Shown: positions 1 through 64,000 of the stretch, piece after piece
Numbering within the stretch: position 1 is the first letter of the stretch
How the letters are laid out: every line of letters starts with the position of its first letter
Assembly: GCA_943788875.1 (NCBI GenBank)
Contig: CALSSA010000003.1
Location: 62,001 to 126,000, forward strand
DNA from: an uncultured Pseudomonadales bacterium
GTDB lineage: Bacteria > Pseudomonadota > Gammaproteobacteria > Pseudomonadales > Porticoccaceae
Length of the DNA stretch: 64,000 nucleotides
Reading direction: 5' to 3'
Notes under the pieces: model-generated
What the model saw: the letters and a program-made list of their open reading frames with translations, nothing else
Databases searched by the model: none
Told to the model about the DNA's origin: nothing
Translations under genes and position numbers: made by a program

Positions 1-899
1 ACTGATATACGAGCTTCATTCATCATATGGAACATATTGGCGAGGCCCTGATTTTCATTGCCAACCAGATAGCCAAGACAGTCTCCACCCTCACCAAAGT
101 TGAGCAAGGTGTTAGTGGCACCGCGACAACCCATTTTGTGGTTGAGGCCGGCCAGTGCAACATTGTTGCGGCCGCCGAGACTACCGTCATCATTGACTCT
201 CATCTTTGGCACCAGAAATAACGAGATACCTTTAACGCCAGCGGGGCCGCCGGGAACTTTAGCCAGCACCATATGGATAATATTGTCGCTCAAATCCTGC
301 TCGCCACCAGAGATCCACATCTTGGTGCCAGAAATCTTATAACTGCCATCTTCCAGGGGCTCGGCTTTGGTGGTGATATCTGCCAGAGATGAGCCAGCCT
401 GTGGCTCAGACAGACACATGGTGCCAAACCAGTCACCCTCGACCAATGGGCCCAGATATTTATCTTTAAGCTCGTCGGAACCACAGGCATTGAGCATATT
501 CGCCACGCCCTGGGTCAGGAAAAGGTAAATGTGTATGGGATTATTGGCACAGACAAACATGCCGTTCAATGCCTGGTCAACCATCCAGGGTAACTGCATG
601 CCACCAACATCTGCATCGTAACCAGAGGCACATAGACCAGCTTCTTTAAATGCAGCAATGGCCTGTTTTACTTCCGGGATGGTTTCAACCTGGCCATCAA
701 CAAACTGCGGCTCATTGGCATCCAGCTTGCCGGCACAGGGTAAAAACTCCTCTTCAGCAATCGACTGACAGAGATCAAACATGGCATCCAATGATTCCCG
801 ATCATAGTCCGCATAGCGGTCGGACTGCAGCAATTTATCCAGGCCCAGAGCCTCATAAAAGATAAAGTCCAAATCGCGACGATTAACAATCATTGACAT
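1..899 (-). CDS. Acyl-CoA dehydrogenase (3' end beyond window)
   Basis: This is the N-terminal ~300 residues of an acyl-CoA dehydrogenase, a FAD enzyme that introduces the alpha-beta double bond in fatty acyl-CoA oxidation. The frame opens with MSMIVNRRDLDFILYEALG and is open to the left edge. The family signature CLSEPQAGSSLADITT and the following KISGTKMWISGGE strand that frames the flavin are clear, and GGPAGVKGISLFLVPK follows. The long N-terminus before the dehydrogenase domain suggests the ~600-residue subfamily that carries an extra C-terminal domain. A second in-frame ATG at 893 is an alternative start. The neighbouring thiolase and CoA-transferase genes fit a beta-oxidation role. Substrate length cannot be read from the sequence. 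Confidence 0.93.
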   Translation of the reverse strand, partial: MSMIVNRRDLDFIFYEALGLDKLLQSDRYADYDRESLDAMFDLCQSIAEEEFLPCAGKLDANEPQFVDGQVETIPEVKQAIAAFKEAGLCASGYDADVGGMQLPWMVDQALNGMFVCANNPIHIYLFLTQGVANMLNACGSDELKDKYLGPLVEGDWFGTMCLSEPQAGSSLADITTKAEPLEDGSYKISGTKMWISGGEQDLSDNIIHMVLAKVPGGPAGVKGISLFLVPKMRVNDDGSLGGRNNVALAGLNHKMGCRGATNTLLNFGEGGDCLGYLVGNENQGLANMFHMMNEARIS

Positions 900-933
900 A
901 ATAAATCTCTCTCACTTAAAATTTTGACGGCAA

Positions 934-951
934 ATTATACAAGATTTGTAT
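934..951 (-). promoter_or_regulatory. Promoter -10 with overlapping palindrome before the acyl-CoA dehydrogenase
   Basis: On the minus strand a perfect TATAAT (934-939) lies about 35 nt before the acyl-CoA dehydrogenase start. It overlaps a perfect inverted repeat, ATACAA-GAT-TTGTAT (937-951). A good -35 box is not obvious, which would suit an activated or weak promoter. The overlap of dyad and -10 is the arrangement expected of a repressor operator, but no regulator is encoded next to it. Inference only. Confidence 0.45.
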
Positions 952-1021
952 GCCCTATTGCGCCAACCTGCGATTGGTCTGACTGATACCATAGATAAGC
1001 CATCCTGATTGATTAAGGTTG

Positions 1022-1037
1022 CTGATAACTTTATCAG
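1022..1037. repeat. Short perfect inverted repeat between two minus-strand genes
   Basis: CTGATAA-CT-TTATCAG is a perfect 7-bp dyad just downstream of the stop of the metal-dependent hydrolase gene (1058). There is no T-tract on the minus strand, so it is a weak terminator candidate at best. It could equally be an operator or an RNA stabiliser for the upstream transcript. Confidence 0.35.
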
Positions 1038-1057
1038 TCAGTGAAATCGAGAATAAG

Positions 1058-1888
1058 CTAGGACTGCTGTTGCAGTTCCCAGTTCTCAATTAGCTCCTGA
1101 GTATTATGGGCCCAGGGGTGAAAATCTTCGGCAAAGAAATCTTTGTAAGGCTGCCATGTTCCGCGCAGTACGCCCTGTTTGCCAAACAAAAATACAAAGC
1201 CTGATGCCCAGACCTTAGGGCTCCAAAGCACTCCATCACGACGCAATATATGGCGCACACCATGGAGAATATCCCAGGTCAGAAAAAACGTGCTGCGGCG
1301 CATAGCGGCCCGGCGCATTTTCTCTGTACCGCCAATAGCGCGATAGACATCAAAGGCCACAGCCTTATGTTCCATCTCTTCCACCGCATGCCATTTCCAT
1401 AGCTTGGCCATGGCCGGATGAGCACCTTTAAACAGGTCAGCCTCACCCAGAGCTCGCTCGGCCAGCACGGCGGTCAAGTGCTCCACTGCCACTGTGCCTG
1501 CGAGCTGCTCGCGAGCAGGAACATTCTTTTTAACCCAGGCCATGCGTCTGCGCAGCGGTTTTTCCAGAGTTTCTAAATCATAGCCACGCTGAGCGCAGAG
1601 CAATTCGTTGTAGCGCTGATGCTCACGCAAATGCACGGCTTCCTGACTATAAAAGTCCTTCATTTCCTGCTTTAACTTGGGATCAGTAATACGATCGCGA
1701 TAATGGCGTACCGAGTTAATAAAAAACTGCTCACCCATTGGAAAGGTAATCGACATGGCATTAAACCAAGCGGTGGCAAACTGATGATCATTCATCCAGT
1801 CACACTTGAGCGCATCAGCTAAATCCAACTGTGGATTGCGCTTGGTGATAGGCACATTTTCCGGTGTAAAAGACTGAGGCTGGCTCAT
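1058..1888 (-). CDS. PF10118-type metal-dependent hydrolase
   Basis: A 276-residue protein of the family annotated as 'predicted metal-dependent hydrolase' (PF10118), whose biochemical role is not established. The sequence shows a ferritin-like arrangement of acidic and histidine residues: FYSQEAVHLREHQRY around residue 80, AVEHLTAVLAERALG around 134, and WHAVEEMEHKAVAFDVY around 168. These are the expected metal ligands of a diiron-like four-helix bundle. There is no signal peptide. It lies 9 nt downstream of the thiolase gene on the same strand, so the two are probably co-transcribed, which links it to acyl-CoA or lipid metabolism. Family assignment is fairly sure; the reaction is unknown. 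Confidence 0.85.
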   Translation of the reverse strand: MSQPQSFTPENVPITKRNPQLDLADALKCDWMNDHQFATAWFNAMSITFPMGEQFFINSVRHYRDRITDPKLKQEMKDFYSQEAVHLREHQRYNELLCAQRGYDLETLEKPLRRRMAWVKKNVPAREQLAGTVAVEHLTAVLAERALGEADLFKGAHPAMAKLWKWHAVEEMEHKAVAFDVYRAIGGTEKMRRAAMRRSTFFLTWDILHGVRHILRRDGVLWSPKVWASGFVFLFGKQGVLRGTWQPYKDFFAEDFHPWAHNTQELIENWELQQQS

Positions 1889-1897
1889 AGCAGTAAC

Positions 1898-3133
1898 CTA
1901 CATTCGTTCAACAATAATCGCCGGGGCCATACCGCCGCCCGCACACATGGTAACCAGACCACGCTTGAGTCCGCGACGCTCTAACTCATCAACCATAGTG
2001 CCAATCAAAACAGAACCTGTGGCACCGATAGGATGACCCAGCGCCATCGCGCCGCCATTCACATTAACCGTATCTCGGTCCAGATCTAGGTCACGAATAA
2101 ATTTCTCCGCAACCACGGCAAAAGCTTCGTTAATTTCCCACAGATCAATATCGTCTTTGGTCAGACCCGCTTTTTCCAGCACACGCTTGGCTGAGGGGAC
2201 AGGTGCATTGAGCATCAGTGCCGGGCAGTCGCCCATATTGCCATAGGCAACCACTTTGGCACGAGGCTTCCAGCCCTGCTTGGTAGCATATTCAGGTGAG
2301 GCCAATAAAATCGCGGCGGCACCATCGACAACGCCAGATGAATTACCCGCATGGTGCACATGCTTAACATCCACCTCTGGGTATTTTACTGACATCAACT
2401 TGCCATAAGTTGTGCCCTCTTCATCGAGAGGAATATTGGTTAGCTTTTCAAAGGAAGGCTGGAGTTGACCCAGAGTTTCCATAGTGGTGCCTGGGCGGGG
2501 GAATTCATCTTTATCCAGCGCCAGACTGCCATCATCGTGATACACAGGCACCAGACTCTTATCGAAATAGCCGTTTTCTATGGCATGGGCAGCGCGCTGC
2601 TGGCTGACTTCAGCCAACTGATCTAGGGCTTCGCGAGGAATCCCTTCAATGGTTGCAATAGTGTCAGCACAGAGTCCTTGATGGGACTGACCATACATCT
2701 CGCGCAAATGAGTATTGCCTGAATCCACAAAGGGGTTTATTTCGCCAGCAAGACGACCATAGCCAGACATCATTTCACAGCCACCGGCAATCACCAGATC
2801 TTCCATGCCCGACATAATAGAGGCCGCGGCCATATTCACAGTGGTAATGCCAGAGCCGCAGAAGCGATCCAGAGTCACACCGCTGGAAGTCACATCATAG
2901 CCAGCATCCAGCGCTGACATGCGACCCATATCATTGCCGTTCTGTCCGCGCTGAACATTGCAGCCCCAGATAATATCGGCCACATCTGCAGTATTGATAT
3001 CGTTGCGCTCGGCCAGTGCTTTCAGCACTGTGGAACCCAGGCGCTGGGGGTGAATTTCTGTGAGGGCTCCGCGGCCTACTTTGCCGATACCACGGGGTGT
3101 GCGACAGGCGTCGATAATCCAAGCTTCAGTCAT
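1898..3133 (-). CDS. Acetyl-CoA acyltransferase (thiolase)
   Basis: A thiolase of 411 residues, which cleaves 3-ketoacyl-CoA with CoA or runs the reverse Claisen condensation. The nucleophilic cysteine is C92 in DRFCGSGITTV. The conserved GNSSGVVDGAA loop, GHPIGATGS near the C-terminus, and the second catalytic cysteine in CAGGGMAPA are all present, so the enzyme should be active. The start at 3133 gives MTEAWIIDACRTPRG, the normal family N-terminus; an upstream frame to 3247 adds 38 residues unlike any thiolase. It probably forms a transcription unit with the PF10118 gene and the acyl-CoA dehydrogenase. Whether it is degradative or biosynthetic is not resolved. Confidence 0.95.
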   Translation of the reverse strand: MTEAWIIDACRTPRGIGKVGRGALTEIHPQRLGSTVLKALAERNDINTADVADIIWGCNVQRGQNGNDMGRMSALDAGYDVTSSGVTLDRFCGSGITTVNMAAASIMSGMEDLVIAGGCEMMSGYGRLAGEINPFVDSGNTHLREMYGQSHQGLCADTIATIEGIPREALDQLAEVSQQRAAHAIENGYFDKSLVPVYHDDGSLALDKDEFPRPGTTMETLGQLQPSFEKLTNIPLDEEGTTYGKLMSVKYPEVDVKHVHHAGNSSGVVDGAAAILLASPEYATKQGWKPRAKVVAYGNMGDCPALMLNAPVPSAKRVLEKAGLTKDDIDLWEINEAFAVVAEKFIRDLDLDRDTVNVNGGAMALGHPIGATGSVLIGTMVDELERRGLKRGLVTMCAGGGMAPAIIVERM

Positions 3134-3352
3134 AATAAATACCTTTATTGAAAAGCCCCATGCAGCTTTAGCAGCGTTTTGAGCACTTTTATTTTTTTCA
3201 TTATTTTTATCACCATGCACTTTATTAACAGCACGGCAACTATTCAAGCCTAGTTATGACCAGTGGTTCAGGAACTCAGCGCCAATTAACAGGCAACAAA
3301 AAGATATTCCAAGCGTATTCCGCTAAACTTGACTCAGTTCCGGAGCACTATA

Positions 3353-4417
3353 ATGATAAAAAAAAAATCCTCACATCGATTTATTGCCGTCGGTCTGATT
3401 TTTCTTTTGGGCCTTGCCATGCAGGTTAAAGGCGAAACAGAACGCAGTTTTGCCCCAGCCAAGCAAGATGACAAGGGCCGCTATACCAATATTGATGAGA
3501 ACCTCCCGGGAGTTTCGATCAAGGTGACGGCACCATTTTTTGCCCGCCGCGTCCTCACTGCCTTTAAAAGTCGCGACGGCGCGCCCCAGCGCACTGTCAA
3601 CGACGGTGTGTTTCTGCGAGAAAATGCCAAACACAGCGAGCCCACAGTCACCTGGGTAGGCCATGCGACATTATTGGTGCAGATGGAGCATCTGACTTTT
3701 CTGACTGATCCCATCTGGTCAAACCGACCTAGCCCAGTGCCCTTTACCGGCCCCAATCGCTATGTAAAACCCGGTATTGCCATCGCAGACCTGCCCCCTA
3801 TCGACTTTGTAATGATCTCTCACAATCATTATGACCATTTGGATGTGCCCACATTGCGCAAGCTGGCCAAACGCAGCCCGGACACTATCTTTTTTGTGCC
3901 TGTGGGCAATGGCAAGCTACTGCGCAAAAAAGGTATCGAGCAGGTTCGAGAGCTGGACTGGGGTGAGACAGCCAGTATCAAAGGCGCAACCATCCACTGC
4001 CTGCCAACCCAGCACTGGAGCAAGCGCAGCCTGACAGATACCAGAAAAGCACTCTGGTCTTCTTGGGCGGTAACCGGCCCCCAGCGCCGCTTTTACTTTG
4101 CCGGAGACACGGGTTATTTTGACGGTTTTAAGGAGATTGGGGAGAAACTGGGGCCTTTCGATTTAGCCGCTGTACCCATTGGCGCCTACGAGCCCAATGC
4201 CATGATGAAGGTTTCCCACATGAATCCAGAGGAAGCAGTGCAGGCAGCGGTGGATATAAAAGCTGAACGGGCTGTGGCCATACATTTTGGTACCTTTAAC
4301 CTCTCGGATGAGCCTCTTACTGAACCGCCCCTAAGATTTAAAGCCGCCGCTGAAGATAGCAGATTAGGTGCCGACAATAGCTGGGTTTTAGATATTGGCG
4401 AAACCCGGCGATTTTAG
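3353..4417 (+). CDS. Secreted MBL-fold hydrolase, NAPE-PLD/UlaG-like
   Basis: A 354-residue metallo-beta-lactamase-fold enzyme resembling N-acyl-phosphatidylethanolamine phospholipase D and UlaG-type lactonases. The zinc motif HNHYDH sits at residues 157-162. Further ligand motifs are TQHWSKRS, AGDTGYFDGF and a late histidine in VAIHFGTFNL. The ATG at 3353 is preceded by a GGAG ribosome site and begins a signal peptide (KKK, then FIAVGLIFLLGLAMQVKG), so the mature protein is probably periplasmic. A TTG 24 nt upstream is a less likely start. It is divergent from the thiolase and followed by a DUF1993 gene. The substrate is unknown; phospholipid or N-acyl lipid hydrolysis is inferred from the family only. 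Confidence 0.88.
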   Translation: MIKKKSSHRFIAVGLIFLLGLAMQVKGETERSFAPAKQDDKGRYTNIDENLPGVSIKVTAPFFARRVLTAFKSRDGAPQRTVNDGVFLRENAKHSEPTVTWVGHATLLVQMEHLTFLTDPIWSNRPSPVPFTGPNRYVKPGIAIADLPPIDFVMISHNHYDHLDVPTLRKLAKRSPDTIFFVPVGNGKLLRKKGIEQVRELDWGETASIKGATIHCLPTQHWSKRSLTDTRKALWSSWAVTGPQRRFYFAGDTGYFDGFKEIGEKLGPFDLAAVPIGAYEPNAMMKVSHMNPEEAVQAAVDIKAERAVAIHFGTFNLSDEPLTEPPLRFKAAAEDSRLGADNSWVLDIGETRRF

Positions 4418-4459
4418 TTACCAATCTTTAGTTGAACCATTTAAGCAAGGAAAATACCC

Positions 4460-4990
4460 ATGTCAGTGACCCTATATCAATTTTCAATTCCAGTTTTTGT
4501 TCGCCATCTGGATAATCTCTCAGGACTGCTGGCAACCGGCTTGAGCCACGCCCATGATCAAGAGATCGACGAAGCAGTATTAACCAACGCCCGGCTGTTC
4601 CCCAATATGCATCCACTGGTAAAGCAGGTGCAGATCGCCTGCGATATGGTAAAGCGCGGCGGCGCTAGACTGGCTGGTGTTGACGCTGGTAACGATGAGG
4701 ATACAGAGGTTAGTTTTGCCGAACTGCAAAACAGAATAGCAACCACCAAAGCATTTTTGCTCAGCCTGCCAGAAGAGGCTATTAACGGCGCCGGGGACAA
4801 GACCATTGTCATGCCCGCCGGGCCCTATGAACTGACTTTTACAGGCACCGAATATTTAAATTTTTGGGTGCTGCCCAATATGTATTTTCATATCACCACG
4901 GCTTACAATATCCTGCGCCACAATGGTGTCTCCATAGGCAAAATTGATTACCTTGGGGTGGGCTCATTTATCACCAAAGGGCCTGAATAA
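4460..4990 (+). CDS. DUF1993 family protein
   Basis: A 176-residue protein of the DUF1993 family, which belongs to the DinB/YfiT-like four-helix superfamily but has no established function. It opens with MSVTLYQFSIPVFVRHLDNL and contains the family-typical ARLFPNMHPLVKQVQIACDM segment and a C-terminal LNFWVLPNMYFHITTAYNILRH helix with a histidine. There is no signal peptide. It starts 42 nt after the MBL-fold gene, behind a clear AAGGAA ribosome site, so co-transcription is likely. Confidence 0.85.
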   Translation: MSVTLYQFSIPVFVRHLDNLSGLLATGLSHAHDQEIDEAVLTNARLFPNMHPLVKQVQIACDMVKRGGARLAGVDAGNDEDTEVSFAELQNRIATTKAFLLSLPEEAINGAGDKTIVMPAGPYELTFTGTEYLNFWVLPNMYFHITTAYNILRHNGVSIGKIDYLGVGSFITKGPE

Positions 4991-5019
4991 GGGCGCTTGA
5001 GACCTTTGGCCCGGCTTAA

Positions 5020-6915
5020 CTAGGCTGCGTGCACTGCTCGCAGTAGCCGGCCCATAGGCTTCTCGCCCAGATCAGCGGCAAACTGAGTATTTTCCCATGC
5101 ACTGTGGCCGCCAATCATAACCAGTTCAACCACGCCGTCTGATCGATTAACCAACTGCTCATGGCTAAATTCTTCTCGGTGAATACGCTCGGCACTGTTC
5201 TCGCCATCATATTCAGCAAGCTTCTTAGGATCGATCAAAATCAGGTCTGCGACGTCACCTTCATCAATGGTGCCGCCCTCAACGCCAAACACATCGGCCG
5301 CATCTTTAGTCAGGCGCTTAACCATATAGCTGACATCCTGATCACCCCCCTGAGCGGCCAGCTTGAGGCTGCGCAAGTTAACATCATAAAATGCCATATT
5401 GGTCAGATGGGCGCCGCTGTCATTAAAGCCTGGTAATAGCAGCGGGTTCATTAGCAGCTCGCGCACAGTCTCCAGATCGCGGTTGGCGGTGATGGTGCTC
5501 CAGGTCAATTCACTATCAAAGGAGCGCAGCATCTGCAGCATAAAGTCCCCTTCGTCTTCAACCCAGGCAAAATCTGCCTGCACTACTGTAAGTTCGTCAT
5601 CATTGACATCAGTCAGCTGCTGACCTGCATTAATAGCATTTACGCGATCAAAGACTGCCTGAAAATCCATGCCCTGCCAGCTGGTTTGCGGGCAGCGCTC
5701 CAAATACATCTCAGCAAGAGTACGGTGAAAGGCATAGTCCTCCAGATTAATTTTTCGCTTTAGTCGGGCAAGACTCCAACCCTGCTTGCCTTTCATCCAC
5801 ATGGCTTTAAAGGCCTTGGCATAATCTGCGTCGTTGAGAATAGCCTGACGACCCTCCCGATCATCTAGATCCGTCTCATTGAGACGGCGCAGTTCGGGGA
5901 TTTCTTCGGCCAGTGGCGTCACCGCGCCATCACCCCAAGTCTTAAATGGAGCGCCCAGCGCCTGCATATGGAAGTCTCCCTTGACCAGCCAGGAGTTGAG
6001 CATGCGTGCCAATATCTTAGTCAACCGAGCTAGTCGCCAGTTATTGGAAATATCCAACGCGGCTACTACTGTAGTGCGCAAGGGCTTGCCATAGAGGCGG
6101 CCACTGGTGAGCAAGAAGGTTTTTAATGTGCCAATGACACTGTCTTTTGGCGGTGTAGCCTGCCACAGAGCACCCTGCTCTCGCACCACCCCAGCCAGCG
6201 CTTTTAGCTCGGGGAATTTGGAAAACTGCGTGGGAATCGTTTTTTCACAATGGGGCTGAGCCGCCAGATAGTGAAATGGCAGTGCATCGGTCGAAAACCC
6301 CGCATAGCCCTGCTGCAAACCCTCGCGCAGTGAATCTTTCATCTGCTCCAGCTCATCGCTGGTGGGGTCGCGGGTAATGCTGTTTTCAAAACCCATTTTC
6401 TCGATGCGCAGCATCGAGTGAGGAAATAGCGCCACCACATTGGGGCCCAGATTAAGCTTTTCCAGATGGTCAAGGTAGTCGCCGGGGTTTTCCCAGCTGA
6501 CATTATCCGCACAGTGACGCAGGACATGCTTAGGAATATTTTCGACCCGGGCATAACAGCTTACGATGGGGTCATTGGTGCCATCGCGCTGGGCGCCAAA
6601 GGCCAGCCCCAGACTGCAGTTGGCAATTACCACCGATGTGGTGCCGTGGCGAGTGGACTCGGGTAAACCGGGAGCCACTTCCAGTTCTAAATCATAATGT
6701 GTGTGGATATCAAATAGACCAGGCATCAGCCACAGACCTTCGGCATCAATCACCCGGCCAGCCTGGCGGGCATCTAACTGTTGTCCGCGCGCCACAATAC
6801 GGCCATCGGCTATGGCAACATCTTCAATAACAGGCTGTTCGCCCCTATTAAAAACTTTGGCATTTTTGATCAATGTATCGAAGTGTAAGTTATCGAACGG
6901 TTGAGACTGAGCCAT
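5020..6915 (-). CDS. N-acyl-D-amino-acid deacylase-type amidohydrolase
   Basis: A 631-residue amidohydrolase-superfamily enzyme of the D-aminoacylase/urease-like (Amidohydro_3) branch, predicted to hydrolyse an N-acyl or cyclic amide bond. The metal motif is H71-T-H73 in LFDIHTHYD. The bridging cysteine typical of D-aminoacylases is C100 in VIANCSLG, and the catalytic aspartate region appears as FNDSGAHLTNMAF near the C-terminus. The composite N- and C-terminal beta-sandwich is intact (IEDVAIADGRIVA; GDVADLILIDP). It is longer than classical D-aminoacylases (~480 residues) because of an insertion in the middle third. It is divergent from the MEST-like hydrolase gene. The true substrate is unknown. 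Confidence 0.88.
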   Translation of the reverse strand: MAQSQPFDNLHFDTLIKNAKVFNRGEQPVIEDVAIADGRIVARGQQLDARQAGRVIDAEGLWLMPGLFDIHTHYDLELEVAPGLPESTRHGTTSVVIANCSLGLAFGAQRDGTNDPIVSCYARVENIPKHVLRHCADNVSWENPGDYLDHLEKLNLGPNVVALFPHSMLRIEKMGFENSITRDPTSDELEQMKDSLREGLQQGYAGFSTDALPFHYLAAQPHCEKTIPTQFSKFPELKALAGVVREQGALWQATPPKDSVIGTLKTFLLTSGRLYGKPLRTTVVAALDISNNWRLARLTKILARMLNSWLVKGDFHMQALGAPFKTWGDGAVTPLAEEIPELRRLNETDLDDREGRQAILNDADYAKAFKAMWMKGKQGWSLARLKRKINLEDYAFHRTLAEMYLERCPQTSWQGMDFQAVFDRVNAINAGQQLTDVNDDELTVVQADFAWVEDEGDFMLQMLRSFDSELTWSTITANRDLETVRELLMNPLLLPGFNDSGAHLTNMAFYDVNLRSLKLAAQGGDQDVSYMVKRLTKDAADVFGVEGGTIDEGDVADLILIDPKKLAEYDGENSAERIHREEFSHEQLVNRSDGVVELVMIGGHSAWENTQFAADLGEKPMGRLLRAVHAA

Positions 6916-6979
6916 GATACTTCTCTTATGAGTTGTTATTTTTATATACGCAGCGGATTAAAAAACTGACGACCACCCC

Positions 6980-7008
6980 TTGACGAAAGTATTGCACCAA
7001 GATTAATT
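6980..7008 (+). promoter_or_regulatory. Candidate sigma-70 promoter for the MEST-like/PhyH pair
   Basis: TTGACG (6980-6985), a 17-nt spacer and TTAATT (7003-7008) make a reasonable sigma-70 promoter in the divergent gap. Transcription would begin near 7015, which favours the downstream ATG at 7088 over the ATG at 7025 as the translation start of the hydrolase. Confidence 0.45.
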
Positions 7009-7087
7009 GCACTCAAGACTGTAAATGGACTCATGGGTCGTTTTAAGCCAATATAAAGGATCTCCATTTTATAAAAACAAAACAATT

Positions 7088-8005
7088 ATGGAATCAACTA
7101 CCGGCAAATTCTGCCTCAAGCCTGAACTGTGGCGCACTCAGGGTGAATATCGATTACTGCTAGGGCATCAGATTTTCTGTGTTGATAGCGCCCACAGCCA
7201 GCAATTCAGCCCTAAAACACCCACAATATTACTGCTCCATGGCTTTCCCACCTCCAGCTGGGACTGGCAGCCAATATGGGACGGTCTGGCAAAAGATTAC
7301 CGGGTGATCGCACTGGATATGCTGGGCTTTGGCTTTTCCGATAAGCCCAATAACCGCAACTACAGCATTCATGGTCAGGCCGATATTGTCGAGGCTCTGG
7401 TTGCGGACACAGGACTTGAGAGTTTCCACGTTTTGGCCCATGACTACGGCGATACAGTGGCTCAGGAGCTTTTGGCGCGACAGATTGATGGTAGTGGTGG
7501 CGGGCAGTGGCTGTCCTGTTGCTTTCTTAATGGCGGCCTATTTCCCGAAACCCACAGGGCGCTTTTGACCCAAAGACTATTATTAAGTCCTATAGGTAGT
7601 CTGCTAAACAACTTCACCGGTTACAGCAAATTTTGCCGCAACTTTAGCTCGGTATTTGGCGAAGACAGCAAGCCCACCGAACTGGAGCTACAGTATTTCT
7701 GGCAGCTAATTAACTTTAATAATGGCAAACATATTTTTCATAATTTGATTACCTATATGCGCGATCGCATCCAGCACCGGGCGCGCTGGGTTTCGGCACT
7801 GCAGACATCCAACATTCCTCTGGCTCTGATCAATGGCTCGGTGGATCCGGTTTCCGGCAACCATATGGTCGCTCGCTATAAACAGCTAAATTGCCGATTG
7901 GACTATTGCGCCGAGCTGCCAACTATCGGTCATTACCCTCAGGTAGAAGCACCTGATGAAGTGCTGACCCATTATCAGACATTCCTTCGCGGAGATAATC
8001 ATTGA
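7088..8005 (+). CDS. Alpha/beta hydrolase resembling animal MEST/PEG1
   Basis: A 305-residue alpha/beta-fold hydrolase of the epoxide hydrolase/haloalkane dehalogenase class. The oxyanion motif HGFPTSSWDW is at residues 51-60. The nucleophile elbow is AHDYGDTVAQELL with D119, so the nucleophile is aspartate. The acid is probably D253 (NGSVDPV) and the base H282 (GHYPQVEAP). The blocks LGFGFSDKP, HDYGDTVAQELL and NGGLFPETHR closely match the vertebrate MEST (PEG1) protein as I remember it, which is much more specific than generic hydrolase similarity. A tyrosine follows the nucleophile where dehalogenases have a halide-binding tryptophan, arguing against dehalogenation. It overlaps the downstream phyH start, so the two are translationally coupled. 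The start could be 7025 instead. Confidence 0.88.
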   Translation: MESTTGKFCLKPELWRTQGEYRLLLGHQIFCVDSAHSQQFSPKTPTILLLHGFPTSSWDWQPIWDGLAKDYRVIALDMLGFGFSDKPNNRNYSIHGQADIVEALVADTGLESFHVLAHDYGDTVAQELLARQIDGSGGGQWLSCCFLNGGLFPETHRALLTQRLLLSPIGSLLNNFTGYSKFCRNFSSVFGEDSKPTELELQYFWQLINFNNGKHIFHNLITYMRDRIQHRARWVSALQTSNIPLALINGSVDPVSGNHMVARYKQLNCRLDYCAELPTIGHYPQVEAPDEVLTHYQTFLRGDNH

Positions 8006-8913
8006 ATAAATCCGTTAGTCAGCTGAGTAAAAATACCCTTTCAACCAACAGCGTTGATAGCGACAGCCTGACTAAATGGCTCCACGGGTTAACCTTTGAT
8101 CAGGCCTATCAGCAGTATGAAGAACAGGGTTATATTTTATTTAAAGATGTTATGGATGCTGAGGCAGTGCAGCAGGTGCGAGATGCTCTGGATCCATTTT
8201 TAATCGCGACCGGGCGTAATGACTTTGAGGGTTTTAAAAGCAATCGGGTCTACAGCTTGCTGGCCAAGGCCCCGGAGGTGTTCTGCGATATGGTCACCCA
8301 CCCTCTGGCACTAGCATTTGCCGAAAGGGAGCTTGGCGAGTCCTGCCTGTTATCGGCTCTGCTGGCGATCAATTTACACCCAGGTGAGACTGTCCAGGGC
8401 TGGCACTGTGACGATGCACAGATCAATATTCCCCGACCACGTAAAAGCTTTGGGGTCAGCGCCTTTTGGGCTATAGATGATACAACCGAGTTAAATGGCG
8501 CCACGGAATTTATTACCGACAGCCATAACTGGACTGAAGACAAGACCATAGCTCTGGCAGAGGTAAGCGATCTGATGGACCCCAGAGAGCGAGATCCTAA
8601 TCACGACCCCCAGCCTAGATCCGATACATTTAAGATGCCCATGACCAGTGGCTCATTGCTACTGATGAAAAGCAGCGTCTTTCACCGCGGTGGTGCAAAT
8701 TTGTCCGACGCCTCGCGATTAATTGTTACACCTCAGTATTGCACTGGCTGGGCCCGCCAGCTTGAAAATATGGCTCTGGCAATTCCGCCCGATATTGCTC
8801 GCACATTACCCAAACGTGTGCGCGAACTGATTGGCTACAGTATTCACGAGGCTTTTATGGGTTATGTTGACGGCATGCATCCACAGAAGGTACTTGCCAC
8901 AGAGAACCTTTGA
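8002..8913 (+). CDS. Phytanoyl-CoA dioxygenase (PhyH) family oxygenase
   Basis: A 303-residue Fe(II)/2-oxoglutarate dioxygenase of the PhyH family, which hydroxylates alkyl or acyl substrates. The iron facial triad is visible as H135 and D137 (WHCDDA) and H228 (FHRGGAN). R239 (SRLIVTP) would bind the 2-oxoglutarate carboxylate. The TTG start at 8002 overlaps the preceding stop and has a GGAG site 7 nt upstream; no ATG gives a better frame. The coupling to the MEST-like hydrolase suggests consecutive steps on one substrate. The substrate could be a lipid, a branched acid or a small alkyl compound; nothing in the sequence decides. Confidence 0.9.
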   Translation: MNKSVSQLSKNTLSTNSVDSDSLTKWLHGLTFDQAYQQYEEQGYILFKDVMDAEAVQQVRDALDPFLIATGRNDFEGFKSNRVYSLLAKAPEVFCDMVTHPLALAFAERELGESCLLSALLAINLHPGETVQGWHCDDAQINIPRPRKSFGVSAFWAIDDTTELNGATEFITDSHNWTEDKTIALAEVSDLMDPRERDPNHDPQPRSDTFKMPMTSGSLLLMKSSVFHRGGANLSDASRLIVTPQYCTGWARQLENMALAIPPDIARTLPKRVRELIGYSIHEAFMGYVDGMHPQKVLATENL

Positions 8914-8937
8914 CCAACCTGGCACTATTTAGCCCAG

Positions 8938-10074
8938 CTAGGTTAATACACCCTTTTGGTCCAGGGCATCAATAGCACTTTGATCAAAGCCCCAGTCTGC
9001 AAGCACTGCTTTGGTGTCTGCGCCTTCAGCTGAGGGCGCTGTCGGAGTACCACATTGGCTGCGGCTAAATCTGGGAGCTGGCGCTGGCTGTTGCTGACCA
9101 TTGATTTCAATATAGGTCTGCCGCGCTTTATTGTGGGGATGATCCAAAGCTTCATGGATATCTAAAATTCCGGCAACACAGGCATCTGTGCCCTCAAAAA
9201 TCTCTACCCATTGATCTCGGGTTTTAGATTTAAAGGTGTCTGTGAAAATGGTTTTTATCTGTGGCCATTTCTGTGGGTTATTCTGATCTTCAATAATATG
9301 CTCAGGCATATCCGCCAGCTGAACCATCTGGGCAAAAAACTGCGGCTCAATAGGCCCTATTGAAATATGCTTACCGTCGGCAGTCCCATAGGCGCCATAA
9401 TAAGGTACACCGCCATCCAACAGATTACTTTCGCGGGCAGGGCGCCAGGCACCTAATTGGCTCATGGTATAAAACATACTCATCAGGTGAGCCGAGCCAT
9501 CGGTAATAGAGGTATCTATCACCTGCCCTACACCAGACTTATGCACTTCCAGCAACGCCGACAAAATACCCACCACCAGAAACATACTGCCTCCGGCAAA
9601 ATCACCCACCAAATTCAGCGGCGGTAGCGGTTGCTCTTTGGTGCCCATGGCTGCAGCGGCGCCAGTCAGAGAAATATAGTTATAGTCATGGCCAGCAGAA
9701 TGGGCCAGTGGGCCACTCTGGCCCCAGCCAGTCATGCGGCCATAGATAATTTTTGGGTTATGTTGCAGGCAGATATCCGGACCAAAACCTAAACGCTCGG
9801 CAACCCCAGGGCGATTACCTTCAAAGATCACATCTGCATTTTCGACCAGTTGCAGCAAAGCTTGTAGGCCCTCCGGTTGACGCAGATCCAGAGCAATGCT
9901 TCGCTTGCCCCGAGAATTAACATCGAGAGCGGATGGAGGCGCAATGGAATTAGGCTTGGAGGCGCGTTCAACAACAATGACCTCGGCACCCAAGTCTGCC
10001 ATCAACTGGCCCGCATAGGGACCAGGACCAATGCCCTTCATTTCTATTATTTTTATACCTGCTAAAGGTCCCAT
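8938..10074 (-). CDS. CaiB/BaiF family CoA-transferase or 2-methylacyl-CoA racemase
   Basis: A 378-residue class III CoA-transferase-family protein, similar to alpha-methylacyl-CoA racemase. It opens MGPLAGIKIIEMKGIGPGPYAGQ, the usual family start; the longer open frame to 10383 adds sequence unlike the family. The catalytic aspartate is in LVGDFAGGSMF. The KRSIALDLR and PGVAERLGFG blocks of the N-terminal domain are present. The racemase and transferase subfamilies are hard to separate by eye; the MTGWGQSGP block and overall length favour a racemase-like enzyme. With PhyH next door, a role in branched-chain (2-methyl) fatty acid degradation is an attractive inference. Confidence 0.9.
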   Translation of the reverse strand: MGPLAGIKIIEMKGIGPGPYAGQLMADLGAEVIVVERASKPNSIAPPSALDVNSRGKRSIALDLRQPEGLQALLQLVENADVIFEGNRPGVAERLGFGPDICLQHNPKIIYGRMTGWGQSGPLAHSAGHDYNYISLTGAAAAMGTKEQPLPPLNLVGDFAGGSMFLVVGILSALLEVHKSGVGQVIDTSITDGSAHLMSMFYTMSQLGAWRPARESNLLDGGVPYYGAYGTADGKHISIGPIEPQFFAQMVQLADMPEHIIEDQNNPQKWPQIKTIFTDTFKSKTRDQWVEIFEGTDACVAGILDIHEALDHPHNKARQTYIEINGQQQPAPAPRFSRSQCGTPTAPSAEGADTKAVLADWGFDQSAIDALDQKGVLT

Positions 10075-10145
10075 ATTTTCTCGCCAATAACTAACTTGCC
10101 AATAGTCTGTGTCTCCAGACTTTCTTGACTCTGTGAAAAATAACC

Positions 10146-11465
10146 TTAATACAACAAATAAATCATGCTGCTTATCAAAGCACCAGACCAAATCAGTATG
10201 ACAACGCAGTAACCCATAATCTGGCGCAAGTTGAGCCCAGATAATGCCAGCAGCGGCAGTGCCCAAAATGGTTGAATCATATTGGTCCAGGCATCTCCCC
10301 AGGCAACTGCCATCGCCGCTTTGCTCAATGACACACCCAACTCGGCAGCTGCGGGCACCACAATAGGCGCTTGCACTGCCCATTGCCCGCCGCCCGAGGG
10401 CACAAAAAAGTTAACCACCCCGGCACTCAAAAATGTAATAACCGGAAAACTTTGCGCAGTTGAACTATCGACAAACCACTGGGACATGCCTCCGGCAAGG
10501 CCAGACCCAACCATCATGCCCATCACACCAGCATAGAGCGGAAATTGCAGAATAATCCCGCTGCTGGCACCAATAGCACTGTTCATCGCATTGAGATAAC
10601 TGCGTGGGTTGATATGCAGAGCAAGACCGCACAGCAGCAGGCACAGATTAATTTCGTTGAGGCTAAAGCCCCTGTCGGAAGAGAAAAACCCAAACAGATA
10701 GATGGCACCAATGGCCACCAACAGGTAATTAATAATGGGGTGATGTTCCAATTTTTCAGCCGGGCTCATGGCTGTCAGATCGAGTACTGGCTCTGGCTCG
10801 TCTTTAATGCTCAACCCAACCCTATTATTTTTATCCGGCATCATGAGGATATTTAAGATTGGCAGGGAAACCGCCAGAGCAAAAACGATGGCAAGATTTT
10901 GCCATGCAAAAATAGTCTCTATTAGAGGAACAGTTTGTCCGTTTAGTAACTGGCTTAACGCATCATTGCCAACAGAAGCTATCTTTAATGGAATTGATCC
11001 CGACAGACCGCTGTGCCAGATTAATAATCCACTGTAGGCCGCGGCAATCAGCAATGGGAAATGGCTATCTCTAACATGAATAGCTACTTCTCGAGCCAGC
11101 AATGCGCCGACTACCAGCCCAAACCCCCAGTTGACCCACAGCGCCAGCATAGAAGTCAGAGTCACCAAAACAATACCCTGGGCTGGAGTTCTGGCCATCT
11201 GAGCGATGGCGCGCAGTGCAGCTTTCACCGGTTTACTCATCGCCAGTACAGTGCCCAAAACTAGAATAAGCACCATTTGCATGGAAAACCCAAGTAACTT
11301 CCAGACTCCATTGCCCCAGTGATCAGCCATAGCGCTGACGCTTTGATTCTGACTCACCACCCCTGCAACAAACACAACGACCGTGAGAATAATCGCGATT
11401 ACAAAAGTATCGGGCAGCCAGCGCTGCATAATTCGACTAAATAATTCTGCACTGGATTTGATCAT
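10146..11465 (-). CDS. AtoE-type short-chain fatty acid transporter
   Basis: A 439-residue inner-membrane transporter of the AtoE/short-chain fatty acid family. It opens MIKSSAELFSRIMQRWLPDTFVIAIILTVVVF, the typical start. About twelve hydrophobic helices follow, with family blocks LAGGMSQWFVDSS, NFFVPSGGGQWAVQAPIV and WGDAWTNMIQPFWALPLLAL. These conserved stretches are near the C-terminal half as in AtoE. It sits 9 nt downstream of the MFS transporter gene and upstream of the CaiB-like gene, so uptake of short carboxylic acids may feed the adjacent CoA enzymes. Confidence 0.92.
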   Translation of the reverse strand: MIKSSAELFSRIMQRWLPDTFVIAIILTVVVFVAGVVSQNQSVSAMADHWGNGVWKLLGFSMQMVLILVLGTVLAMSKPVKAALRAIAQMARTPAQGIVLVTLTSMLALWVNWGFGLVVGALLAREVAIHVRDSHFPLLIAAAYSGLLIWHSGLSGSIPLKIASVGNDALSQLLNGQTVPLIETIFAWQNLAIVFALAVSLPILNILMMPDKNNRVGLSIKDEPEPVLDLTAMSPAEKLEHHPIINYLLVAIGAIYLFGFFSSDRGFSLNEINLCLLLCGLALHINPRSYLNAMNSAIGASSGIILQFPLYAGVMGMMVGSGLAGGMSQWFVDSSTAQSFPVITFLSAGVVNFFVPSGGGQWAVQAPIVVPAAAELGVSLSKAAMAVAWGDAWTNMIQPFWALPLLALSGLNLRQIMGYCVVILIWSGALISSMIYLLY

Positions 11466-11474
11466 TTTTGTGCC

Positions 11475-12794
11475 CTAACTTTCAGCTAACTCTTGGTTGC
11501 GCTTTTCAGCTGCAGCCCAGTCTTTGGGCAACACACGGGCAACCACCATAAAACTGATAATAGACGGAATAAACATGCAGGAGGTAACCGTCATTGCATA
11601 GCGCATCGAGGTAAGATCTCCATTGCTCTCCTTGAACACATCAATAATCCAGCCAGTGAAGGTTGGACCTCCGCCCAAGGCAATCATATTTAGGATGAAG
11701 AAGAACAGCGCTGTCGACATGGCGCGCATATTAATCGGCGCCAATGTCTGGGCTATAGCAAAACTAGGTCCCAGATAAATGCCCAAAAATAGCAAGAATA
11801 CTGTCGTTAATGCGAGGTGGGCCCACACAGTGGACACCCAAAAGCTACCGATACCTATAGGCAGACAGATACTTATTGCGATGGCTGGCAGCCAGCCATA
11901 GGCGCGAATATTTTTGGCCCCCCATCTATCCGCAAGTCGGGCACCAAAGAAAGCACCGCCAGCGTAGGTCGTGCCATTGATAATACCTAGAGTGATAACC
12001 AGGGTTTTAAAATCAAAGCTGGGGTCGAGCAGAACCAGATACTTGGTCTGAAACGCCGAGGTTGCGTAGGATACAAAGGATCCAAACGCGATACCAAAAC
12101 ACATTGCCCACCAGGCCGGAATTTTAAGCAGACTATTGAGAGAATCCCTAAAGGCCGGCTGCACGATATCCTCGCGCCCACCGAGCTCCATGGCACCGCG
12201 AACAGGTTCGCGCAAAAGCAGCCTGACAATAACAGCCAGAACGACGCCTGTAACGCCTAGAAAGATAAAGATACGTCGCCAGTCAACATCTTCCCCGGAG
12301 GAACCCATCAGTGACGCTGTGGCGAAATAGGCTGCCATAATACCCAGCGGAATACCCATGGAGTAGACACCTAAGGCCCCAGCGCGCTCTTCTTTGGGAT
12401 ATAGATCTGAAATGATCGAATGTGATGGAGGGCTGCCACCAGCCTCACCGATACCAACCCCCATACGCGCCAAGCCTATCTGCATGAAGTTTCCAGCCAA
12501 ACCCGTTAATGCGGTAAAACCACTCCAAACAGCCAATGCTATAGACAGAATGTTAACCCGGTTATAGCGATCCGCTAACCAGGCGATGGGAATTGCCACC
12601 ACTGTGTAAAACGTCGCAAAGGCGAGACCAATTAAAAGCCCTAACTGGGTGTTTGTAAGATCCAGGTCCTTCTGGATAAATGGAGCCAAAATACCCACAA
12701 TTTGTCGGTCGATAAAATTAAAGCCATAAACTATCGTAAGGAGTACCAGAACCATAGAGCGATAGTTTTTACTGGGTGTTTTTTGATCAGTCAT
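11475..12794 (-). CDS. MFS transporter, spinster-like
   Basis: A 439-residue major facilitator with about twelve membrane helices. The start region YGFNFIDRQIVGILAPFIQKDLDLTNTQLGLLIG, the loop WLADRYNRVNILSIAL and GIGEAGGSPPSHSIISDLYP identify the spinster-like/ACS-type group often found beside catabolic genes. The second half carries GARLADRWG. The substrate is unknown; organic acids or lipids are usual guesses. It heads a probable transcription unit with the AtoE-type gene. A dyad (12808-12828) lies directly upstream. Confidence 0.9.
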   Translation of the reverse strand: MTDQKTPSKNYRSMVLVLLTIVYGFNFIDRQIVGILAPFIQKDLDLTNTQLGLLIGLAFATFYTVVAIPIAWLADRYNRVNILSIALAVWSGFTALTGLAGNFMQIGLARMGVGIGEAGGSPPSHSIISDLYPKEERAGALGVYSMGIPLGIMAAYFATASLMGSSGEDVDWRRIFIFLGVTGVVLAVIVRLLLREPVRGAMELGGREDIVQPAFRDSLNSLLKIPAWWAMCFGIAFGSFVSYATSAFQTKYLVLLDPSFDFKTLVITLGIINGTTYAGGAFFGARLADRWGAKNIRAYGWLPAIAISICLPIGIGSFWVSTVWAHLALTTVFLLFLGIYLGPSFAIAQTLAPINMRAMSTALFFFILNMIALGGGPTFTGWIIDVFKESNGDLTSMRYAMTVTSCMFIPSIISFMVVARVLPKDWAAAEKRNQELAES

Positions 12795-12807
12795 AGAAGC
12801 CCGCTTA

Positions 12808-12828
12808 TTTATACCTTGATGGTATTAA
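12808..12828. promoter_or_regulatory. Operator-like dyad before the MFS transporter
   Basis: TTTATACC-TTGAT-GGTATTAA is an inverted repeat with 7 of 8 positions paired per arm, ending 14 nt before the transporter start. The size and AT-rich arms suit a TetR- or MarR-type operator. No such regulator is encoded nearby, so this is a sequence-only suggestion. Confidence 0.35.
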
Positions 12829-12921
12829 TTATTGTTTTTGTCTGAGTACAGGCTACTTCAACCCATTAGATAGAGCAAGCCAGCCGGGAGTTTTGAAGAT
12901 GATATTATCTATTATTAGCTG

Positions 12922-15900
12922 TTAACTTGCCTCTGCTTTGCCGCCATTCCACCATTGATCCAGATCGCCAAGTATCAAGTAAAGGCAAGGCACCAAGAGC
13001 AAGGTAATAATCGTCGCAAAGACAATTCCAAAGGCCAGCGAAATGGCCATGGGAACGATAAATTTAGCCTGAGCACTCTGCTCCAGCAACATCGGAGCCA
13101 GCCCCAAAAAGGTGGTCATAGAGGTCAATAAAATAGCCCTAAAACGCCGACTGCCAGCTTGGGTGATAGCAACTGTTCTATCCTGTATCTCGACCGCCCT
13201 CTTGTTAGCAAAATCGACCAGAATCAGGCTGTCATTTACCACTACTCCACTCAACGCAATAATTCCCATTACTGACATCATGCTCATGGAATAACCCGTT
13301 ACCCAATGGCCGACAATGGCACCGATACAGCCAAAGGGAATAACACCCATAATAATAAGCGGCTGCAGGTACGAGCGAGTCGGTATGGCGAGCAAGGCGT
13401 AAATACCAAAAAGTGCCAAGGCAAATCCAACAGCCATACTCAAAGCCATTTTCGCCTCTTCTTTTGCCATACCCGAGACACCCCAGCGCAACCCCGGATA
13501 CTTGGCCAGCAATTCAGGAATGATACGCTGCTCAATATCTGCCATAACCTTTGCCGGCTCAACAATACTGGCATCACCCTCTGCAGTAATTTCAGAGGCC
13601 CGTTCAAAATTAATGCGCGTGGCCTTGAGCAAGCCCTGTTTGACCTCCACACTGGCAACAGTATCGAAGGGTAATTCATCACCCACAGGGGTGCGGATAA
13701 ACATATTATTAAGGCTGCCGACAGTTTCCCGATCGGCTCGAGGATAGCGCACCATTACCTTAATCTCGTCAATACCCCGCTGCACTCGCTGGGCTTCGGC
13801 ACCATAAAAGGCATGGCGCACCTGGGTACCGAGATCGTATCTGGTCAGACCCAGAGCTTCGCCCGCAGGCAATATATCCAGATGAAACTCATCGGCAGTA
13901 TCACTGGCACCATTGCGAATATCATTGAGGCCGGCGTAATGGGAAAGCTGTTCTTCCAACTCAGCAGATGCCTGCCGCAGAATATCAAAATCACTGTGCA
14001 TCAGGTCAAACGCAATATTAGGCCCAAAACGCGGACCATCCTCCATCTGAAATGAAAGCACCTCAGCACCATGCACGACACCCAACTGCTGACGCCACAG
14101 ATTCTGCACCTCAACCGCTGAAATATCACGCTTATCTTCTTTGGTTAGCTCGATATTGACCCAGCCATTAATCCGCTCGTTGCCATAAGCACGGATATGA
14201 GTCACCAGACCTTGAGAACCTGCATTGGCCTGCCTGTAATTTTTATCAACATCCTGCAGTGCTTTAACAATATCAGCCACAGCCTGCTTGGTGCTCTCTT
14301 CTGGAGAGCCTTCAGACATGCGCAGTTCGACACTGATAAATTCACCCGGAATTTCTGGAGACAGAACGGTGCGAACAACACCACCAGCCAGCAACCCTGA
14401 CGCAAGAATAAACAGCGCCAGAAAAAATGCCAACGTGGCATAGCGATAGTCTATGCAACGCTTAATCATTGGAACGTAGTAATTTGTAACAAATTCCCGC
14501 AGTCGGCCATTAACCTTTTCTTGTATCCCGTTGATCTTTAGCAGCAATGGATGGCGAGTCGGTTTGCTGTGGGCAAGATGGGCTGGCAGTATCCACTTGG
14601 ATTCAATCAGGGAAAATATCAGACAAAGAATCACCACCCAACCACAGGCTCTGGGTAGAGGACCTATCATGCCATCGACAAACAAAGTTGGTGCAAAGGC
14701 AACAATGGTTGTCAGTACCCCAAAGGTAGCTGGCGTCGAAACCTCATAGACCCCATTGATAATATTCTCGACGCTGTGCCCCTTAAGCTCCTGCTCGCTG
14801 TAGGCACTCTCACCAATAATAATGGCGTCATCTACCACAATACCCAGCACCAAAATAAAGCCAAAGATACTGATCATATTTAAGCTGGTATCAACATAGG
14901 GCGTATTGAGGAACGCCAGAGCACCCAAAAAGCACACGGGAATACCGACCATGACCCAGAACGCCAGCTTGATTTCAAGGAATAATGTCAGGGTCACAAA
15001 CACCAACAGCGCACCTACGGCAAGGTTCTTGACCATCATATTGAGGCGACCTTCGAGGTAGTAGGTAATGTCTGCCCAAATCACCAGCGACACGCCGGCC
15101 GGGAGCTGCATCTGCTTTTCCGCTACGTAGGCCTTTGCAGTCTCTGCTGTTTCAATAAGATCCTGACGCCCCATGGCAAAAACATTCACCCCAAGGGAGT
15201 ATTCGCCGTTAAACATAGAGAATCCCTTGGCATCGACAAAGCCATCTTCAATGCTAGCGATATCACCCAATAATAGACGCGTGCCATCGGGCCAGGTTTT
15301 CAGAATGATTTGTTCAAAATCTCGCTGTACATAAGCTTGCCCAACAGTGCGCAACATAATGTCGCCATTGCGGGTTTGTACCGAGCCGCCGGGCAAATCC
15401 AATGAGGAGGCAGAAATACGCCGAGCTACATCGCCAAGGGTCAGGTGATATTCGCGCAACAGCTGCTCGGAAATCTCAATGGCTATTTCATAATCCCGCG
15501 CGCCTACCACTTCTGCAGCAGAGACCTCTTCATAGGTCAGCAAGTCTCGTCTGATCTGGTCGGCCAATGATTTCATACTGCGCTCATCCAGATCTCCAGA
15601 GATCTGAATCGTCAGTGCCGGGATCAATATCTCCGGCTGACTGATAATAGGCCGCTCTGCCTCCCCGGGGAAATGGGCAATACCATCAATACGGCCCCTG
15701 ATGTCCGCCGTCAGTTTGGTAACATCTATATCTTTATCCGGCTCAACAATAAGCCGTCCATAGGACTCAAAAGCATCTGCCTCTATGCGCTTGATGCCAT
15801 CCAAGTCATTGATAGACTCCTCAATTTTAAGAATCACCCCCAGCTCAACTTCTTCCGGTGCGGCGCCAGGATAAGGAACAGTGATAATAATCCGATTGAT

Positions 15901-16041
15901 TTCCAATGCTGGCATCATAGCCCGCTGTAAGTTAGAAGCTGAACCAATGCCCACAGCAATAATTACCAGCATTAGCAAATTTGCAGCGACTGGGTTGCGA
16001 GCAAACCAGGCGATAATGCCTGACTGAACCCTCTCATTCAT
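12922..16041 (-). CDS. RND efflux transporter, inner-membrane permease
   Basis: A 1039-residue resistance-nodulation-division pump that exports compounds from the periplasm or membrane using the proton gradient. Twelve helices and two large periplasmic loops are evident. The proton-relay aspartate pair in helix 4 is present (LGIVVDDAIIIGE). Helix 10 reads GVVVNDSLILVDFAN, with ND where AcrB has its lysine, so it belongs to the wider RND family rather than close AcrB relatives. Its start overlaps the adaptor gene stop by 4 nt. No outer-membrane TolC-type gene is adjacent, so it probably shares one encoded elsewhere. The substrate is unknown. Confidence 0.95.
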   Translation of the reverse strand: MNERVQSGIIAWFARNPVAANLLMLVIIAVGIGSASNLQRAMMPALEINRIIITVPYPGAAPEEVELGVILKIEESINDLDGIKRIEADAFESYGRLIVEPDKDIDVTKLTADIRGRIDGIAHFPGEAERPIISQPEILIPALTIQISGDLDERSMKSLADQIRRDLLTYEEVSAAEVVGARDYEIAIEISEQLLREYHLTLGDVARRISASSLDLPGGSVQTRNGDIMLRTVGQAYVQRDFEQIILKTWPDGTRLLLGDIASIEDGFVDAKGFSMFNGEYSLGVNVFAMGRQDLIETAETAKAYVAEKQMQLPAGVSLVIWADITYYLEGRLNMMVKNLAVGALLVFVTLTLFLEIKLAFWVMVGIPVCFLGALAFLNTPYVDTSLNMISIFGFILVLGIVVDDAIIIGESAYSEQELKGHSVENIINGVYEVSTPATFGVLTTIVAFAPTLFVDGMIGPLPRACGWVVILCLIFSLIESKWILPAHLAHSKPTRHPLLLKINGIQEKVNGRLREFVTNYYVPMIKRCIDYRYATLAFFLALFILASGLLAGGVVRTVLSPEIPGEFISVELRMSEGSPEESTKQAVADIVKALQDVDKNYRQANAGSQGLVTHIRAYGNERINGWVNIELTKEDKRDISAVEVQNLWRQQLGVVHGAEVLSFQMEDGPRFGPNIAFDLMHSDFDILRQASAELEEQLSHYAGLNDIRNGASDTADEFHLDILPAGEALGLTRYDLGTQVRHAFYGAEAQRVQRGIDEIKVMVRYPRADRETVGSLNNMFIRTPVGDELPFDTVASVEVKQGLLKATRINFERASEITAEGDASIVEPAKVMADIEQRIIPELLAKYPGLRWGVSGMAKEEAKMALSMAVGFALALFGIYALLAIPTRSYLQPLIIMGVIPFGCIGAIVGHWVTGYSMSMMSVMGIIALSGVVVNDSLILVDFANKRAVEIQDRTVAITQAGSRRFRAILLTSMTTFLGLAPMLLEQSAQAKFIVPMAISLAFGIVFATIITLLLVPCLYLILGDLDQWWNGGKAEAS

Positions 16042-17249
16042 TCTGAGACCACCTTGGACCGCATAAGCTGATCAGTGGAGGTGGTTGACTGCACAGCAAC
16101 AGTGGCGCCAGTAAACGACGGATCCATCAATGTAAGACACACCAGGTCTCCCTCATCCAAACCGGCGGTGACATAGATCTGATCTCCGCCGGTACGCAAC
16201 ATTTGCACCTGTCGATTGCGCAGAACATTGTCTTTATCAATAACCCAGAGTAAATTTCCAGCACGCAAAATATAGCGTGGCAAAGTCACCAAATTGTGTA
16301 TTTCACGGCCCTGAATTCGGGCATTGACGAAACTGCCCATGCGCAGAGATTGCTCTTTATCACCGGCAAGTCCGTAGGGATCTTCAACGCGCACCACCAA
16401 GTACAGCACCCTCGAACGCTCATCAAACACACCTTCCGTGCGATGAGGTTGGGCAGCCCAGCTGCTAGTTTTGCCGCCTATTTCTGTATAGAGCTCAACA
16501 TCCGCCCCACCCTCATAGGCTTCAACACCCTTGGGCAGATCCAGATAATTAATAGTGCTCTGGGGTATCGGCAGCCGCACCTCCGCCTGCTCAATAGAGA
16601 ATATCTGCGCCAGTGGCGCTCCCGGAGCGACAAACTGACCTAATTCACTATGCTTCTCACCAATCAACGCATCATAGGGCGCCCTGATAATACTGCGCTC
16701 CAAATTATCGCGGGCGGTATTTAAGTCAGCTTCTGCGGCCAGCAACTGCGCCTCTGCCTGCTCCAGTTGCGGCTTGCGCAAATACAGATCACTGGCGGCC
16801 TGACTCCGCTGGCTGCCTGGCGGTAGCTTTTTCCATTCCCGCAGAGCAACCTCAGCACGGCCCTGCTCTTGCACCAAATTGCTCGCTGCAGTCTTAAGCC
16901 CAGCCTCTGCACGTAAAAAGCGGGTCTGATAGTCGCGGGGGTCGATGCGCAATATCACATCACCAGCTGCAACAAACCCACCCACCAGAAATGTTTCTGC
17001 GGTTTCAACAATACGCCCAGATACCTCTGCCTGTATTAATGTGGCCCGCAGCGGGGCTACAGTGCCCTGAGCCTCAATCGGGATGCGTAGATTTTGCTGG
17101 GTCACCAGAGCCGCATCCACAGAAACTGGCCGATATATTGGTGCAGCCAGCTCCGCTGAGGGCCGACTCCAATACATTAATATGCTGATAAGCAGAGCTC
17201 CAGCCAACATTGCAAGAGCAACAGATGACTGCTGTTTAAAGCTAACCAT
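16038..17249 (-). CDS. RND efflux periplasmic adaptor (membrane fusion protein)
   Basis: A membrane-fusion protein of about 403 residues that bridges the RND permease and an outer-membrane channel. An N-terminal membrane anchor or signal (SVALAMLAGALLISILMYW) is followed by the lipoyl-like half IPIEAQGTVAPLRATLIQAEVSGRI. Next comes a coiled-coil hairpin rich in Ala, Glu, Gln and Arg, and then the matching IIRAPYDALIGEKHSELGQFVAPGAPLAQI. The order is the canonical lipoyl-hairpin-lipoyl-barrel layout. I chose the ATG at 17249; a GTG at 17285 adds 12 residues and cannot be excluded. It is the first gene of the two-gene pump unit. Confidence 0.92.
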   Translation of the reverse strand: MVSFKQQSSVALAMLAGALLISILMYWSRPSAELAAPIYRPVSVDAALVTQQNLRIPIEAQGTVAPLRATLIQAEVSGRIVETAETFLVGGFVAAGDVILRIDPRDYQTRFLRAEAGLKTAASNLVQEQGRAEVALREWKKLPPGSQRSQAASDLYLRKPQLEQAEAQLLAAEADLNTARDNLERSIIRAPYDALIGEKHSELGQFVAPGAPLAQIFSIEQAEVRLPIPQSTINYLDLPKGVEAYEGGADVELYTEIGGKTSSWAAQPHRTEGVFDERSRVLYLVVRVEDPYGLAGDKEQSLRMGSFVNARIQGREIHNLVTLPRYILRAGNLLWVIDKDNVLRNRQVQMLRTGGDQIYVTAGLDEGDLVCLTLMDPSFTGATVAVQSTTSTDQLMRSKVVSE

Positions 17250-17435
17250 ATTTTTATTCGCTAATAATAAAATTTTCGAGAACACTTATATAAGCGTTTT
17301 TCTTATATTACTTTGTAATGCATAAAGATAATACATAGGTAATCCAAACGCCTGAAAAAAACCTTGGGAGCAATAACAGGACCAGGTTCTGTCATTGTAG
17401 GAGTCGAGGGAGATATATTTTTTTTGCCCGCAGAT

Positions 17436-17464
17436 TTGCTATAGGCCAAACCGCTTCTTACAAT
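17436..17464 (+). promoter_or_regulatory. Sigma-70 promoter for the isopropylmalate-dehydrogenase-like gene
   Basis: TTGCTA (17436-17441), a 17-nt spacer and TACAAT (17459-17464) lie 32 nt before the ATG at 17497, which has AAGG as ribosome site. This is the best-formed promoter in the 247-nt gap between the divergent pump adaptor and this gene. The rest of the gap shows a T-run but nothing else I can name. Confidence 0.55.
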
Positions 17465-17496
17465 ATGCGCCGCTAACAATATCCGAGAATTAAGGC

Positions 17497-18600
17497 ATGG
17501 CACAGACATATAAAATTGCAGTACTGGCAGGTGATGGTATCGGCCCCGAAATTACTCAGCAGGCACTGCGGGTATTGAAACTGGTTGAAGAAAAACGCGA
17601 TGTGCATTTCGACTGTCAGCATGCAGAGTTTGGCGCCAGCGCATATTTCTCCACGGGAAAGTCATTCCCGGACGCCACCAAGAAAGCCTGTGACGAAGCC
17701 GATGCGATTTTAAAAGGCCCAATCGGCCTGAGCCATGAAGAATCAGAAAAAATTCCCGTTGAAGAGCGCCCAGAGCGCGGCGCGCTGCTGCCAATGCGCC
17801 GCAGACTAAATACCTATGCCAATTTCCGTCCAATTTCCCTGCCAAAGGGTATGGCTCATTTTTCGCCGTTAAAAGCGGAAGTTGTGGGTGAAGGCATTGA
17901 TATTCTGCTGGTACGAGAACTGGTCGGCGGGCTGTACTTCGGTGGTAAAGAGCGCGGTGAGACCGAGGAGGGACTGCGCTACGTTAAAGAAACTCTGGAA
18001 TATGACGAGCAACAAATTCGTCAAATTCTGATCATCGCTTTTCAAGAGGCAATGAAGCGCAAGAAAGTGCTGCACAATATTCACAAAAGCAATGTATTGA
18101 TTTCCTCGGTACTGTGGAATGAAGTGCTGGAGGAAGTGGCTGTGGACTATCCCGAAGTGAACGTCATTCATATGCTCGTTGATGCCGCAGCCACCCATCT
18201 TTGCCTGAATCCCTGCCAGTTTGACGTGATGGTGATGGAAAACATGTTTGGCGATATTCTCAGCGATCAGGGCGGCGGTATTTTGGGCTCTCTGGGCCTG
18301 ATGCCGTCTGCCTGCATGGGTCCGGACAAAGCCTATTACGAGCCTTCCCATGGATCTGCACCGGATATCGCCGGTAAAAATCTGGCTAATCCCTATTCCA
18401 TGATTGGCTCTGTCGCCTTGATGCTGGATATGAGCTTTGGCATGGCCGACGAAGCCAAGGCTGTTTGGCAGGCCATGCAAAGCGTGTTTGAAGCTGGCTT
18501 CTCTACCGGTGATCTGTCACAGGCCGGATCGGATATTACGCTGCTAAGCACCACAGAGTTCGGTGACAAAGTAATGGCTGCACTGCAGGACCTTTTATAA
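17497..18600 (+). CDS. Isopropylmalate/isocitrate dehydrogenase-family beta-decarboxylating enzyme
   Basis: A 367-residue NAD-dependent decarboxylating dehydrogenase close to 3-isopropylmalate dehydrogenase. It has the [11 protein letters not shown] start, the substrate arginines in [13 protein letters not shown] (100-111), GGLYFGGKE, lysine K197 (HKSNV), metal aspartates D229, D253 and D257 ([11 protein letters not shown]), and the NAD loop [14 protein letters not shown]. The usual VDNAA of LeuB is VDAAA here (A230), and HKSNV replaces the usual DKANV. No leuA, leuC or leuD is nearby. It may therefore act on a different 2-hydroxy-3-carboxy acid. Orthologous leuB elsewhere in the genome would settle this. 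Confidence 0.85.
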
Positions 18601-18615
18601 CTCAAAGAACCGGGA

Positions 18616-19509
18616 TCAGGGCTGTCCGCTGGCGGCCTTGATCAAGTCCTCCATTGCCTTAGCTGCCACCGACAACTCCTGTTGTCGGCGAGTGATGACT
18701 CCCAACTCATGGGTAATAACAGGGGAAGCAATAGCACGACATTGCAGCCCCATCTCTTCCATTTGCCCGCGGCTGGTGCTCGGCACCACGCTCAACCCTA
18801 ACCCTTCGCTGACCATACGCCCTATGCTAACCAGTTGATGGGACTCAAATGCCGGTGTTAGTACCAAACCATCTGCTGCCAGAGCCTGATCAATCAATGC
18901 CCTGGCTCCTGCTGGTCGCTGCAGACTGATATGGGGGTAGGCCAGCACATCGGCCCAACGTAGATTCTGCTTGGTCAGCAGCCTGTGGCCGGCTGGTAAA
19001 ATCGCGATAAAACGATCTCTAAATAATGGCTGGAAATGCAGATCCGGAGCATCCCCGGGATCAAAGGTAATACCCAGTTCACAGCGCTCCTCCCTGACCA
19101 TTTCCACTACATTTTCAGCAACCACATCATGCACAGTCACATGAATATCCGGATATTGACGATGAAAACCCGCCAGTATTTTTGGTAGCAGATTGGTGGT
19201 GTAGGTAGGCATTGCCGCTATATCCAGTTTGCCCCGACGCAGTGCAAAGTGGTTGCGCACGTCCTGCAGCGATTGCTCCCAATCTGAGAGCAATCGGCGT
19301 GCTACGGGATAAAAGGCTTTGCCCTCCGGTGTCAACGACACCGACCTAGTAGTGCGAGCCAGCAATTTTCCACCCAGAGCCTGCTCGAGATTTTTAATCG
19401 CGATACTCAGTGCTGGCTGGGACAGATGTAACTGAATCGCCGCCTCGGCAAAACTGCCTGTTCGGGCTACGGTACTAAAGGCAATTACCTGATTTATCGG
19501 TATAGACAT
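18616..19509 (-). CDS. LysR-family transcriptional regulator
   Basis: A 297-residue LysR-type regulator. The N-terminal winged helix is complete (INQVIAFSTVARTGSFAEAAIQLHLSQPALSIAIKNLEQALG), followed by the linker and a two-lobed effector domain. I use the ATG at 19509, which gives the normal LysR N-terminus; the frame extends to 19599 without family similarity. It is divergent from the CoA-transferase pair, the standard LysR arrangement, and probably controls it in response to an acid or its CoA ester. The intergenic dyad at 19568-19582 contains a T-N11-A core. Confidence 0.95.
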   Translation of the reverse strand: MSIPINQVIAFSTVARTGSFAEAAIQLHLSQPALSIAIKNLEQALGGKLLARTTRSVSLTPEGKAFYPVARRLLSDWEQSLQDVRNHFALRRGKLDIAAMPTYTTNLLPKILAGFHRQYPDIHVTVHDVVAENVVEMVREERCELGITFDPGDAPDLHFQPLFRDRFIAILPAGHRLLTKQNLRWADVLAYPHISLQRPAGARALIDQALAADGLVLTPAFESHQLVSIGRMVSEGLGLSVVPSTSRGQMEEMGLQCRAIASPVITHELGVITRRQQELSVAAKAMEDLIKAASGQP

Positions 19510-19567
19510 TAATAGCTTACTTTTATTAATTGTTTTAAATTTACAATTTGTTAAATATAAAGATTTC

Positions 19568-19582
19568 TTGCACTCTGTGCAA
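19568..19582. promoter_or_regulatory. LysR-type operator in the scoA/lysR gap
   Basis: TTGCAC-TCT-GTGCAA is a perfect dyad with 6-bp arms and contains the T-N11-A core expected for LysR regulators. It lies 38 nt before the scoA start and about 60 nt from the regulator start, where an autoregulatory recognition site would be expected. Seen in sequence; function inferred. Confidence 0.55.
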
Positions 19583-19620
19583 TTCATACTCAAAAGCAAA
19601 CTAAACAGCAGGAGATTACT

Positions 19621-20322
19621 GTGTCCGGATTTGACAAGGTGGTAACCAGTTATGAAGAGGCCCTGAAAGGCCTAGAAGATAATATGACAATCATTTCCGG
19701 GGGGTTCGGGCTGTGCGGAATACCGGAAAACTTGATCAAAGAAATTAAACGCAGAGGTACCAAAGGATTGACCATTGCCTCCAATAATGCCGGTACAGAT
19801 GGTCATGGGCTAGGCCTGCTGCTTGAAGACAAGCAGATCAAAAAGATGATCTCATCCTATGTCGGCGAAAATGCTCTTTTCGAAGCGCAGCTAATGAGCG
19901 GAGAACTGGAAGTCGAGCTAACACCGCAAGGCACCTTGGCTGAGAAAATGCGCGCTGGCGGTGCCGGCATTCCCGCTTTTTACACTGCCACCGGCTATGG
20001 CACGCCAGTGGGCGAAGGCAAGGAAGTGCGTGAATTTGACGGCCGTCACTATATTCTCGAAGAAGCTCTGAGCGGTGATTTTTCGATCGCTAAGGCCTGG
20101 AAAGCAGATCGCCATGGCAATCTGATGTTTCGCAAGACAGCTCGCAACTTTAATCCTTCCGCAATCACCGCTGGCAAGATAGCTGTAGTTGAGGTGGAGG
20201 AAATAGTTGAAGTCGGCGAACTGGATCCAGATGAAATACATCTGCCAGGCATCTATGTCAATCGCCTGATTAAAGGAACATTTGAGAAAACCATTGAACA
20301 GCGCACCGTGCGCAGCGCATAA
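19621..20322 (+). CDS. scoA: 3-oxoacid CoA-transferase subunit A
   Basis: A 233-residue alpha subunit of a family I CoA-transferase, which moves CoA between succinyl-CoA (or acetyl-CoA) and a 3-oxoacid. The glycine-rich [13 protein letters not shown] motif near residue 27, [26 protein letters not shown] and [22 protein letters not shown] are all family blocks. The start is GTG behind AGGAG. It is 12 nt before subunit B. Together with the AtoE-type transporter and thiolase it supports use of acetoacetate-like acids. Sco and Ato types cannot be separated with certainty by eye. Confidence 0.95.
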
Positions 20323-20334
20323 GGAGAATTAGAT

Positions 20335-20991
20335 ATGGCTTTAACTCGAGATCAGCTAGCTCAAAGGGTCGCTCAGGAATTTGAAGACGGCTACTACGTT
20401 AACCTTGGAATAGGTATCCCAACATTGGCGGCTAATTTTATCCCCGACGATATGGAGGTCATGCTGCAATCCGAAAATGGTCTGTTGGGAATGGGGCCCT
20501 TTCCTCTGGATGGAGAGGTCGATGCAGACCTGATCAATGCCGGCAAGCAAACGGTCACCATGGTTGAAGGTGCCTCAATATTTTCTTCCGCTGAGTCTTT
20601 CGCGATGATTCGCGGCGGCCATGTGGATTTGACTGTACTTGGTGCCTTTGAGGTAGATTGTCAGGGCAATATCGCCTCTTACATGATTCCCGGAAAACTC
20701 ATCAAGGGCATGGGTGGAGCGATGGATCTGGTGGCTGGCGCTGATAATATTATTGTCACTATGACCCATGCATCCAAGTCCGGTGCGTCCAAGCTGCTAT
20801 CAGAATGCACATTGCCTCTAACGGGCAAGGGCTGTATCAAACGGGTGCTGACAGACCTGGCATTAATGGATATAGAAGGCGGTAAGTTTATTTTGCGGGA
20901 GCGGGCGCCGGGGGTCAGTGTTGAAGAGATCGCTAACCTGACTAGCGGGGAGTTGGTTATTCCGGATAATGTTCCGGAAATGGCTTTTTGA
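20335..20991 (+). CDS. scoB: 3-oxoacid CoA-transferase subunit B
   Basis: A 218-residue beta subunit of the same CoA-transferase. The catalytic glutamate, which carries CoA as a thioester, is E47 in QSENGLLGMGP. NLGIGIPTLAANF, SAESFAMIRGGHVD and the IPGKLIKGMGGAMDLV block follow in normal order. The ATG is preceded by AAGGAG. It forms a two-gene operon with scoA and is followed by a rho-independent terminator at 21027-21055. Confidence 0.95.
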   Translation: MALTRDQLAQRVAQEFEDGYYVNLGIGIPTLAANFIPDDMEVMLQSENGLLGMGPFPLDGEVDADLINAGKQTVTMVEGASIFSSAESFAMIRGGHVDLTVLGAFEVDCQGNIASYMIPGKLIKGMGGAMDLVAGADNIIVTMTHASKSGASKLLSECTLPLTGKGCIKRVLTDLALMDIEGGKFILRERAPGVSVEEIANLTSGELVIPDNVPEMAF

Positions 20992-21026
20992 ATGCTGAGG
21001 TTAATTTAGATAGATAACTCTCAAAT

Positions 21027-21055
21027 AGGCTGCCTGAAAGGGTGGCCTTTTATTT
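21027..21055 (+). terminator. Rho-independent terminator after scoB
   Basis: AGGCTGCC (21027-21034), a 6-nt loop TGAAAG and GGTGGCCT (21041-21048) form an 8-bp stem with two G-U pairs, followed by TTTATTT. It ends the scoA-scoB unit. The remaining ~180 nt up to the class II aldolase stop (21233) contain nothing I can identify. Confidence 0.7.
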
Positions 21056-21232
21056 GGTTGGGTAAAAGGCGGGGAATGCGCTGTTTTAGGCTTGGGGCGG
21101 GCGCAACCGAGGGAGGCCTTAAAGTTGACCCTCAGTGTTCAAAATAAAAAATTAGAAAAGTAACCTGGAATCTCAGCTTAAGGTCAGAGTTGAAGAAAAA
21201 CACACCCAATCACCCAGCAACCCAATAGATAA

Positions 21233-22015
21233 CTAAAACCGGTAATCTGACTCAGACTGATCCAGAATCAGTTTTAACTGCTCAAAATGACGACTGGCAT
21301 TATCCTCATACTGTTCCCATTGCAAAGCAGTTTTCTCCGCCACAGCCTCAGATAAAACATTGAGTGGCATTCCTGTCTGCAACGCCCTGATATAGGTTTC
21401 CGCTGAACGCTCAAAATAAAATAATCGGTCAAAAGCATCGGCCACAGAAGAGCCTAAAACCAATACTCCATGATTGCCCATAAGCATTACCTTTTTACTT
21501 GGATCACCAAGCATTGCGGCACAGCGCTCACCCTGATCAGCAAATGCCATGCCGTCAAACTCCTTATCCAACACCAGCCTGTTATGAAACTGGGCCGTAT
21601 TTTGATCGATGGCTGGCAATCTGGGATCCTCTAGACAGGCCAATACCGTGGCAAACATGGAATGGGTATGCAGCACACAGCGGGCATGGGGGCAGAGCCG
21701 ATGGATCGCGCTATGCAGACCCCAGGCAGTGGGGTCAGGTGCGTCGGGCTGGGACATAGTGTCCGAGTTATTAGCGTCCAGCAACAGCAGTTCACTGGCT
21801 TTAATCAAAGAGAAATGCCGCTGATTGGGATTGATCAAGAATTGACTGCCATCAGCATTCACTGCAACAGAAAAATGGTTAGCCACCCCTTCATGGTAGT
21901 TTAAACGCACCGCCCATCTAAAGGCCGCGGCAAGCTCTATCCGCTCAGCCTGTATAGAATCTAACATAACAATCGTCCGGTTATTTGCACAGCCCTTAAG
22001 AGTACGGCTCAGCAT
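21233..22015 (-). CDS. Class II aldolase/adducin family protein
   Basis: A protein of about 260 residues in the class II aldolase/adducin family, zinc enzymes that cleave or isomerise sugar-phosphate-like substrates. Visible blocks are GVANHFSVAV near the N-terminus, HSAIHRLCPHARCVLHTHSMFATVLA with the zinc histidines (HTH), and MLMGNHGVLVLGSSVADAFDRLFYFERSAETY with the third histidine. The ATG at 22015 has a good AGGG site; ATG 21967 and a start at 22066 overlapping the BCCT gene are alternatives. It is divergent from the BCCT transporter. The substrate is not known; many relatives are of undefined function. Confidence 0.9.
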   Translation of the reverse strand: MLSRTLKGCANNRTIVMLDSIQAERIELAAAFRWAVRLNYHEGVANHFSVAVNADGSQFLINPNQRHFSLIKASELLLLDANNSDTMSQPDAPDPTAWGLHSAIHRLCPHARCVLHTHSMFATVLACLEDPRLPAIDQNTAQFHNRLVLDKEFDGMAFADQGERCAAMLGDPSKKVMLMGNHGVLVLGSSVADAFDRLFYFERSAETYIRALQTGMPLNVLSEAVAEKTALQWEQYEDNASRHFEQLKLILDQSESDYRF

Positions 22016-22054
22016 TGTGTTACCCTGAGGTGATACTAATAACAATAATCTTCT

Positions 22055-23641
22055 ATGAGCAACCAAGCCAGCAATAAAAACAACCAGCCCGAAGTTGATT
22101 GGGCGATTTTTATCCCAGCAGTAATCATTGTGCTCGCCTGCGCCATTCCATTAATGATTTTCCCTGATACTGGAGCCCAGTTACTAGTCGAAGGCCGCAA
22201 AGCCATTATGAGCAACTTCCTGTGGCTGTATCTTTCGGTGGCTATTGCCGCCGTACTGTTTTGTCTGTGGTTGGCCTTTGGCCCCTACGCTCATGTAAAA
22301 CTAGGTGCCGCTGATGAACCACCGGAATATTCCGATGCCCATTGGGTCGCCATGATGTTTACCGCTGCCATTGGCGCCGGTGTAATAGCCTGGGGCTTTG
22401 CTGAACCGATTTATTATCTACAAACACCGCCTATGGGCATTGAAGTGGGCTCGTCCAAGTCTTTTGAATGGGCCCATATGTACCCGTTATTTCACTGGGG
22501 CATTATGGGCTGGGCGATCTATGCAGTGCCCGCCGTACCCATTGCTTATATGCTTTATGTGAAGCGTTATCACACCCTGCGTATCAGCAGCGCCTGTGAT
22601 GGCGTGCTGCCTACAAGAGGCCGCAGCCAGATTAAAACCCTTATCGATATATTTATCGTGCTGGGTATTGTTGGAGGCGTTGCCACCTCATTGGGGCTAG
22701 GCGTGCCGCTGCTGTCGGCCATGCTGGCGACATTATTTGATATTCCCGACAGTATGCTGATCAAAATGGCGGTGCTGGCATTCTGGACGGCACTGTTTGG
22801 GGCCAGTGTTTATCGCGGCCTGAAATCCGGCATTAAGGTGCTTGCCGATATCAATATTGCTCTGGCTATTATGGCTATTATCTTCGTATTAATTGCCGGG
22901 CCTGGCCTTTTTATTATGGATCTGACGGTCAATAGTATGGGCTTGATGTTTAGCAACTTTATTTCTGCAGCTACCTGGACCGACCCCATTGAAAATGGCA
23001 GCTTTCCTGAGGACTGGACTGGTTTTTACTGGGCATGGTGGCTAGCCTATACCGGCATGATCGGCCTGTTTTTTGCACGTATCTCTCGCGGTCGAACTAT
23101 CCGCCAGCTGGTTCTGGGGGTGATTGGCTGGGGCTGTTTGGGCACCTGGTTATTTATGGCCGTGATGGGTGGCTACTCCCTCTATTTAGAAACGACAGGT
23201 AGCCTTGAGGTTAAAGAGATTCTATCCACTCAGGGTATGTCCTTTGTCAATGCGCTGGTAATTGAAAGTATGCCTCTGGGTAAATTTACGCTGGCTATGT
23301 TCACGATACTGTCGATTATTTTTTATGCGACCAGTATTGATTCTGGTGCCTATGTACTGGCCAGTATCTGTGCAAAAAATTTACCTAATCATGCCGAACC
23401 AGTACGCTGGAGTCGTTTGGCATGGGCCGGGTTGCTCGCTGTTATCACGGCGGGAATTCTGCAGTCCGGCGCACTGGATACAGTAATGTCGATTACCGTA
23501 CTCAGCTCGGTCCCGCTGATACCAATTATGGTTCTACTCTGCGTGTCACTGGTGCGCTGGTTAAACCAAGACTTTGGCCATCTGGTGGGTTCCAAAGAGC
23601 TGGTAATACCAATAGAAGATCTCAACGACAGCACCCAGTGA
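22055..23641 (+). CDS. BCCT-family transporter (betaine/choline/carnitine type)
   Basis: A 528-residue secondary transporter of the BCCT family, with about twelve helices, importing quaternary ammonium or sulfonium compounds in known members. The helix-4 aromatic box is conserved as W148, W153 and Y156 (HWGIMGWAIY). The helix-8 signature reads WAWWLAYTG with ARISRGRTIR after it; the third tryptophan of the usual WWxxW box is Y332 here. The glycine stretch in helix 3 is TAAIGAGVIAWG rather than the usual GMGIG form. Substrate specificity may thus differ from betaine. Its stop codon overlaps the GTG of a secreted esterase, implying coupling. Confidence 0.93.
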   Translation: MSNQASNKNNQPEVDWAIFIPAVIIVLACAIPLMIFPDTGAQLLVEGRKAIMSNFLWLYLSVAIAAVLFCLWLAFGPYAHVKLGAADEPPEYSDAHWVAMMFTAAIGAGVIAWGFAEPIYYLQTPPMGIEVGSSKSFEWAHMYPLFHWGIMGWAIYAVPAVPIAYMLYVKRYHTLRISSACDGVLPTRGRSQIKTLIDIFIVLGIVGGVATSLGLGVPLLSAMLATLFDIPDSMLIKMAVLAFWTALFGASVYRGLKSGIKVLADINIALAIMAIIFVLIAGPGLFIMDLTVNSMGLMFSNFISAATWTDPIENGSFPEDWTGFYWAWWLAYTGMIGLFFARISRGRTIRQLVLGVIGWGCLGTWLFMAVMGGYSLYLETTGSLEVKEILSTQGMSFVNALVIESMPLGKFTLAMFTILSIIFYATSIDSGAYVLASICAKNLPNHAEPVRWSRLAWAGLLAVITAGILQSGALDTVMSITVLSSVPLIPIMVLLCVSLVRWLNQDFGHLVGSKELVIPIEDLNDSTQ

Positions 23642-24621
23642 AAATACGTCGAACCCTTTTAATACTGGTTATATTATTTGTTGGCGCCTGGGCTATCCTG
23701 CATAGTTACTCTATAGAGACAGCAGATGTTTCGAAGTCTGAATTAGCAGGCGAATATAGGGCAAACAATGTGGTGTCCAGTGGTGGTGTCGAACGCACTT
23801 TTTCCTACTATCTGCCGTCCACACTCAAAGAGGGTGCAGCTTTAATATTTGTACTCCACGGATCCATAAGCAACGGCGAAGCCATTAGGAAAATGACTGG
23901 CAATGAGTTCGATCTGCTTGCGGAGACCAACCAGTATATTCCCGTTTATGCCAATGGTTTTGAGGAGCATTGGAATGATTGCCGAGCATCGGCAGACTAC
24001 AGCGCTAATACTGAGGATATCGATGACATTGCCCACCTGGCATTTTTAATTGATCTATTTGTCCAGCGCCACCAGATAGACCCCAGCAAGGTCTTTGTAA
24101 CAGGACATTCCAACGGCGGACATATGGCCTATAAGGTGGCTCTTGAGGCACCTCAGATGATAAGAGCAGCGGCGGCCATCAGTGCTAACCTGCCCGTCGC
24201 TGAGAATTTCGACTGCGAAAAGTCAGGCATACCTGTCTCCATCGCCATATTTAATGGTACCGAAGATACAATCAATCCCTATTATGGCGGCACGGTAAGG
24301 TTAGGCACTAATGAGAGCAGAGGCCTGGTGCTTACCACTGACCAAACGACTGACTACTGGACCCAATTGGCTGGCGCCAAAATGGCATCACCTGACAAAA
24401 TTGTTGAGTACCCAGAGACCGATGGCATGCCTTACACCTCAGTGATTGCTACACATTGGGATGGCATTAATAATATCGAGGTCCGCCTATACAGACTTCA
24501 AGGCTCCGGCCATGTTATTCCATCAAAAATCTATGACTTTCCAGACTATATAGGCCCCAATGCCAGTGATATTTCAGGACCTCAGGAGATTGTGAAGTTT
24601 TTTAATCAGGTAATAGATTAA
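23638..24621 (+). CDS. Exported PHB-depolymerase/feruloyl-esterase-like hydrolase
   Basis: A 327-residue alpha/beta hydrolase of the LpqC/PHB-depolymerase (CE1-like) esterase group. The GTG at 23638 overlaps the BCCT stop and begins a signal or anchor (KIRRTLLILVILFVGAWAI), so the enzyme is exported or membrane-tethered. The oxyanion motif FVLHGSISNG near residue 71 is followed by nucleophile S158 in VTGHSNGGHMAYK. The acid is probably in FNGTEDTINPYYGG and the base histidine in GSGHVIPSK. A longer frame to 23422 lies inside the transporter gene and is not used. The pairing suggests it liberates a compound that the transporter takes up. Confidence 0.88.
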   Translation: MKIRRTLLILVILFVGAWAILHSYSIETADVSKSELAGEYRANNVVSSGGVERTFSYYLPSTLKEGAALIFVLHGSISNGEAIRKMTGNEFDLLAETNQYIPVYANGFEEHWNDCRASADYSANTEDIDDIAHLAFLIDLFVQRHQIDPSKVFVTGHSNGGHMAYKVALEAPQMIRAAAAISANLPVAENFDCEKSGIPVSIAIFNGTEDTINPYYGGTVRLGTNESRGLVLTTDQTTDYWTQLAGAKMASPDKIVEYPETDGMPYTSVIATHWDGINNIEVRLYRLQGSGHVIPSKIYDFPDYIGPNASDISGPQEIVKFFNQVID

Positions 24622-24680
24622 TATCTTTGGCAACAGTAAAAATAAGAACTGACCATTAAAACGAGTAACGGGGAGAGATC

Positions 24681-25592
24681 ATGATTGGGCTGTATATCGA
24701 GTATGAATACTGGGTGGCGGCACTACAACTGGTGCTGGCAATGCTGGGTATGGGCGCTGGCCTGCAAATCGCAGATTTTAAGAAGGTGGTGCTGCAACCC
24801 AAAGCCGCTACTGTTGGATTATTAATGCAGCTGGTGGTTGTGCCCATGATTGCCCTGAGCTTTATTATGCTGACTGATCTGCCCGCAGGCATGGTGATTG
24901 GTATTGCCATTGTGGCTGCTATCCCCGGCGGCACAGTTTCCAATATCTTTACTTTTATGGCGCGGGGCAATGTGCCTCTTTCGATCAGTATCACCGCCCT
25001 GACTTCGGTAGCCTGTCTTGTCACCACGCCGATGATTTTAGATTTTCTTATCTCCGATTATATGACCGATAGTTTTGTGATGCCGGTACAAAAAGTCGCC
25101 CTTGAAATTGGTCTTTGCCTGCTGCTGCCTCTTGCCTTGGGAATGGCTTTTTTAAAGCACTTCCCCAACTATGCCAAAGGTTTTTCGGACCTCTGTGTTA
25201 AGGGCTCACTCACCGGCATTGGCATTATTGTGATCGGCTCTCTAGGTGCTGGCAGACTCAACTTTGCCAATACATCAGGAGATGATATTGCCGTGCTCTT
25301 TGCCTTTATTATTAGCCTCACCCTAGTGGGCGTATGGATGACCAAAGGCTTTGGGCTGGCACCACAAGATAATAGAGCCATCGAAATGGAAGTGGTGGTC
25401 AGAAATGTCAATCTGGGCTTTCTACTCAAAGTATCATTGTTTCCGACAGTCGCTGGACAGAGCAATCCGGTGGCAGATATGGCCCTGTTTACCATGCTGC
25501 TCTACGGCGCATGGCAGCTTGCTACCGGAATCTTGCTGATTTTCTGGCGGCGCAAGCAACCGACCGGCCCATCATTGGCGAGTAGCGAATAA
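24681..25592 (+). CDS. Bile acid:sodium symporter (BASS) family transporter
   Basis: A 303-residue membrane protein of the BASS family with about nine or ten helices. Family features include GLQIADFKKVVLQPKAATVGLLMQLVVVPMIAL near the N-terminus, AAIPGGTVSNIFTFMARGN in the crossover region that holds sodium-binding residues, and EMEVVVRNVNLGFLLK in the second crossover. It starts behind a strong GGGGAGA ribosome site 59 nt after the esterase gene. Bacterial members carry organic acids, steroids or sulfur compounds, so the substrate cannot be named. Confidence 0.9.
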   Translation: MIGLYIEYEYWVAALQLVLAMLGMGAGLQIADFKKVVLQPKAATVGLLMQLVVVPMIALSFIMLTDLPAGMVIGIAIVAAIPGGTVSNIFTFMARGNVPLSISITALTSVACLVTTPMILDFLISDYMTDSFVMPVQKVALEIGLCLLLPLALGMAFLKHFPNYAKGFSDLCVKGSLTGIGIIVIGSLGAGRLNFANTSGDDIAVLFAFIISLTLVGVWMTKGFGLAPQDNRAIEMEVVVRNVNLGFLLKVSLFPTVAGQSNPVADMALFTMLLYGAWQLATGILLIFWRRKQPTGPSLASSE

Positions 25593-25618
25593 TACCCGTT
25601 AATCAACTCTAAGCAGGA

Positions 25619-26989
25619 TTAAGACAGTGCATCGAGCGCCTCAGTCACCCTACGTACCGGTATCACTGTCATACCTTTGATTGGCTGCTTGGGGGCATTG
25701 CCCGCCGGTACGATCGCGCGGGTAAACCCATGTTTGGCCGCCTCGCGCAAACGCTCCTGACCATTGGCCACTGGGCGAATCTCACCGGCCAGTCCCACCT
25801 CGCCAAATACCACCAGATTCTGGGGTAGCGACTTATCGCGGAAGCTTGAGATCACCGATAAGATCAGTGCCAGATCCGCGCTGGTCTCCAATACTTTGAC
25901 CCCGCCCACCACATTAACAAAAACATCCTGATCACCCACGGCAATGCCACCATGACGATGCAAGACTGCCAGTAACATCGACAGCCGGTTGTGATCTAGA
26001 CCCACAGTAACCCGCCGGGGGTTGCCCAGATGGCTATCATCCACCAGCGCCTGCAACTCAACTAGCAGAGGCCTTGTGCCCTCCCAGACCACCATCACCA
26101 CAGAGCCAGAGGAGACCTCTTCACCCCGCTGTAAAAAAATCGCCGAGGGGTTGGCCACTTCCTTGAGGCCTTTATCAGTCATGGCAAAAACGCCCAATTC
26201 ATTGACGGCGCCAAAGCGGTTTTTATTACTGCGCAATGTGCGGAAATGGGAATCACTGGAGCCTTCCAGCATTAGCGAGCAATCGATCATATGCTCCAAT
26301 ACTTTGGGCCCCGCCAGGGAGCCATCTTTGGTAACATGACCCACCAGAATTAATACAGTGCCGCTCTGCTTGGCAAAGCGTACTAGCATGGAAGCACTCT
26401 CGCGCACCTGTGACACACTGCCCGGGGCCGAGGCCACCTCTTCCATATGCATCACTTGAATGGAGTCCACCACCAGAATTTTGGGCCGCTTCTGCTCGGC
26501 AATTGCACAGACAGTTTCCACCGAGGTCTCCGCCATAATTTCCAGCTTATCCGTAGGTAGGTCGAGTCGATTGGCGCGCATAGCCACCTGCTGAGGGGAT
26601 TCCTCACCAGTGACATACAGAGCAGTATTATTTTCCGCCAGCTTACACAAGGTCTGTAGCAGCAATGTGCTTTTACCAGCTCCAGGTTCACCACCCACCA
26701 AAATAGCTGAGCCAGGCACCAGACCACCTCCAAGCACCAGATCAAGCTCGCCGGTTCCAGTGCTGATACGGGGAATTTCATCTAGTGCAATATCCGCTAG
26801 AGTTTTTACCGCGCCATCTACAGCACCGGCAAACCCCGGGCGCAGTACCTTGCCACCGCGAGCTGCAGGACCCAGGCGCACCTCTGATAGCGTATTCCAT
26901 GCACTACATTCACCGCATTGACCCTGCCATTTGCGATAGTCAGCGCCGCAGTCATTGCACACATAAGCGGATTTGGATTTTGTAGCCAA
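25619..26989 (-). CDS. radA: DNA repair protein RadA
   Basis: A 456-residue RadA (Sms), a RecA-like ATPase that drives branch migration in recombination. A four-cysteine zinc finger is at C11, C14, C25 and C28. The Walker A motif GGEPGAGKS lies at 99-107, the RadA-specific KNRFGAVNELGVF motif follows, and a C-terminal Lon-protease-like domain carries ILSVISSFRD and FGEVGLAGEIRPV. The start is TTG with GGAG upstream. Length is standard. It is divergent from the GNAT gene. Confidence 0.97.
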   Translation of the reverse strand: MATKSKSAYVCNDCGADYRKWQGQCGECSAWNTLSEVRLGPAARGGKVLRPGFAGAVDGAVKTLADIALDEIPRISTGTGELDLVLGGGLVPGSAILVGGEPGAGKSTLLLQTLCKLAENNTALYVTGEESPQQVAMRANRLDLPTDKLEIMAETSVETVCAIAEQKRPKILVVDSIQVMHMEEVASAPGSVSQVRESASMLVRFAKQSGTVLILVGHVTKDGSLAGPKVLEHMIDCSLMLEGSSDSHFRTLRSNKNRFGAVNELGVFAMTDKGLKEVANPSAIFLQRGEEVSSGSVVMVVWEGTRPLLVELQALVDDSHLGNPRRVTVGLDHNRLSMLLAVLHRHGGIAVGDQDVFVNVVGGVKVLETSADLALILSVISSFRDKSLPQNLVVFGEVGLAGEIRPVANGQERLREAAKHGFTRAIVPAGNAPKQPIKGMTVIPVRRVTEALDALS

Positions 26990-27109
26990 GGGAAGTCTCC
27001 TGTTATCAATCCTTATTTAATCTTATTGCTGTTGTTATGTACAGTAATAAAAATGTTAGCTGAGAGCTAAGATAAGGGCCCATCTGAGCAATTAAAATAA
27101 TCTTTAACT

Positions 27110-27604
27110 ATGACATTATCCATCCGCCAGGCCAGTATCGAAGATTGCCCGTTAATTCTAAAATTCATCCAAGAGCTGGCAGACTATGAAAAGCTACTCC
27201 ATGAAGTAGTGGCTGATGTGCCCACGTTGGAAGAGTCATTATTTGGCGACAAAAAGCATGCCGAGGTGGTGATAGCAGAATATCAGGGCCAGCCCGTTGG
27301 CTTTGCACTGTTCTTTCATAACTACTCTACCTTTCTCGGACGACCTGGCCTCTATCTCGAAGACCTCTATGTTCAGCCGGAAATGCGCGGCAAAGGCTTT
27401 GGTAAAACATTGCTCGCCTATCTGGCAGCTGTGGCTCTCGAGCGCAACTGTGGCAGACTGGAATGGTGGGTACTGGACTGGAATCAGCCAGCCAAAGATT
27501 TTTACCAATCTCTGGGCGCCGAGCCTATGGATGATTGGACCGTCAACCGAGTGACCGGCGATGCACTGAGTAAACTTGCCAGCCACTTTTCAATAGAGGA
27601 TTAG
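27110..27604 (+). CDS. GNAT-family N-acetyltransferase
   Basis: A 164-residue GNAT acetyltransferase, similar to the spermidine/diamine acetyltransferase-like group. The acetyl-CoA loop is QPEMRGKGFGKTLLAYLA (Q/R-x-x-G-x-G/A). It is preceded by FFHNYSTFLGRPGLYLEDLYV, typical of SAT-like members, and followed by VLDWNQPAKDFYQSLGAEPM. The target amine is not known. It is 2 nt upstream of the halohydrin-dehalogenase-like gene, and the pair is probably co-transcribed away from radA. Confidence 0.92.
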   Translation: MTLSIRQASIEDCPLILKFIQELADYEKLLHEVVADVPTLEESLFGDKKHAEVVIAEYQGQPVGFALFFHNYSTFLGRPGLYLEDLYVQPEMRGKGFGKTLLAYLAAVALERNCGRLEWWVLDWNQPAKDFYQSLGAEPMDDWTVNRVTGDALSKLASHFSIED

Positions 27605-27606
27605 CC

Positions 27607-28287
27607 ATGGGTACCAATGACCTAAGAGGCAAACGGATTCTAGTCACCCAGGCCGATACTTTTATGGGCCCCAAACTCTGTGAAGTCTTTGCCGAAATGG
27701 GTGCAGAGGTCATCAGCGACAACCAGCTACTGACCGACCCGGCACTCCCCGCTAGGATTATTAAAGCCGCGGGCACTATTGATGTACTAGTAATTAACTT
27801 AGCCGTTCCTGCGCCCTTTACCAAGCTTGAGAAAGTCGAAGATAACGAATGGCAATCAGTATTTAGTGCTGTTGTTGATCCTATGCCCAGACTGGTTAGC
27901 GCAGTGCTGCCCCAGATGATTGAACGCCAGTCTGGCAAGATTCTGATAATGGGCAGCGCCTCAGCCCTGCGCGGCATGAAGCGAGCATCCACTTACAGCG
28001 CAGCCCGCGGAGCACAGCTTGCTTATGTACAGGCCGCCGGTGTAGAGATGGCTCCCCATGGTATTCAGATCAATGCCATAGCCCAGAACTTTGTCGATAA
28101 CCCTACCTATTTCCCTGAGGAGACCAAAGCCAATCCCGCATTTCAGGACAGGCTCAAACGGGAGGTGCCACTAGGACGACTGGTATCAATGCATGAAGAT
28201 GCCCAGTTTGCGGCCTATCTCTGCTCTGATGCGGCGGATTGCTTTGTCGGACAGGTGTTTCCTGTGAGTGGGGGCTGGGCTGTTTAA
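27607..28287 (+). CDS. Putative halohydrin dehalogenase (SDR-derived)
   Basis: A 226-residue SDR-fold protein that departs from true dehydrogenases at exactly the positions that define halohydrin dehalogenases. In place of the NAD(P)-binding TGxxxGxG it has T14-x4-F19-x-G21. The catalytic set is S117-x12-Y130-x3-R134, with arginine in place of the dehydrogenase lysine. The stretch STYSAARGA, a following TYFPEETKANP segment and C-terminal GQVFPVSGGW parallel HheC of Agrobacterium as I remember it. The expected reaction is cofactor-independent conversion of a vicinal haloalcohol to an epoxide and halide. It has an AGAGGA ribosome site and is coupled to a GNAT gene. The natural substrate is unknown. 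Confidence 0.87.
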   Translation: MGTNDLRGKRILVTQADTFMGPKLCEVFAEMGAEVISDNQLLTDPALPARIIKAAGTIDVLVINLAVPAPFTKLEKVEDNEWQSVFSAVVDPMPRLVSAVLPQMIERQSGKILIMGSASALRGMKRASTYSAARGAQLAYVQAAGVEMAPHGIQINAIAQNFVDNPTYFPEETKANPAFQDRLKREVPLGRLVSMHEDAQFAAYLCSDAADCFVGQVFPVSGGWAV

Positions 28288-28330
28288 GGATTATCTCGTC
28301 CATCAGTTAGCTTTCTGATACAGTATTCCG

Positions 28331-29458
28331 ATGTCCCTAATTCCCGAAAAACCTATTGCTATCTCGCCCACTCTGGCCGCTACTATCGGCCTGGAGGAGA
28401 CGGTATTGCTGCAATTGCTACAGGAGTGCCTGGCCCATGGCGATGCTGTGCAGAGCAGTGGTTTTAGTTGGGTGACTGTGTCTGGCCAACGGCTGATGGG
28501 GTTGGCACCATTTTGGCGTGAAGATGATATTCGTCGCCTGACTGCAAGCCTTCATGAGAAAGGCTTGCTATTAATTGGCGGCGGCGCATTTTCGGCGCAG
28601 CAGGATTTTCGCTTTGCCTTCAATGAAGGTGCCAGCTCAGCTCAGATATCATCTCAGACAGCGCATCAACCCAGTCAGCCAATCAATCAGTTCAGTAGTC
28701 CCCATTCCGCTAAAACCATTGGTGGTAGCTGGCAGCCCAGTGAAGATGCATTGCGCCAGCTAGCTCAGTTGGGTGTGACCCGGGAGTTTGCCCAGCAGCA
28801 GATCCCACAGTTTGTCGCCTACTGGCGCGAGCGTAATGTCCCGCGGCACAGTTGGGAATCAAAATATATCAAAGAGGTGTGGCGCCAGTGGCAGCAGGCG
28901 GAGAGCACCAATCATCGCCGCCGGCGTGAAGTCTCGGTAACCGGCGAATGGCGACCCTCGACGGATGCAATGGATATTCTGGTTGAGCAGGGTGGCATCA
29001 ATCCTAACTTTATTGAGGATGCGGTGCCGGAGTTTATTCTCTACTGGCGCGATCGCGGTGATGTGTCTAGCACATGGGATTCAAAGTTTATTCAACATGT
29101 GCGCCGTCAGTGGCAGTTTTATACTGGTATGATGGATCAGGACTCAATGCCTCGTTCTATCCCTGCCCAGTGGCAGCCGAAAGAATCTGTCTATGATGTG
29201 TTGCAAATGGCTAATATTGATCGCCAGTTCGCGCAGCAAATTATTCCTGAATTTGTCCTCTACTGGCAGGAAAATGGAACCCCTCAGGTTTCCTGGAGTA
29301 CCAAATTTTTACAGTATGTAAAGCGCCAGTGGGCGCGACACAATCAACCTCAGTCAGCGAGCAGTAATAATGGCAAACAGCACGGATCTCATTCAGAAGG
29401 TCGCCTCCGAGATCGCAGCATCATCGACGCGCTCTCCGATCGCAGCTGGGCAAGCTAA
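28331..29458 (+). CDS. Replication-type protein with three DnaT-like ssDNA-binding repeats
   Basis: A 375-residue protein. Residues 1-85 resemble a winged-helix domain of phage replication initiators (IGLEETVLLQLLQECLAHG, later LTASLHEKGLLLIGG). A Ser/Gln-rich linker follows. Then come three ~55-residue repeats at about 134-188, 207-262 and 281-336, each W-x-P-S/K-x-(D/E), then IPxF or PEFxxYWxxxG, then SWxSKFxxxVxRQW. This is the DnaT DNA-binding domain (PF17948 type), which occurs once in E. coli DnaT. The next gene encodes a lambda-P-like protein and overlaps this one by 89 nt. I infer a role in loading the replicative helicase DnaB. Identification as DopC is possible but unproven. Confidence 0.8.
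   Translation: MSLIPEKPIAISPTLAATIGLEETVLLQLLQECLAHGDAVQSSGFSWVTVSGQRLMGLAPFWREDDIRRLTASLHEKGLLLIGGGAFSAQQDFRFAFNEGASSAQISSQTAHQPSQPINQFSSPHSAKTIGGSWQPSEDALRQLAQLGVTREFAQQQIPQFVAYWRERNVPRHSWESKYIKEVWRQWQQAESTNHRRRREVSVTGEWRPSTDAMDILVEQGGINPNFIEDAVPEFILYWRDRGDVSSTWDSKFIQHVRRQWQFYTGMMDQDSMPRSIPAQWQPKESVYDVLQMANIDRQFAQQIIPEFVLYWQENGTPQVSWSTKFLQYVKRQWARHNQPQSASSNNGKQHGSHSEGRLRDRSIIDALSDRSWAS
28730..29338 (+). repeat. Three diverged in-gene repeats encoding DnaT-like domains
   Basis: Three units at roughly 28730-28894, 28949-29116 and 29171-29338 encode homologous ~55-residue domains. They are similar at protein level (YWRERN / YWRDRG / YWQENG; RQW at each end) but not near-identical in DNA, so the triplication is old and maintained by selection rather than a recent slippage event. 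Confidence 0.8.
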
Positions 29459-30035
29459 ACCGGTTCCAGCCAGCCCTGAACTGATTGATGCTATCAATCA
29501 GATTTTTGCGCTGTTTCAAGTTAACTATCACAACCAGTATTACGCCGCTTTTGGCGATAACACTAAGTCGGAAAATCTGGCGAAGAAACTATGGTTGTCA
29601 AAGCTTGAGCACTTTTCTCCGAGTATTATTATGTCCGCTGCGGAGAAGATTATTGCCGACAGTGAGTACCTGCCAACATTGCACAAAATGTTAAATGCCT
29701 GTCGTTCTGTGGGCATGCCGGCGGGCCTGCCCAATCCGCGCAAGGCCTATCAGGAAGCATGTAATAAACTGAGCCCCAAAGCCGAGCAGCAATGGTCCCA
29801 TGCGGTGGTCTATCTGGCCGGCCGCGACTGCGGCTGGCATCTCTTGGCCAATGAAATTGAGTCCAAGGCACTGCCCGCCTTTACCGAAATCTATCAGCAG
29901 TACTGCGATCTTGTGGTGGTAGGCGAAGAATTCAGCATTGAACCTCCACAGGCACTGCCCGAAACCTCTCAGGTACCAGCCAGCCAAGAACATAACCTTG
30001 AGCAGCTGGGCCGGCTCAAACAGCTACTGGATTAA
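29370..30035 (+). CDS. Phage-lambda-P-like replication protein
   Basis: A 221-residue protein resembling phage lambda replication protein P, which binds DnaB helicase and delivers it to the origin. Visible parallels are INQIFALFQVNYHNQYYAAFG, then AKKLWLSKLEHFSPSIIMSAAEKI and a YLPTLHKMLNACR segment like the P-family LPSPGQFxxWC region. The C-terminal third (EHNLEQLGRLKQLLD) is helical. The start lies inside the preceding gene, giving an 89-nt out-of-frame overlap. aceK follows 9 nt later, so the three genes look like one transcript. No phage genes surround them, which indicates domestication. The assignment rests on recognition by eye. Confidence 0.75.
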   Translation: MANSTDLIQKVASEIAASSTRSPIAAGQAKPVPASPELIDAINQIFALFQVNYHNQYYAAFGDNTKSENLAKKLWLSKLEHFSPSIIMSAAEKIIADSEYLPTLHKMLNACRSVGMPAGLPNPRKAYQEACNKLSPKAEQQWSHAVVYLAGRDCGWHLLANEIESKALPAFTEIYQQYCDLVVVGEEFSIEPPQALPETSQVPASQEHNLEQLGRLKQLLD

Positions 30036-30044
30036 AGGCTGACG

Positions 30045-31814
30045 ATGGCTGGACAACTATTAACCCATAATTCCACTGCGCGGCGCATGGCGAAGACCAT
30101 TTTGAATGGCTTTCGTAGCTATTTTGCCGACTATCTAAACTCCACTCTTAGCGCCAAAGCGCGATTTGAAAAAGCTGACTGGCATGGAGTGCAACAGGCC
30201 AATGTCGATCGGCTTGAGCTTTATAAAGACAAGGTAGCGCAGACGGTACAGTATCTGGGAATGGTGACCAATAAAGATATTGCCAATCTTGAACTGTGGA
30301 GCGAGGCCAAGCGAGCCTATACCCAGCTAGTGTTTAATTTCCCCAATTTTGAAATTGCGGAGACATTTTTTAACTCAGTGTTTAGTGATATCCATGACCA
30401 CGATAAAATCAATGACGATATTATCTATGTGCTGTCATCGCAGCTGATTGAGGCCCCGGAAGCGGAGTACAGTATTTTTGTGCGCTACGAGGGAGAGGGC
30501 TTTCGCGACACCTTTCGACGGATTTTAAAAGAGTCCGAGTTTAGCCTCCCAGGCGAGGATATTGAGCTGGATCTCGACTGTATTATGTCGGTGTTTAATC
30601 AAGAGATAGTACCCCAGCTTACAGGCTCTGCTGAGCAGATTAAATTCGATATTCTGGAATCAACTTTCTATCGCAGCAAGGCCGCCTATATGGTGGGGCG
30701 TGTTGTTGATGGCGATCAGACTTTCCCTATGGCTCTGGTGTTTCTCAATACTGAGAAGGGCAACCTGTATGTGGATACGGCGCTGTTCAATGATGATGAC
30801 CTCAGTGTAGTGTTCAGCTTTACGCGCAATCACTTTATGGTGGATGCGCCTCTGCCCTATCAATATGCACATTTCCTAAAGACATTAATGCCCCGCAAGC
30901 TGGACTATGAGGTCTACAATTCCCTAGGCTTTCCCAAGCATGCCAAAACCGAATTCTACCGACAGCTGGTTGGTCATCTGGGAAATTCCAGCGACCAATT
31001 TATTGTGGCTCCCGGTATTAAGGGCATGGTGATGACTGTATTCACCCTGCCTTCCTACAATATTGTTTTTAAAATTATCAAAGATAAGTTTGCGCCGCCT
31101 AAGGAAGTGACCCATCAAATTGTGCGTGAGAAATATCGACTGGTATCTCGTCACGATCGTATTGGCCGTATGGCTGATACACAGGAATTTGATAATTTGG
31201 TGTTCCCTCTGGATCGTTTTTCTGACGAGTTAATTGCAGAGCTGCAAAAAGTGGCGCAATCGTCGATTGAGATACGCGGTGATAAGCTGGTCATCAAACA
31301 TCTGTATACAGAGCGCTATATGACGCCACTAAACATCTATCTCGAAAGCGCAACAGATGATCAGATACGCAGTGCGATGGAAGAATATGGCAACTGTATC
31401 AAGCAGTTGGCAGCGGCCAATATTTTCCCCGGCGATATGCCCCTTAAGAACTTTGGTGTTACCCGGCATGGCCGCGTAGTGTTTTATGACTATGATGAAA
31501 TCGCCACATTGACTGACTGCAATTTCCGTAAGATTCCGCAACCGCGCAATGAGCAAGAGGAGATGCAATCCGGTACCTGGTACACAGTGGCGCCTGATGA
31601 TATTTTCCCTGAGGAATTCCCCTTATTCTTCTCTGGCAATACCAAAGCTAGAAAAATGTTTGAAGAAATACATGCTGAACTCTATGAAGTGAGTTTCTGG
31701 ACTGATCTGCAGGAACAGATTCGCAATGGCTATGTAGTGGATGTATTCCCCTACCGACGAGCCAAGCGTTTTGATCGCGGAAAGAATTCTGTATTGGAGG
31801 TTTTTTCTGACTAA
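30045..31814 (+). CDS. aceK: Isocitrate dehydrogenase kinase/phosphatase
   Basis: A 589-residue AceK, the bifunctional enzyme that phosphorylates and dephosphorylates isocitrate dehydrogenase and so sets flux between the TCA cycle and the glyoxylate shunt. The N-terminal regulatory half (ILNGFRSYFADYLNSTLSAKARFEKADW) and the kinase half (APGIKGMVMTVFTLPSYNIVFKIIKDKF, later FGVTRHGRVVFYDYDEI) are both present, as is the late AKRFDRGKN tail. Length is standard. In enterobacteria it lies with aceBA; here it follows a replication gene pair, with AAAGG as ribosome site, and no glyoxylate genes are near. Confidence 0.96.
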   Translation: MAGQLLTHNSTARRMAKTILNGFRSYFADYLNSTLSAKARFEKADWHGVQQANVDRLELYKDKVAQTVQYLGMVTNKDIANLELWSEAKRAYTQLVFNFPNFEIAETFFNSVFSDIHDHDKINDDIIYVLSSQLIEAPEAEYSIFVRYEGEGFRDTFRRILKESEFSLPGEDIELDLDCIMSVFNQEIVPQLTGSAEQIKFDILESTFYRSKAAYMVGRVVDGDQTFPMALVFLNTEKGNLYVDTALFNDDDLSVVFSFTRNHFMVDAPLPYQYAHFLKTLMPRKLDYEVYNSLGFPKHAKTEFYRQLVGHLGNSSDQFIVAPGIKGMVMTVFTLPSYNIVFKIIKDKFAPPKEVTHQIVREKYRLVSRHDRIGRMADTQEFDNLVFPLDRFSDELIAELQKVAQSSIEIRGDKLVIKHLYTERYMTPLNIYLESATDDQIRSAMEEYGNCIKQLAAANIFPGDMPLKNFGVTRHGRVVFYDYDEIATLTDCNFRKIPQPRNEQEEMQSGTWYTVAPDDIFPEEFPLFFSGNTKARKMFEEIHAELYEVSFWTDLQEQIRNGYVVDVFPYRRAKRFDRGKNSVLEVFSD

Positions 31815-31847
31815 GACTGAAGTCTATCCGCTAAAGACTCTGATCGT

Positions 31848-32342
31848 TTAACGGTAAGGCAATATTTCTCTGCGCTCTGCAGCGTTAATCTCAATTCCCT
31901 CAATACCTATATTGCTCAATGTCCAGTGCTGGTCAATTTTATCGCCGCGGCGAAAGCTACGGCCATTGGCAAACAGACGATTTGATGCCGAGCCTTCATC
32001 AATATACATATGCCCTGAAATCTGCAACTGTGGCAGGCTCAAAGCTTTGTCCACTAAGTTTGGCATTGGCGTCGGCGGTGCCACTTCAGCGCTTACCAAG
32101 CCCGGCTGCACTGGTGTTGAATCTATCAATGGCTGAGGCAAATTGAGCATGCGCGAATAAATCAGTAATGCACCTAGCACCAGCATTAGAAATGCCAGTA
32201 GTAACAAATATCTGGGTAGGTCAGACTTGGATGGTGCCTGATAGGGGTCCCAATTGGAGCTGGCAAAGTCATCTAGTTCTTTGGGGTCTTCCCGCAGACG
32301 ATCGCGCTCGGCTTTTTTTAACGCATCAAGGATATAGGACAT
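31848..32342 (-). CDS. gspB: Type II secretion protein GspB
   Basis: A 164-residue GspB, the bitopic partner of GspA that helps the secretin cross or anchor to the cell wall. The N-terminal signature MSYILDALKKAERDRLRED is diagnostic. One membrane helix follows (YLLLLAFLMLVLGALLIYS), then a Pro-rich linker and the C-terminal domain LQISGHMYIDEGSASNRLFANG typical of GspB. Its ATG overlaps the gspA stop. It is the last gene of the secretion operon and converges with aceK over 33 nt with no clear terminator. Confidence 0.93.
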   Translation of the reverse strand: MSYILDALKKAERDRLREDPKELDDFASSNWDPYQAPSKSDLPRYLLLLAFLMLVLGALLIYSRMLNLPQPLIDSTPVQPGLVSAEVAPPTPMPNLVDKALSLPQLQISGHMYIDEGSASNRLFANGRSFRRGDKIDQHWTLSNIGIEGIEINAAERREILPYR

Positions 32343-33922
32343 TAGTCAGGCTCCTTTAGAAGCAGGGGGATGCCCTGCTCTGTTAGCTGATTTAGCCGCA
32401 GCAGAGTCTCGCGACCCACCACACCATCGGCCTTAATATCTTGTTGCTGCTGAAAGCTGAGTACCTGATCTACGATGGCCTGGCTATAACGGCCGGCGCT
32501 AATAATCGCCTCGGCATCTTTATCTACAGCGGCTAACTTTGACTGCAACCAAGCCACTGCCTGAGGATCTGTGTCTCCCAGCGTTAAGCTATCTATCTGC
32601 TTTGGCGGCCGCCATAGGTACAGAAAGGTACCGGACCAGTTATCGACAAAGGTCTGCTTATCCAACTCAGTAGACTCTTCGCCATACATAACACTGACGC
32701 CAAACCGATTTAGTTGACTCAGCAACACACTTTTTAAATAGCCATCCTGGTCTTTAATACGAATGACACCTGGGCGATTGATAACTTTCAGATCTGCCAG
32801 ACTAGCGTTTCTAATCAATTCTGCACGCAGCCCATAGCGACTCGCGAGAGCCACTGTCTCTTCCTGAGAATATAACTCACCCACATCCACCGACCACAGT
32901 TCAAAGAGCCCGGAATAAGGGCTTATAACAGCTTTATTCAATATTGGTACCACAGGCGCGGAGGGTGCAGAATTTTCTGATATAGATTTCTCGACTGAAG
33001 AGTTACTGGACTGTACAGCATAGAACCCTATGGCCAAAACAATTAGCATCAAAGGAAAAACCCAATATCGCCAATGTTGCAGAATCGGGACAGGAGTGTT
33101 GCTACTGCCCAAAATCTCTACGGCAGCCTGCTTGAGTAACTTTGGCGTCACGACTCTGATTTCAGTCGAGTAGGCGGCTAGCAATGAATGCTGACAGATC
33201 AGATTAATCAGCCTTGGAACACCGTTGGTTAATCTAAATAAAGTGGCCATGCAAGCGCGATCAAAAATGGGCCTCGTGGCACCAGCTCTGTGGAGCCGGT
33301 GATTAATGTAGTTGGCGAGATCGTCTTTAACCAGAGGCAACAGATGAAAGCGTGACACTACCCGCTGATTGAGTTGTCGCAGTTCTTTCTGCGCCAGGAT
33401 CTCTAGCAATTCTGGCTGCCCAACCAATAATATATGCAGCAGTTTGTGAGTGTGAGTTTCTAAATTACTCAGCAGGCGCAGAGTTTCCAGTACTTCTGCG
33501 CTGAGGTTTTGTGCCTCTTCAATAACAATTAATGTCTTTTTGCCCTCGGCATGGGCCTGCAACAAATTCTGATTGAGAGCGTCGGTACAGACTTTCGAAA
33601 AGGACAGGCCCTGTGTGCTGGGCAGGTCGACCCCCAGCTCATGGCAGATGCTGGCGAGCGCATCTGAAACCTTAAGTTTGCTGTTAAGCACATAGGCCAC
33701 GCGGACATGGGCTGGTAGTCGCTTGAGCATGGTGCGGGTCAAGGTAGTCTTACCTGTACCTACCTCACCGGTGAGCAAAATAAAGCCACCCTCTCGATCA
33801 AGGCCGTATTTTAGATGAGCAACGGCCTGACGATGATGATTACTGGGGTATAGAAACCCAGGATCCGGAACTATCGAAAAGGGCTCTCGTGCAAGCCCAA
33901 AATGCTTGAGATATATGCTCAT
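32342..33922 (-). CDS. gspA: Type II secretion ATPase GspA (ExeA-like) with peptidoglycan-binding domain
   Basis: A 526-residue ExeA/GspA protein that works with GspB in assembling the secretin multimer through the peptidoglycan layer. The N-terminal AAA ATPase starts MSIYLKHFGLAREPFSIVPDPGFLYPS and has Walker A GEVGTGKT (52-59), Walker B LIVIEEAQNL and sensor RVVSRFHL. A membrane helix (WVFPLMLIVLAIGFYAV) near residue 300 is followed by a periplasmic part and a C-terminal peptidoglycan-binding repeat (FQQQQDIKADGVVGRETLLRLNQL). It lies between gspD and gspB in a tight operon. Confidence 0.93.
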   Translation of the reverse strand: MSIYLKHFGLAREPFSIVPDPGFLYPSNHHRQAVAHLKYGLDREGGFILLTGEVGTGKTTLTRTMLKRLPAHVRVAYVLNSKLKVSDALASICHELGVDLPSTQGLSFSKVCTDALNQNLLQAHAEGKKTLIVIEEAQNLSAEVLETLRLLSNLETHTHKLLHILLVGQPELLEILAQKELRQLNQRVVSRFHLLPLVKDDLANYINHRLHRAGATRPIFDRACMATLFRLTNGVPRLINLICQHSLLAAYSTEIRVVTPKLLKQAAVEILGSSNTPVPILQHWRYWVFPLMLIVLAIGFYAVQSSNSSVEKSISENSAPSAPVVPILNKAVISPYSGLFELWSVDVGELYSQEETVALASRYGLRAELIRNASLADLKVINRPGVIRIKDQDGYLKSVLLSQLNRFGVSVMYGEESTELDKQTFVDNWSGTFLYLWRPPKQIDSLTLGDTDPQAVAWLQSKLAAVDKDAEAIISAGRYSQAIVDQVLSFQQQQDIKADGVVGRETLLRLNQLTEQGIPLLLKEPD

Positions 33923-33931
33923 AGCGCCGTC

Positions 33932-35860
33932 TTACTCGGTTGCTTGACCCTGCTGTCTAATTTCCTCTAACTGTCGAGTGATTACACCCTCAGTCTTGCC
34001 TTTCAGATCTCTGGTGATCAGATGATCAAATTTCTTGCGCGATAATTTACGCGCATCTTCCGCCGTACGAATAATAGTGGGGCGAATAAACATCATCAGC
34101 ACAGTCTTACTCTCACCTTTTTTGGAAGAGCGAAACAGCCGCCCCAACAATGGAATATCGCCCAGCAATGGTACTTTTGAAGCGCTGTTATTTGTTTGAT
34201 CTTCAATAAGACCACCCAGAATCAACAGCTCACCGTCCTGAATCATGACATTGGTTTGCATGGTGCTCTTTGAGGTAGTTTGCAGGCCTGGCTCACCGCT
34301 TTTAACTTTTGAAGATTCTTGCTCAATCTCCAGACGCACGCCATTGCCCTTGCTGATCTGCGGTTTCACTTTCAGCATCACACCCACTTCTTCACGATTG
34401 ACCGTAGTGAATGGATTGCCGCTGGACGTATTGTTACTGATGCTGGAAAAACTGCCTGTGACAAAAGGCACTTCCTCGCCCACACTTAATGTCGCCTCTT
34501 CATTGTCCAGAGTGACCACCGAGGGTGTAGATAGAATATTCGTAGCACCATCGGTTTTCAGAGCCTGAATCAAAATACCCATACCTTTGCCGGTATTCTG
34601 ATTAAAGTCACCGGCTATACCCACTGCAGACTTTGGCAAACCACCGACAATATTGGTCAATGTCGACTCATCGACTTCTCCATCTGCAGCCACTCCTAAC
34701 AACGAAGATAGCAGCTGATCAAAATTAGTCAGATAGCCACCGCGATTCTTACTCGCGTAGGCCAGTTCTGTACTCAGAGTTTTTGCCTGTGACTCAGATA
34801 GCTCTGCAATAACAGCCTCAATCAAAACTTGAGGCCTGGATAGATCAAGTTTGCTCACTACATTTCTGATCTCTCGCACAACCGCTGAAGGAGCAGCTAC
34901 GATAAGAGCATTATTGAGTTCATCAATTTCAATCTTGTAAGCACTGCCGCTCTTGTTCGCGCCCTTGGTTTTGGTCCCAGCCTCACCGGCCAGGCGCAAA
35001 AAGATTTCGGACTGCAACATTCCCTCAACTATGGGCTTCATTTCTGCAGCACGGGAGTAATTTAGATAGATAACTTCAACACTGCCTTTTTTGGTAGAGG
35101 GAAGATCTAAAGTTTTAAGCATGGTTTTGAAAGTGACTCTGGCCACACTCGGGCCACTGACGATCACTCGATTATTGAGCCCATCCTCTACCAGAGACAG
35201 ATTCTGTTTCTGCAACTGCTTGAGCTGCCCTGCAATATGTACAGCTTCTGCCGCGGAAATATGCTCTAGGTTAATCACTTCGACCAGACTCTCTTCTGGA
35301 TCATCCATCTCAGCAATCAATCGCTTAATCCGATCAACATTAGTGCGCACATCGGAAATCACCAGATAGTTACTCTGACTGAACGCCTGCAATCTTGCGC
35401 CATTACTCATCATTGGCTTGAGTACTGGCACTAATGTCGCGGCCTGAACATAATTAATTTTAAGGAGTTCAGTCTGCAGTTGGTTTTTACCACTGCCACC
35501 AGCAAAATTAAATGCCTGATTAAAAGGTACGATTCGAGTTACTGCTCCGTCTGCAATGGCCTGAAAACCCTGCACCTGAATAGCTGACAGCACTGCTTCA
35601 TAAAGCAGCGAGGAGTCAATCGCCTCTGGGGCAATAATGGTGACCTTGCCTTTGACTCTTGGATCCAGAACAAATGACTTGCCAGTAATCTCTGCGACAC
35701 TTTCAATAACACTGCGGATATCTGCATCACGAAAATTAATTCGCACCTGTTCAGCTGCCCAGGCTTCTGCCATAAGGGCAAAGGATAAAAACAGCGCGCC
35801 AAATATCTGCGCAGTACTGCTGTAGCCAGCGGTCGTAGCTCGTTCTTTTATGGTTTTCAT
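33932..35860 (-). CDS. gspD: Type II secretion secretin GspD
   Basis: A 642-residue secretin that forms the outer-membrane channel of the type II system. A signal peptide (GALFLSFALMAEAWA) precedes the N0 domain (VRINFRDADIRSVIESVAEITGKSFVLDPRVKGKVTI), three N-domains (VINLEHISAAEAVHIA, VIYLNYSRAAEMKPIVEGML) and the secretin core ending QVLIEAVIAELSE, GEEVPFVTGSF, LKVKPQI and PLLGDIPLLGRLFRSS. All parts are in order and length is typical. No pilotin gene is seen nearby; GspA/GspB at the operon end may support its assembly. Confidence 0.97.
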   Translation of the reverse strand: MKTIKERATTAGYSSTAQIFGALFLSFALMAEAWAAEQVRINFRDADIRSVIESVAEITGKSFVLDPRVKGKVTIIAPEAIDSSLLYEAVLSAIQVQGFQAIADGAVTRIVPFNQAFNFAGGSGKNQLQTELLKINYVQAATLVPVLKPMMSNGARLQAFSQSNYLVISDVRTNVDRIKRLIAEMDDPEESLVEVINLEHISAAEAVHIAGQLKQLQKQNLSLVEDGLNNRVIVSGPSVARVTFKTMLKTLDLPSTKKGSVEVIYLNYSRAAEMKPIVEGMLQSEIFLRLAGEAGTKTKGANKSGSAYKIEIDELNNALIVAAPSAVVREIRNVVSKLDLSRPQVLIEAVIAELSESQAKTLSTELAYASKNRGGYLTNFDQLLSSLLGVAADGEVDESTLTNIVGGLPKSAVGIAGDFNQNTGKGMGILIQALKTDGATNILSTPSVVTLDNEEATLSVGEEVPFVTGSFSSISNNTSSGNPFTTVNREEVGVMLKVKPQISKGNGVRLEIEQESSKVKSGEPGLQTTSKSTMQTNVMIQDGELLILGGLIEDQTNNSASKVPLLGDIPLLGRLFRSSKKGESKTVLMMFIRPTIIRTAEDARKLSRKKFDHLITRDLKGKTEGVITRQLEEIRQQGQATE

Positions 35861-35861
35861 T

Positions 35862-36665
35862 TTATCGACTCAATCCAATATTCGGCAATATTTTTGCCGC
35901 CAGACTGGCAGCATTTACATAAATCGTTTGTTCCTGCCCCTGACGCATGACAGTGACCGGCAGGTTGCTATTACCACTGTAGTTTGCCCATTGTCCAGGG
36001 TTGGACATCAACTCCTGTACCGAGGCGCCATCCACCCTAATCACCACATCCCCCTCTTGAAGATCGGCTATTGAGGTAACCTCACTTGATAGATTATTTA
36101 ATTTCAGTCCTGAACCACCGGCTGCAACCACTGGTACGGCGCCAAACATATTAGCCAATGCAAAACCCTCGCTCGGCTGTTGCGCAGCTTGCTCGTCAGG
36201 AACCTGCTGGGTCTCAATAATACTGTCCGGCTTTTTCATCATCACTTGCTGACTGAGACCATTTTTGCGCACCACAATACGATAGGGCTCAATATCTACA
36301 AGCCGATAATCGGAATTAATATCTTCACCTTTATGATACACAGCCTCAGGTTTGCCATTAAATTTTAATGTGGCAAAGGAATTATCACCCGCAATCATAA
36401 CACCCAAAAGAACTGCGTTAATGTTAGCTTCAGGCAACTCACCATGAGCCTCTCCGGCTGCCTCAGAAACAAAATTATCACTGGAGAACCAATTCCAGGA
36501 CAGCAACTTGGTATTCGGAAGGCGCTGCAACTCGTTAGTTTTATCATTGCTCTGGGTGAGCTGCAAAAGAATCAACACAGCAAAATATACTGAGACCAGT
36601 AATAAGACAATCGTAAGGGCCTGCCGAAACAGCGTTTTAGGGTCGCGACTCAGTTGATTATTCAA
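35862..36665 (-). CDS. gspC: Type II secretion inner-membrane protein GspC
   Basis: A 267-residue GspC, linking the inner-membrane platform to the secretin. One membrane helix (ALTIVLLLVSVYFAVLILLQL) follows a short cytoplasmic end. The homology region is NAVLLGVMIAGDNSFATLKFNGKPEAVYHKGEDI, which binds the secretin N0 domain, and a C-terminal PDZ-like part has LQEGDVVIRVDGASVQ. It sits between gspM and gspD, the place of XpsN in Xanthomonas, rather than at the front of the operon as in Vibrio or Klebsiella. It overlaps gspM by 8 nt. Confidence 0.9.
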   Translation of the reverse strand: MNNQLSRDPKTLFRQALTIVLLLVSVYFAVLILLQLTQSNDKTNELQRLPNTKLLSWNWFSSDNFVSEAAGEAHGELPEANINAVLLGVMIAGDNSFATLKFNGKPEAVYHKGEDINSDYRLVDIEPYRIVVRKNGLSQQVMMKKPDSIIETQQVPDEQAAQQPSEGFALANMFGAVPVVAAGGSGLKLNNLSSEVTSIADLQEGDVVIRVDGASVQELMSNPGQWANYSGNSNLPVTVMRQGQEQTIYVNAASLAAKILPNIGLSR

Positions 36666-37149
36666 TGGCCGATACCTCCATCATAGCCGCCAGCCTATTG
36701 TTATCCTCAGGAGATTTTACAATCTCGAAGCTATTGACTACAAAGCCATCACAGGCTATTTCATAAGCCAGCTGCAACATCTCATTAGCATCTGTCCCAG
36801 TGAAGCTTAGGCTGATAGCATTACCTGCTTCTCGCATATCAATCAGCTTTAGCTGATTGCGACGCAGCAAACGGGTCAGCATCTTGGTTCTAGAGCCTTT
36901 GGATCTCACTGAAAGAGGGCAGCTATTACTCAGTCGAGCAACCACTTCTCGCTGCTCATGCAGCCATTGCAGATCTGACTGCAGTTGCGACTGCTGAGCA
37001 GACAGCTCATCGTATTCCTGCCATTGGGGCAGCAGGGCCAGATACAGCATAGCGGATAAGATCAATAATGCGCCGGCACTAACAAATAAACGCTCCCGGG
37101 GTTGCAGGTCAGCAAACCCGTCTTGCAGCCGTTTTATCAATGCATTCAT
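36658..37149 (-). CDS. gspM: Type II secretion protein GspM
   Basis: A 163-residue GspM, an inner-membrane platform protein that pairs with GspL. It begins with a short cytoplasmic tail, DLQPRERLFVSAGALLILSAMLYLALLPQW as the membrane helix, then a coiled-coil stretch (ELSAQQSQLQSDLQWLHEQ) and a ferredoxin-like periplasmic domain. It overlaps gspL by 4 nt and gspC by 8 nt, as expected for coupled translation of stoichiometric partners. Confidence 0.88.
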   Translation of the reverse strand: MNALIKRLQDGFADLQPRERLFVSAGALLILSAMLYLALLPQWQEYDELSAQQSQLQSDLQWLHEQREVVARLSNSCPLSVRSKGSRTKMLTRLLRRNQLKLIDMREAGNAISLSFTGTDANEMLQLAYEIACDGFVVNSFEIVKSPEDNNRLAAMMEVSAIE

Positions 37150-38282
37150 GGACGACCTCCCAAGCTGGGGTTAATCATCAGAACTATGGCATCCGCCGCT
37201 TTATCCTGTGTCTGAGTAATCGCTAACTGATAACCGGGAATAATTAACTCTCTGGTTTTCAATTGCGCGCCATTATTGATGGTCAATTCTATGCTGTCTT
37301 GATCTGCTAGCAGACTGACTAAATCACATTCGCAGGACACCATCAAACTATCCAGAGCAGTCAATCCGGCAACAGACCCTGTGTTTAGTGCTCGCTGCTG
37401 GGCAAAACTGTCGCCAAGACGAGCTTCAGTTGCAGCCCTGATATCACCATTCGGCCTCTTAGCAGAAGGGAATAATCTCGCATAATCGCTGTTCAGCTGT
37501 TTTTCCAACCCCTCAATCTGGTTGTGCGCGTGACTGCTTGCAATCTGTAGATAACTGACCAACATGACCAATGCCAGTGCCGCCAAGCCTGCGGTTGGCA
37601 GCCATGCGGACGACGGTATTTGACTGGTCGAGGGCCGGTATTGGCCGGACAATAAATTAGGCGCGGCAGGAATATCAGCAAACTCCCAGTCGATAACCGA
37701 ATCATTAATATCGGCTAGCGCTCGCAGATGTTCAGGCACCATGGTTGGATCTGGTATAGAAATTGATAGCCTGGGACTAATATCTGCACTGTCCAACAAG
37801 CTTTCAATCATTGTCCAGGCGATTTCTCCACTGGCGGCAAATCCTTGCTCTGCGCCGGTGCGCACCAGACAGAGACCATCGCGCCATCCCACATTGATAC
37901 GGCCTTCTTCCCAGGGCAGGACCAGATAATCAGGCACCAATGAATGAGCTGCAATCCCGGCGTTGTCTGCAATGCGCTGCCAATTTCGCATATCGTCATG
38001 GCTGACTGCCAATATTTGCAATTGCCCGCCATCACTGCGGCCTGCAATTACAAAATGCATCTCTTCGACTGGCTGTAAAATTCTATCTTCTAGCAGCCAA
38101 GGAATTAGCTCGAGCCACTTGCGCTCTGGCGCTGTTGGTGGATCAATAAGATGCAAGCCGACTCGCTCTGAAGGCACCCAAAGTTGCATTGCTCTTTCAT
38201 TTGACCCGGCAACAGACTCAAAGGCCGAGCCTTCGTTGGTGATACGGCGGTCGAGATTGTGAATATGATCAACTGCTACCAT
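37146..38282 (-). CDS. gspL: Type II secretion protein GspL
   Basis: A 378-residue GspL, which holds the GspE ATPase at the membrane. The N-terminal actin-like cytoplasmic domain is recognisable (ERKWLELIPWLLEDRILQPVEEMHFVIAG, WEEGRINVGWRDGLCLVRTG). One membrane helix (LPTAGLAALALVMLVSYLQIA) precedes the periplasmic ferredoxin-like part. The ATG overlaps the gspK stop by 1 nt. Length is close to that of other GspL proteins. Confidence 0.9.
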   Translation of the reverse strand: MVAVDHIHNLDRRITNEGSAFESVAGSNERAMQLWVPSERVGLHLIDPPTAPERKWLELIPWLLEDRILQPVEEMHFVIAGRSDGGQLQILAVSHDDMRNWQRIADNAGIAAHSLVPDYLVLPWEEGRINVGWRDGLCLVRTGAEQGFAASGEIAWTMIESLLDSADISPRLSISIPDPTMVPEHLRALADINDSVIDWEFADIPAAPNLLSGQYRPSTSQIPSSAWLPTAGLAALALVMLVSYLQIASSHAHNQIEGLEKQLNSDYARLFPSAKRPNGDIRAATEARLGDSFAQQRALNTGSVAGLTALDSLMVSCECDLVSLLADQDSIELTINNGAQLKTRELIIPGYQLAITQTQDKAADAIVLMINPSLGGRP

Positions 38283-39400
38283 CAGTTATCTTCCCCAATC
38301 ATTAGGCAGGCTGATTGCACTTGACTGTTCTCCGTAGACTCTTCAAAGCCTGTATCCTGAGTTATGTCTGTTTCATTTATACTATCGAACAATTTTTCTG
38401 CTTTCGGCAAACTCGCCGGCACTACCGTTATCTGGCGCGCAATGATAACGGGTTCATCGCGTTTGTAGCGATCCATTATACTTTTTACTTCAATGCGTGC
38501 CTCCCCCAATGTCACCTCTAAATACAGCTCAAAATAGTCAGAGTTGACGGCCAGAAGCGTTGCTGGCCACCGCAGTTCAACCGCAGGCAAGGCAATCTGC
38601 ATATTTTGCACGATCAACTGATAAAACTCATCAATTGAGTCGAACGGGCGCTCTTGCACGATCAGATCGACAAATTCAATGCCCATGGCTCCGCTCATTG
38701 CCATTAACAGTGGCTCTGGTGCTGTATTGATATTGATCGGCGTGGAGCGCGGCAACGCACTTAACCAGGGCGCAAGTAACTGTACCTCAGCAACTTCATA
38801 ACCCACAACGGCTGCCAGCTCGGTGACATCGGTAACCATGGTATTGGCAGGCACTCTTGGCAAGAACAGACTGTCGTAATCAGATTGCTCTGCACCCCAG
38901 CTGTTGATCAAGTTCGAATCTTTATCCAGCCAATCAATAATAGTGGCAGATCGCGACATGTCCGCCGGCAATTGCAGGTCTGTTAACAGTCGCATCCATA
39001 GCTTGGCTACGCCCATATTCTCGGAGTTGATCTCCGCTTGCAGGCTCTTATCGGTATAGCCAAGAAAGCTATTTAAATTGACTCGCCCCTGCAAATCAGA
39101 AATACAGCCAGTAATCAGTCCCCCGTCTACAGGTAACATCGGCAGCGCCTGGGCCCAGTCTTCTTCAAAACTATCCACACTACGATCATCTTCCTCATCC
39201 GAAAGCAGCTGCTGCGCCCAGCCCTCGCCGCTCATAGCCAAAAGCAGAGCCTGATCACCATGCATCGAGGCTGTGGCCTGGGTGATATCAATTTGATGCC
39301 GATAAAAAATATTGCCCAGTATCACCACCACTGCGAGCATAAGGATCAGCGCCGCCAACAGGGCCACACCGGACTGGTATCTGGCTGACTGATTACTCAT
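38282..39400 (-). CDS. gspK: Type II secretion minor pseudopilin GspK
   Basis: A 372-residue GspK, the large minor pseudopilin thought to cap the pseudopilus tip. The short prepilin leader ends YQSG, followed by VALLAALILMLAVVVILGNIFY, the membrane helix; as in other GspK proteins residue +5 of the mature chain is not glutamate. The globular part has ISDLQGRVNLNSF and ININTAPEPLLMAMSG, which are family signatures. It overlaps gspJ by 4 nt. Confidence 0.93.
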   Translation of the reverse strand: MSNQSARYQSGVALLAALILMLAVVVILGNIFYRHQIDITQATASMHGDQALLLAMSGEGWAQQLLSDEEDDRSVDSFEEDWAQALPMLPVDGGLITGCISDLQGRVNLNSFLGYTDKSLQAEINSENMGVAKLWMRLLTDLQLPADMSRSATIIDWLDKDSNLINSWGAEQSDYDSLFLPRVPANTMVTDVTELAAVVGYEVAEVQLLAPWLSALPRSTPININTAPEPLLMAMSGAMGIEFVDLIVQERPFDSIDEFYQLIVQNMQIALPAVELRWPATLLAVNSDYFELYLEVTLGEARIEVKSIMDRYKRDEPVIIARQITVVPASLPKAEKLFDSINETDITQDTGFEESTENSQVQSACLMIGEDN

Positions 39401-40017
39401 TTGCTGAACACCCCCGGAAACAACTTTGATGTCTCCCGCTCTCCGTTCAGAACAATAATCACGCGAATCATCTTTGGCAGGCTGGTTGGACTATGCTGCT
39501 CATTAATTGGTGGCCAGTCTTCACTGTATAAAAATTCTCTGGTGAGATGCTCAAAACGCACCTCAGTGACATTATTTATTAGCACCATACTACTGCCATC
39601 ACTGAGGCGAGGGGATTCGGTAATCGCCCAGGATTGACGCACCAGTTGCTGATCTTCATTGATAAAATACTCAACCCGCCGCAAACCACTAGGGTTTGAG
39701 CGCAACATAGGGCCACCACCGCGGCTAAAACGCACACCAAATTCGCTGGGGTCAGTGACATAGGCGGGCTCTGTGGTACCCAGAGCATCGACAAAGGTTC
39801 GCGGCCGCAAATGAATAATATCTCGCCCGATAATCTGCCAGGCACGCTGCAACCGAGCCTCTTCAGCAAGACTCTGCTGGCTGCGGTCATTAATAAACAC
39901 CACCGCCTCAATAGCCTGGTAAGACATCATTGACATGATCGCCAGCAGCAACATGGCCACCAGAGTTTCGATCAGGGTAAAACCTCTGGTCTGTTTTATG
40001 ATCGAGAACCGTCTCAT
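39397..40017 (-). CDS. gspJ: Type II secretion minor pseudopilin GspJ
   Basis: A 206-residue minor pseudopilin. The class III leader MRRFSIIKQTRG is followed by FTLIETLVAMLLLAIMSMMSYQAI, with the conserved glutamate at +5. The downstream block QRAWQIIGRDIIHLRPR is typical of GspJ. It would form the pseudopilus tip with GspI and GspK. It overlaps both neighbours by 4 nt. Confidence 0.92.
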   Translation of the reverse strand: MRRFSIIKQTRGFTLIETLVAMLLLAIMSMMSYQAIEAVVFINDRSQQSLAEEARLQRAWQIIGRDIIHLRPRTFVDALGTTEPAYVTDPSEFGVRFSRGGGPMLRSNPSGLRRVEYFINEDQQLVRQSWAITESPRLSDGSSMVLINNVTEVRFEHLTREFLYSEDWPPINEQHSPTSLPKMIRVIIVLNGERETSKLFPGVFSK

Positions 40018-40409
40018 TTTTTATCAACCACCAGATACATGGCAAGAGAACCTGTCATTTTCTTGCTCTGTGCTGGGCCAGACTGAACCTCATAGCGGAA
40101 CAGCCCCTGACCCAAAGCTTCTTCGACATTTAATTGCCAGCGCCATTCCTGTCCATACTGCTCATCCAGCCCTTTGCCCTGCAGGCTGCTGCGCTCAGTT
40201 ATCGGAATCCAATTTTGCGCAAACTGATAGCGCTCCAGCAGTCGATTCCACGACACCTGTGTGGCAAAAGTGCGCTCCCGCAGTCGCAGACGTTCGTCAC
40301 TATACTGACTGACTACAGACAGGGCACCACCCAACACCAGGCTGAGAATAGCTAGCGCCACTGCGACTTCAATGAGGGTGAAGCCTTGGCTGCGGTGGGA
40401 CCTAATCAT
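40014..40409 (-). CDS. gspI: Type II secretion minor pseudopilin GspI
   Basis: A 131-residue minor pseudopilin with leader MIRSHRSQG and the mature start FTLIEVAVALAILSLVLGGAL. TFATQVSWNRLLERYQFA follows as in other GspI proteins. It is the probable nucleus of the tip complex. The start and stop each overlap the adjacent genes by 4 nt. Confidence 0.92.
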   Translation of the reverse strand: MIRSHRSQGFTLIEVAVALAILSLVLGGALSVVSQYSDERLRLRERTFATQVSWNRLLERYQFAQNWIPITERSSLQGKGLDEQYGQEWRWQLNVEEALGQGLFRYEVQSGPAQSKKMTGSLAMYLVVDKK

Positions 40410-40993
40410 TGCTGTGGCGCTCCAGACTTTCGGTCGAGAATGAGGGTGGAATAAATTTGATCCCCATCATCAGCCCAGCGATAAATAAAAGTTTCTTTGG
40501 CGCCTACGAAGCTCAACTCTAAGGTCCCTTGAGGCTCTATATAACCATCGGGAAGAAAGGCAATTTCTGGTAACAGTAGATCACCTCCATCTACCTCATC
40601 TGACTCTTCAAGCAGGCTATCCTCCTGTTGCTGAGGCAATAGCTGCTCCTCTTCATCGTACTCCACCAACCATTGCAAGACGGCATCGTCACTAAGGGCA
40701 AAAGGAGCAGGTGCAGTCACTGCGACCCAGCGATTGCGATAATAGATGACCGCTCGCAGTTGCGAACCGGGCTCCATAACCTCAGTAACCACACCGTAGG
40801 CCGAGCCCTGTAACCTAGAGTTTTCGCTTAGTTGCTGGAGCCATATCAGCAGCCGATCAGCTTCAGCCCCATAGCGCCGACCAAAGGCCTGATTGATAGC
40901 CAGAACACTCATAGCTGAGATCGTGGCCACAATCATAACCACCACCAGCATTTCGATAAGTGTAAAGCCCTGCTGATTTCTGTAGTTAGTCAT
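40406..40993 (-). CDS. gspH: Type II secretion minor pseudopilin GspH
   Basis: A 195-residue minor pseudopilin. The leader MTNYRNQQG is cleaved before FTLIEMLVVVMIVATISAMSVLAI. The globular part contains an acidic low-complexity insert (DEEEQLLPQQQEDSLLEESDEVDGG), which makes it somewhat longer and more acidic than usual GspH. It follows gspG by 29 nt. Confidence 0.9.
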   Translation of the reverse strand: MTNYRNQQGFTLIEMLVVVMIVATISAMSVLAINQAFGRRYGAEADRLLIWLQQLSENSRLQGSAYGVVTEVMEPGSQLRAVIYYRNRWVAVTAPAPFALSDDAVLQWLVEYDEEEQLLPQQQEDSLLEESDEVDGGDLLLPEIAFLPDGYIEPQGTLELSFVGAKETFIYRWADDGDQIYSTLILDRKSGAPQQ

Positions 40994-41022
40994 GATCTGA
41001 GGCTACAAATTCAAATGCTGGC

Positions 41023-41451
41023 TCATTGGATATTCCAGTTGCCCAGATCCTGATTCGAGCCTTCACCACCTGTTTGCCCATCGGCACCCAGGCTAAAGAC
41101 TTCGATTTCTTTGCCATGGGTACCGGGATTTTGATACTGGTAGGCAACGCCCCAAGGATCCTTGGGCAGAGACTCAAGATAGGGGCCATTCCATTTGGAC
41201 CCAGCGCCAGAAGGTGCAGTTATAAGCGCCTCAAGACCCTCACTCTGCTGCGGATAGCGGTAGTTATCCAAGCGATAAAACTTAAGTGCGCCAACAACTG
41301 TTCTAATATCCTGAGCAACTCTGGTTTCTTCTGCCTGCTGCACTTTTTTAAATAATGTTGGCCCAATCATGGCGCCCAGCAGAGCAATCACTACCACTAC
41401 GACCATCATCTCAATTAGAGTAAAGCCCGCCTGCTTATTATTTCTTTTCAT
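41023..41451 (-). CDS. gspG: Type II secretion major pseudopilin GspG
   Basis: A 142-residue major pseudopilin, the main subunit of the periplasmic pseudopilus. Leader MKRNNKQAG, then FTLIEMMVVVVVIALLGAMIGPTLF. The family blocks IRTVVGALKFYRLDNYRYPQQSEGLEAL, GPYLESLPKDPWGVAYQYQNPG and the calcium-loop region FSLGADGQTGGEG are all present. Length is standard. A 58-nt gap separates it from gspF, the largest gap in the operon, and could hold an extra ribosome site or promoter for this abundant protein. Confidence 0.97.
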   Translation of the reverse strand: MKRNNKQAGFTLIEMMVVVVVIALLGAMIGPTLFKKVQQAEETRVAQDIRTVVGALKFYRLDNYRYPQQSEGLEALITAPSGAGSKWNGPYLESLPKDPWGVAYQYQNPGTHGKEIEVFSLGADGQTGGEGSNQDLGNWNIQ

Positions 41452-41509
41452 TTCCTAACACCTAATAAGTTATTTATTCAATTAGCGTAACTTGCACAAA
41501 AATCTGTAA

Positions 41510-42718
41510 CTAAACCATATTGTTCATGTCCATAATCGGCAACATTACTGCCGCGACCACGGAAAGAATAATCATGCCCATAAAAATAATCAGTATCGGA
41601 TTGATTAGCTTAAGGAATACTTCAATCGCATTAGCCAGACGCAGCGAATAATAATCGGCTACCCTTATCAGCATTTTATCTAACTCGCTGGAGGCCTCAC
41701 CGCTGCCCACCATATGAATCAGAAAGCCACTGCCAACCTTATTTTCCTCAAGAGCTTTTTGTAAACTGCTGCCCCGGCGCATGCTTTCTGTGACCATCTC
41801 CATCTTGCTGCGCAGATGCAAATTGTTAACCACTGCAGAGGATATTTTTAATGCAGCCAGCGCTGGGACACCGTTATTGAGGAGCACCCCCAGACTGCGC
41901 GACCAATCGGCAATATTAGCCATCAATGTCCAGCGCCCCAGACCCGGCATATTTAAAATCATGGCATGCCAGCGCTGTTTGCGAACGGGGTCGCGCATCA
42001 ACCTCATAAACACCAGAGCTGCGGCAATAATTATCAATAACAGGTAGATCCCATAATGCTGGGTAAAGTCGCTGAGACCGATCACAATGCGGGTAATCAA
42101 TGGCAGTTCGCGATTTGAGCTGATGAAGATCGCGGTAATTTTGGGTACCACCCAGACCATCATAATGGCCACCACAATAATTGAGGTGCCAATCAAAGTG
42201 GCAGGATAAATAAGCGCTCTAGTAACAGTTTTACGGTTCTCCGCGCTGCTCTCAAGATCTTCTGCGAGCCGCATCAAGACCCGATCTAGGTGGCCGGCTT
42301 CTTCGCCAACACCAACGCCGGCAATCACCGACTCGGGAATTTTATAAGGCGAACGTCGCAGTGCCTCAGAAAAACTGCGCCCCTCAACAATCTCCGAACG
42401 CCAGCTCTCAACCATGCGCCGCTGCTTATCCGTCTCAGCCTGCTCAATGGTCATGCGCAGCGCATCTTCAAGAGGCAGTCCAGACTGGATTAAAATTGCC
42501 TGTTGCTGGAGCAGCAATGACAGATCGAAATTATTTACCCCAGCCTCACGGCCTTTGCGCACACCAGCTTTGGCGCGCTGACTAACCTCTTTAAGGCTGG
42601 CGGGCAACAGGTTTTTGTCTTTTAACAAACGTCGAGCTTGACGCTCGGAATCAGCCGAAATCAACCCTTCGACCAGCTTCCCGGAGGAGTTATAGGCAGA
42701 GTAATCAAAGGCAGGCAT
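41510..42718 (-). CDS. gspF: Type II secretion inner-membrane platform protein GspF
   Basis: A 402-residue GspF, the polytopic platform protein. Two repeated cytoplasmic domains carry LLQQQAILIQSGLPLEDAL and LGVLLNNGVPALAALKIS. Three membrane helices follow or separate them (YPATLIGTSIIVVAIMMVWVVPKI; YLLLIIIAAALVFM; LINPILIIFMGMIILSVVAAVMLPI). It starts with MPAFDYSAYNSSGKLVEG as is usual. It is 5 nt downstream of gspE. Confidence 0.96.
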   Translation of the reverse strand: MPAFDYSAYNSSGKLVEGLISADSERQARRLLKDKNLLPASLKEVSQRAKAGVRKGREAGVNNFDLSLLLQQQAILIQSGLPLEDALRMTIEQAETDKQRRMVESWRSEIVEGRSFSEALRRSPYKIPESVIAGVGVGEEAGHLDRVLMRLAEDLESSAENRKTVTRALIYPATLIGTSIIVVAIMMVWVVPKITAIFISSNRELPLITRIVIGLSDFTQHYGIYLLLIIIAAALVFMRLMRDPVRKQRWHAMILNMPGLGRWTLMANIADWSRSLGVLLNNGVPALAALKISSAVVNNLHLRSKMEMVTESMRRGSSLQKALEENKVGSGFLIHMVGSGEASSELDKMLIRVADYYSLRLANAIEVFLKLINPILIIFMGMIILSVVAAVMLPIMDMNNMV

Positions 42719-42723
42719 AAGCG

Positions 42724-44187
42724 TTAAACACTGGTAACACGAAGAACTTCTTCGATGGTAGTTATACCCTGACGAACCAGACCAAAACCCGCTTCTCGGA
42801 TACTAGGCACAGTGCGGCGAATCAACTCTTCTAACTCAATTTCTCCGGCATTCTCATGGATAAGCGACTGCAGCGGGGCATCCACCGCAACCAACTCAAA
42901 AAGTGCCTGACGGCCAGAAAAACCGGTGTTATTACATTCGGCACAGCCATTGGACTGAAACACAGTCGCACCGGCCTCAAGGCCTAAAAGGCTGCGATTA
43001 AACTCATCGACCTCCGCTGGCTGGCAGCACTCGCGACACAGTTTACGCATTAGACGCTGAGATATAATTCCGCGCACAGTGGAGGATAGCAAAAAGCTAT
43101 CCACTCCCAGGTCCTGAAGTCTGGTAATAGCGCCAGCAGCAGTATTGGTATGCAAGGTTGACAGCACCAAGTGGCCAGTCAAACTAGCCTGGGTAGCAAT
43201 TTCAGCTGTCTCACCATCACGGATTTCACCAATCAAAATAACATCCGGATCCTGGCGTAAAATAGCCCTCAGACCGCGGGCAAATGTCATCCCGGCGCGC
43301 AAATTTATCTGCGTTTGACTGATACCAGGGAGATCATATTCCACTGGGTCCTCGACAGTCATAATGTTGCGTTCCTGACGATCCATCTGCTGTAGCGCAG
43401 CATAAAGCGTAGTGGTCTTACCTGAGCCTGTGGGACCAGTGACCAGAATAATGCCATGGGGTCTTGATACCAAGCCTTCCAACTCAGCCTTAGTTTCGGC
43501 AGGCATACCCAGATCATCGGTTTGCAGTTTGCCGGCATCTTTATCCAGCAGGCGCATCACCACGCGTTCGCCGTGACTAGAGGGCATGGTTGAGATACGC
43601 AGATCAATACTGCGACCCCCAAGACGCACACTCATGCGACCATCCTGAGGCAGTCGGCGTTCTGCAATATCAAGCTTTGACATGACCTTAATACGGGAAA
43701 CAAGCAGAGGAGCAATTTGAATAGAGGGGCTAAGCACAGTTCTCAGCACGCCATCGAGACGGAAACGCACCAGTGCTTCCTTCTCGTAGGGCTCAATATG
43801 AATGTCAGATGCACTTTCTTTGAGGGATTCGGCCAGAATAGCGTTGAGCAGGCGAACAATAGGGGCGTCATTTTCAGCATCGAGTAAATCCCCGGCCTCT
43901 TCAATTTCCGCCGCGGCTGACTCTAGATCAACGAAGTCTTTAATATCTTCCATTACCGACTCTGAAGTACCCTGGCGGCCGCTGTAGAGCTGGCTTAGCA
44001 AGGCATCAAATTCCTCGTCATCAACGCGACATACCGCTAGCGGGTAACCCGCAGCCCGGCTGACTTCAGCGACAGCCCAATCAGGAGCACCCGGGGCGAG
44101 CATTAGATTACCCAAATCAGCCTGCAACAGCACTCGGTTGAGCCGAGCAAACTCGTAAGGGAGTAATTCCAACGCTTGCTGCACCAT
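42724..44187 (-). CDS. gspE: Type II secretion assembly ATPase GspE
   Basis: A 487-residue cytoplasmic ATPase that powers pseudopilus assembly. The N-terminal domain precedes the ATPase, which has Walker A GPTGSGKT (251-258), the Asp box EDPVEYDLPGISQTQIN, Walker B DPDVILIGEIRDGETAEIA and the His box TGHLVLSTLHTN. The tetracysteine zinc module is CRECCQPAE plus CAECNNTG. It is the first gene of the operon; no convincing -35/-10 pair was found in the 236-nt divergent gap to the MAPEG gene. Confidence 0.97.
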   Translation of the reverse strand: MVQQALELLPYEFARLNRVLLQADLGNLMLAPGAPDWAVAEVSRAAGYPLAVCRVDDEEFDALLSQLYSGRQGTSESVMEDIKDFVDLESAAAEIEEAGDLLDAENDAPIVRLLNAILAESLKESASDIHIEPYEKEALVRFRLDGVLRTVLSPSIQIAPLLVSRIKVMSKLDIAERRLPQDGRMSVRLGGRSIDLRISTMPSSHGERVVMRLLDKDAGKLQTDDLGMPAETKAELEGLVSRPHGIILVTGPTGSGKTTTLYAALQQMDRQERNIMTVEDPVEYDLPGISQTQINLRAGMTFARGLRAILRQDPDVILIGEIRDGETAEIATQASLTGHLVLSTLHTNTAAGAITRLQDLGVDSFLLSSTVRGIISQRLMRKLCRECCQPAEVDEFNRSLLGLEAGATVFQSNGCAECNNTGFSGRQALFELVAVDAPLQSLIHENAGEIELEELIRRTVPSIREAGFGLVRQGITTIEEVLRVTSV

Positions 44188-44423
44188 TTTCTGCCTCTTC
44201 CAGCCTCTATTTAGCCCAGCATATACCCCAGTGCTTCGCTAGAGCTATTCTATCTCCCAACTTTACCACATTCGAAGTTTAGTCTTGAATTGTTTAACTA
44301 TTATTACGTCGCAGTTTGAAGGCGCTCCAGCATGTCTGAAAGCAAAGTAAATTCATTATTCCATTAGTCTTTGCCGCGATCCTATACTAGACTCGATTAA
44401 ACTCATTTGATAAGGATCACAAA

Positions 44424-44810
44424 ATGGAAATCACTGCCATTATTATTCTAATCGCGCTCCTGCAGTACATTCTTTTTGTTATCCGGGTCGGCCTTAGTCG
44501 CAACAAGTACAATGTCCAGGCCCCCAGAACCACTGGCAATGAAACCTGGGAGCGGCTATTTCGCATTCAGCAAAATACCCTGGAACAGCTGGTGATTTTT
44601 ATTCCGGGAATGGTCATTTTCACCACTTATGTGAGCGAATCCTGGGCATTGCTGCCAGGGATTCTGTTTATTCTGGGTCGCCAGATCTATTCCGGCTTAT
44701 ATTTGAAGGACCCCGCCAGCCGAGGCCCGGGGATGGCGCTGAGTTTCTTTAGTAATATTGGCCTGGTGATTGCCGGGCTGATCGGAATAGGCCTGCAGCT
44801 CGCGGCCTAA
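44424..44810 (+). CDS. MAPEG family membrane protein
   Basis: A 128-residue integral membrane protein of the MAPEG family, whose members include membrane glutathione S-transferases and related proteins of unclear function in bacteria. Four helices are visible. The family motif appears as ERLFRIQQNTLEQLVIFIPGM, and FILGRQIYSGLYLKDPASRGPGMALSFF follows. The ATG follows AAGGAT. A TATACT hexamer at 44383-44388 is a plausible -10. Its stop overlaps the convergent DUF1820 gene by 4 nt. Confidence 0.92.
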   Translation: MEITAIIILIALLQYILFVIRVGLSRNKYNVQAPRTTGNETWERLFRIQQNTLEQLVIFIPGMVIFTTYVSESWALLPGILFILGRQIYSGLYLKDPASRGPGMALSFFSNIGLVIAGLIGIGLQLAA

Positions 44811-45145
44811 TCGGCCTTGGGCTTGCCCCCCGCCATACTGGGGAAAGGGAAAGGGCTGATATTGCCGCCACTGGGGGCCTCTGTAATTTTACCGGCGCCC
44901 TCTTTTTCAACCTCGTCGATTCGCACAATTGATTGCATGGGAATAAAACTGCGTTTGATGCTGGAAAACTCGTTTTTCAGCTTCTCTTCCGCTGGATCCA
45001 CAATCATCTGCGAACGCTCACCAAAGATAAATTCTTCAACCTCAAGAAAGCCCCAGAGATCGCTCTGAAACACATGCCTGGCATAGATTTCGTAGACCTG
45101 CCCCTGATTGAAAAAGGTAATGCGGTAAATGGGTTCACTTGCCAT
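44807..45145 (-). CDS. DUF1820 family protein
   Basis: A 112-residue DUF1820 protein, conserved in gammaproteobacteria and without known function. The family core YRITFFNQGQVYEIYARHVFQSDLWGFLEVEEFIFGER is intact, followed by VDPAEEKLKNEFSSIKRSFIPMQSIVRIDEV. The ATG at 45145 gives this standard start; the open frame to 45241 is not used. It is divergent from miaB, a neighbourhood common in this group. Confidence 0.92.
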   Translation of the reverse strand: MASEPIYRITFFNQGQVYEIYARHVFQSDLWGFLEVEEFIFGERSQMIVDPAEEKLKNEFSSIKRSFIPMQSIVRIDEVEKEGAGKITEAPSGGNISPFPFPSMAGGKPKAD

Positions 45146-45288
45146 GGATAGTCTGCACAATTTTGACGTTGTTTTGAGGCCGCGATAATAGCACAACCGC
45201 CAATGAGTTCGACGCTTAAATGTTGCGAATTGGCCGCGCACAGCTATAATGCCGTCCCTCTATATTTGATCAAAGAATAACCAGTTAA

Positions 45289-46626
45289 ATGACTGCAAAA
45301 ACGGTTAAAAAGCTTCATATCGTGACCCATGGCTGCCAGATGAATGAGTATGATTCCTCGCGCATGCAGGATTTACTCGGTGACAGCCACGACATGGTGC
45401 CCACGGACAATGCCGCTGATGCCGATGTTATTCTGCTCAACACCTGCTCAATTCGCGAAAAAGCCCAGGAAAAAGTCTTTCACCAGCTTGGCCGTTGGAA
45501 GCACCTTAAAGAAGCAAATCCTGACCTGGTGATTGGTGTGGGCGGCTGCGTTGCCAGTCAGGAAGGAGAGGCTATTGCCAAGCGTGCACCCTTTGTTGAC
45601 GTAATCTTTGGTCCGCAAACATTGCATCGCCTGCCAGAAATGATGGAAACCCGCAAAACCGACGGTACCATCGTGGTCGATATCAGCTTCCCTGAGATTG
45701 AAAAATTTGATCGCCTGCCGACTCCCGAGGCCGACGGCGCCAGCGCCTTCGTCTCGATTATGGAAGGCTGTTCCAAGTACTGCACATTTTGCGTGGTGCC
45801 CTACACCAGAGGTGAAGAAGTCAGTCGACCCATGGCAGATGTATTGGCCGAGGTCGCAGAACTGGCGGCTCAGGGTGTTCGTGAGGTTAATTTGCTCGGT
45901 CAGAATGTCAATGCCTACCGCGGTGATATGCTGGACGGCTCGATTTGCGACTTTGCCGAACTGCTTCCCTATGTCGCCGATATCGAAGGCATAGATCGCA
46001 TTCGCTACACCACCAGCCACCCAGTAGAGTTTTCCGACGCATTAATTGAAGTCTATGGTCGTGTGCCAGAGCTGGTCAGCCACCTGCACCTGCCAGTCCA
46101 GAGCGGTTCAGACCGGATTCTGATGGCCATGAAACGCGGCCATACTGCCATTGAATACAAGTCCAAAATCCGCCGATTGCGCGCGTTGCGACCGGATATT
46201 AGCATTTCTTCAGACTTTATTATCGGCTTTCCCGGTGAAACCGAAGATGATTTTGCGGCCACCATGAAACTCATTGAAGAAGTGGGTTTTGATACCTCAT
46301 TCAGCTTTATTTACAGTGCCCGCCCAGGTACCCCGGCTGCAGATTTGCCGGACAACACCAGCGAGACAACCAAAAAACAGCGCCTTAAGATTCTTCAGGA
46401 CCGTATTAGTCAAAATGCTGCCGCAATCGGGCGCCGCATGGTTGGCACCCGCGCCAGATTACTGGTCACCGGTATCTCCAAAAAGGATCCGGGACAGCTG
46501 CAGGGGCGCACTGAAAATAATCGGGTGGTTAACTTCCGCTGCGACGATCACAGCCTGATTGGTCAGTTTGCCGAGACTGATATCACTGAGGCCCTGCCTA
46601 ACAGCCTTCGGGGCACTCTGATCTAA
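45289..46626 (+). CDS. miaB: tRNA-2-methylthio-N6-dimethylallyladenosine synthase
   Basis: A 445-residue radical SAM methylthiotransferase that adds the 2-methylthio group to i6A37 of tRNAs. The N-terminal cluster cysteines are C16, C53 and C87 ([29 protein letters not shown]). The radical SAM CxxxCxxC is C161, C165, C168 ([11 protein letters not shown]), and a C-terminal TRAM domain closes the protein. Length is normal. It heads the conserved miaB-ybeZ-ybeY-ybeX-lnt block. Confidence 0.98.
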
Positions 46627-46707
46627 GTCTCGCTCTTAGTTCTAGCCTGAGTCTGAAATCTGCTTATATAGCAGCCATTTCTTATAATATTTACGTAATA
46701 AAAAATG

Positions 46708-46737
46708 TTTACCCTCTTCTCTAGTTCGCGCTATGCT
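46708..46737 (+). promoter_or_regulatory. Possible internal promoter before ybeZ
   Basis: TTTACC (46708-46713), an 18-nt spacer and TATGCT (46732-46737) lie 38 nt before the ybeZ start, in a 149-nt gap after miaB. A promoter here would let ybeZ-ybeY-ybeX-lnt be expressed apart from miaB. In E. coli this operon is heat-shock regulated; I see no clear sigma-32 box. Confidence 0.4.
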
Positions 46738-46775
46738 ACAAATATGTTAACTATGGAAAGGCTTTAAAGCACCTA

Positions 46776-47786
46776 TTGAAACGATTGGATACTCAACCAT
46801 CAGCCTACAGCATCACTCTCGAGCCTAACGATGCTCGTCGTCTCGCCTCACTCTGCGGTCAATTTGATGAAAACCTTCGCCTGATCGAACAGCGGTTAAA
46901 CGTTGAGATTCGCTCGCGGGATAGTTTTTTTGCTGTCTACGGCGATGCGGACGAGTCCCAGCGTGCTGCCGACATTATTTACAACCTGTATCAAGAGACA
47001 GCTCATTATGCCGAGCTGGCTGCTGAAGAAGTTCACCTCCACCTTCGCCAATACGAGAGAGAGAAGCCTATGACTCCACCTGCCAGCAATCTGCAATCTG
47101 CCGACAATGTTGAAAGCTTTTCGGTAATACGCACGAAAAAAGGCAATATCAAACCTCGGGGCTTGAATCAGCAGCGCTATGTACGCTCGATCCAAACCCA
47201 TGATATTAATTTTGGTATTGGTCCTGCAGGTACAGGCAAGACCTATCTGGCTGTCGCCTGTGCCGTAGAGGCTCTTTTGCGCGATGAAGTTGAACGTATC
47301 TTACTGGTCAGGCCAGCTGTTGAAGCTGGTGAAAGACTGGGCTTCCTGCCTGGCGATCTGGCGCAAAAAGTAGATCCCTATCTGCGCCCGCTCTATGACG
47401 CACTGCATGAAATGCTCGGTTTTGAAACTGTAGCCAAACTGCAGGAGCGCAATGTGATTGAAATTGCACCACTGGCCTATATGCGCGGCCGCACATTGAA
47501 TGGCGCCTATATTATTCTCGATGAAAGCCAGAATACTACCCGCGAGCAGATGAAAATGTTCCTGACCCGGATAGGCTTCGGCTCTACCGCAGTTATCACT
47601 GGCGATATGTCACAGATTGACCTGCCCCGTGGTGTCAGCTCCGGGCTGGTGCATGCCTGCGAGGTGCTGCAGCATGTTGATGAAATCAGCTTTACCCACT
47701 TCGAATCACGGGATGTAGTGCGTCACCCTATTGTGCAAAGTATTGTCGATGCCTACGATGCCTTTGAAAAAGGTGCCGACCAGTAA
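46776..47786 (+). CDS. ybeZ: PhoH-family ATPase YbeZ
   Basis: A 336-residue PhoH-like ATPase that acts with YbeY in rRNA processing. The N-terminal RNA-binding-like region (EPNDARRLASLCGQFDENLRLIEQRL) precedes Walker A GPAGTGKT (149-156). LVRPAVEAGERLGFLPGDL and Walker B YIILDESQNTT follow, then TGDMSQIDLP. The start is TTG, with a GGAAAGG site about 14 nt away, so the exact start is uncertain. ybeY starts 3 nt after it ends. Confidence 0.95.
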   Translation: MKRLDTQPSAYSITLEPNDARRLASLCGQFDENLRLIEQRLNVEIRSRDSFFAVYGDADESQRAADIIYNLYQETAHYAELAAEEVHLHLRQYEREKPMTPPASNLQSADNVESFSVIRTKKGNIKPRGLNQQRYVRSIQTHDINFGIGPAGTGKTYLAVACAVEALLRDEVERILLVRPAVEAGERLGFLPGDLAQKVDPYLRPLYDALHEMLGFETVAKLQERNVIEIAPLAYMRGRTLNGAYIILDESQNTTREQMKMFLTRIGFGSTAVITGDMSQIDLPRGVSSGLVHACEVLQHVDEISFTHFESRDVVRHPIVQSIVDAYDAFEKGADQ

Positions 47787-47789
47787 CCC

Positions 47790-48251
47790 ATGAGTATTTC
47801 CATAGACATACAGATGGCCTGTTCATCTGAAGAGGCACCAGACGAGGACAGTATGCGGCGCTGGGCCACAGCAGCCCTGCGCAACGAGCGCGAGACTGCC
47901 GAACTCAGCGTGCGAATTGTCGATGATCAAGAGAGTGCGGCACTAAATCAACAGTACCGCGAAAAATCTGGCCCCACTAACGTATTGTCCTTTCCCTTTG
48001 ATGCCGTTACCCCGGAACCACTGCCTATTTTGGGCGATCTGGTGATCTGTGCTCCTGTGGTTATCCGCGAAGCTCAGCAGCAGGAAAAACTCGTAGAAGC
48101 CCACTGGGCACATATGTGTGTACATGGTGTATTACACCTGCTCGGATATGACCATGCGGGCGATGCTGATGCACAGGTAATGGAAGCATTAGAAACAACA
48201 ATTTTATTGGATATGGGGTTTCCAGCCCCATATTCTGAAGAGCACGAATAA
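47790..48251 (+). CDS. ybeY: Endoribonuclease YbeY (16S rRNA maturation)
   Basis: A 153-residue zinc-dependent endoribonuclease needed for 16S rRNA 3'-end maturation and ribosome quality control. The zinc motif H112-x3-H116-x5-H122 (HGVLHLLGYDH) is complete. TNVLSFPFD and LGDLVICAPVV are family blocks. Length is standard. Confidence 0.97.
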   Translation: MSISIDIQMACSSEEAPDEDSMRRWATAALRNERETAELSVRIVDDQESAALNQQYREKSGPTNVLSFPFDAVTPEPLPILGDLVICAPVVIREAQQQEKLVEAHWAHMCVHGVLHLLGYDHAGDADAQVMEALETTILLDMGFPAPYSEEHE

Positions 48252-48280
48252 ATAACTCCTGAGAGTTTATAGAGATAAGC

Positions 48281-49120
48281 ATGAACGACGAAACATCAAA
48301 CAGCAGCCAAGATAACTCCTTGCTAAAAAAGATCGGCAAGGTTTTTTCGCCCAATCCCAGCAATAGCGATGAAGTCGCAGATATGCTGCGCAGCGCTGAA
48401 AATGAGTCAATCATTGATGCCAGTGCACTGCAGATTATGGAGGGTGCGCTAAAGGTTTCTGATCTGCAGGCCAGGGAAATCATGATACCCAGATCGCAGA
48501 TGAATGTGATTGAAGAAGATTTTAGTCTGGAGCAAATTCTGGAGTTGGTGATTCAGTCCCAACATTCGCGCTTTCCAGTGGTGGGTGAATCGGCAGATGA
48601 TGTATTGGGCATCTTACTGGCCAAAGAGCTTCTCCCTCTGGTGCTGTCCGGCAAAGAATCTTTCGATCTTAAAGGTCTACTGCGTGCGGCAACCATTATC
48701 CCGGAGAGCAAGCGCCTGAATATTCTGCTCCAGGAGTTTCGTGAGCATCGTTATCATATGGCTATAGTGGTCGATGAGTACGGCGGCGTATCCGGACTGC
48801 TGACCATTGAAGATGTGCTTGAAGAAATTGTCGGTGAGATTGAAGACGAAACAGATGAACATGAAGCTGTGCAAATTAGCAAGGTCAGTGACAACCTTTA
48901 TCAGGTCGAAGCTATTACCGAGATTGACGACTTTAATGAGTTCTTTGATATTGGTTTTTCCGACGATGAGTTCGATACGGTTGGCGGCCTAGTGGTACAT
49001 ACTTTCGGCCGCCTGCCAGAAATCGGCGAAAGCACGAGCATTGATATTTTCGACTTCAAGGTAATTGATGGCGACAATCGCAAGATCAACATGCTGGAAG
49101 TGAGTAAAAACAACCTATGA
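48281..49120 (+). CDS. ybeX: CorC/HlyC-type CBS-domain protein YbeX
   Basis: A 279-residue protein with two CBS domains (MIPRSQMNVIEEDFSLEQILELVIQSQHSRFPV; FREHRYHMAIVVDEYGGVSGLLTIEDVLEEIVG) and a C-terminal CorC/HlyC domain (GGLVVHTFGRLP). It lacks the membrane DUF21 domain, as expected for YbeX/CorC. It has been linked to magnesium and cobalt handling and to ribosome metabolism. It lies between ybeY and lnt. Confidence 0.95.
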   Translation: MNDETSNSSQDNSLLKKIGKVFSPNPSNSDEVADMLRSAENESIIDASALQIMEGALKVSDLQAREIMIPRSQMNVIEEDFSLEQILELVIQSQHSRFPVVGESADDVLGILLAKELLPLVLSGKESFDLKGLLRAATIIPESKRLNILLQEFREHRYHMAIVVDEYGGVSGLLTIEDVLEEIVGEIEDETDEHEAVQISKVSDNLYQVEAITEIDDFNEFFDIGFSDDEFDTVGGLVVHTFGRLPEIGESTSIDIFDFKVIDGDNRKINMLEVSKNNL

Positions 49121-49133
49121 TACGACCCAGCTA

Positions 49134-50621
49134 ATGACTCTCAGTCGCGCGCAGACATTCCTTGCGCTATTTGCCTCTGGCGCCCTTATGCCTCTGGCGC
49201 TGGCGCCATTCTCACTCTGGCCTATCGCCATCTTAAGTACCGCACTGCTGTTCTGGGCACTGCAAAATCAAACCCCGAGACAGGCTCTGGTGAAGGCTAC
49301 TGTATTTGGCTTTGGCCTTTTCTTCGCTGGCGTAAGCTGGGTTTATATCAGCATTCACGACCATGGCTTTATCTCAGCACCTGTGGCCTTTGTCGGGACA
49401 GTATTGTTCTGCCTGTTTCTGGCGGTGATCTTTGCTGCCCCGTTTGCCCTCAGCGCCATTATTCCGCAGACCCCACTAGCATTGGGCTTCGGGTTGCCGG
49501 CAATCTGGGTAATCAGTGAATGGATACGAGGCTGGATATTTACCGGTTTCCCATGGCTATATGCAGGTTATGCCCACACCGGCACCTGGCTCAATGGCTG
49601 GGCGCCCATTGGCGGAGTACTGTGGCTGAGCTTTATCAATGCAATGGCGGCAGCGGCACTGGTTCAATTACTGCAAAAACCCAGAGCAGCGATGCTGTCA
49701 GTTTTGGTCATGGCGCTTTGGCTTGGCGGCTATGGTCTGCAAAACATCAATTGGACTCAGTCCACAGGGACTGAACTGTCCGTGGTACTAATCCAGCCCA
49801 ATGTAGACCAAGAGGATAAATGGTCCCTGGTTGAACAGGACAATATTCTGCAACTACTGGCCCGCCAGACTGAGCCACACTGGGGTGCAGATATCATTAT
49901 CTGGCCTGAGGGTGCTATTCCTGCCCTGCCCAAGCAGGTTATGGACTATCTGATTGAGGTGGATAATCGAGCAAAAGTGAACCAAACATCATTGTTAACT
50001 GGTATACCTACTCAGGACCCACGCGAGCGGCGTTATTACAACTCAATGCTGGCACTGGGTGAGTCCAGGGGGCAGTACGACAAGACCAGACTGGTTCCGT
50101 TTGGCGAATATGTGCCACTGGAAGGTATTCTCAGAGGCTTAAACCGATTTTTTGATTTGCCAATGTCGTCGTTCTCTCTGGGGGCCGCAAAACAGTCTCT
50201 ACTGACAGCTAAGGGGCAATCCATAGCCACAGCAATTTGCTATGAAATAGCCTACCCCAATCTGGTAGCTGACAGAGCGGCGAATGCGAGTATTCTCATG
50301 ACTGTCAGCAATGACGCCTGGTTTGGCCGTTCGATGGCGCCCAGGCAGCATATGCAAATGGCGCGCATGCGGGCTATTGAGAATCGGAAGCCATTGATGC
50401 GCGGCACTAATAATGGTGTCACTGCACTGGTGGACTACAAGGGCAATATTTACCAACAGCTAGAGCAATACAGCGCAGGTGAACTAAGCGGCACTGTTGT
50501 GCCAAGAGTCGGACAGACATTTTTTAACCGGTTTGGCAGTTGGCCAGCGGTTATCTTGTCACTACTAATTAGTCTCGGTCTTGCCTCACGCAGAGGACTG
50601 GCCAAAACACTGAGGAAATAA
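49134..50621 (+). CDS. lnt: Apolipoprotein N-acyltransferase
   Basis: A 495-residue inner-membrane enzyme that adds the third acyl chain to the N-terminal cysteine of lipoproteins. An N-terminal membrane part of about six helices is followed by a nitrilase-like domain with the catalytic triad E259 (IIWPEGAIP), K317 (YDKTRLVPFGEYVP) and C369 (TAICYEIAYP). All are intact. A final helix (WPAVILSLLISLGLA) anchors the C-terminus. It ends 1 nt before the peroxiredoxin gene. Confidence 0.97.
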   Translation: MTLSRAQTFLALFASGALMPLALAPFSLWPIAILSTALLFWALQNQTPRQALVKATVFGFGLFFAGVSWVYISIHDHGFISAPVAFVGTVLFCLFLAVIFAAPFALSAIIPQTPLALGFGLPAIWVISEWIRGWIFTGFPWLYAGYAHTGTWLNGWAPIGGVLWLSFINAMAAAALVQLLQKPRAAMLSVLVMALWLGGYGLQNINWTQSTGTELSVVLIQPNVDQEDKWSLVEQDNILQLLARQTEPHWGADIIIWPEGAIPALPKQVMDYLIEVDNRAKVNQTSLLTGIPTQDPRERRYYNSMLALGESRGQYDKTRLVPFGEYVPLEGILRGLNRFFDLPMSSFSLGAAKQSLLTAKGQSIATAICYEIAYPNLVADRAANASILMTVSNDAWFGRSMAPRQHMQMARMRAIENRKPLMRGTNNGVTALVDYKGNIYQQLEQYSAGELSGTVVPRVGQTFFNRFGSWPAVILSLLISLGLASRRGLAKTLRK

Positions 50622-50622
50622 T

Positions 50623-51150
50623 ATGAAACTGCTAAACAAACTAATACTCTGCCTCACCGCAACAGTATCCCTATCCGTAAATGCTCTGGAAGTGGGTGAT
50701 CAGGCACCAGCCTTTTCCCTGCAAGCCACCGATGGCAAAACCTATACTCTGGAGCAGTTCCACGACAAACAGGCCATAGTTATTGCCTGGTACCCAAAAG
50801 CCTTCACCAGCGGCTGCACCATTGAGTGTAAATCACTGGCTCAGAATGGCCATCTGTTAAAGCGCCTGGATGTGACTTATTTTATGGCCAGCGTTGACCC
50901 CCTGGAAGACAACAAGAAATTTGCTGAAGAGACGGAGGCGGACTTTCCACTTTTGAGTGATCCCTCAAAAGAAGTCGCCAAGGCCTATGATGTGCTGGCT
51001 ATTTATGGCCTACCCAAACGCCATACCCTGTATATTGGCAAAGACGGCAAGATTCTATTTATAGATCGCAAGATCAATGCCGCCACCTCGGCAGAAGATA
51101 TGGCCGCCAAGCTGGAAGAGCTAGGTATCCCTGCCAGACAGGCCAGCTAA
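50623..51150 (+). CDS. Exported Bcp/AhpC-type peroxiredoxin
   Basis: A 175-residue thiol peroxidase. The N-terminus is a signal peptide (LLNKLILCLTATVSLSVNA) so it acts in the periplasm. VGDQAPAFSLQATDGK begins the thioredoxin fold. The peroxidatic cysteine is C65 in FTSGCTIEC, with a second cysteine at C69, a CxxxC spacing one residue shorter than E. coli Bcp. It follows lnt with a 1-nt gap and may be co-transcribed with it. It would reduce hydroperoxides in the envelope; the electron donor is unknown. Confidence 0.9.
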   Translation: MKLLNKLILCLTATVSLSVNALEVGDQAPAFSLQATDGKTYTLEQFHDKQAIVIAWYPKAFTSGCTIECKSLAQNGHLLKRLDVTYFMASVDPLEDNKKFAEETEADFPLLSDPSKEVAKAYDVLAIYGLPKRHTLYIGKDGKILFIDRKINAATSAEDMAAKLEELGIPARQAS

Positions 51151-51164
51151 GCATCTATTTAAAT

Positions 51165-51190
51165 GCCTATCTAACTGCTGTTAGATAGGC
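51165..51190. repeat. Perfect 26-nt hairpin between the peroxiredoxin gene and leuS
   Basis: GCCTATCTAAC (51165-51175), loop TGCT, GTTAGATAGGC (51180-51190) is a perfect 11-bp inverted repeat. There is no U-tract on the plus side, so it is not a canonical terminator. A perfect TATAAT (51202-51207) follows 11 nt later and is probably the leuS -10; the hairpin then covers the -35 region, consistent with an operator or a terminator-like element between the two units. Confidence 0.7.
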
Positions 51191-51244
51191 CCCAGTTCCC
51201 CTATAATTCACGCCTATTTTTAAATCAATAAGCAGTGAATCTCG

Positions 51245-53842
51245 ATGACCATTGAACAGCATTACAATCCCGCCGAACTTGAGCGCGAAGCCCAGCAATA
51301 TTGGACTGATAATCAAACGTTCGAAGTCACCGAGGATACCAATAAAGAAAAGTTTTATTGCCTGGCCATGTTCCCCTACCCCAGCGGTAAACTGCATATG
51401 GGTCATGTGCGCAATTACACCATCACCGATGTAATAGCTCGCTACCAGCGCATGCAGGGCAAAAATGTCCTGCACCCCATGGGATGGGATGCCTTTGGAC
51501 TGCCAGCAGAGAATGCGGCGATTCAAAACAAGACTGCCCCGGCCAAATGGACCCATGAAAATATTGCCTATATGAAAGCCCAGCTTAAGTCGCTGGGTTT
51601 TGGTATCGACTGGTCCCGTGAACTAGCCACCTGCGAGCCCGACTACTATAAATGGGAGCAGTGGTTTTTTACCAAGCTCTATGAAAAAGGCATGGTCTAT
51701 AAAAAGACCAGCGCGGTTAACTGGTGCCCCAATGACGCCACGGTACTGGCCAATGAACAGGTCATTGATGGCTGCTGCTGGCGCTGTGATAGCCCGGTTG
51801 AACGCAAAGAAATTCCCCAGTGGTTTATTCGTATCACCGATTATGCCGAGCAACTGCTGGACGATCTGGATGATCTGGAACATTGGCCAGAGCAGGTCAA
51901 AACTATGCAGCGTAACTGGATTGGCAAAAGTCGCGGCGTCAATATGACCTTTGATCTGTCGGCGACTATTGGCGAGCATCATAGCTTTGATGTCTACACT
52001 ACCAGGCCAGATACCTTGATGGGCGTGACCTATCTCACTCTGGCAACTCAACACCCCATTGCCCTTGAAGCGGCCCAGAATAATCCAGAGCTGGCTGCCT
52101 TTATTGCTGACTGCCAAACTCAACAGGTGTCCGAGGCCGAGATGGCTACCATGGAAAAACGCGGTATGGATACAGGCATCAGTGCTGTGCATCCGTTAAC
52201 CGGCGAGATAGTGCCTGTGTGGGTCGGCAACTATGTATTGATGGACTATGGCTCTGGCGCGGTAATGGCGGTACCTGCCCATGATCAGCGCGACTATGAA
52301 TTTGCCAAAAAGTATCAACTACTTATCAAACAGGTCGTTGCACCAGCCAACAATGAAGCCTGCGATATAGACACCGAAGCCTTTACTGCCAAGGGCCTGC
52401 TTATTAATTCTGGCAAGTATGATGGACTGGACTTCACTGCGGCTTTTGATGCCATAGCTGCTGCGCTTGAAGCCGCTGACCATGGCTCGGTAACTACTAA
52501 TTATCGCCTGCGCGACTGGGGTGTAAGTCGCCAGCGCTACTGGGGATCACCTATTCCCATGTACAACCTGGCAGAGGGCGGTGAGATTCCTGTGCCTCTG
52601 GATCGGTTGCCCGTGATACTGCCCACAGACGTAGAAATGGATGGTATTCAGTCACCTATTAAAGCGGATCTGGATTGGAAAAACGCTGAGCTCAATGGTC
52701 AGGCTGTCGAGCGTGAAACTGATACCTTCGATACCTTTATGGAATCTTCCTGGTACCACGCGCGCTTTACCTGTTCCGATCTGGATAGTGCCATGCTGGA
52801 CCCAGACCGCGCCAACTACTGGCTGCCCGTGGATCAATATGTCGGCGGCATCGAACATGCAATTTTGCACCTGCTCTATGCGCGCTTCTATCATAAGCTG
52901 CTGCGCGATGAAGGTCTGGTAGAGAGCAGCGAACCCTTTAAGAGCTTGCTCTGTCAGGGCATGGTATTGGCCGAGTCTTTCTATACTGAAACCGATGGCC
53001 GCAAGCAATGGTTGGCGCCCGCTGACGTCAGCGTCGAACGGGACGACAAGGGCCGGACTCTGAGCGCCACGGAAACCGCCACGGGTAACACAGTACACAG
53101 CGGCGGCATCACTAAGATGTCAAAATCAAAAAATAATGGGGTCGACCCGCAAACCGCTATTGATCAACATGGCGCCGATACTGTGCGTCTGTTTACCATG
53201 TTCGCCGCACCCCCGGAACAGACTCTAGAATGGAGTGATGATGGCGTCAGTGGTGCCCATAGATTTCTGCGTAAACTCTGGACCATGGTCAACAACCATC
53301 TGCAACAGGGTGATATAACCAGCCTTGACACAGACGGCCTCAATGACGAACAGAAAAAATTGCGCCGCAAGACTCATGAAACCATCAATAAAGTGAACGA
53401 TGATTACGGTCGCCGCAATACCTTCAATACGGCCATTGCCGCTGTTATGGAATTGTTAAACGATGTTGCCAAACTAAATGATCAACAGGCTCAGAGTATT
53501 GCCGTGCGCCACGAGGCTCTGACCAGTGCTGTGCTGTTGTTATCGCCAATTGCGCCCCATATCTGCCATCGCCTATGGAATGTACTTGGTAACACTGATG
53601 CAGTTGCCGATGCGCCCTGGCCTGTATTAGACGAAGCTGCGCTGGTGCGCAGCAGTATTGAAATGGTGGTGCAGGTAAATGGCAAGGTACGCGGAAAAAT
53701 TCAGGTCAGTGCAGATGCCTCAAAGGACGCTGTTGAAAAAATGGCCCTTGAAGATGCCAATGTACTACGTTTTACTGAAGGGGTGAGCATCCGTAAAATC
53801 ATTGTTGTCCCCGGGCGGCTGGTCAATATAGTCGCCAACTAA
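51245..53842 (+). CDS. leuS: Leucyl-tRNA synthetase
   Basis: An 865-residue class I synthetase that charges tRNA-Leu. The HIGH motif is HMGH (51-54), after FPYPSGKL; the KMSKS motif is at 624-628. The CP1 editing domain is intact ([16 protein letters not shown]). Length and C-terminus ([19 protein letters not shown]) are normal. It begins the leuS-lptE-holA block that is conserved in gammaproteobacteria. Confidence 0.99.
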
Positions 53843-53867
53843 CCAGAGTTTGCTGAGAGCATTGAAT

Positions 53868-54395
53868 ATGATATTTAGAAATTTACTACTAACCACTGTT
53901 CTTGTGACGCTATCCGCTTGCGGCTGGCAATTACGCAACGCGCAGATCATTCCCGAAAACCTCGGAAGCATCCACCTGTTCTCTGAAGATTCTCACAGCA
54001 ATCTGGTCAGTGAACTCACTAGAGTTCTGGACCTCTATGGTATCAAGGTAGTGTCCAGTGCTGCCGAGGCGAGCTACTCTGTGGTCATTGTCGACTATAG
54101 GCGGAGCAGACGTACAGGCTCAACTAATGCCAGTGCTCGAGCCGCGGAGTATCAGCTTAATGAAGAAGTAGATTTTTTGATTGTGGATGCCGATGACAAC
54201 CAGTTAATACCACTTGCCACTGCTTCAGTTGAGCGCGTGTATGAGTTCAATGAACGTGATGTTCTAGCCTCTGGCAATGAAGAGAGTCTGGTTTTGGAGG
54301 GCATGCGCGAAGATATTATTCGCCAGATTCTCAATCGCCTGCGCTTGATTCCGGAGGCAGCTACTGACAGTCCTGAGACTCAGGAACCCCAGTGA
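53868..54395 (+). CDS. lptE: LPS-assembly lipoprotein LptE
   Basis: A 175-residue outer-membrane lipoprotein that plugs the LptD barrel. The ATG at 53868 begins a lipoprotein signal with lipobox LSAC (FRNLLLTTVLVTLSACGWQLRN), the mature start CGWQLR being typical of LptE. A TTG at 53850 is an alternative start. It is placed between leuS and holA as in E. coli; the stop overlaps the GTG of holA. Its partner LptD is encoded at the right of this window. Confidence 0.95.
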   Translation: MIFRNLLLTTVLVTLSACGWQLRNAQIIPENLGSIHLFSEDSHSNLVSELTRVLDLYGIKVVSSAAEASYSVVIVDYRRSRRTGSTNASARAAEYQLNEEVDFLIVDADDNQLIPLATASVERVYEFNERDVLASGNEESLVLEGMREDIIRQILNRLRLIPEAATDSPETQEPQ

Positions 54396-55447
54396 AAATA
54401 AAAGCAGAGCAGCTTCAAGCCCATCTGCAAAAGCAGCTTTTACCCATCTATGTGGTCAGTGGCGATGAATCTCTGCTGGCGCAGGAATCTGTTGATGCTA
54501 TTCGCGCAGCGGCTCAGACCCATGGGTTTGCCGAGCGCGAACTGTTTTATTTTGAGGGTAACAATCAGCATTACGATTGGAATCCAGTTATTAACGAAGC
54601 CAATTCTCTATCATTGTTTGCCGATAAGAAAATTCTTGAGATACGCATTACCAGCGGCAAACCCGGGGATAAAGGCAGCAAAGCACTGACGGAGATCTGC
54701 GCCAACCTGAACCCGGATAATCTGCTGCTTATTGTGTTGCCCAAGCTTGAGAAAAGCGCACAAAATAGCAAATGGATGAAGACTCTCGAATCTCTCGGCG
54801 CTCACATTCAAGTCTGGCCAATCACTGGCGTACAACTGCCGCGCTGGATTCAACAGCGGCTGCAGTCCGCCGGCATTGATGCCAATACCGAAGCAGTACA
54901 GATCCTCGCCGATCGGGTGGAGGGTAATTTACTCGCTGCGGTTCAGGAAATCGAAAAACTAAAACTGCTGGCGACAGATGGTGTTGTCGATGCCCACCGC
55001 ATGTCTTCGGTAGTGGCGGATAGCGCCAGATATAATCTATTTGAATTTATTGATCGCATGCTAATGGGAGATGCCCAGTCTGCAGCCCGCTCATTGCGCG
55101 GCTTGCAAAACGAGGGGACAGAATCTGTGCCATTGCTTTGGGCCATCACCCGAGAGCTGCGTATTCTGGTCGTGGCCAGCGAAAAAATTGCCCAGGGTGC
55201 CCATGCCGATGCTGCGCTAAAAAGCTCAGGAGTCTGGGATAAACGCATTCCATTATTCCGCAATGCGCTGCGCCGATTAAGTCCGGCACATTTGCGTATG
55301 CTGCTGCATCAAGCCGGGGCCATTGATCGCGGCATCAAAGGTCAGCGACAATCTGATGTCTGGGATGAAATGGCAACTCTGGTGCTGTCTCTGGCTGGCA
55401 GTCCTACGCTGCAACCCAGCAGCATTAAGATCCTGCTGGATGACTAA
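54392..55447 (+). CDS. holA: DNA polymerase III delta subunit
   Basis: A 351-residue clamp-loader delta subunit that opens the beta clamp. It starts with GTG inside the lptE stop (GTGA overlap). Family blocks are LPIYVVSGDESLLAQESVDAIR near the N-terminus, SLSLFADKKILEIR, and DSARYNLFEFIDRMLMGD in domain III. Length is standard. It converges with the DASS transporter over 8 nt. Confidence 0.96.
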   Translation: MKIKAEQLQAHLQKQLLPIYVVSGDESLLAQESVDAIRAAAQTHGFAERELFYFEGNNQHYDWNPVINEANSLSLFADKKILEIRITSGKPGDKGSKALTEICANLNPDNLLLIVLPKLEKSAQNSKWMKTLESLGAHIQVWPITGVQLPRWIQQRLQSAGIDANTEAVQILADRVEGNLLAAVQEIEKLKLLATDGVVDAHRMSSVVADSARYNLFEFIDRMLMGDAQSAARSLRGLQNEGTESVPLLWAITRELRILVVASEKIAQGAHADAALKSSGVWDKRIPLFRNALRRLSPAHLRMLLHQAGAIDRGIKGQRQSDVWDEMATLVLSLAGSPTLQPSSIKILLDD

Positions 55448-55455
55448 ACCATAGC

Positions 55456-56841
55456 TCAACCAAGCCAGAGATAGACCACTGCAGTAATCACAGTGACCCC
55501 GATTAAATTAAGCGCAAAGCCTTCGCGCACCATCTGCTCGACGGTCATTTTTCCAGTGCCAAAGACAATCGCATTGGGCGCAGTGGCAACAGGCAACATA
55601 AAGGCACAGCTGGCCGATAATGCCGCTGGCAACATCAGAATGGCAGGTTCAAAACCGGCTCCCAGAGAGGCTGCGGCAAGAATCGGCATCAATAAGGTAG
55701 TGGTAGCGGTATTGCTGGTTATTTCGGTCAAGAATGTCACCGACAGCGCGACTATAGCTATAATCGAAATGATGGATAATCTTGTGACACCGGAGAGCGA
55801 CTGGCCAATTGCCTCGCTAATGCCCGTGACGGCAAAGGCTTTGGCGATAGCAATACCACCCGCAAATAACAGCAGCACTCCCCAGTGAATGCTGGATGCG
55901 GACTCCCAATCTAATAGTTTGCCACCATGGCCATTGGGCAGCACAAACATCAGTACCACCGAGGTCAGAGCCACTGCCGCATAGTTGGCGCTGGGCACAT
56001 TGAGCCAGCCGCTCCAGCCGCCAGCCGGTTCACGCAAAGTGATCCAGGCCAAGGCGGTTAAACCAAACAATATCAGCACGCGAACTTCTTCCGTGCGCCA
56101 ATCGCCAACTTTAGGCAATACCAATGGTTCTCCTTTCTCCAAATTGCGCGTCATCCACAGCCCAGCCAATGGAATCATCAGCAGTACCACTGGCAGCGCC
56201 CAAAGCATCCATTGGCCAAACCCTATGCTGACACCAGTGGCCTCAGCATAGATTTTTAGAAACACCACATTGGGCGGCGACCCGATGGGGGTGCCCAGTC
56301 CGCCAATGCTTGAGGCGTAAGCAATTCCTAAAAACAACGGCACTGCGAGTTTTTTAGAGGCACTATTGTTGCTCTCCAACACAGCATAAGCCACGGGCAA
56401 CAGCATTAATGTAGTCGCAGTATTGGATACCCACATACTGAGCACCGCCGAAGCGACCATAAAACCAAACACCAGCCGACGCTGGTCCTGGGCGCCAAAA
56501 AAGTTGACCATATAGAGGGCAAGTCGCCGGTGGGCGCCACTTTTTTCCATGGCTTTGGAGAGCATAGCGCCACCCATGAGCAGCAGGATTAATGGGTCAC
56601 CATAGGCCTGAGCCACCTGCTTGCCGTCTAGAATGCCGAGCAGTGGAAACACCCCCAGAGGAATCATTGAGGTGGCAGGAATAGGTATTGGTTCAAAAAC
56701 CCACCACAGCGCACAGAGCATTGTCAGGCCAGCGGCCAGCGCACCTTGCAGAGCCCAACCCATAGCCATCATACTCAGGGTCAGAGCTAAAGCCGCCACT
56801 GGCCCAAGGAAAAGAGAAAGTCGTTTTAGCTGTGGGGTCAT
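55456..56841 (-). CDS. SLC13/DASS-family anion transporter
   Basis: A 461-residue sodium-dependent carrier of the divalent anion family, typically for succinate, malate or citrate. The paired hairpin motifs are AVLSMWVSNTATTLMLLPVAYA and TFLTEITSNTATTTLLMPILA, the sodium- and substrate-binding SNT signatures. GTPIGSPPNVVFL and GTGKMTVEQMVREGFALNLIGV are further family blocks. The exact substrate is open. Its start overlaps the DUF2007 gene stop by 1 nt. Confidence 0.94.
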   Translation of the reverse strand: MTPQLKRLSLFLGPVAALALTLSMMAMGWALQGALAAGLTMLCALWWVFEPIPIPATSMIPLGVFPLLGILDGKQVAQAYGDPLILLLMGGAMLSKAMEKSGAHRRLALYMVNFFGAQDQRRLVFGFMVASAVLSMWVSNTATTLMLLPVAYAVLESNNSASKKLAVPLFLGIAYASSIGGLGTPIGSPPNVVFLKIYAEATGVSIGFGQWMLWALPVVLLMIPLAGLWMTRNLEKGEPLVLPKVGDWRTEEVRVLILFGLTALAWITLREPAGGWSGWLNVPSANYAAVALTSVVLMFVLPNGHGGKLLDWESASSIHWGVLLLFAGGIAIAKAFAVTGISEAIGQSLSGVTRLSIISIIAIVALSVTFLTEITSNTATTTLLMPILAAASLGAGFEPAILMLPAALSASCAFMLPVATAPNAIVFGTGKMTVEQMVREGFALNLIGVTVITAVVYLWLG

Positions 56842-57074
56842 CAGTCGTCATCCTCGAGGGCAAAGTCACCATTGTCATAGGCCTTAATGATTTCCAGAGC
56901 CCTGTCGCCATCAGCATCGTTCACCGTAATGACCAAGTGACCAAGCGCTGGCAAATCGCCCATTCCTCCTTGCAATGCGGCACCCTGCAGGAAAACCTGC
57001 AATCCCGCCTGCTCCATCAACCCAGTCAATAATTGGGCCTCAAAATAATCGCTGCCCTGATAAACCGCAATCAT
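56841..57074 (-). CDS. DUF2007 domain protein
   Basis: A 77-residue protein of the DUF2007 family ('putative signal transducing protein'), whose function is not known. It opens MIAVYQGSDYFEAQLLTGLMEQAGL and has the family's GALQGGMGDLPALGHLVITVNDADGDRALEII segment; the C-terminus is acidic. It lies between VanZ and the DASS transporter with overlaps of 1-4 nt, so it is co-transcribed with both. Confidence 0.9.
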   Translation of the reverse strand: MIAVYQGSDYFEAQLLTGLMEQAGLQVFLQGAALQGGMGDLPALGHLVITVNDADGDRALEIIKAYDNGDFALEDDD

Positions 57075-57412
57075 AGAAATCTCCCACGCAGTTCTAGAAG
57101 TAACCAGCTGCTGGCAATACCAACACCATTGGCCATCAGGTCCCAGACATCACCATGACGATAGCTGGTCATGGACTGAGCAATCTCTATGAACAGGCCA
57201 AACAACAATATCAGCATAGCCAGCAACCACAGGGATATTGAGCTTCTGTAAGCCCGCACAGCAAGGAAGTACAGCATGGCATAAATTAAGGCATGACCTA
57301 CTTTGTCCTGTGATGCAAAAACTTGCGAGCCCTCAATTGGCAACATAGAAGCGACCGCAGTGGCTCCAGCACAGAGCCAGAAAAGAATTTGATAATAGTT
57401 TTTTGTATTCAT
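57071..57412 (-). CDS. VanZ-like membrane protein
   Basis: A 113-residue small membrane protein of the VanZ-like family with four hydrophobic segments. DKVGHALIYAMLYFLAVRAY and FGLFIEIAQSMTSYRHGDVWDLMANGVGI contain the conserved H-x(n)-Y and E-x-x-Q and R-x-x-D residues. Function in most bacteria is unclear. It overlaps the DUF2007 gene by 4 nt. Confidence 0.9.
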   Translation of the reverse strand: MNTKNYYQILFWLCAGATAVASMLPIEGSQVFASQDKVGHALIYAMLYFLAVRAYRSSISLWLLAMLILLFGLFIEIAQSMTSYRHGDVWDLMANGVGIASSWLLLELRGRFL

Positions 57413-57444
57413 GTTTCGCTTCAGCCCCTGAGAGCTAGTTTAGC

Positions 57445-58143
57445 TTAATGCTGGTTGTGTTGATTGTTAAGCTGATTGTTAAGCTGGTGGTAGCGCTCTA
57501 CTGTTCCCACATCCCACCATTGCCCGCTATAAACTTCACCCGCGACCCGGCCGTTATCTATGACGGCGGTCATAACATCTAACCAGCGAAATGCCTGCTG
57601 CTGTGGATATTGTGCCTGATAGGAGGAAAACAACTGTGGGCGTACCAGGCTAATACCACTAAAAGTGAAGCATGGCTTACCCCCTAAGCTGACCAGCTGC
57701 TCTGAGAGGGTAAAGTCACCCTGCGGATTATGCTCTGGATTATTGACCAGCAGCAGCCAGGCATCCTGATCCGGATCCAGTGTTTTGCCGCTAATATGGG
57801 GTATCGGAAAATCGGTCCACACATCGCCGTTGATCAGCAAAAAGGGATCTGTACCCAGCATTGGAAGCGCTCTGGCAATGCCGCCACCAGTCTCCAATGG
57901 TCTTGCCTCACGGGACCAACTAATACTGACGCCAAAATCGCTGCCATCACCAAAGTAGTCCTCGATCTGCTCAGCCAGCCAGCTGATATTGATCACCAGT
58001 TCAGTGATGCCCGCTGCCGCTAACCGCTCAATATGATGCTGCAGCAATGGCTTACCCGCGACCATAAGTAAAGGCTTAGGCGTCACTTCCGTCAGTGGGC
58101 GCATACGCTTACCAAAGCCAGCGGCGAGAATCATTGCCTTCAT
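57445..58143 (-). CDS. murU: N-acetylmuramate-1-phosphate uridylyltransferase MurU
   Basis: A 232-residue nucleotidyltransferase. The N-terminal signature MILAAGFGKRMRPLTEVTPKPLL and later LLINGDVWTDFPI with the metal aspartate are clear. In Pseudomonas, MurU makes UDP-MurNAc from MurNAc-1-phosphate in peptidoglycan recycling that bypasses de novo synthesis and fosfomycin. The partner kinase gene amgK is directly upstream with a 4-nt overlap, as in Pseudomonas. The C-terminus ends in a small LNNQ repeat. Confidence 0.92.
   Translation of the reverse strand: MKAMILAAGFGKRMRPLTEVTPKPLLMVAGKPLLQHHIERLAAAGITELVINISWLAEQIEDYFGDGSDFGVSISWSREARPLETGGGIARALPMLGTDPFLLINGDVWTDFPIPHISGKTLDPDQDAWLLLVNNPEHNPQGDFTLSEQLVSLGGKPCFTFSGISLVRPQLFSSYQAQYPQQQAFRWLDVMTAVIDNGRVAGEVYSGQWWDVGTVERYHQLNNQLNNQHNQH
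57461..57484. repeat. 12-bp tandem duplication at the end of murU
   Basis: TGATTGTTAAGC occurs twice in direct succession and encodes LNNQLNNQ at the end of MurU. It is in frame and near the stop, so it is likely a harmless slippage product; the copy number could vary between strains. Confidence 0.7.
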
Positions 58144-59180
58144 AGGTCTGCCTTGTTAGCACTGCTATACCAACTCTGAGACTGTAACAGCGGGCTGATA
58201 CGTTGCCGGAACCAGCGACAGAATTCCTCGCTTTGCGGATACTGATCTGCGGCTTCAAGGCTGTAATCGATAACCATAGGCAGATCCTGAAGGTAGTTAT
58301 GTTTGCCATCTCGCAGTGCCAAACGGGCAAAAATACCCATGACTTTGATATGGCGCTGCAGTCCCATAAGGTCAAACCAGCGCAAGAATTCGTGGTCGCC
58401 AATCTCTAAACTTGGATCAGCTTCCAGCAGACGCCCCTTAAACGCAAGAGTTCGCTGGCGCACCATTGCTGCCGGCCAGCGGATGTAACAGTCTTTTAAC
58501 AGGGATACCAGATCGTATGTGACAGGACCCCAGACCGCATCCTGAAAATCAATGACCCCCATATCACCATCGGCCAACAGCATAAGATTGCGTGAATGAT
58601 AGTCTCGATGCACCAACACCTGAGGTTGCTCTAGGGCATTTTCAACTAGGCTGGCAAATAGACTTTCCAGCATGGCTATTTCGTTTTTATCTAAACTGCT
58701 GCCCAATAATTCACCGACAAACCAATGGCGAAACAAGGCCATTTCGTCGCTTAGACTCTGACTGTCATAATCGGGGAATATCTGTATATTGGGCTGCAAT
58801 TGCTGAATCTTAAGCAGGCAGGTTTCTGCTTGATCATAGAGACTATGCACTGATTCCTGATCGAGTAAGGGTAATAATAACTGTTCCCCAAAATCTTCAA
58901 GCAACATAAACCCACGCTCGGCATCTACGGCATAAATAATCGGTGTGCGCACTCCCCCAGACTGCAATGCATGAGACGTATTTAAGTAGGCAGTGTTATT
59001 TTCTTTGGCTGGAGGGGAATCCACGGCAATCAGACTGGGGGCAGTATTGGTACGGTAATAACGGCGAAAGCCTGCATCTCCGGCCAGAGGAGCAATCTGC
59101 ATTGGCCCAACCAGTTTTATCGCTTCGGGAACTGAACCCGCAACCCAGTCAAAAAACTGTTGGTAATGATGATGAGACAA
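58140..59180 (-). CDS. amgK: N-acetylmuramate/N-acetylglucosamine anomeric kinase AmgK
   Basis: A 346-residue aminoglycoside-phosphotransferase-fold kinase. The catalytic loop is LVHRDYHSRNLMLL, followed by the metal motif GVIDFQDAVWGP. AmgK phosphorylates recycled MurNAc at C1, supplying MurU. It begins MSHHHYQQFFDWV and is divergent from lptD, the same neighbourhood as in Pseudomonas, which supports the specific function over a generic APH label. Confidence 0.93.
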   Translation of the reverse strand: MSHHHYQQFFDWVAGSVPEAIKLVGPMQIAPLAGDAGFRRYYRTNTAPSLIAVDSPPAKENNTAYLNTSHALQSGGVRTPIIYAVDAERGFMLLEDFGEQLLLPLLDQESVHSLYDQAETCLLKIQQLQPNIQIFPDYDSQSLSDEMALFRHWFVGELLGSSLDKNEIAMLESLFASLVENALEQPQVLVHRDYHSRNLMLLADGDMGVIDFQDAVWGPVTYDLVSLLKDCYIRWPAAMVRQRTLAFKGRLLEADPSLEIGDHEFLRWFDLMGLQRHIKVMGIFARLALRDGKHNYLQDLPMVIDYSLEAADQYPQSEEFCRWFRQRISPLLQSQSWYSSANKADL

Positions 59181-59355
59181 GCTGTAACACCTTATTTTTA
59201 TGCTGATAATCCTAAGTTATAGCTCTATTGGCTATATATAAAGCCTACAACTACAGAAAAATCCTATTCTAGCCTATTTGTAGCAATTAGAGGGGTCTAC
59301 TCAGGCCAGATATCAGGTAATATAACCTCTGACAAAATCGTTTCGGATAATAGTT

Positions 59356-61938
59356 TTGCCCACAGCCATTATAAATCGCATTCCAACTAATACCCGTCTA
59401 TTTCGACGTCTGATAATGGCTTTTTTGGCCAGCCTGCCATTATGTTCTATCAGCGCCCAGGAACTGTCGCCTGAATGGAACTGTACAGCAGGTGATTCTG
59501 GCGACTGGCAGTGTAATCAAGAAATTGGCAGCACATCACAAAGTGGGGCCGCTCGGCCGGCCCGCAGCCTTGATAGCAATCAGGCAGGCAATCCAGATGA
59601 GCCTCGGGTAGCTAGGGTGCGCAACCTTGACTGGGTGCAAGAAGACGAGATGTCGGCTGAGAAAAAAGCTGAACTCGACCAACATTGCTGTGGTGGCTAT
59701 ATCGAGCCATTGAGGGACTACCCGGATGCGGATACGGCACCAGAGGAAGCCTCACTGCGCCTCAATGCCAACAGCACAGAAGCGATCGATGAGAATATCG
59801 CCCTGCTGGAGGGTGATGTTCAAATATCTCAAGGTTACCGGCAAATCAGTAGCAATCAAGCCACCGTAGACCAAGCTGCCCGCCAGGTGACTCTGGAAGG
59901 TGATGTCCGCTTCCGCGAGCCGGGAATGCTACTCCTGGGCACTAACGCTCTGATCGAGATTGATAACAAAGAGGTGTATCTTGAAGATGCCACCTATGTC
60001 CTGCATGAGGCCTCAGTGAGGGGCACAGCGGACACATTATCACGCACTAAAGATGGCATTATTCTGATCAACGATTCCACCTATTCTTCCTGCGCTCCGG
60101 GAGACAATGCCTGGAATATGGTAACCAAACAAATTGCGATTGATCAGAATACGGGTTTTGCCACGGTTAAGAATGCCCGCCTAGAAGTTAAAAATATACC
60201 CGTATTTTATGTGCCCTACATTAAATTCCCTGTAGACGATCGCCGCTCATCTGGCTTACTGTTCCCAAATATTGAAACGGGCGACAAGAATGGCTTCGAC
60301 TATGCCCAGCCGATTTACTGGAACATAGCGCCCAATTATGATGCAACCATAACCCCTCGCTATATTCAAAAGCGCGGCACTGGCATGGCAATGGAATTTC
60401 GACATCTCAGCACATGGTCCAAGACCAAACTCTCAGGCAGCTATCTGGGCAATGATAAAGGTGGCAATGACGAAGATGATCTTGACCCTGCTACCGGATT
60501 GTTCCGTCATCTGGGCCAGGATCGGCATCTCGCCAGCCTTAACCATACTGGCGGTAGAAATAGACCCTGGTCGACATTTATAGATATGAATTACGTCAGT
60601 GACGAAGATTATATTCGAGATTTCGGTAACCTGTCTCAAGAAACCAATAGCATTACCCATCTGCATCGCCGCGCCTCCATGAGCTACAAAACCAAACATT
60701 GGAATTACAGCCTAGCGACCAAAGACTTTCAAGTTGTGACTCGCGGTCTTAGCGATCAGTACTCAGTCGAGCCAGAGCTGTCTATCCACGGCTACTACAG
60801 ATTTGGCAGCTCATTGATACTCAACCTCAATAATAGCCATGCAATTTTTGATCACAGCAACCCCAATCTGGTGACCGGTAGCCGCAGTCGCATGGACTAT
60901 GGTTTGAGCTGGGATAAGCGCTGGACCTGGGGCTATTTGAAACCGAAGGTCAGTCTCAAGCATATAGCCTACAACCTAGAGGCGGGGGATAGCAGGCCAC
61001 TTGGAGATACCAGCCCATCCGTTACTGTGCCTGTCTATTCTATCGATGCAGGTATTTTTCTGGAGCGCGACACTAGCTGGCTGGGCAATTTCCAGCAGAC
61101 TCTTGAGCCAAGACTATTCTATGTGAAGTCCGATTTTGAAGATCAGGCCGGGCTGCCTGACTTTGACTCCTCAGCCTACAGTCCCTCATACAACACATTG
61201 TTTCTTGATGGCCGCTTTAGTGGAGGCGACCGAATCTCCGATAATGATCGCTTAACCTTTGGACTGACCAGCAGGTTTATTAATAAAAATACAGGCCAGG
61301 AACGCTTTAGGGTCAGCATTGCCCAATCGATATTCTATGAAGACCGTAAAGTGACTTTGACCCCGAGTAGCTCAATTAATCTGGTGCAGGAATTGACCAG
61401 AGATACGTCACCCATCGCAATGGAACTGGCTGCTCGAGTCAGCGAAAACTGGCGTATTACCAGCAATCTTACCTATGACAATCTCGACAATGAAATCAAC
61501 AAAGGCAGTTTTGGTGTGCGCTATAATGACGAAGAAAACCGGCTGTTCAACGCTACCTACAGATATAATCGAAAACTGGCCCGAGTATTTGATAACACAG
61601 ATATAGACCAGGATATTGACCAAGTAGACTTCTCTGCCTTTGTACCAACAGGTAACAATTTCAATCTGGTCGGCCGCTGGAACTATGATTTTACCAACAA
61701 GCGGGAACTAGAAACCTTTGCTGGCTTCGAATACAACAACTGTTGCTGGCGGGCCAGCCTGGTCTTCAGGCGTTGGCTTGATCGAGAGGACGAAATATCG
61801 TTGCCGGAAATCGACTTAGAGGCCAACAACGGTATCTTCTTCCAAATTCAATTTAAAGGTCTGGCTGGCGTTAGCAGTCGGGTAGACACAATGCTCAAAA
61901 ATGGTATTTACGGTTATGAACCTCTGGAAAACTTTTAA
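59356..61938 (+). CDS. lptD: LPS-assembly outer-membrane protein LptD
   Basis: An 860-residue beta-barrel that inserts LPS into the outer membrane. A signal region (RLFRRLIMAFLASLPLCSISA) is followed by a lineage-typical N-terminal part ending HCCGGYIEP. The OstA jellyroll (ALLEGDVQISQGYRQISSNQATVD) comes next. STYSSCAPGDNAW holds the inter-domain disulfide cysteine, and a late YNNCCWRASL has the paired cysteines. I use the TTG at 59356; an ATG at 59416 would drop the basic n-region. The ~175-nt gap to amgK has no convincing promoter I can place. It is followed by surA and pdxA. Confidence 0.96.
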   Translation: MPTAIINRIPTNTRLFRRLIMAFLASLPLCSISAQELSPEWNCTAGDSGDWQCNQEIGSTSQSGAARPARSLDSNQAGNPDEPRVARVRNLDWVQEDEMSAEKKAELDQHCCGGYIEPLRDYPDADTAPEEASLRLNANSTEAIDENIALLEGDVQISQGYRQISSNQATVDQAARQVTLEGDVRFREPGMLLLGTNALIEIDNKEVYLEDATYVLHEASVRGTADTLSRTKDGIILINDSTYSSCAPGDNAWNMVTKQIAIDQNTGFATVKNARLEVKNIPVFYVPYIKFPVDDRRSSGLLFPNIETGDKNGFDYAQPIYWNIAPNYDATITPRYIQKRGTGMAMEFRHLSTWSKTKLSGSYLGNDKGGNDEDDLDPATGLFRHLGQDRHLASLNHTGGRNRPWSTFIDMNYVSDEDYIRDFGNLSQETNSITHLHRRASMSYKTKHWNYSLATKDFQVVTRGLSDQYSVEPELSIHGYYRFGSSLILNLNNSHAIFDHSNPNLVTGSRSRMDYGLSWDKRWTWGYLKPKVSLKHIAYNLEAGDSRPLGDTSPSVTVPVYSIDAGIFLERDTSWLGNFQQTLEPRLFYVKSDFEDQAGLPDFDSSAYSPSYNTLFLDGRFSGGDRISDNDRLTFGLTSRFINKNTGQERFRVSIAQSIFYEDRKVTLTPSSSINLVQELTRDTSPIAMELAARVSENWRITSNLTYDNLDNEINKGSFGVRYNDEENRLFNATYRYNRKLARVFDNTDIDQDIDQVDFSAFVPTGNNFNLVGRWNYDFTNKRELETFAGFEYNNCCWRASLVFRRWLDREDEISLPEIDLEANNGIFFQIQFKGLAGVSSRVDTMLKNGIYGYEPLENF

Positions 61939-63229
61939 ATCTCTCTCAATCGCAACAATCGCGGCTAGTACATTTGCTACATCCATGGTCGCTAATGCTC
62001 AAATAGAACTGCTGGATAAAGTGATCGCAGTGGTGGACGACGATGTCGTGCTACAGAGCGAACTGGATGCCCGGATGGTTTCAATTTATACCCAAATCAA
62101 GCAATCTGGAACTCAGGCGCCACCTCAGGAGATTCTGCTGCAGCAGGTGCTAGATCGACTTATCTCTGAGCGGCTGCAATTGAATATTGCTTACAATGCC
62201 GGTGTACGCGTTAGCGATGAAGAAATTAACCAGGCTATGGGCCGTATCGCTGGCAGCAACAAGATCAGCATGGACGACTACATTGCTAATATCCATGCGG
62301 ATGGCGGCACGGTGGCAACGGTGCGTGAGGATATCCGTAACGAAATTACCATTATGAGAGTGCAGCAGGGCAGAGTTATGCGCCGCATTCAAATCAGCGA
62401 ACAGGAACTGGATAATTTTCTTAATTCCGAAGAGGGCAAATTACTGACCAGCCCAGATGTCAATGTGGGCCAGATTTTACTGTCAGTACCCTCAGGTGCT
62501 AACACCGAGGAAGTAGCGAGTATTCTTGAGCGGGCCAATGATTTGCGTACCCAAATTGCCAGCGGGACAGATTTTCGTCAATTGGCTATTGCCAATTCAG
62601 CTGATCAATCGGCACTGCAGGGGGGTGACCTAGGCTGGCGTAAAATGGCCCAGCTACCCGGCATCTTTATTGATGCCGTTGAGCAATTGGATGTTGAGCA
62701 AATATCTGATCCGATTCGCAGTGGGGCCGGCTTCCACCTATTAAAGCTCTATGAGCGCCGTGGTGGTGGTGAACGCCTAATCGAGCAGCATTTTGCTCGA
62801 CATATCCTGATTAAACCAAACCAGATTCGCGACGAGGAAACGACAATCGCTGAGCTTACCAAACTCCGCGATCGTGTGATTGCAGGCGAAGACTTTGGTG
62901 CCCTGTCAAAAGAGTTCTCCGAAGATCCCGGCTCTGCCCTAAAGAATGGCGAACTGGGTTGGTCCACGCCGGGCATGTTTGTGCCAGAGTTCGAAGAGAC
63001 AATGAACAACATTGCACTAGATGAAGTCAGTGCGCCATTTAGCTCACAGTTTGGCTGGCATATTCTGCAGGTCACCGAGCGGCGAGATGAGGATTTCAGT
63101 TCTAATATCCTGCGCAACAATGCGCAAAATATGTTGCGCCAGCGCAAGTACGAAGAAGAGCTGCAAGTATGGTTGCAAGAAATCCGTGACGAAGCCTTCA
63201 TTGAGATCAAGGGATCCGATAAGTCATGA
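61916..63229 (+). CDS. surA: Periplasmic chaperone SurA
   Basis: A 437-residue chaperone and peptidyl-prolyl isomerase for outer-membrane proteins. The signal peptide (LSIATIAASTFATSMVANA) precedes the N-domain (LLDKVIAVVDDDVVLQSELDARM), two parvulin domains (VNVGQILLSVPSG to GAGFHLLKLYERRG; EQHFARHILIKPNQI to FGWHILQVTERRDE) and the C-terminal helix. The start at 61916 overlaps the lptD end by 23 nt; an ATG at 61901 is possible. LptD itself is a known SurA client. Confidence 0.96.
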   Translation: MNLWKTFKSLSIATIAASTFATSMVANAQIELLDKVIAVVDDDVVLQSELDARMVSIYTQIKQSGTQAPPQEILLQQVLDRLISERLQLNIAYNAGVRVSDEEINQAMGRIAGSNKISMDDYIANIHADGGTVATVREDIRNEITIMRVQQGRVMRRIQISEQELDNFLNSEEGKLLTSPDVNVGQILLSVPSGANTEEVASILERANDLRTQIASGTDFRQLAIANSADQSALQGGDLGWRKMAQLPGIFIDAVEQLDVEQISDPIRSGAGFHLLKLYERRGGGERLIEQHFARHILIKPNQIRDEETTIAELTKLRDRVIAGEDFGALSKEFSEDPGSALKNGELGWSTPGMFVPEFEETMNNIALDEVSAPFSSQFGWHILQVTERRDEDFSSNILRNNAQNMLRQRKYEEELQVWLQEIRDEAFIEIKGSDKS

Positions 63230-64000
63230 CATTAAGACTGGCGCTGACACCAGGAGAGCCCTCCGGTGTCGGGCCTGACCTTGTTATTCAAACTGTGCAG
63301 CAGCCACAGGAAGCAGAACTGGTAGTTTTTGCCGATCAGGAGATGCTGACTGAACGCGCAACACAGCTTGGACTGCCACTCAAAATATTGTCATTCACCC
63401 CAGATCAGCCGGCCCAACCGAGAATGGCAGGGGAAATGGTTGTGGCGCCTGTTTCTCTGGCAGAGCCCGCAGTCGCAGGACAGCTAAATCACAACAATGC
63501 CCATTATGTTTTGCGGACCCTGGACGGGGCCATAGAAGCCTGTCAGTCCCGAGTCTGCGACGCCATGATCACAGGACCAGTGCAAAAGTCTGTGATCAAT
63601 GAAGCTGGCATTGCCTTCTCTGGCCACACTGAATACCTGGCGGACAAGACCAATACTCAGACTGTGGTCATGATGCTGGCCACTGATCAGTTGCGCGTAG
63701 CTCTCGCCACGACTCACCTACCCCTGCGTGAGGTTGCTGATGCTATTAATAGCCAGCTGCTGACTGAGGTTATTAAGGTACTCTGTCATGATTTGAAAAC
63801 AATGTTCAATATTGCACAGCCGACTATCTTGGTCTGCGGACTCAATCCCCACGCCGGTGAGTCCGGACATCTGGGGCTCGAGGAAATTGAGATTATTGAG
63901 CCGGTGCTAAATCAGTTTCGTCAGCGCGGAGTCAACTTGCTAGGCCCATTGCCTGCGGACACCTTATTTACACCCAAATATCTGGACAGTGCGGATGCGG
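63226..64000 (+). CDS. pdxA: 4-hydroxythreonine-4-phosphate dehydrogenase (3' end beyond window)
   Basis: The first 258 residues of PdxA, which oxidises 4-phosphohydroxy-L-threonine in vitamin B6 synthesis. It opens MTLRLALTPGEPSGVGPDL; ITGPVQKSVINEAGI and the metal-ligand block FSGHTEYLADKT follow, with LATTHLPLREV and CGLNPHAGESGHLG further on. The ATG overlaps the surA stop (ATGA). The gene runs off the right edge; ksgA is expected next by the conserved order surA-pdxA-ksgA. Confidence 0.96.
   Translation, partial: MTLRLALTPGEPSGVGPDLVIQTVQQPQEAELVVFADQEMLTERATQLGLPLKILSFTPDQPAQPRMAGEMVVAPVSLAEPAVAGQLNHNNAHYVLRTLDGAIEACQSRVCDAMITGPVQKSVINEAGIAFSGHTEYLADKTNTQTVVMMLATDQLRVALATTHLPLREVADAINSQLLTEVIKVLCHDLKTMFNIAQPTILVCGLNPHAGESGHLGLEEIEIIEPVLNQFRQRGVNLLGPLPADTLFTPKYLDSADA

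Follow-up and report, generated by a model that had tools for sequence, protein, structure and literature searches.

A chromosomal gene pair of phage O/P type, probably DopC/DopE, as putative DnaB loader of an uncultured Porticoccaceae bacterium

Helicase loading is essential in bacteria, and two of the factors involved, DciA and DnaC/I, have already been studied in the laboratory. Another pair of genes, dopC and dopE, was reportedly named in 2017 by Brezellec et al., who are said to have derived the two from genes O and P of phage lambda. According to a 2026 paper (PMC13326638), bacteria without AAA+ loaders generally rely on DciA or DopE, and a 2016 study (PMC5109545) reports that dciA and dna[CI] are both missing from members of the order Cellvibrionales and leaves the missing factor open. 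In lambda itself, O and P act at an origin. P is suggested to bind to the C-terminal region of O, and an O mutant of 294 of the 299 residues is inactive; the N-terminal part of P is assumed to bind O, and its C-terminal part binds DnaB (PMC6022878). DnaT is a restart protein of E. coli and a suggested recruiter of DnaB/DnaC. Its C-terminal domain builds a filament on ssDNA in the preprimosome (2026 cryo-EM), and how the DnaT preprimosome recruits the helicase was stated in that year to be unknown (PMC13377028). The DnaD protein of B. subtilis contacts earlier and later initiation factors through its N-terminal domain and C-terminal tail (PMC13326638). A literature search found no experiment on a helicase loader of the phage-derived kind and nothing on a triple DnaT array, the tail or the gene overlap described below, the 2017 dopC/dopE paper and most subscription journals lying outside its coverage; within the same coverage, neither the series of DopC forms nor the missing PriB of Dop genomes was found.

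The present analysis concerns two adjoining genes in a 64,000-nucleotide stretch (the window, meaning all of the DNA analysed at this site) from an uncultured member of the Porticoccaceae, whose genome of 2.48 Mb in 14 contigs is 94.85% complete. A first-pass annotation had described a gene for a winged-helix protein with three DnaT domains adjoining a lambda-P-like gene, and this is borne out by the open reading frames, by Pfam and PHROG matches and by the AlphaFold model of the DopC head (Table 1). It had also guessed at the dopC/dopE system, which is supported by the presence of a P-family loader beside an initiator-type gene, on the chromosome of a host in which no dciA or dnaC/dnaI was found over threshold. 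The pair is very probably chromosomal DopC/DopE, that is, a resident initiator-loader of the phage O/P type that replaces DciA as the putative DnaB loader, and as such it would be essential to its host. The identification draws on the 2016 account of the Cellvibrionales, the placing of the Porticoccaceae within that order by NCBI taxonomy, the naming of a DopE family in 2026 and the 2017 abstract. Values of dN/dS were 0.03-0.12 outside the overlap (eight comparisons, where dS was unsaturated), so dopC and dopE are not a chance pair of open reading frames.

Table 1. Features of the dopC/dopE locus (positions within the window)
Feature	Position	Strand	Basis
radA-like gene, context only	25619..26989	-	Pfam; frequent dopCE neighbour in three-DnaT families
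dopC, initiator/adaptor protein, 375 aa	28331..29458	+	ORF; PF17948 x3
Winged-helix-like N-terminal domain, about aa 2-97	28334..28621	+	phrog_6493 at aa 2-82; AlphaFold
DnaT-type domain 1, aa 131-194	28721..28912	+	PF17948
DnaT-type domain 2, aa 204-268	28940..29134	+	PF17948
DnaT-type domain 3, aa 278-341	29162..29353	+	PF17948
Tail LSDRSWAS, aa 368-375	29432..29455	+	After low-confidence linker; resembles lambda O end
Dual-coding overlap, dopC 3' end / dopE 5' end, 89 nt	29370..29458	+	Start choice, dS
dopE, lambda-P-type helicase loader, 221 aa	29370..30035	+	PF06992, phrog_109; relatives' profile matches lambda P
DopE helical half, aa 42-102, weakly SPP1 G39P-like	29493..29675	+	PF11417, PDB 1no1
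aceK, context only	30045..31814	+	Pfam; beside pair in close relatives

DopC was matched by the Pfam DnaT model (PF17948) over three stretches at E 6.2e-67 (221.7 bits, cut-off 25), and the three copies also matched separately (E 2.2e-24 to 7.9e-20); its profile matched the E. coli DnaT structures weakly (0.06-0.18), although the Pfam domain matches were strong. The match to phrog_6493, a phage DnaD-like loader family, had an E-value of 2.2e-5, and Pfam DnaD gave no match. The AlphaFold model (pLDDT 72, pTM 0.30) has three helical domains, a low-confidence linker and tail, and an N-terminal domain (aa 13-97) with the winged-helix-like order H-H-E-E-H-H-E-E. Nothing was found with the lambda O model (PF04492) at E ≤ 1, so that descent of the whole of DopC from lambda O finds no support in this model; the tail and the gene order resemble lambda O. 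Neither DopC nor DopE matched DciA (PF05258) or the AAA+ domain of DnaC/DnaI (PF01695-like).

The tripled DnaT domain is the commonest form in the order and not special to this genome: among the 70 genomes with DnaT in the order sample described below, 48 have exactly three DnaT matches, 17 have one, one has two and four have more than three. The loci contain DopC as a winged helix with three DnaT domains, as a longer one-DnaT protein (families f6, f27 and f38; open frames of 289-336 aa), or as a DnaT-only protein (families f2, f8 and f35; 153-162 aa), and the resident protein of the f35 genome that was read closely carries a single DnaT domain. When the 72 domains of 24 three-DnaT proteins were compared between families, 69 had as their nearest counterpart the domain at the same position in the array, which indicates that the triplication is old. 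As for a viral source of the repeat, no open reading frame with more than one DnaT domain was present in 49 viral and 8 phage or prophage loci, and a single DnaT domain was present in 8 of their 44 distinct upstream open reading frames.

The P and DnaT families on which the first-pass annotation had staked its reading were both matched by profile searches (PF17948 for DopC; PF06992 and phrog_109 for DopE). DopE matched lambda P (PF06992) at E 3e-6, with 27.5 bits against a cut-off of 26, and the P-like helicase loaders of phrog_109 at E 2.1e-15; a profile made from DopE together with its P-type relatives at the fetched loci matched phage lambda P at 8.2e-15. Its helical half gave a value below the cut-off with PF11417 (E 0.0046, 17.9 bits, cut-off 22). 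The best PDB match of the DopE profile was SPP1 G39P (1no1, E 0.0057), and there was none to lambda P in the PDB at E ≤ 1. The structure model of DopE was poor (pLDDT 46) and was therefore not used. In the six-frame search PF06992 missed the dopE of this genome and many others, finding 25 of 115 genomes, and for this reason a custom DopE profile was used (72 of 115). A DopE tree of 50 rows separated three groups: 25 rows of the three-DnaT type together with three from outside the order (support 98/99), f2 with f8 and f35 (99/97), and f6 with f27 and f38 (100/97). The last of these, the winged-helix one-DnaT group, stands beside P of Halomonas phage QHHSV-1 (98/94), and G159 forms a very long branch. 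A single chromosomal DopE clade is not rejected by the AU test (p 0.244), and accordingly no claim is made for one or for several domestications.

The ATG at which dopE begins is the only start that leaves the P domain whole, and among 68 distinct pairs, counting phage-like copies, 60 have an in-frame ATG that lies 50-110 nt within dopC. In eight comparisons between close relatives, dS within the overlap was 0.10-0.42 in either frame, as against 0.40 to saturated outside it; for the nearest relative (L061) the values were 0.17 and 0.10 inside, and 0.40 and 0.67 outside. The overlap comprises only about 29 codons, over which the lowered dS in either frame indicates that both frames are constrained.

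The end of DopC is strongly conserved. DRSWAS is invariant in 26 of 26 rows of the Porticoccaceae type, and D-x-S-W, followed by 0-12 residues, stands near the end of all 44 distinct three-DnaT tails. The pattern [DN]-x-[SDG]-W occurs within the last 25 residues of 58 of 59 distinct DopC tails, taken over every form and with phage-like copies counted in, a figure that describes rather than tests, since the pattern was defined after inspecting the tails and the rows are related; the same motif occurs in 7 of 853 other open reading frames of at least 150 aa from the same loci. Four tails from outside the order, excluded from the 59, comprise one that fits this pattern strictly and three with D-x-x-W and another residue before the W. 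The strict pattern was also present in 9 of 44 distinct upstream open reading frames of phages, the pattern of locus L190 lying outside the last 25 residues. A tail with W is common to DopC, to lambda O, which ends LTNTDWIYGVDL, and to the O protein of Pseudomonas phage PAJU2, which ends NDTSWAVGLEQDLF. The inactive lambda O truncation, with its last five residues gone, retains W293 (of 299), and 31 of the 44 three-DnaT tails end two residues past the W, so the likeness supports the region and not a single residue, and the stretch known to be essential in lambda O is mostly missing from DopC. By analogy with lambda, the DopC tail is a candidate DopE-binding peptide, and this is the least secure step of the proposed mechanism.

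Related tails were seen on two viral contigs. In one (L191:4313-5378) an O-like gene ending ITDRSWAE overlaps by 80 nt a short P-like gene that lacks the C-terminal half, and this phage possibly reaches the DopE or DnaB of its host via the similar tail. The other (L190:4513-5549) encodes a protein of 154 aa that has a C-terminal domain of O-like kind together with the W tail, as LTDCSWATGLV; after it comes a P gene that is, by E-value, the best viral relative of DopE (37% identity); by eye, the genes of this contig are Mu-like.

That no phage genes surround the pair, and that the housekeeping gene aceK follows it directly, had both been proposed from the first inspection and were confirmed, the Pfam-scanned flanks consisting of a GNAT gene, a short-chain dehydrogenase gene, the radA-like gene and aceK. 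Beyond aceK, on the opposite strand (window 31848-35860), are type II secretion-like genes, named by eye, and relatives of these lie near the pair in most of 32 named loci. The 32 loci come from a contig scan with the DopE sequence, which reaches close relatives only, and are labelled Porticoccaceae (18), SAR92 (7), HTCC2207 (2), Cellvibrionales (3), Pseudomonadales (1) and Flavobacteriaceae (1). All 32 have aceK 3' of dopE, 31 have dopC and 30 have three DnaT domains, the loci without dopC (L068) and with two DnaT domains (L070) being cut by contig ends. For three further genomes of the family, aceK was present in L151 and absent in L150, and L149 was cut by a contig end. Of 23 loci from three-DnaT-type families (L132-L151 and L162-L164, of which L164 scores two DnaT domains), 18 had radA in the fetched flank; of 10 one-DnaT loci (L152-L161), none did. 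Twenty flanking open reading frames from 11 loci gave a Pfam match (E ≤ 1e-8) in 17 cases and none in three, the identities including metG, an Mrp-like NTPase, DAHP synthase (twice), alanine racemase, metW, a response regulator, and transport and other domains. None of the 17 gave an indication of phage, one being a glucosaminidase-domain protein of a family that phages also use. Prophage genes beside the pair in relatives, which would have spoken against the first-pass annotation, were thus absent among the Pfam-identified flanks.

The same annotation had asked whether another loader is encoded elsewhere. In this genome there was no PF05258 match at E ≤ 5 and no dnaC/dnaI over cut-off; three IstB/DnaC-type matches below cut-off were to DnaA (by eye), PhoH (Pfam) and ClpB (by eye), and as a control the IstB/DnaC model matched both E. 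coli and B. subtilis. With the assembly short of complete, this absence is strong only together with that in relatives. In 115 genomes drawn evenly from the GTDB order, DnaT domains were present in 70 and DciA (PF05258, E ≤ 0.001) in 35, and no genome had both (Fisher p 8e-21, uncorrected for kinship). By family, 28 have DnaT/DopE and 16 DciA, with none common to both. The DopE profile matched 72 genomes, namely all 70 with DnaT and two with DciA (G053 and G060) in which the P match is weak or short. Ten genomes have neither system. Four of these (G052, G070, G088, G092) belong to Dop families and are 75-96% complete; weak DciA-like matches were found in frames of 157-161 aa in G035 (E 0.006), G109 (0.047) and G080 (0.46), and in a longer frame in G043 (0.69), and G022 and G045 have neither a DciA-like match nor a Dop pair. 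Family f43 (G043, G080, G109) combines PriB over cut-off with DciA below threshold and has no Dop pair.

At the level of the class, the DopE profile at 1e-10 matched 15 of 369 genomes, this one included, and DciA was found in 298. A DopC-like open reading frame adjoins DopE in G117 and G159, with three DnaT domains each, and in G288 and G394 (1.2 and 1.3 Mb), with two each; none of these four genomes with resident-looking pairs is among the DciA matches. In G117 the DopE match (L189:5985-6494) spans only the first half of the profile. Seven genomes with a DopE match also have DciA (G154, G197, G202, G213, G294, G380, G441), and in G213 and G380 an open reading frame with one weak DnaT match lies beside the P gene (L177:717-2061, reverse strand, and L173:606-2151, respectively), so that a DnaT/P pair and DciA can co-reside at class level; these two pairs are perhaps prophage copies. 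G274, G332 and G431 are likewise missing from the DciA matches, and the stretch inspected there, roughly 3 kb, contained no standard pair. In G274 (1.7 Mb) a 397-aa open reading frame at L175:709-1902 runs from a winged-helix-like part into the first half of a P-type loader and has no DnaT domain; it is a possible natural fusion of DopC and DopE.

Because the families of DopC and DopE are both phage-related, and some genomes hold P-type genes in addition to the resident one (e.g. G006, G034, G071, G100), it might be thought that the pair is a remnant of a prophage or other mobile element with no housekeeping role. Such a remnant would be expected at scattered sites with phage neighbours, which is the reverse of what was seen at the 32 named loci; moreover, the pair extends through 28 families of the order, radA is its frequent neighbour in the three-DnaT families, it is under purifying selection, and its G+C (0.525 and 0.518) resembles that of the window (0.497). 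Synteny, selection and distribution led us to reject this explanation, and its probability is minimal. Hardly greater is the chance that the real loader is a DciA too divergent for Pfam, or encoded in the unassembled part of the genome, with the pair as an auxiliary. PF05258 is indeed a weak model, G072 being matched at 7.4e-4 and G035 at just 0.006, but it found DciA in none of the 70 Dop genomes as against 35 of the 45 others, and the search of this genome for a divergent resident loader, down to the permissive threshold given above, did not find one.

A more serious rival places the pair mainly in replication restart, where it would deliver DnaB to broken forks in the manner of PriA-DnaT, with loading at oriC left to DnaA alone or to an unknown loader. 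The role of DnaT in E. coli as a restart protein and suggested recruiter of DnaB/DnaC (PMC13377028) favours this, and so does the distribution of the other restart proteins. Gamma-type PriB passed its cut-off in 13 of the 115 genomes, with G018 and G035 as plausible further cases, and none of these is a Dop genome (0 of 70; Fisher p 1.5e-6, uncorrected); PriC was over cut-off in none of the 115, and this genome gave no match at E ≤ 0.001 to TIGR04418 (PriB, a partner in PriA-PriB-DnaT restart). However, PriB passes its cut-off in no more than 10 of the 35 DciA genomes, so Dop genomes are not alone in lacking it. The lambda proteins O and P act at an origin (PMC6022878), and the lack of any genome in the order sample with both DciA and DnaT/DopE is what replacement of an initiation loader would produce, and not what a factor of restart alone would. 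A role confined mainly to restart is therefore judged unlikely.

If the pair is, as we prefer, the resident DopC/DopE loader, a mechanism can be sketched. The winged helix of DopC would dock on an initiation platform, the candidates being duplex DNA, DnaA at oriC and, where a fork has stalled, PriA. The DnaT array would hold the single strand as a pre-joined piece, three domains long, of the ssDNA filament that E. coli assembles from separate DnaT subunits. The flexible tail might bind the N-terminal half of DopE, in the way suggested for the C-terminal region of lambda O and P, and the C-terminal half of DopE would grip DnaB and deliver it to the exposed strand. More speculatively, DopC could unite in one chain the jobs of several E. 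coli proteins, with a head for docking that is DnaD/lambda-O-like, a built-in DnaT filament of three units and a tail for recruitment, and could serve with DopE both initiation at oriC and PriA-dependent restart. We offer this as a tentative proposal, and it is weakened by the inactive lambda O truncation that keeps its W. If true, it would explain why there is no DciA, DnaC or PriB, nor, in genomes with exactly three DnaT domains, a separate DnaT, and the dual-coding overlap would tie the DopC tail to the start of its partner DopE. Bacteria of the SAR92 type are common in the sea. The anatomy of DopC makes the proposal testable, through the eight-residue tail, the single-chain filament and the exclusion with DciA, and a DnaT array with a candidate recruitment tail beside a loader gene also bears on how the DnaT preprimosome recruits the helicase.

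Compared with described systems, the locus shares features with several. The initiator of Stenotrophomonas phage StM171 has 25% identity to DopC over residues 2-260, but it has one DnaT domain and no W tail, and the next gene is RusA instead of P. B. subtilis DnaD resembles DopC in having contact-making parts at both ends, an N-terminal domain and a C-terminal tail, and DopC has its N-terminal match to a phage DnaD-like family, whereas DopC lacks a Pfam DnaD match and has a P-type loader as its partner. The repeats of DopC belong with the DNA-binding domain family of E. coli DnaT (PF17948); DopC differs in having three such domains per chain, another N-terminal domain and an added tail, in a genome with no DnaC over cut-off and no PriB found. 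With phage lambda the locus shares adjacent initiator and loader genes, a loader of P type, and LTNTDW near the end of O in place of LSDRSW at the end of DopC. The differences are that O has no detected DnaT domain, that it extends six residues past the W where most three-DnaT DopC proteins extend two, and that the overlap of O and P is 4 nt as against 89 nt for dopC and dopE. The C-terminal domain of lambda O looked DnaT-like by eye, a candidate likeness to which hhalign gave 0.1% probability both ways; the O profile held only two effective sequences, and the kinship is thus unsupported, not disproved. With the DopC/DopE system, finally, the locus has in common that the pair is resident, is of phage O/P type and occurs in bacteria that lack dciA and dnaC/I.
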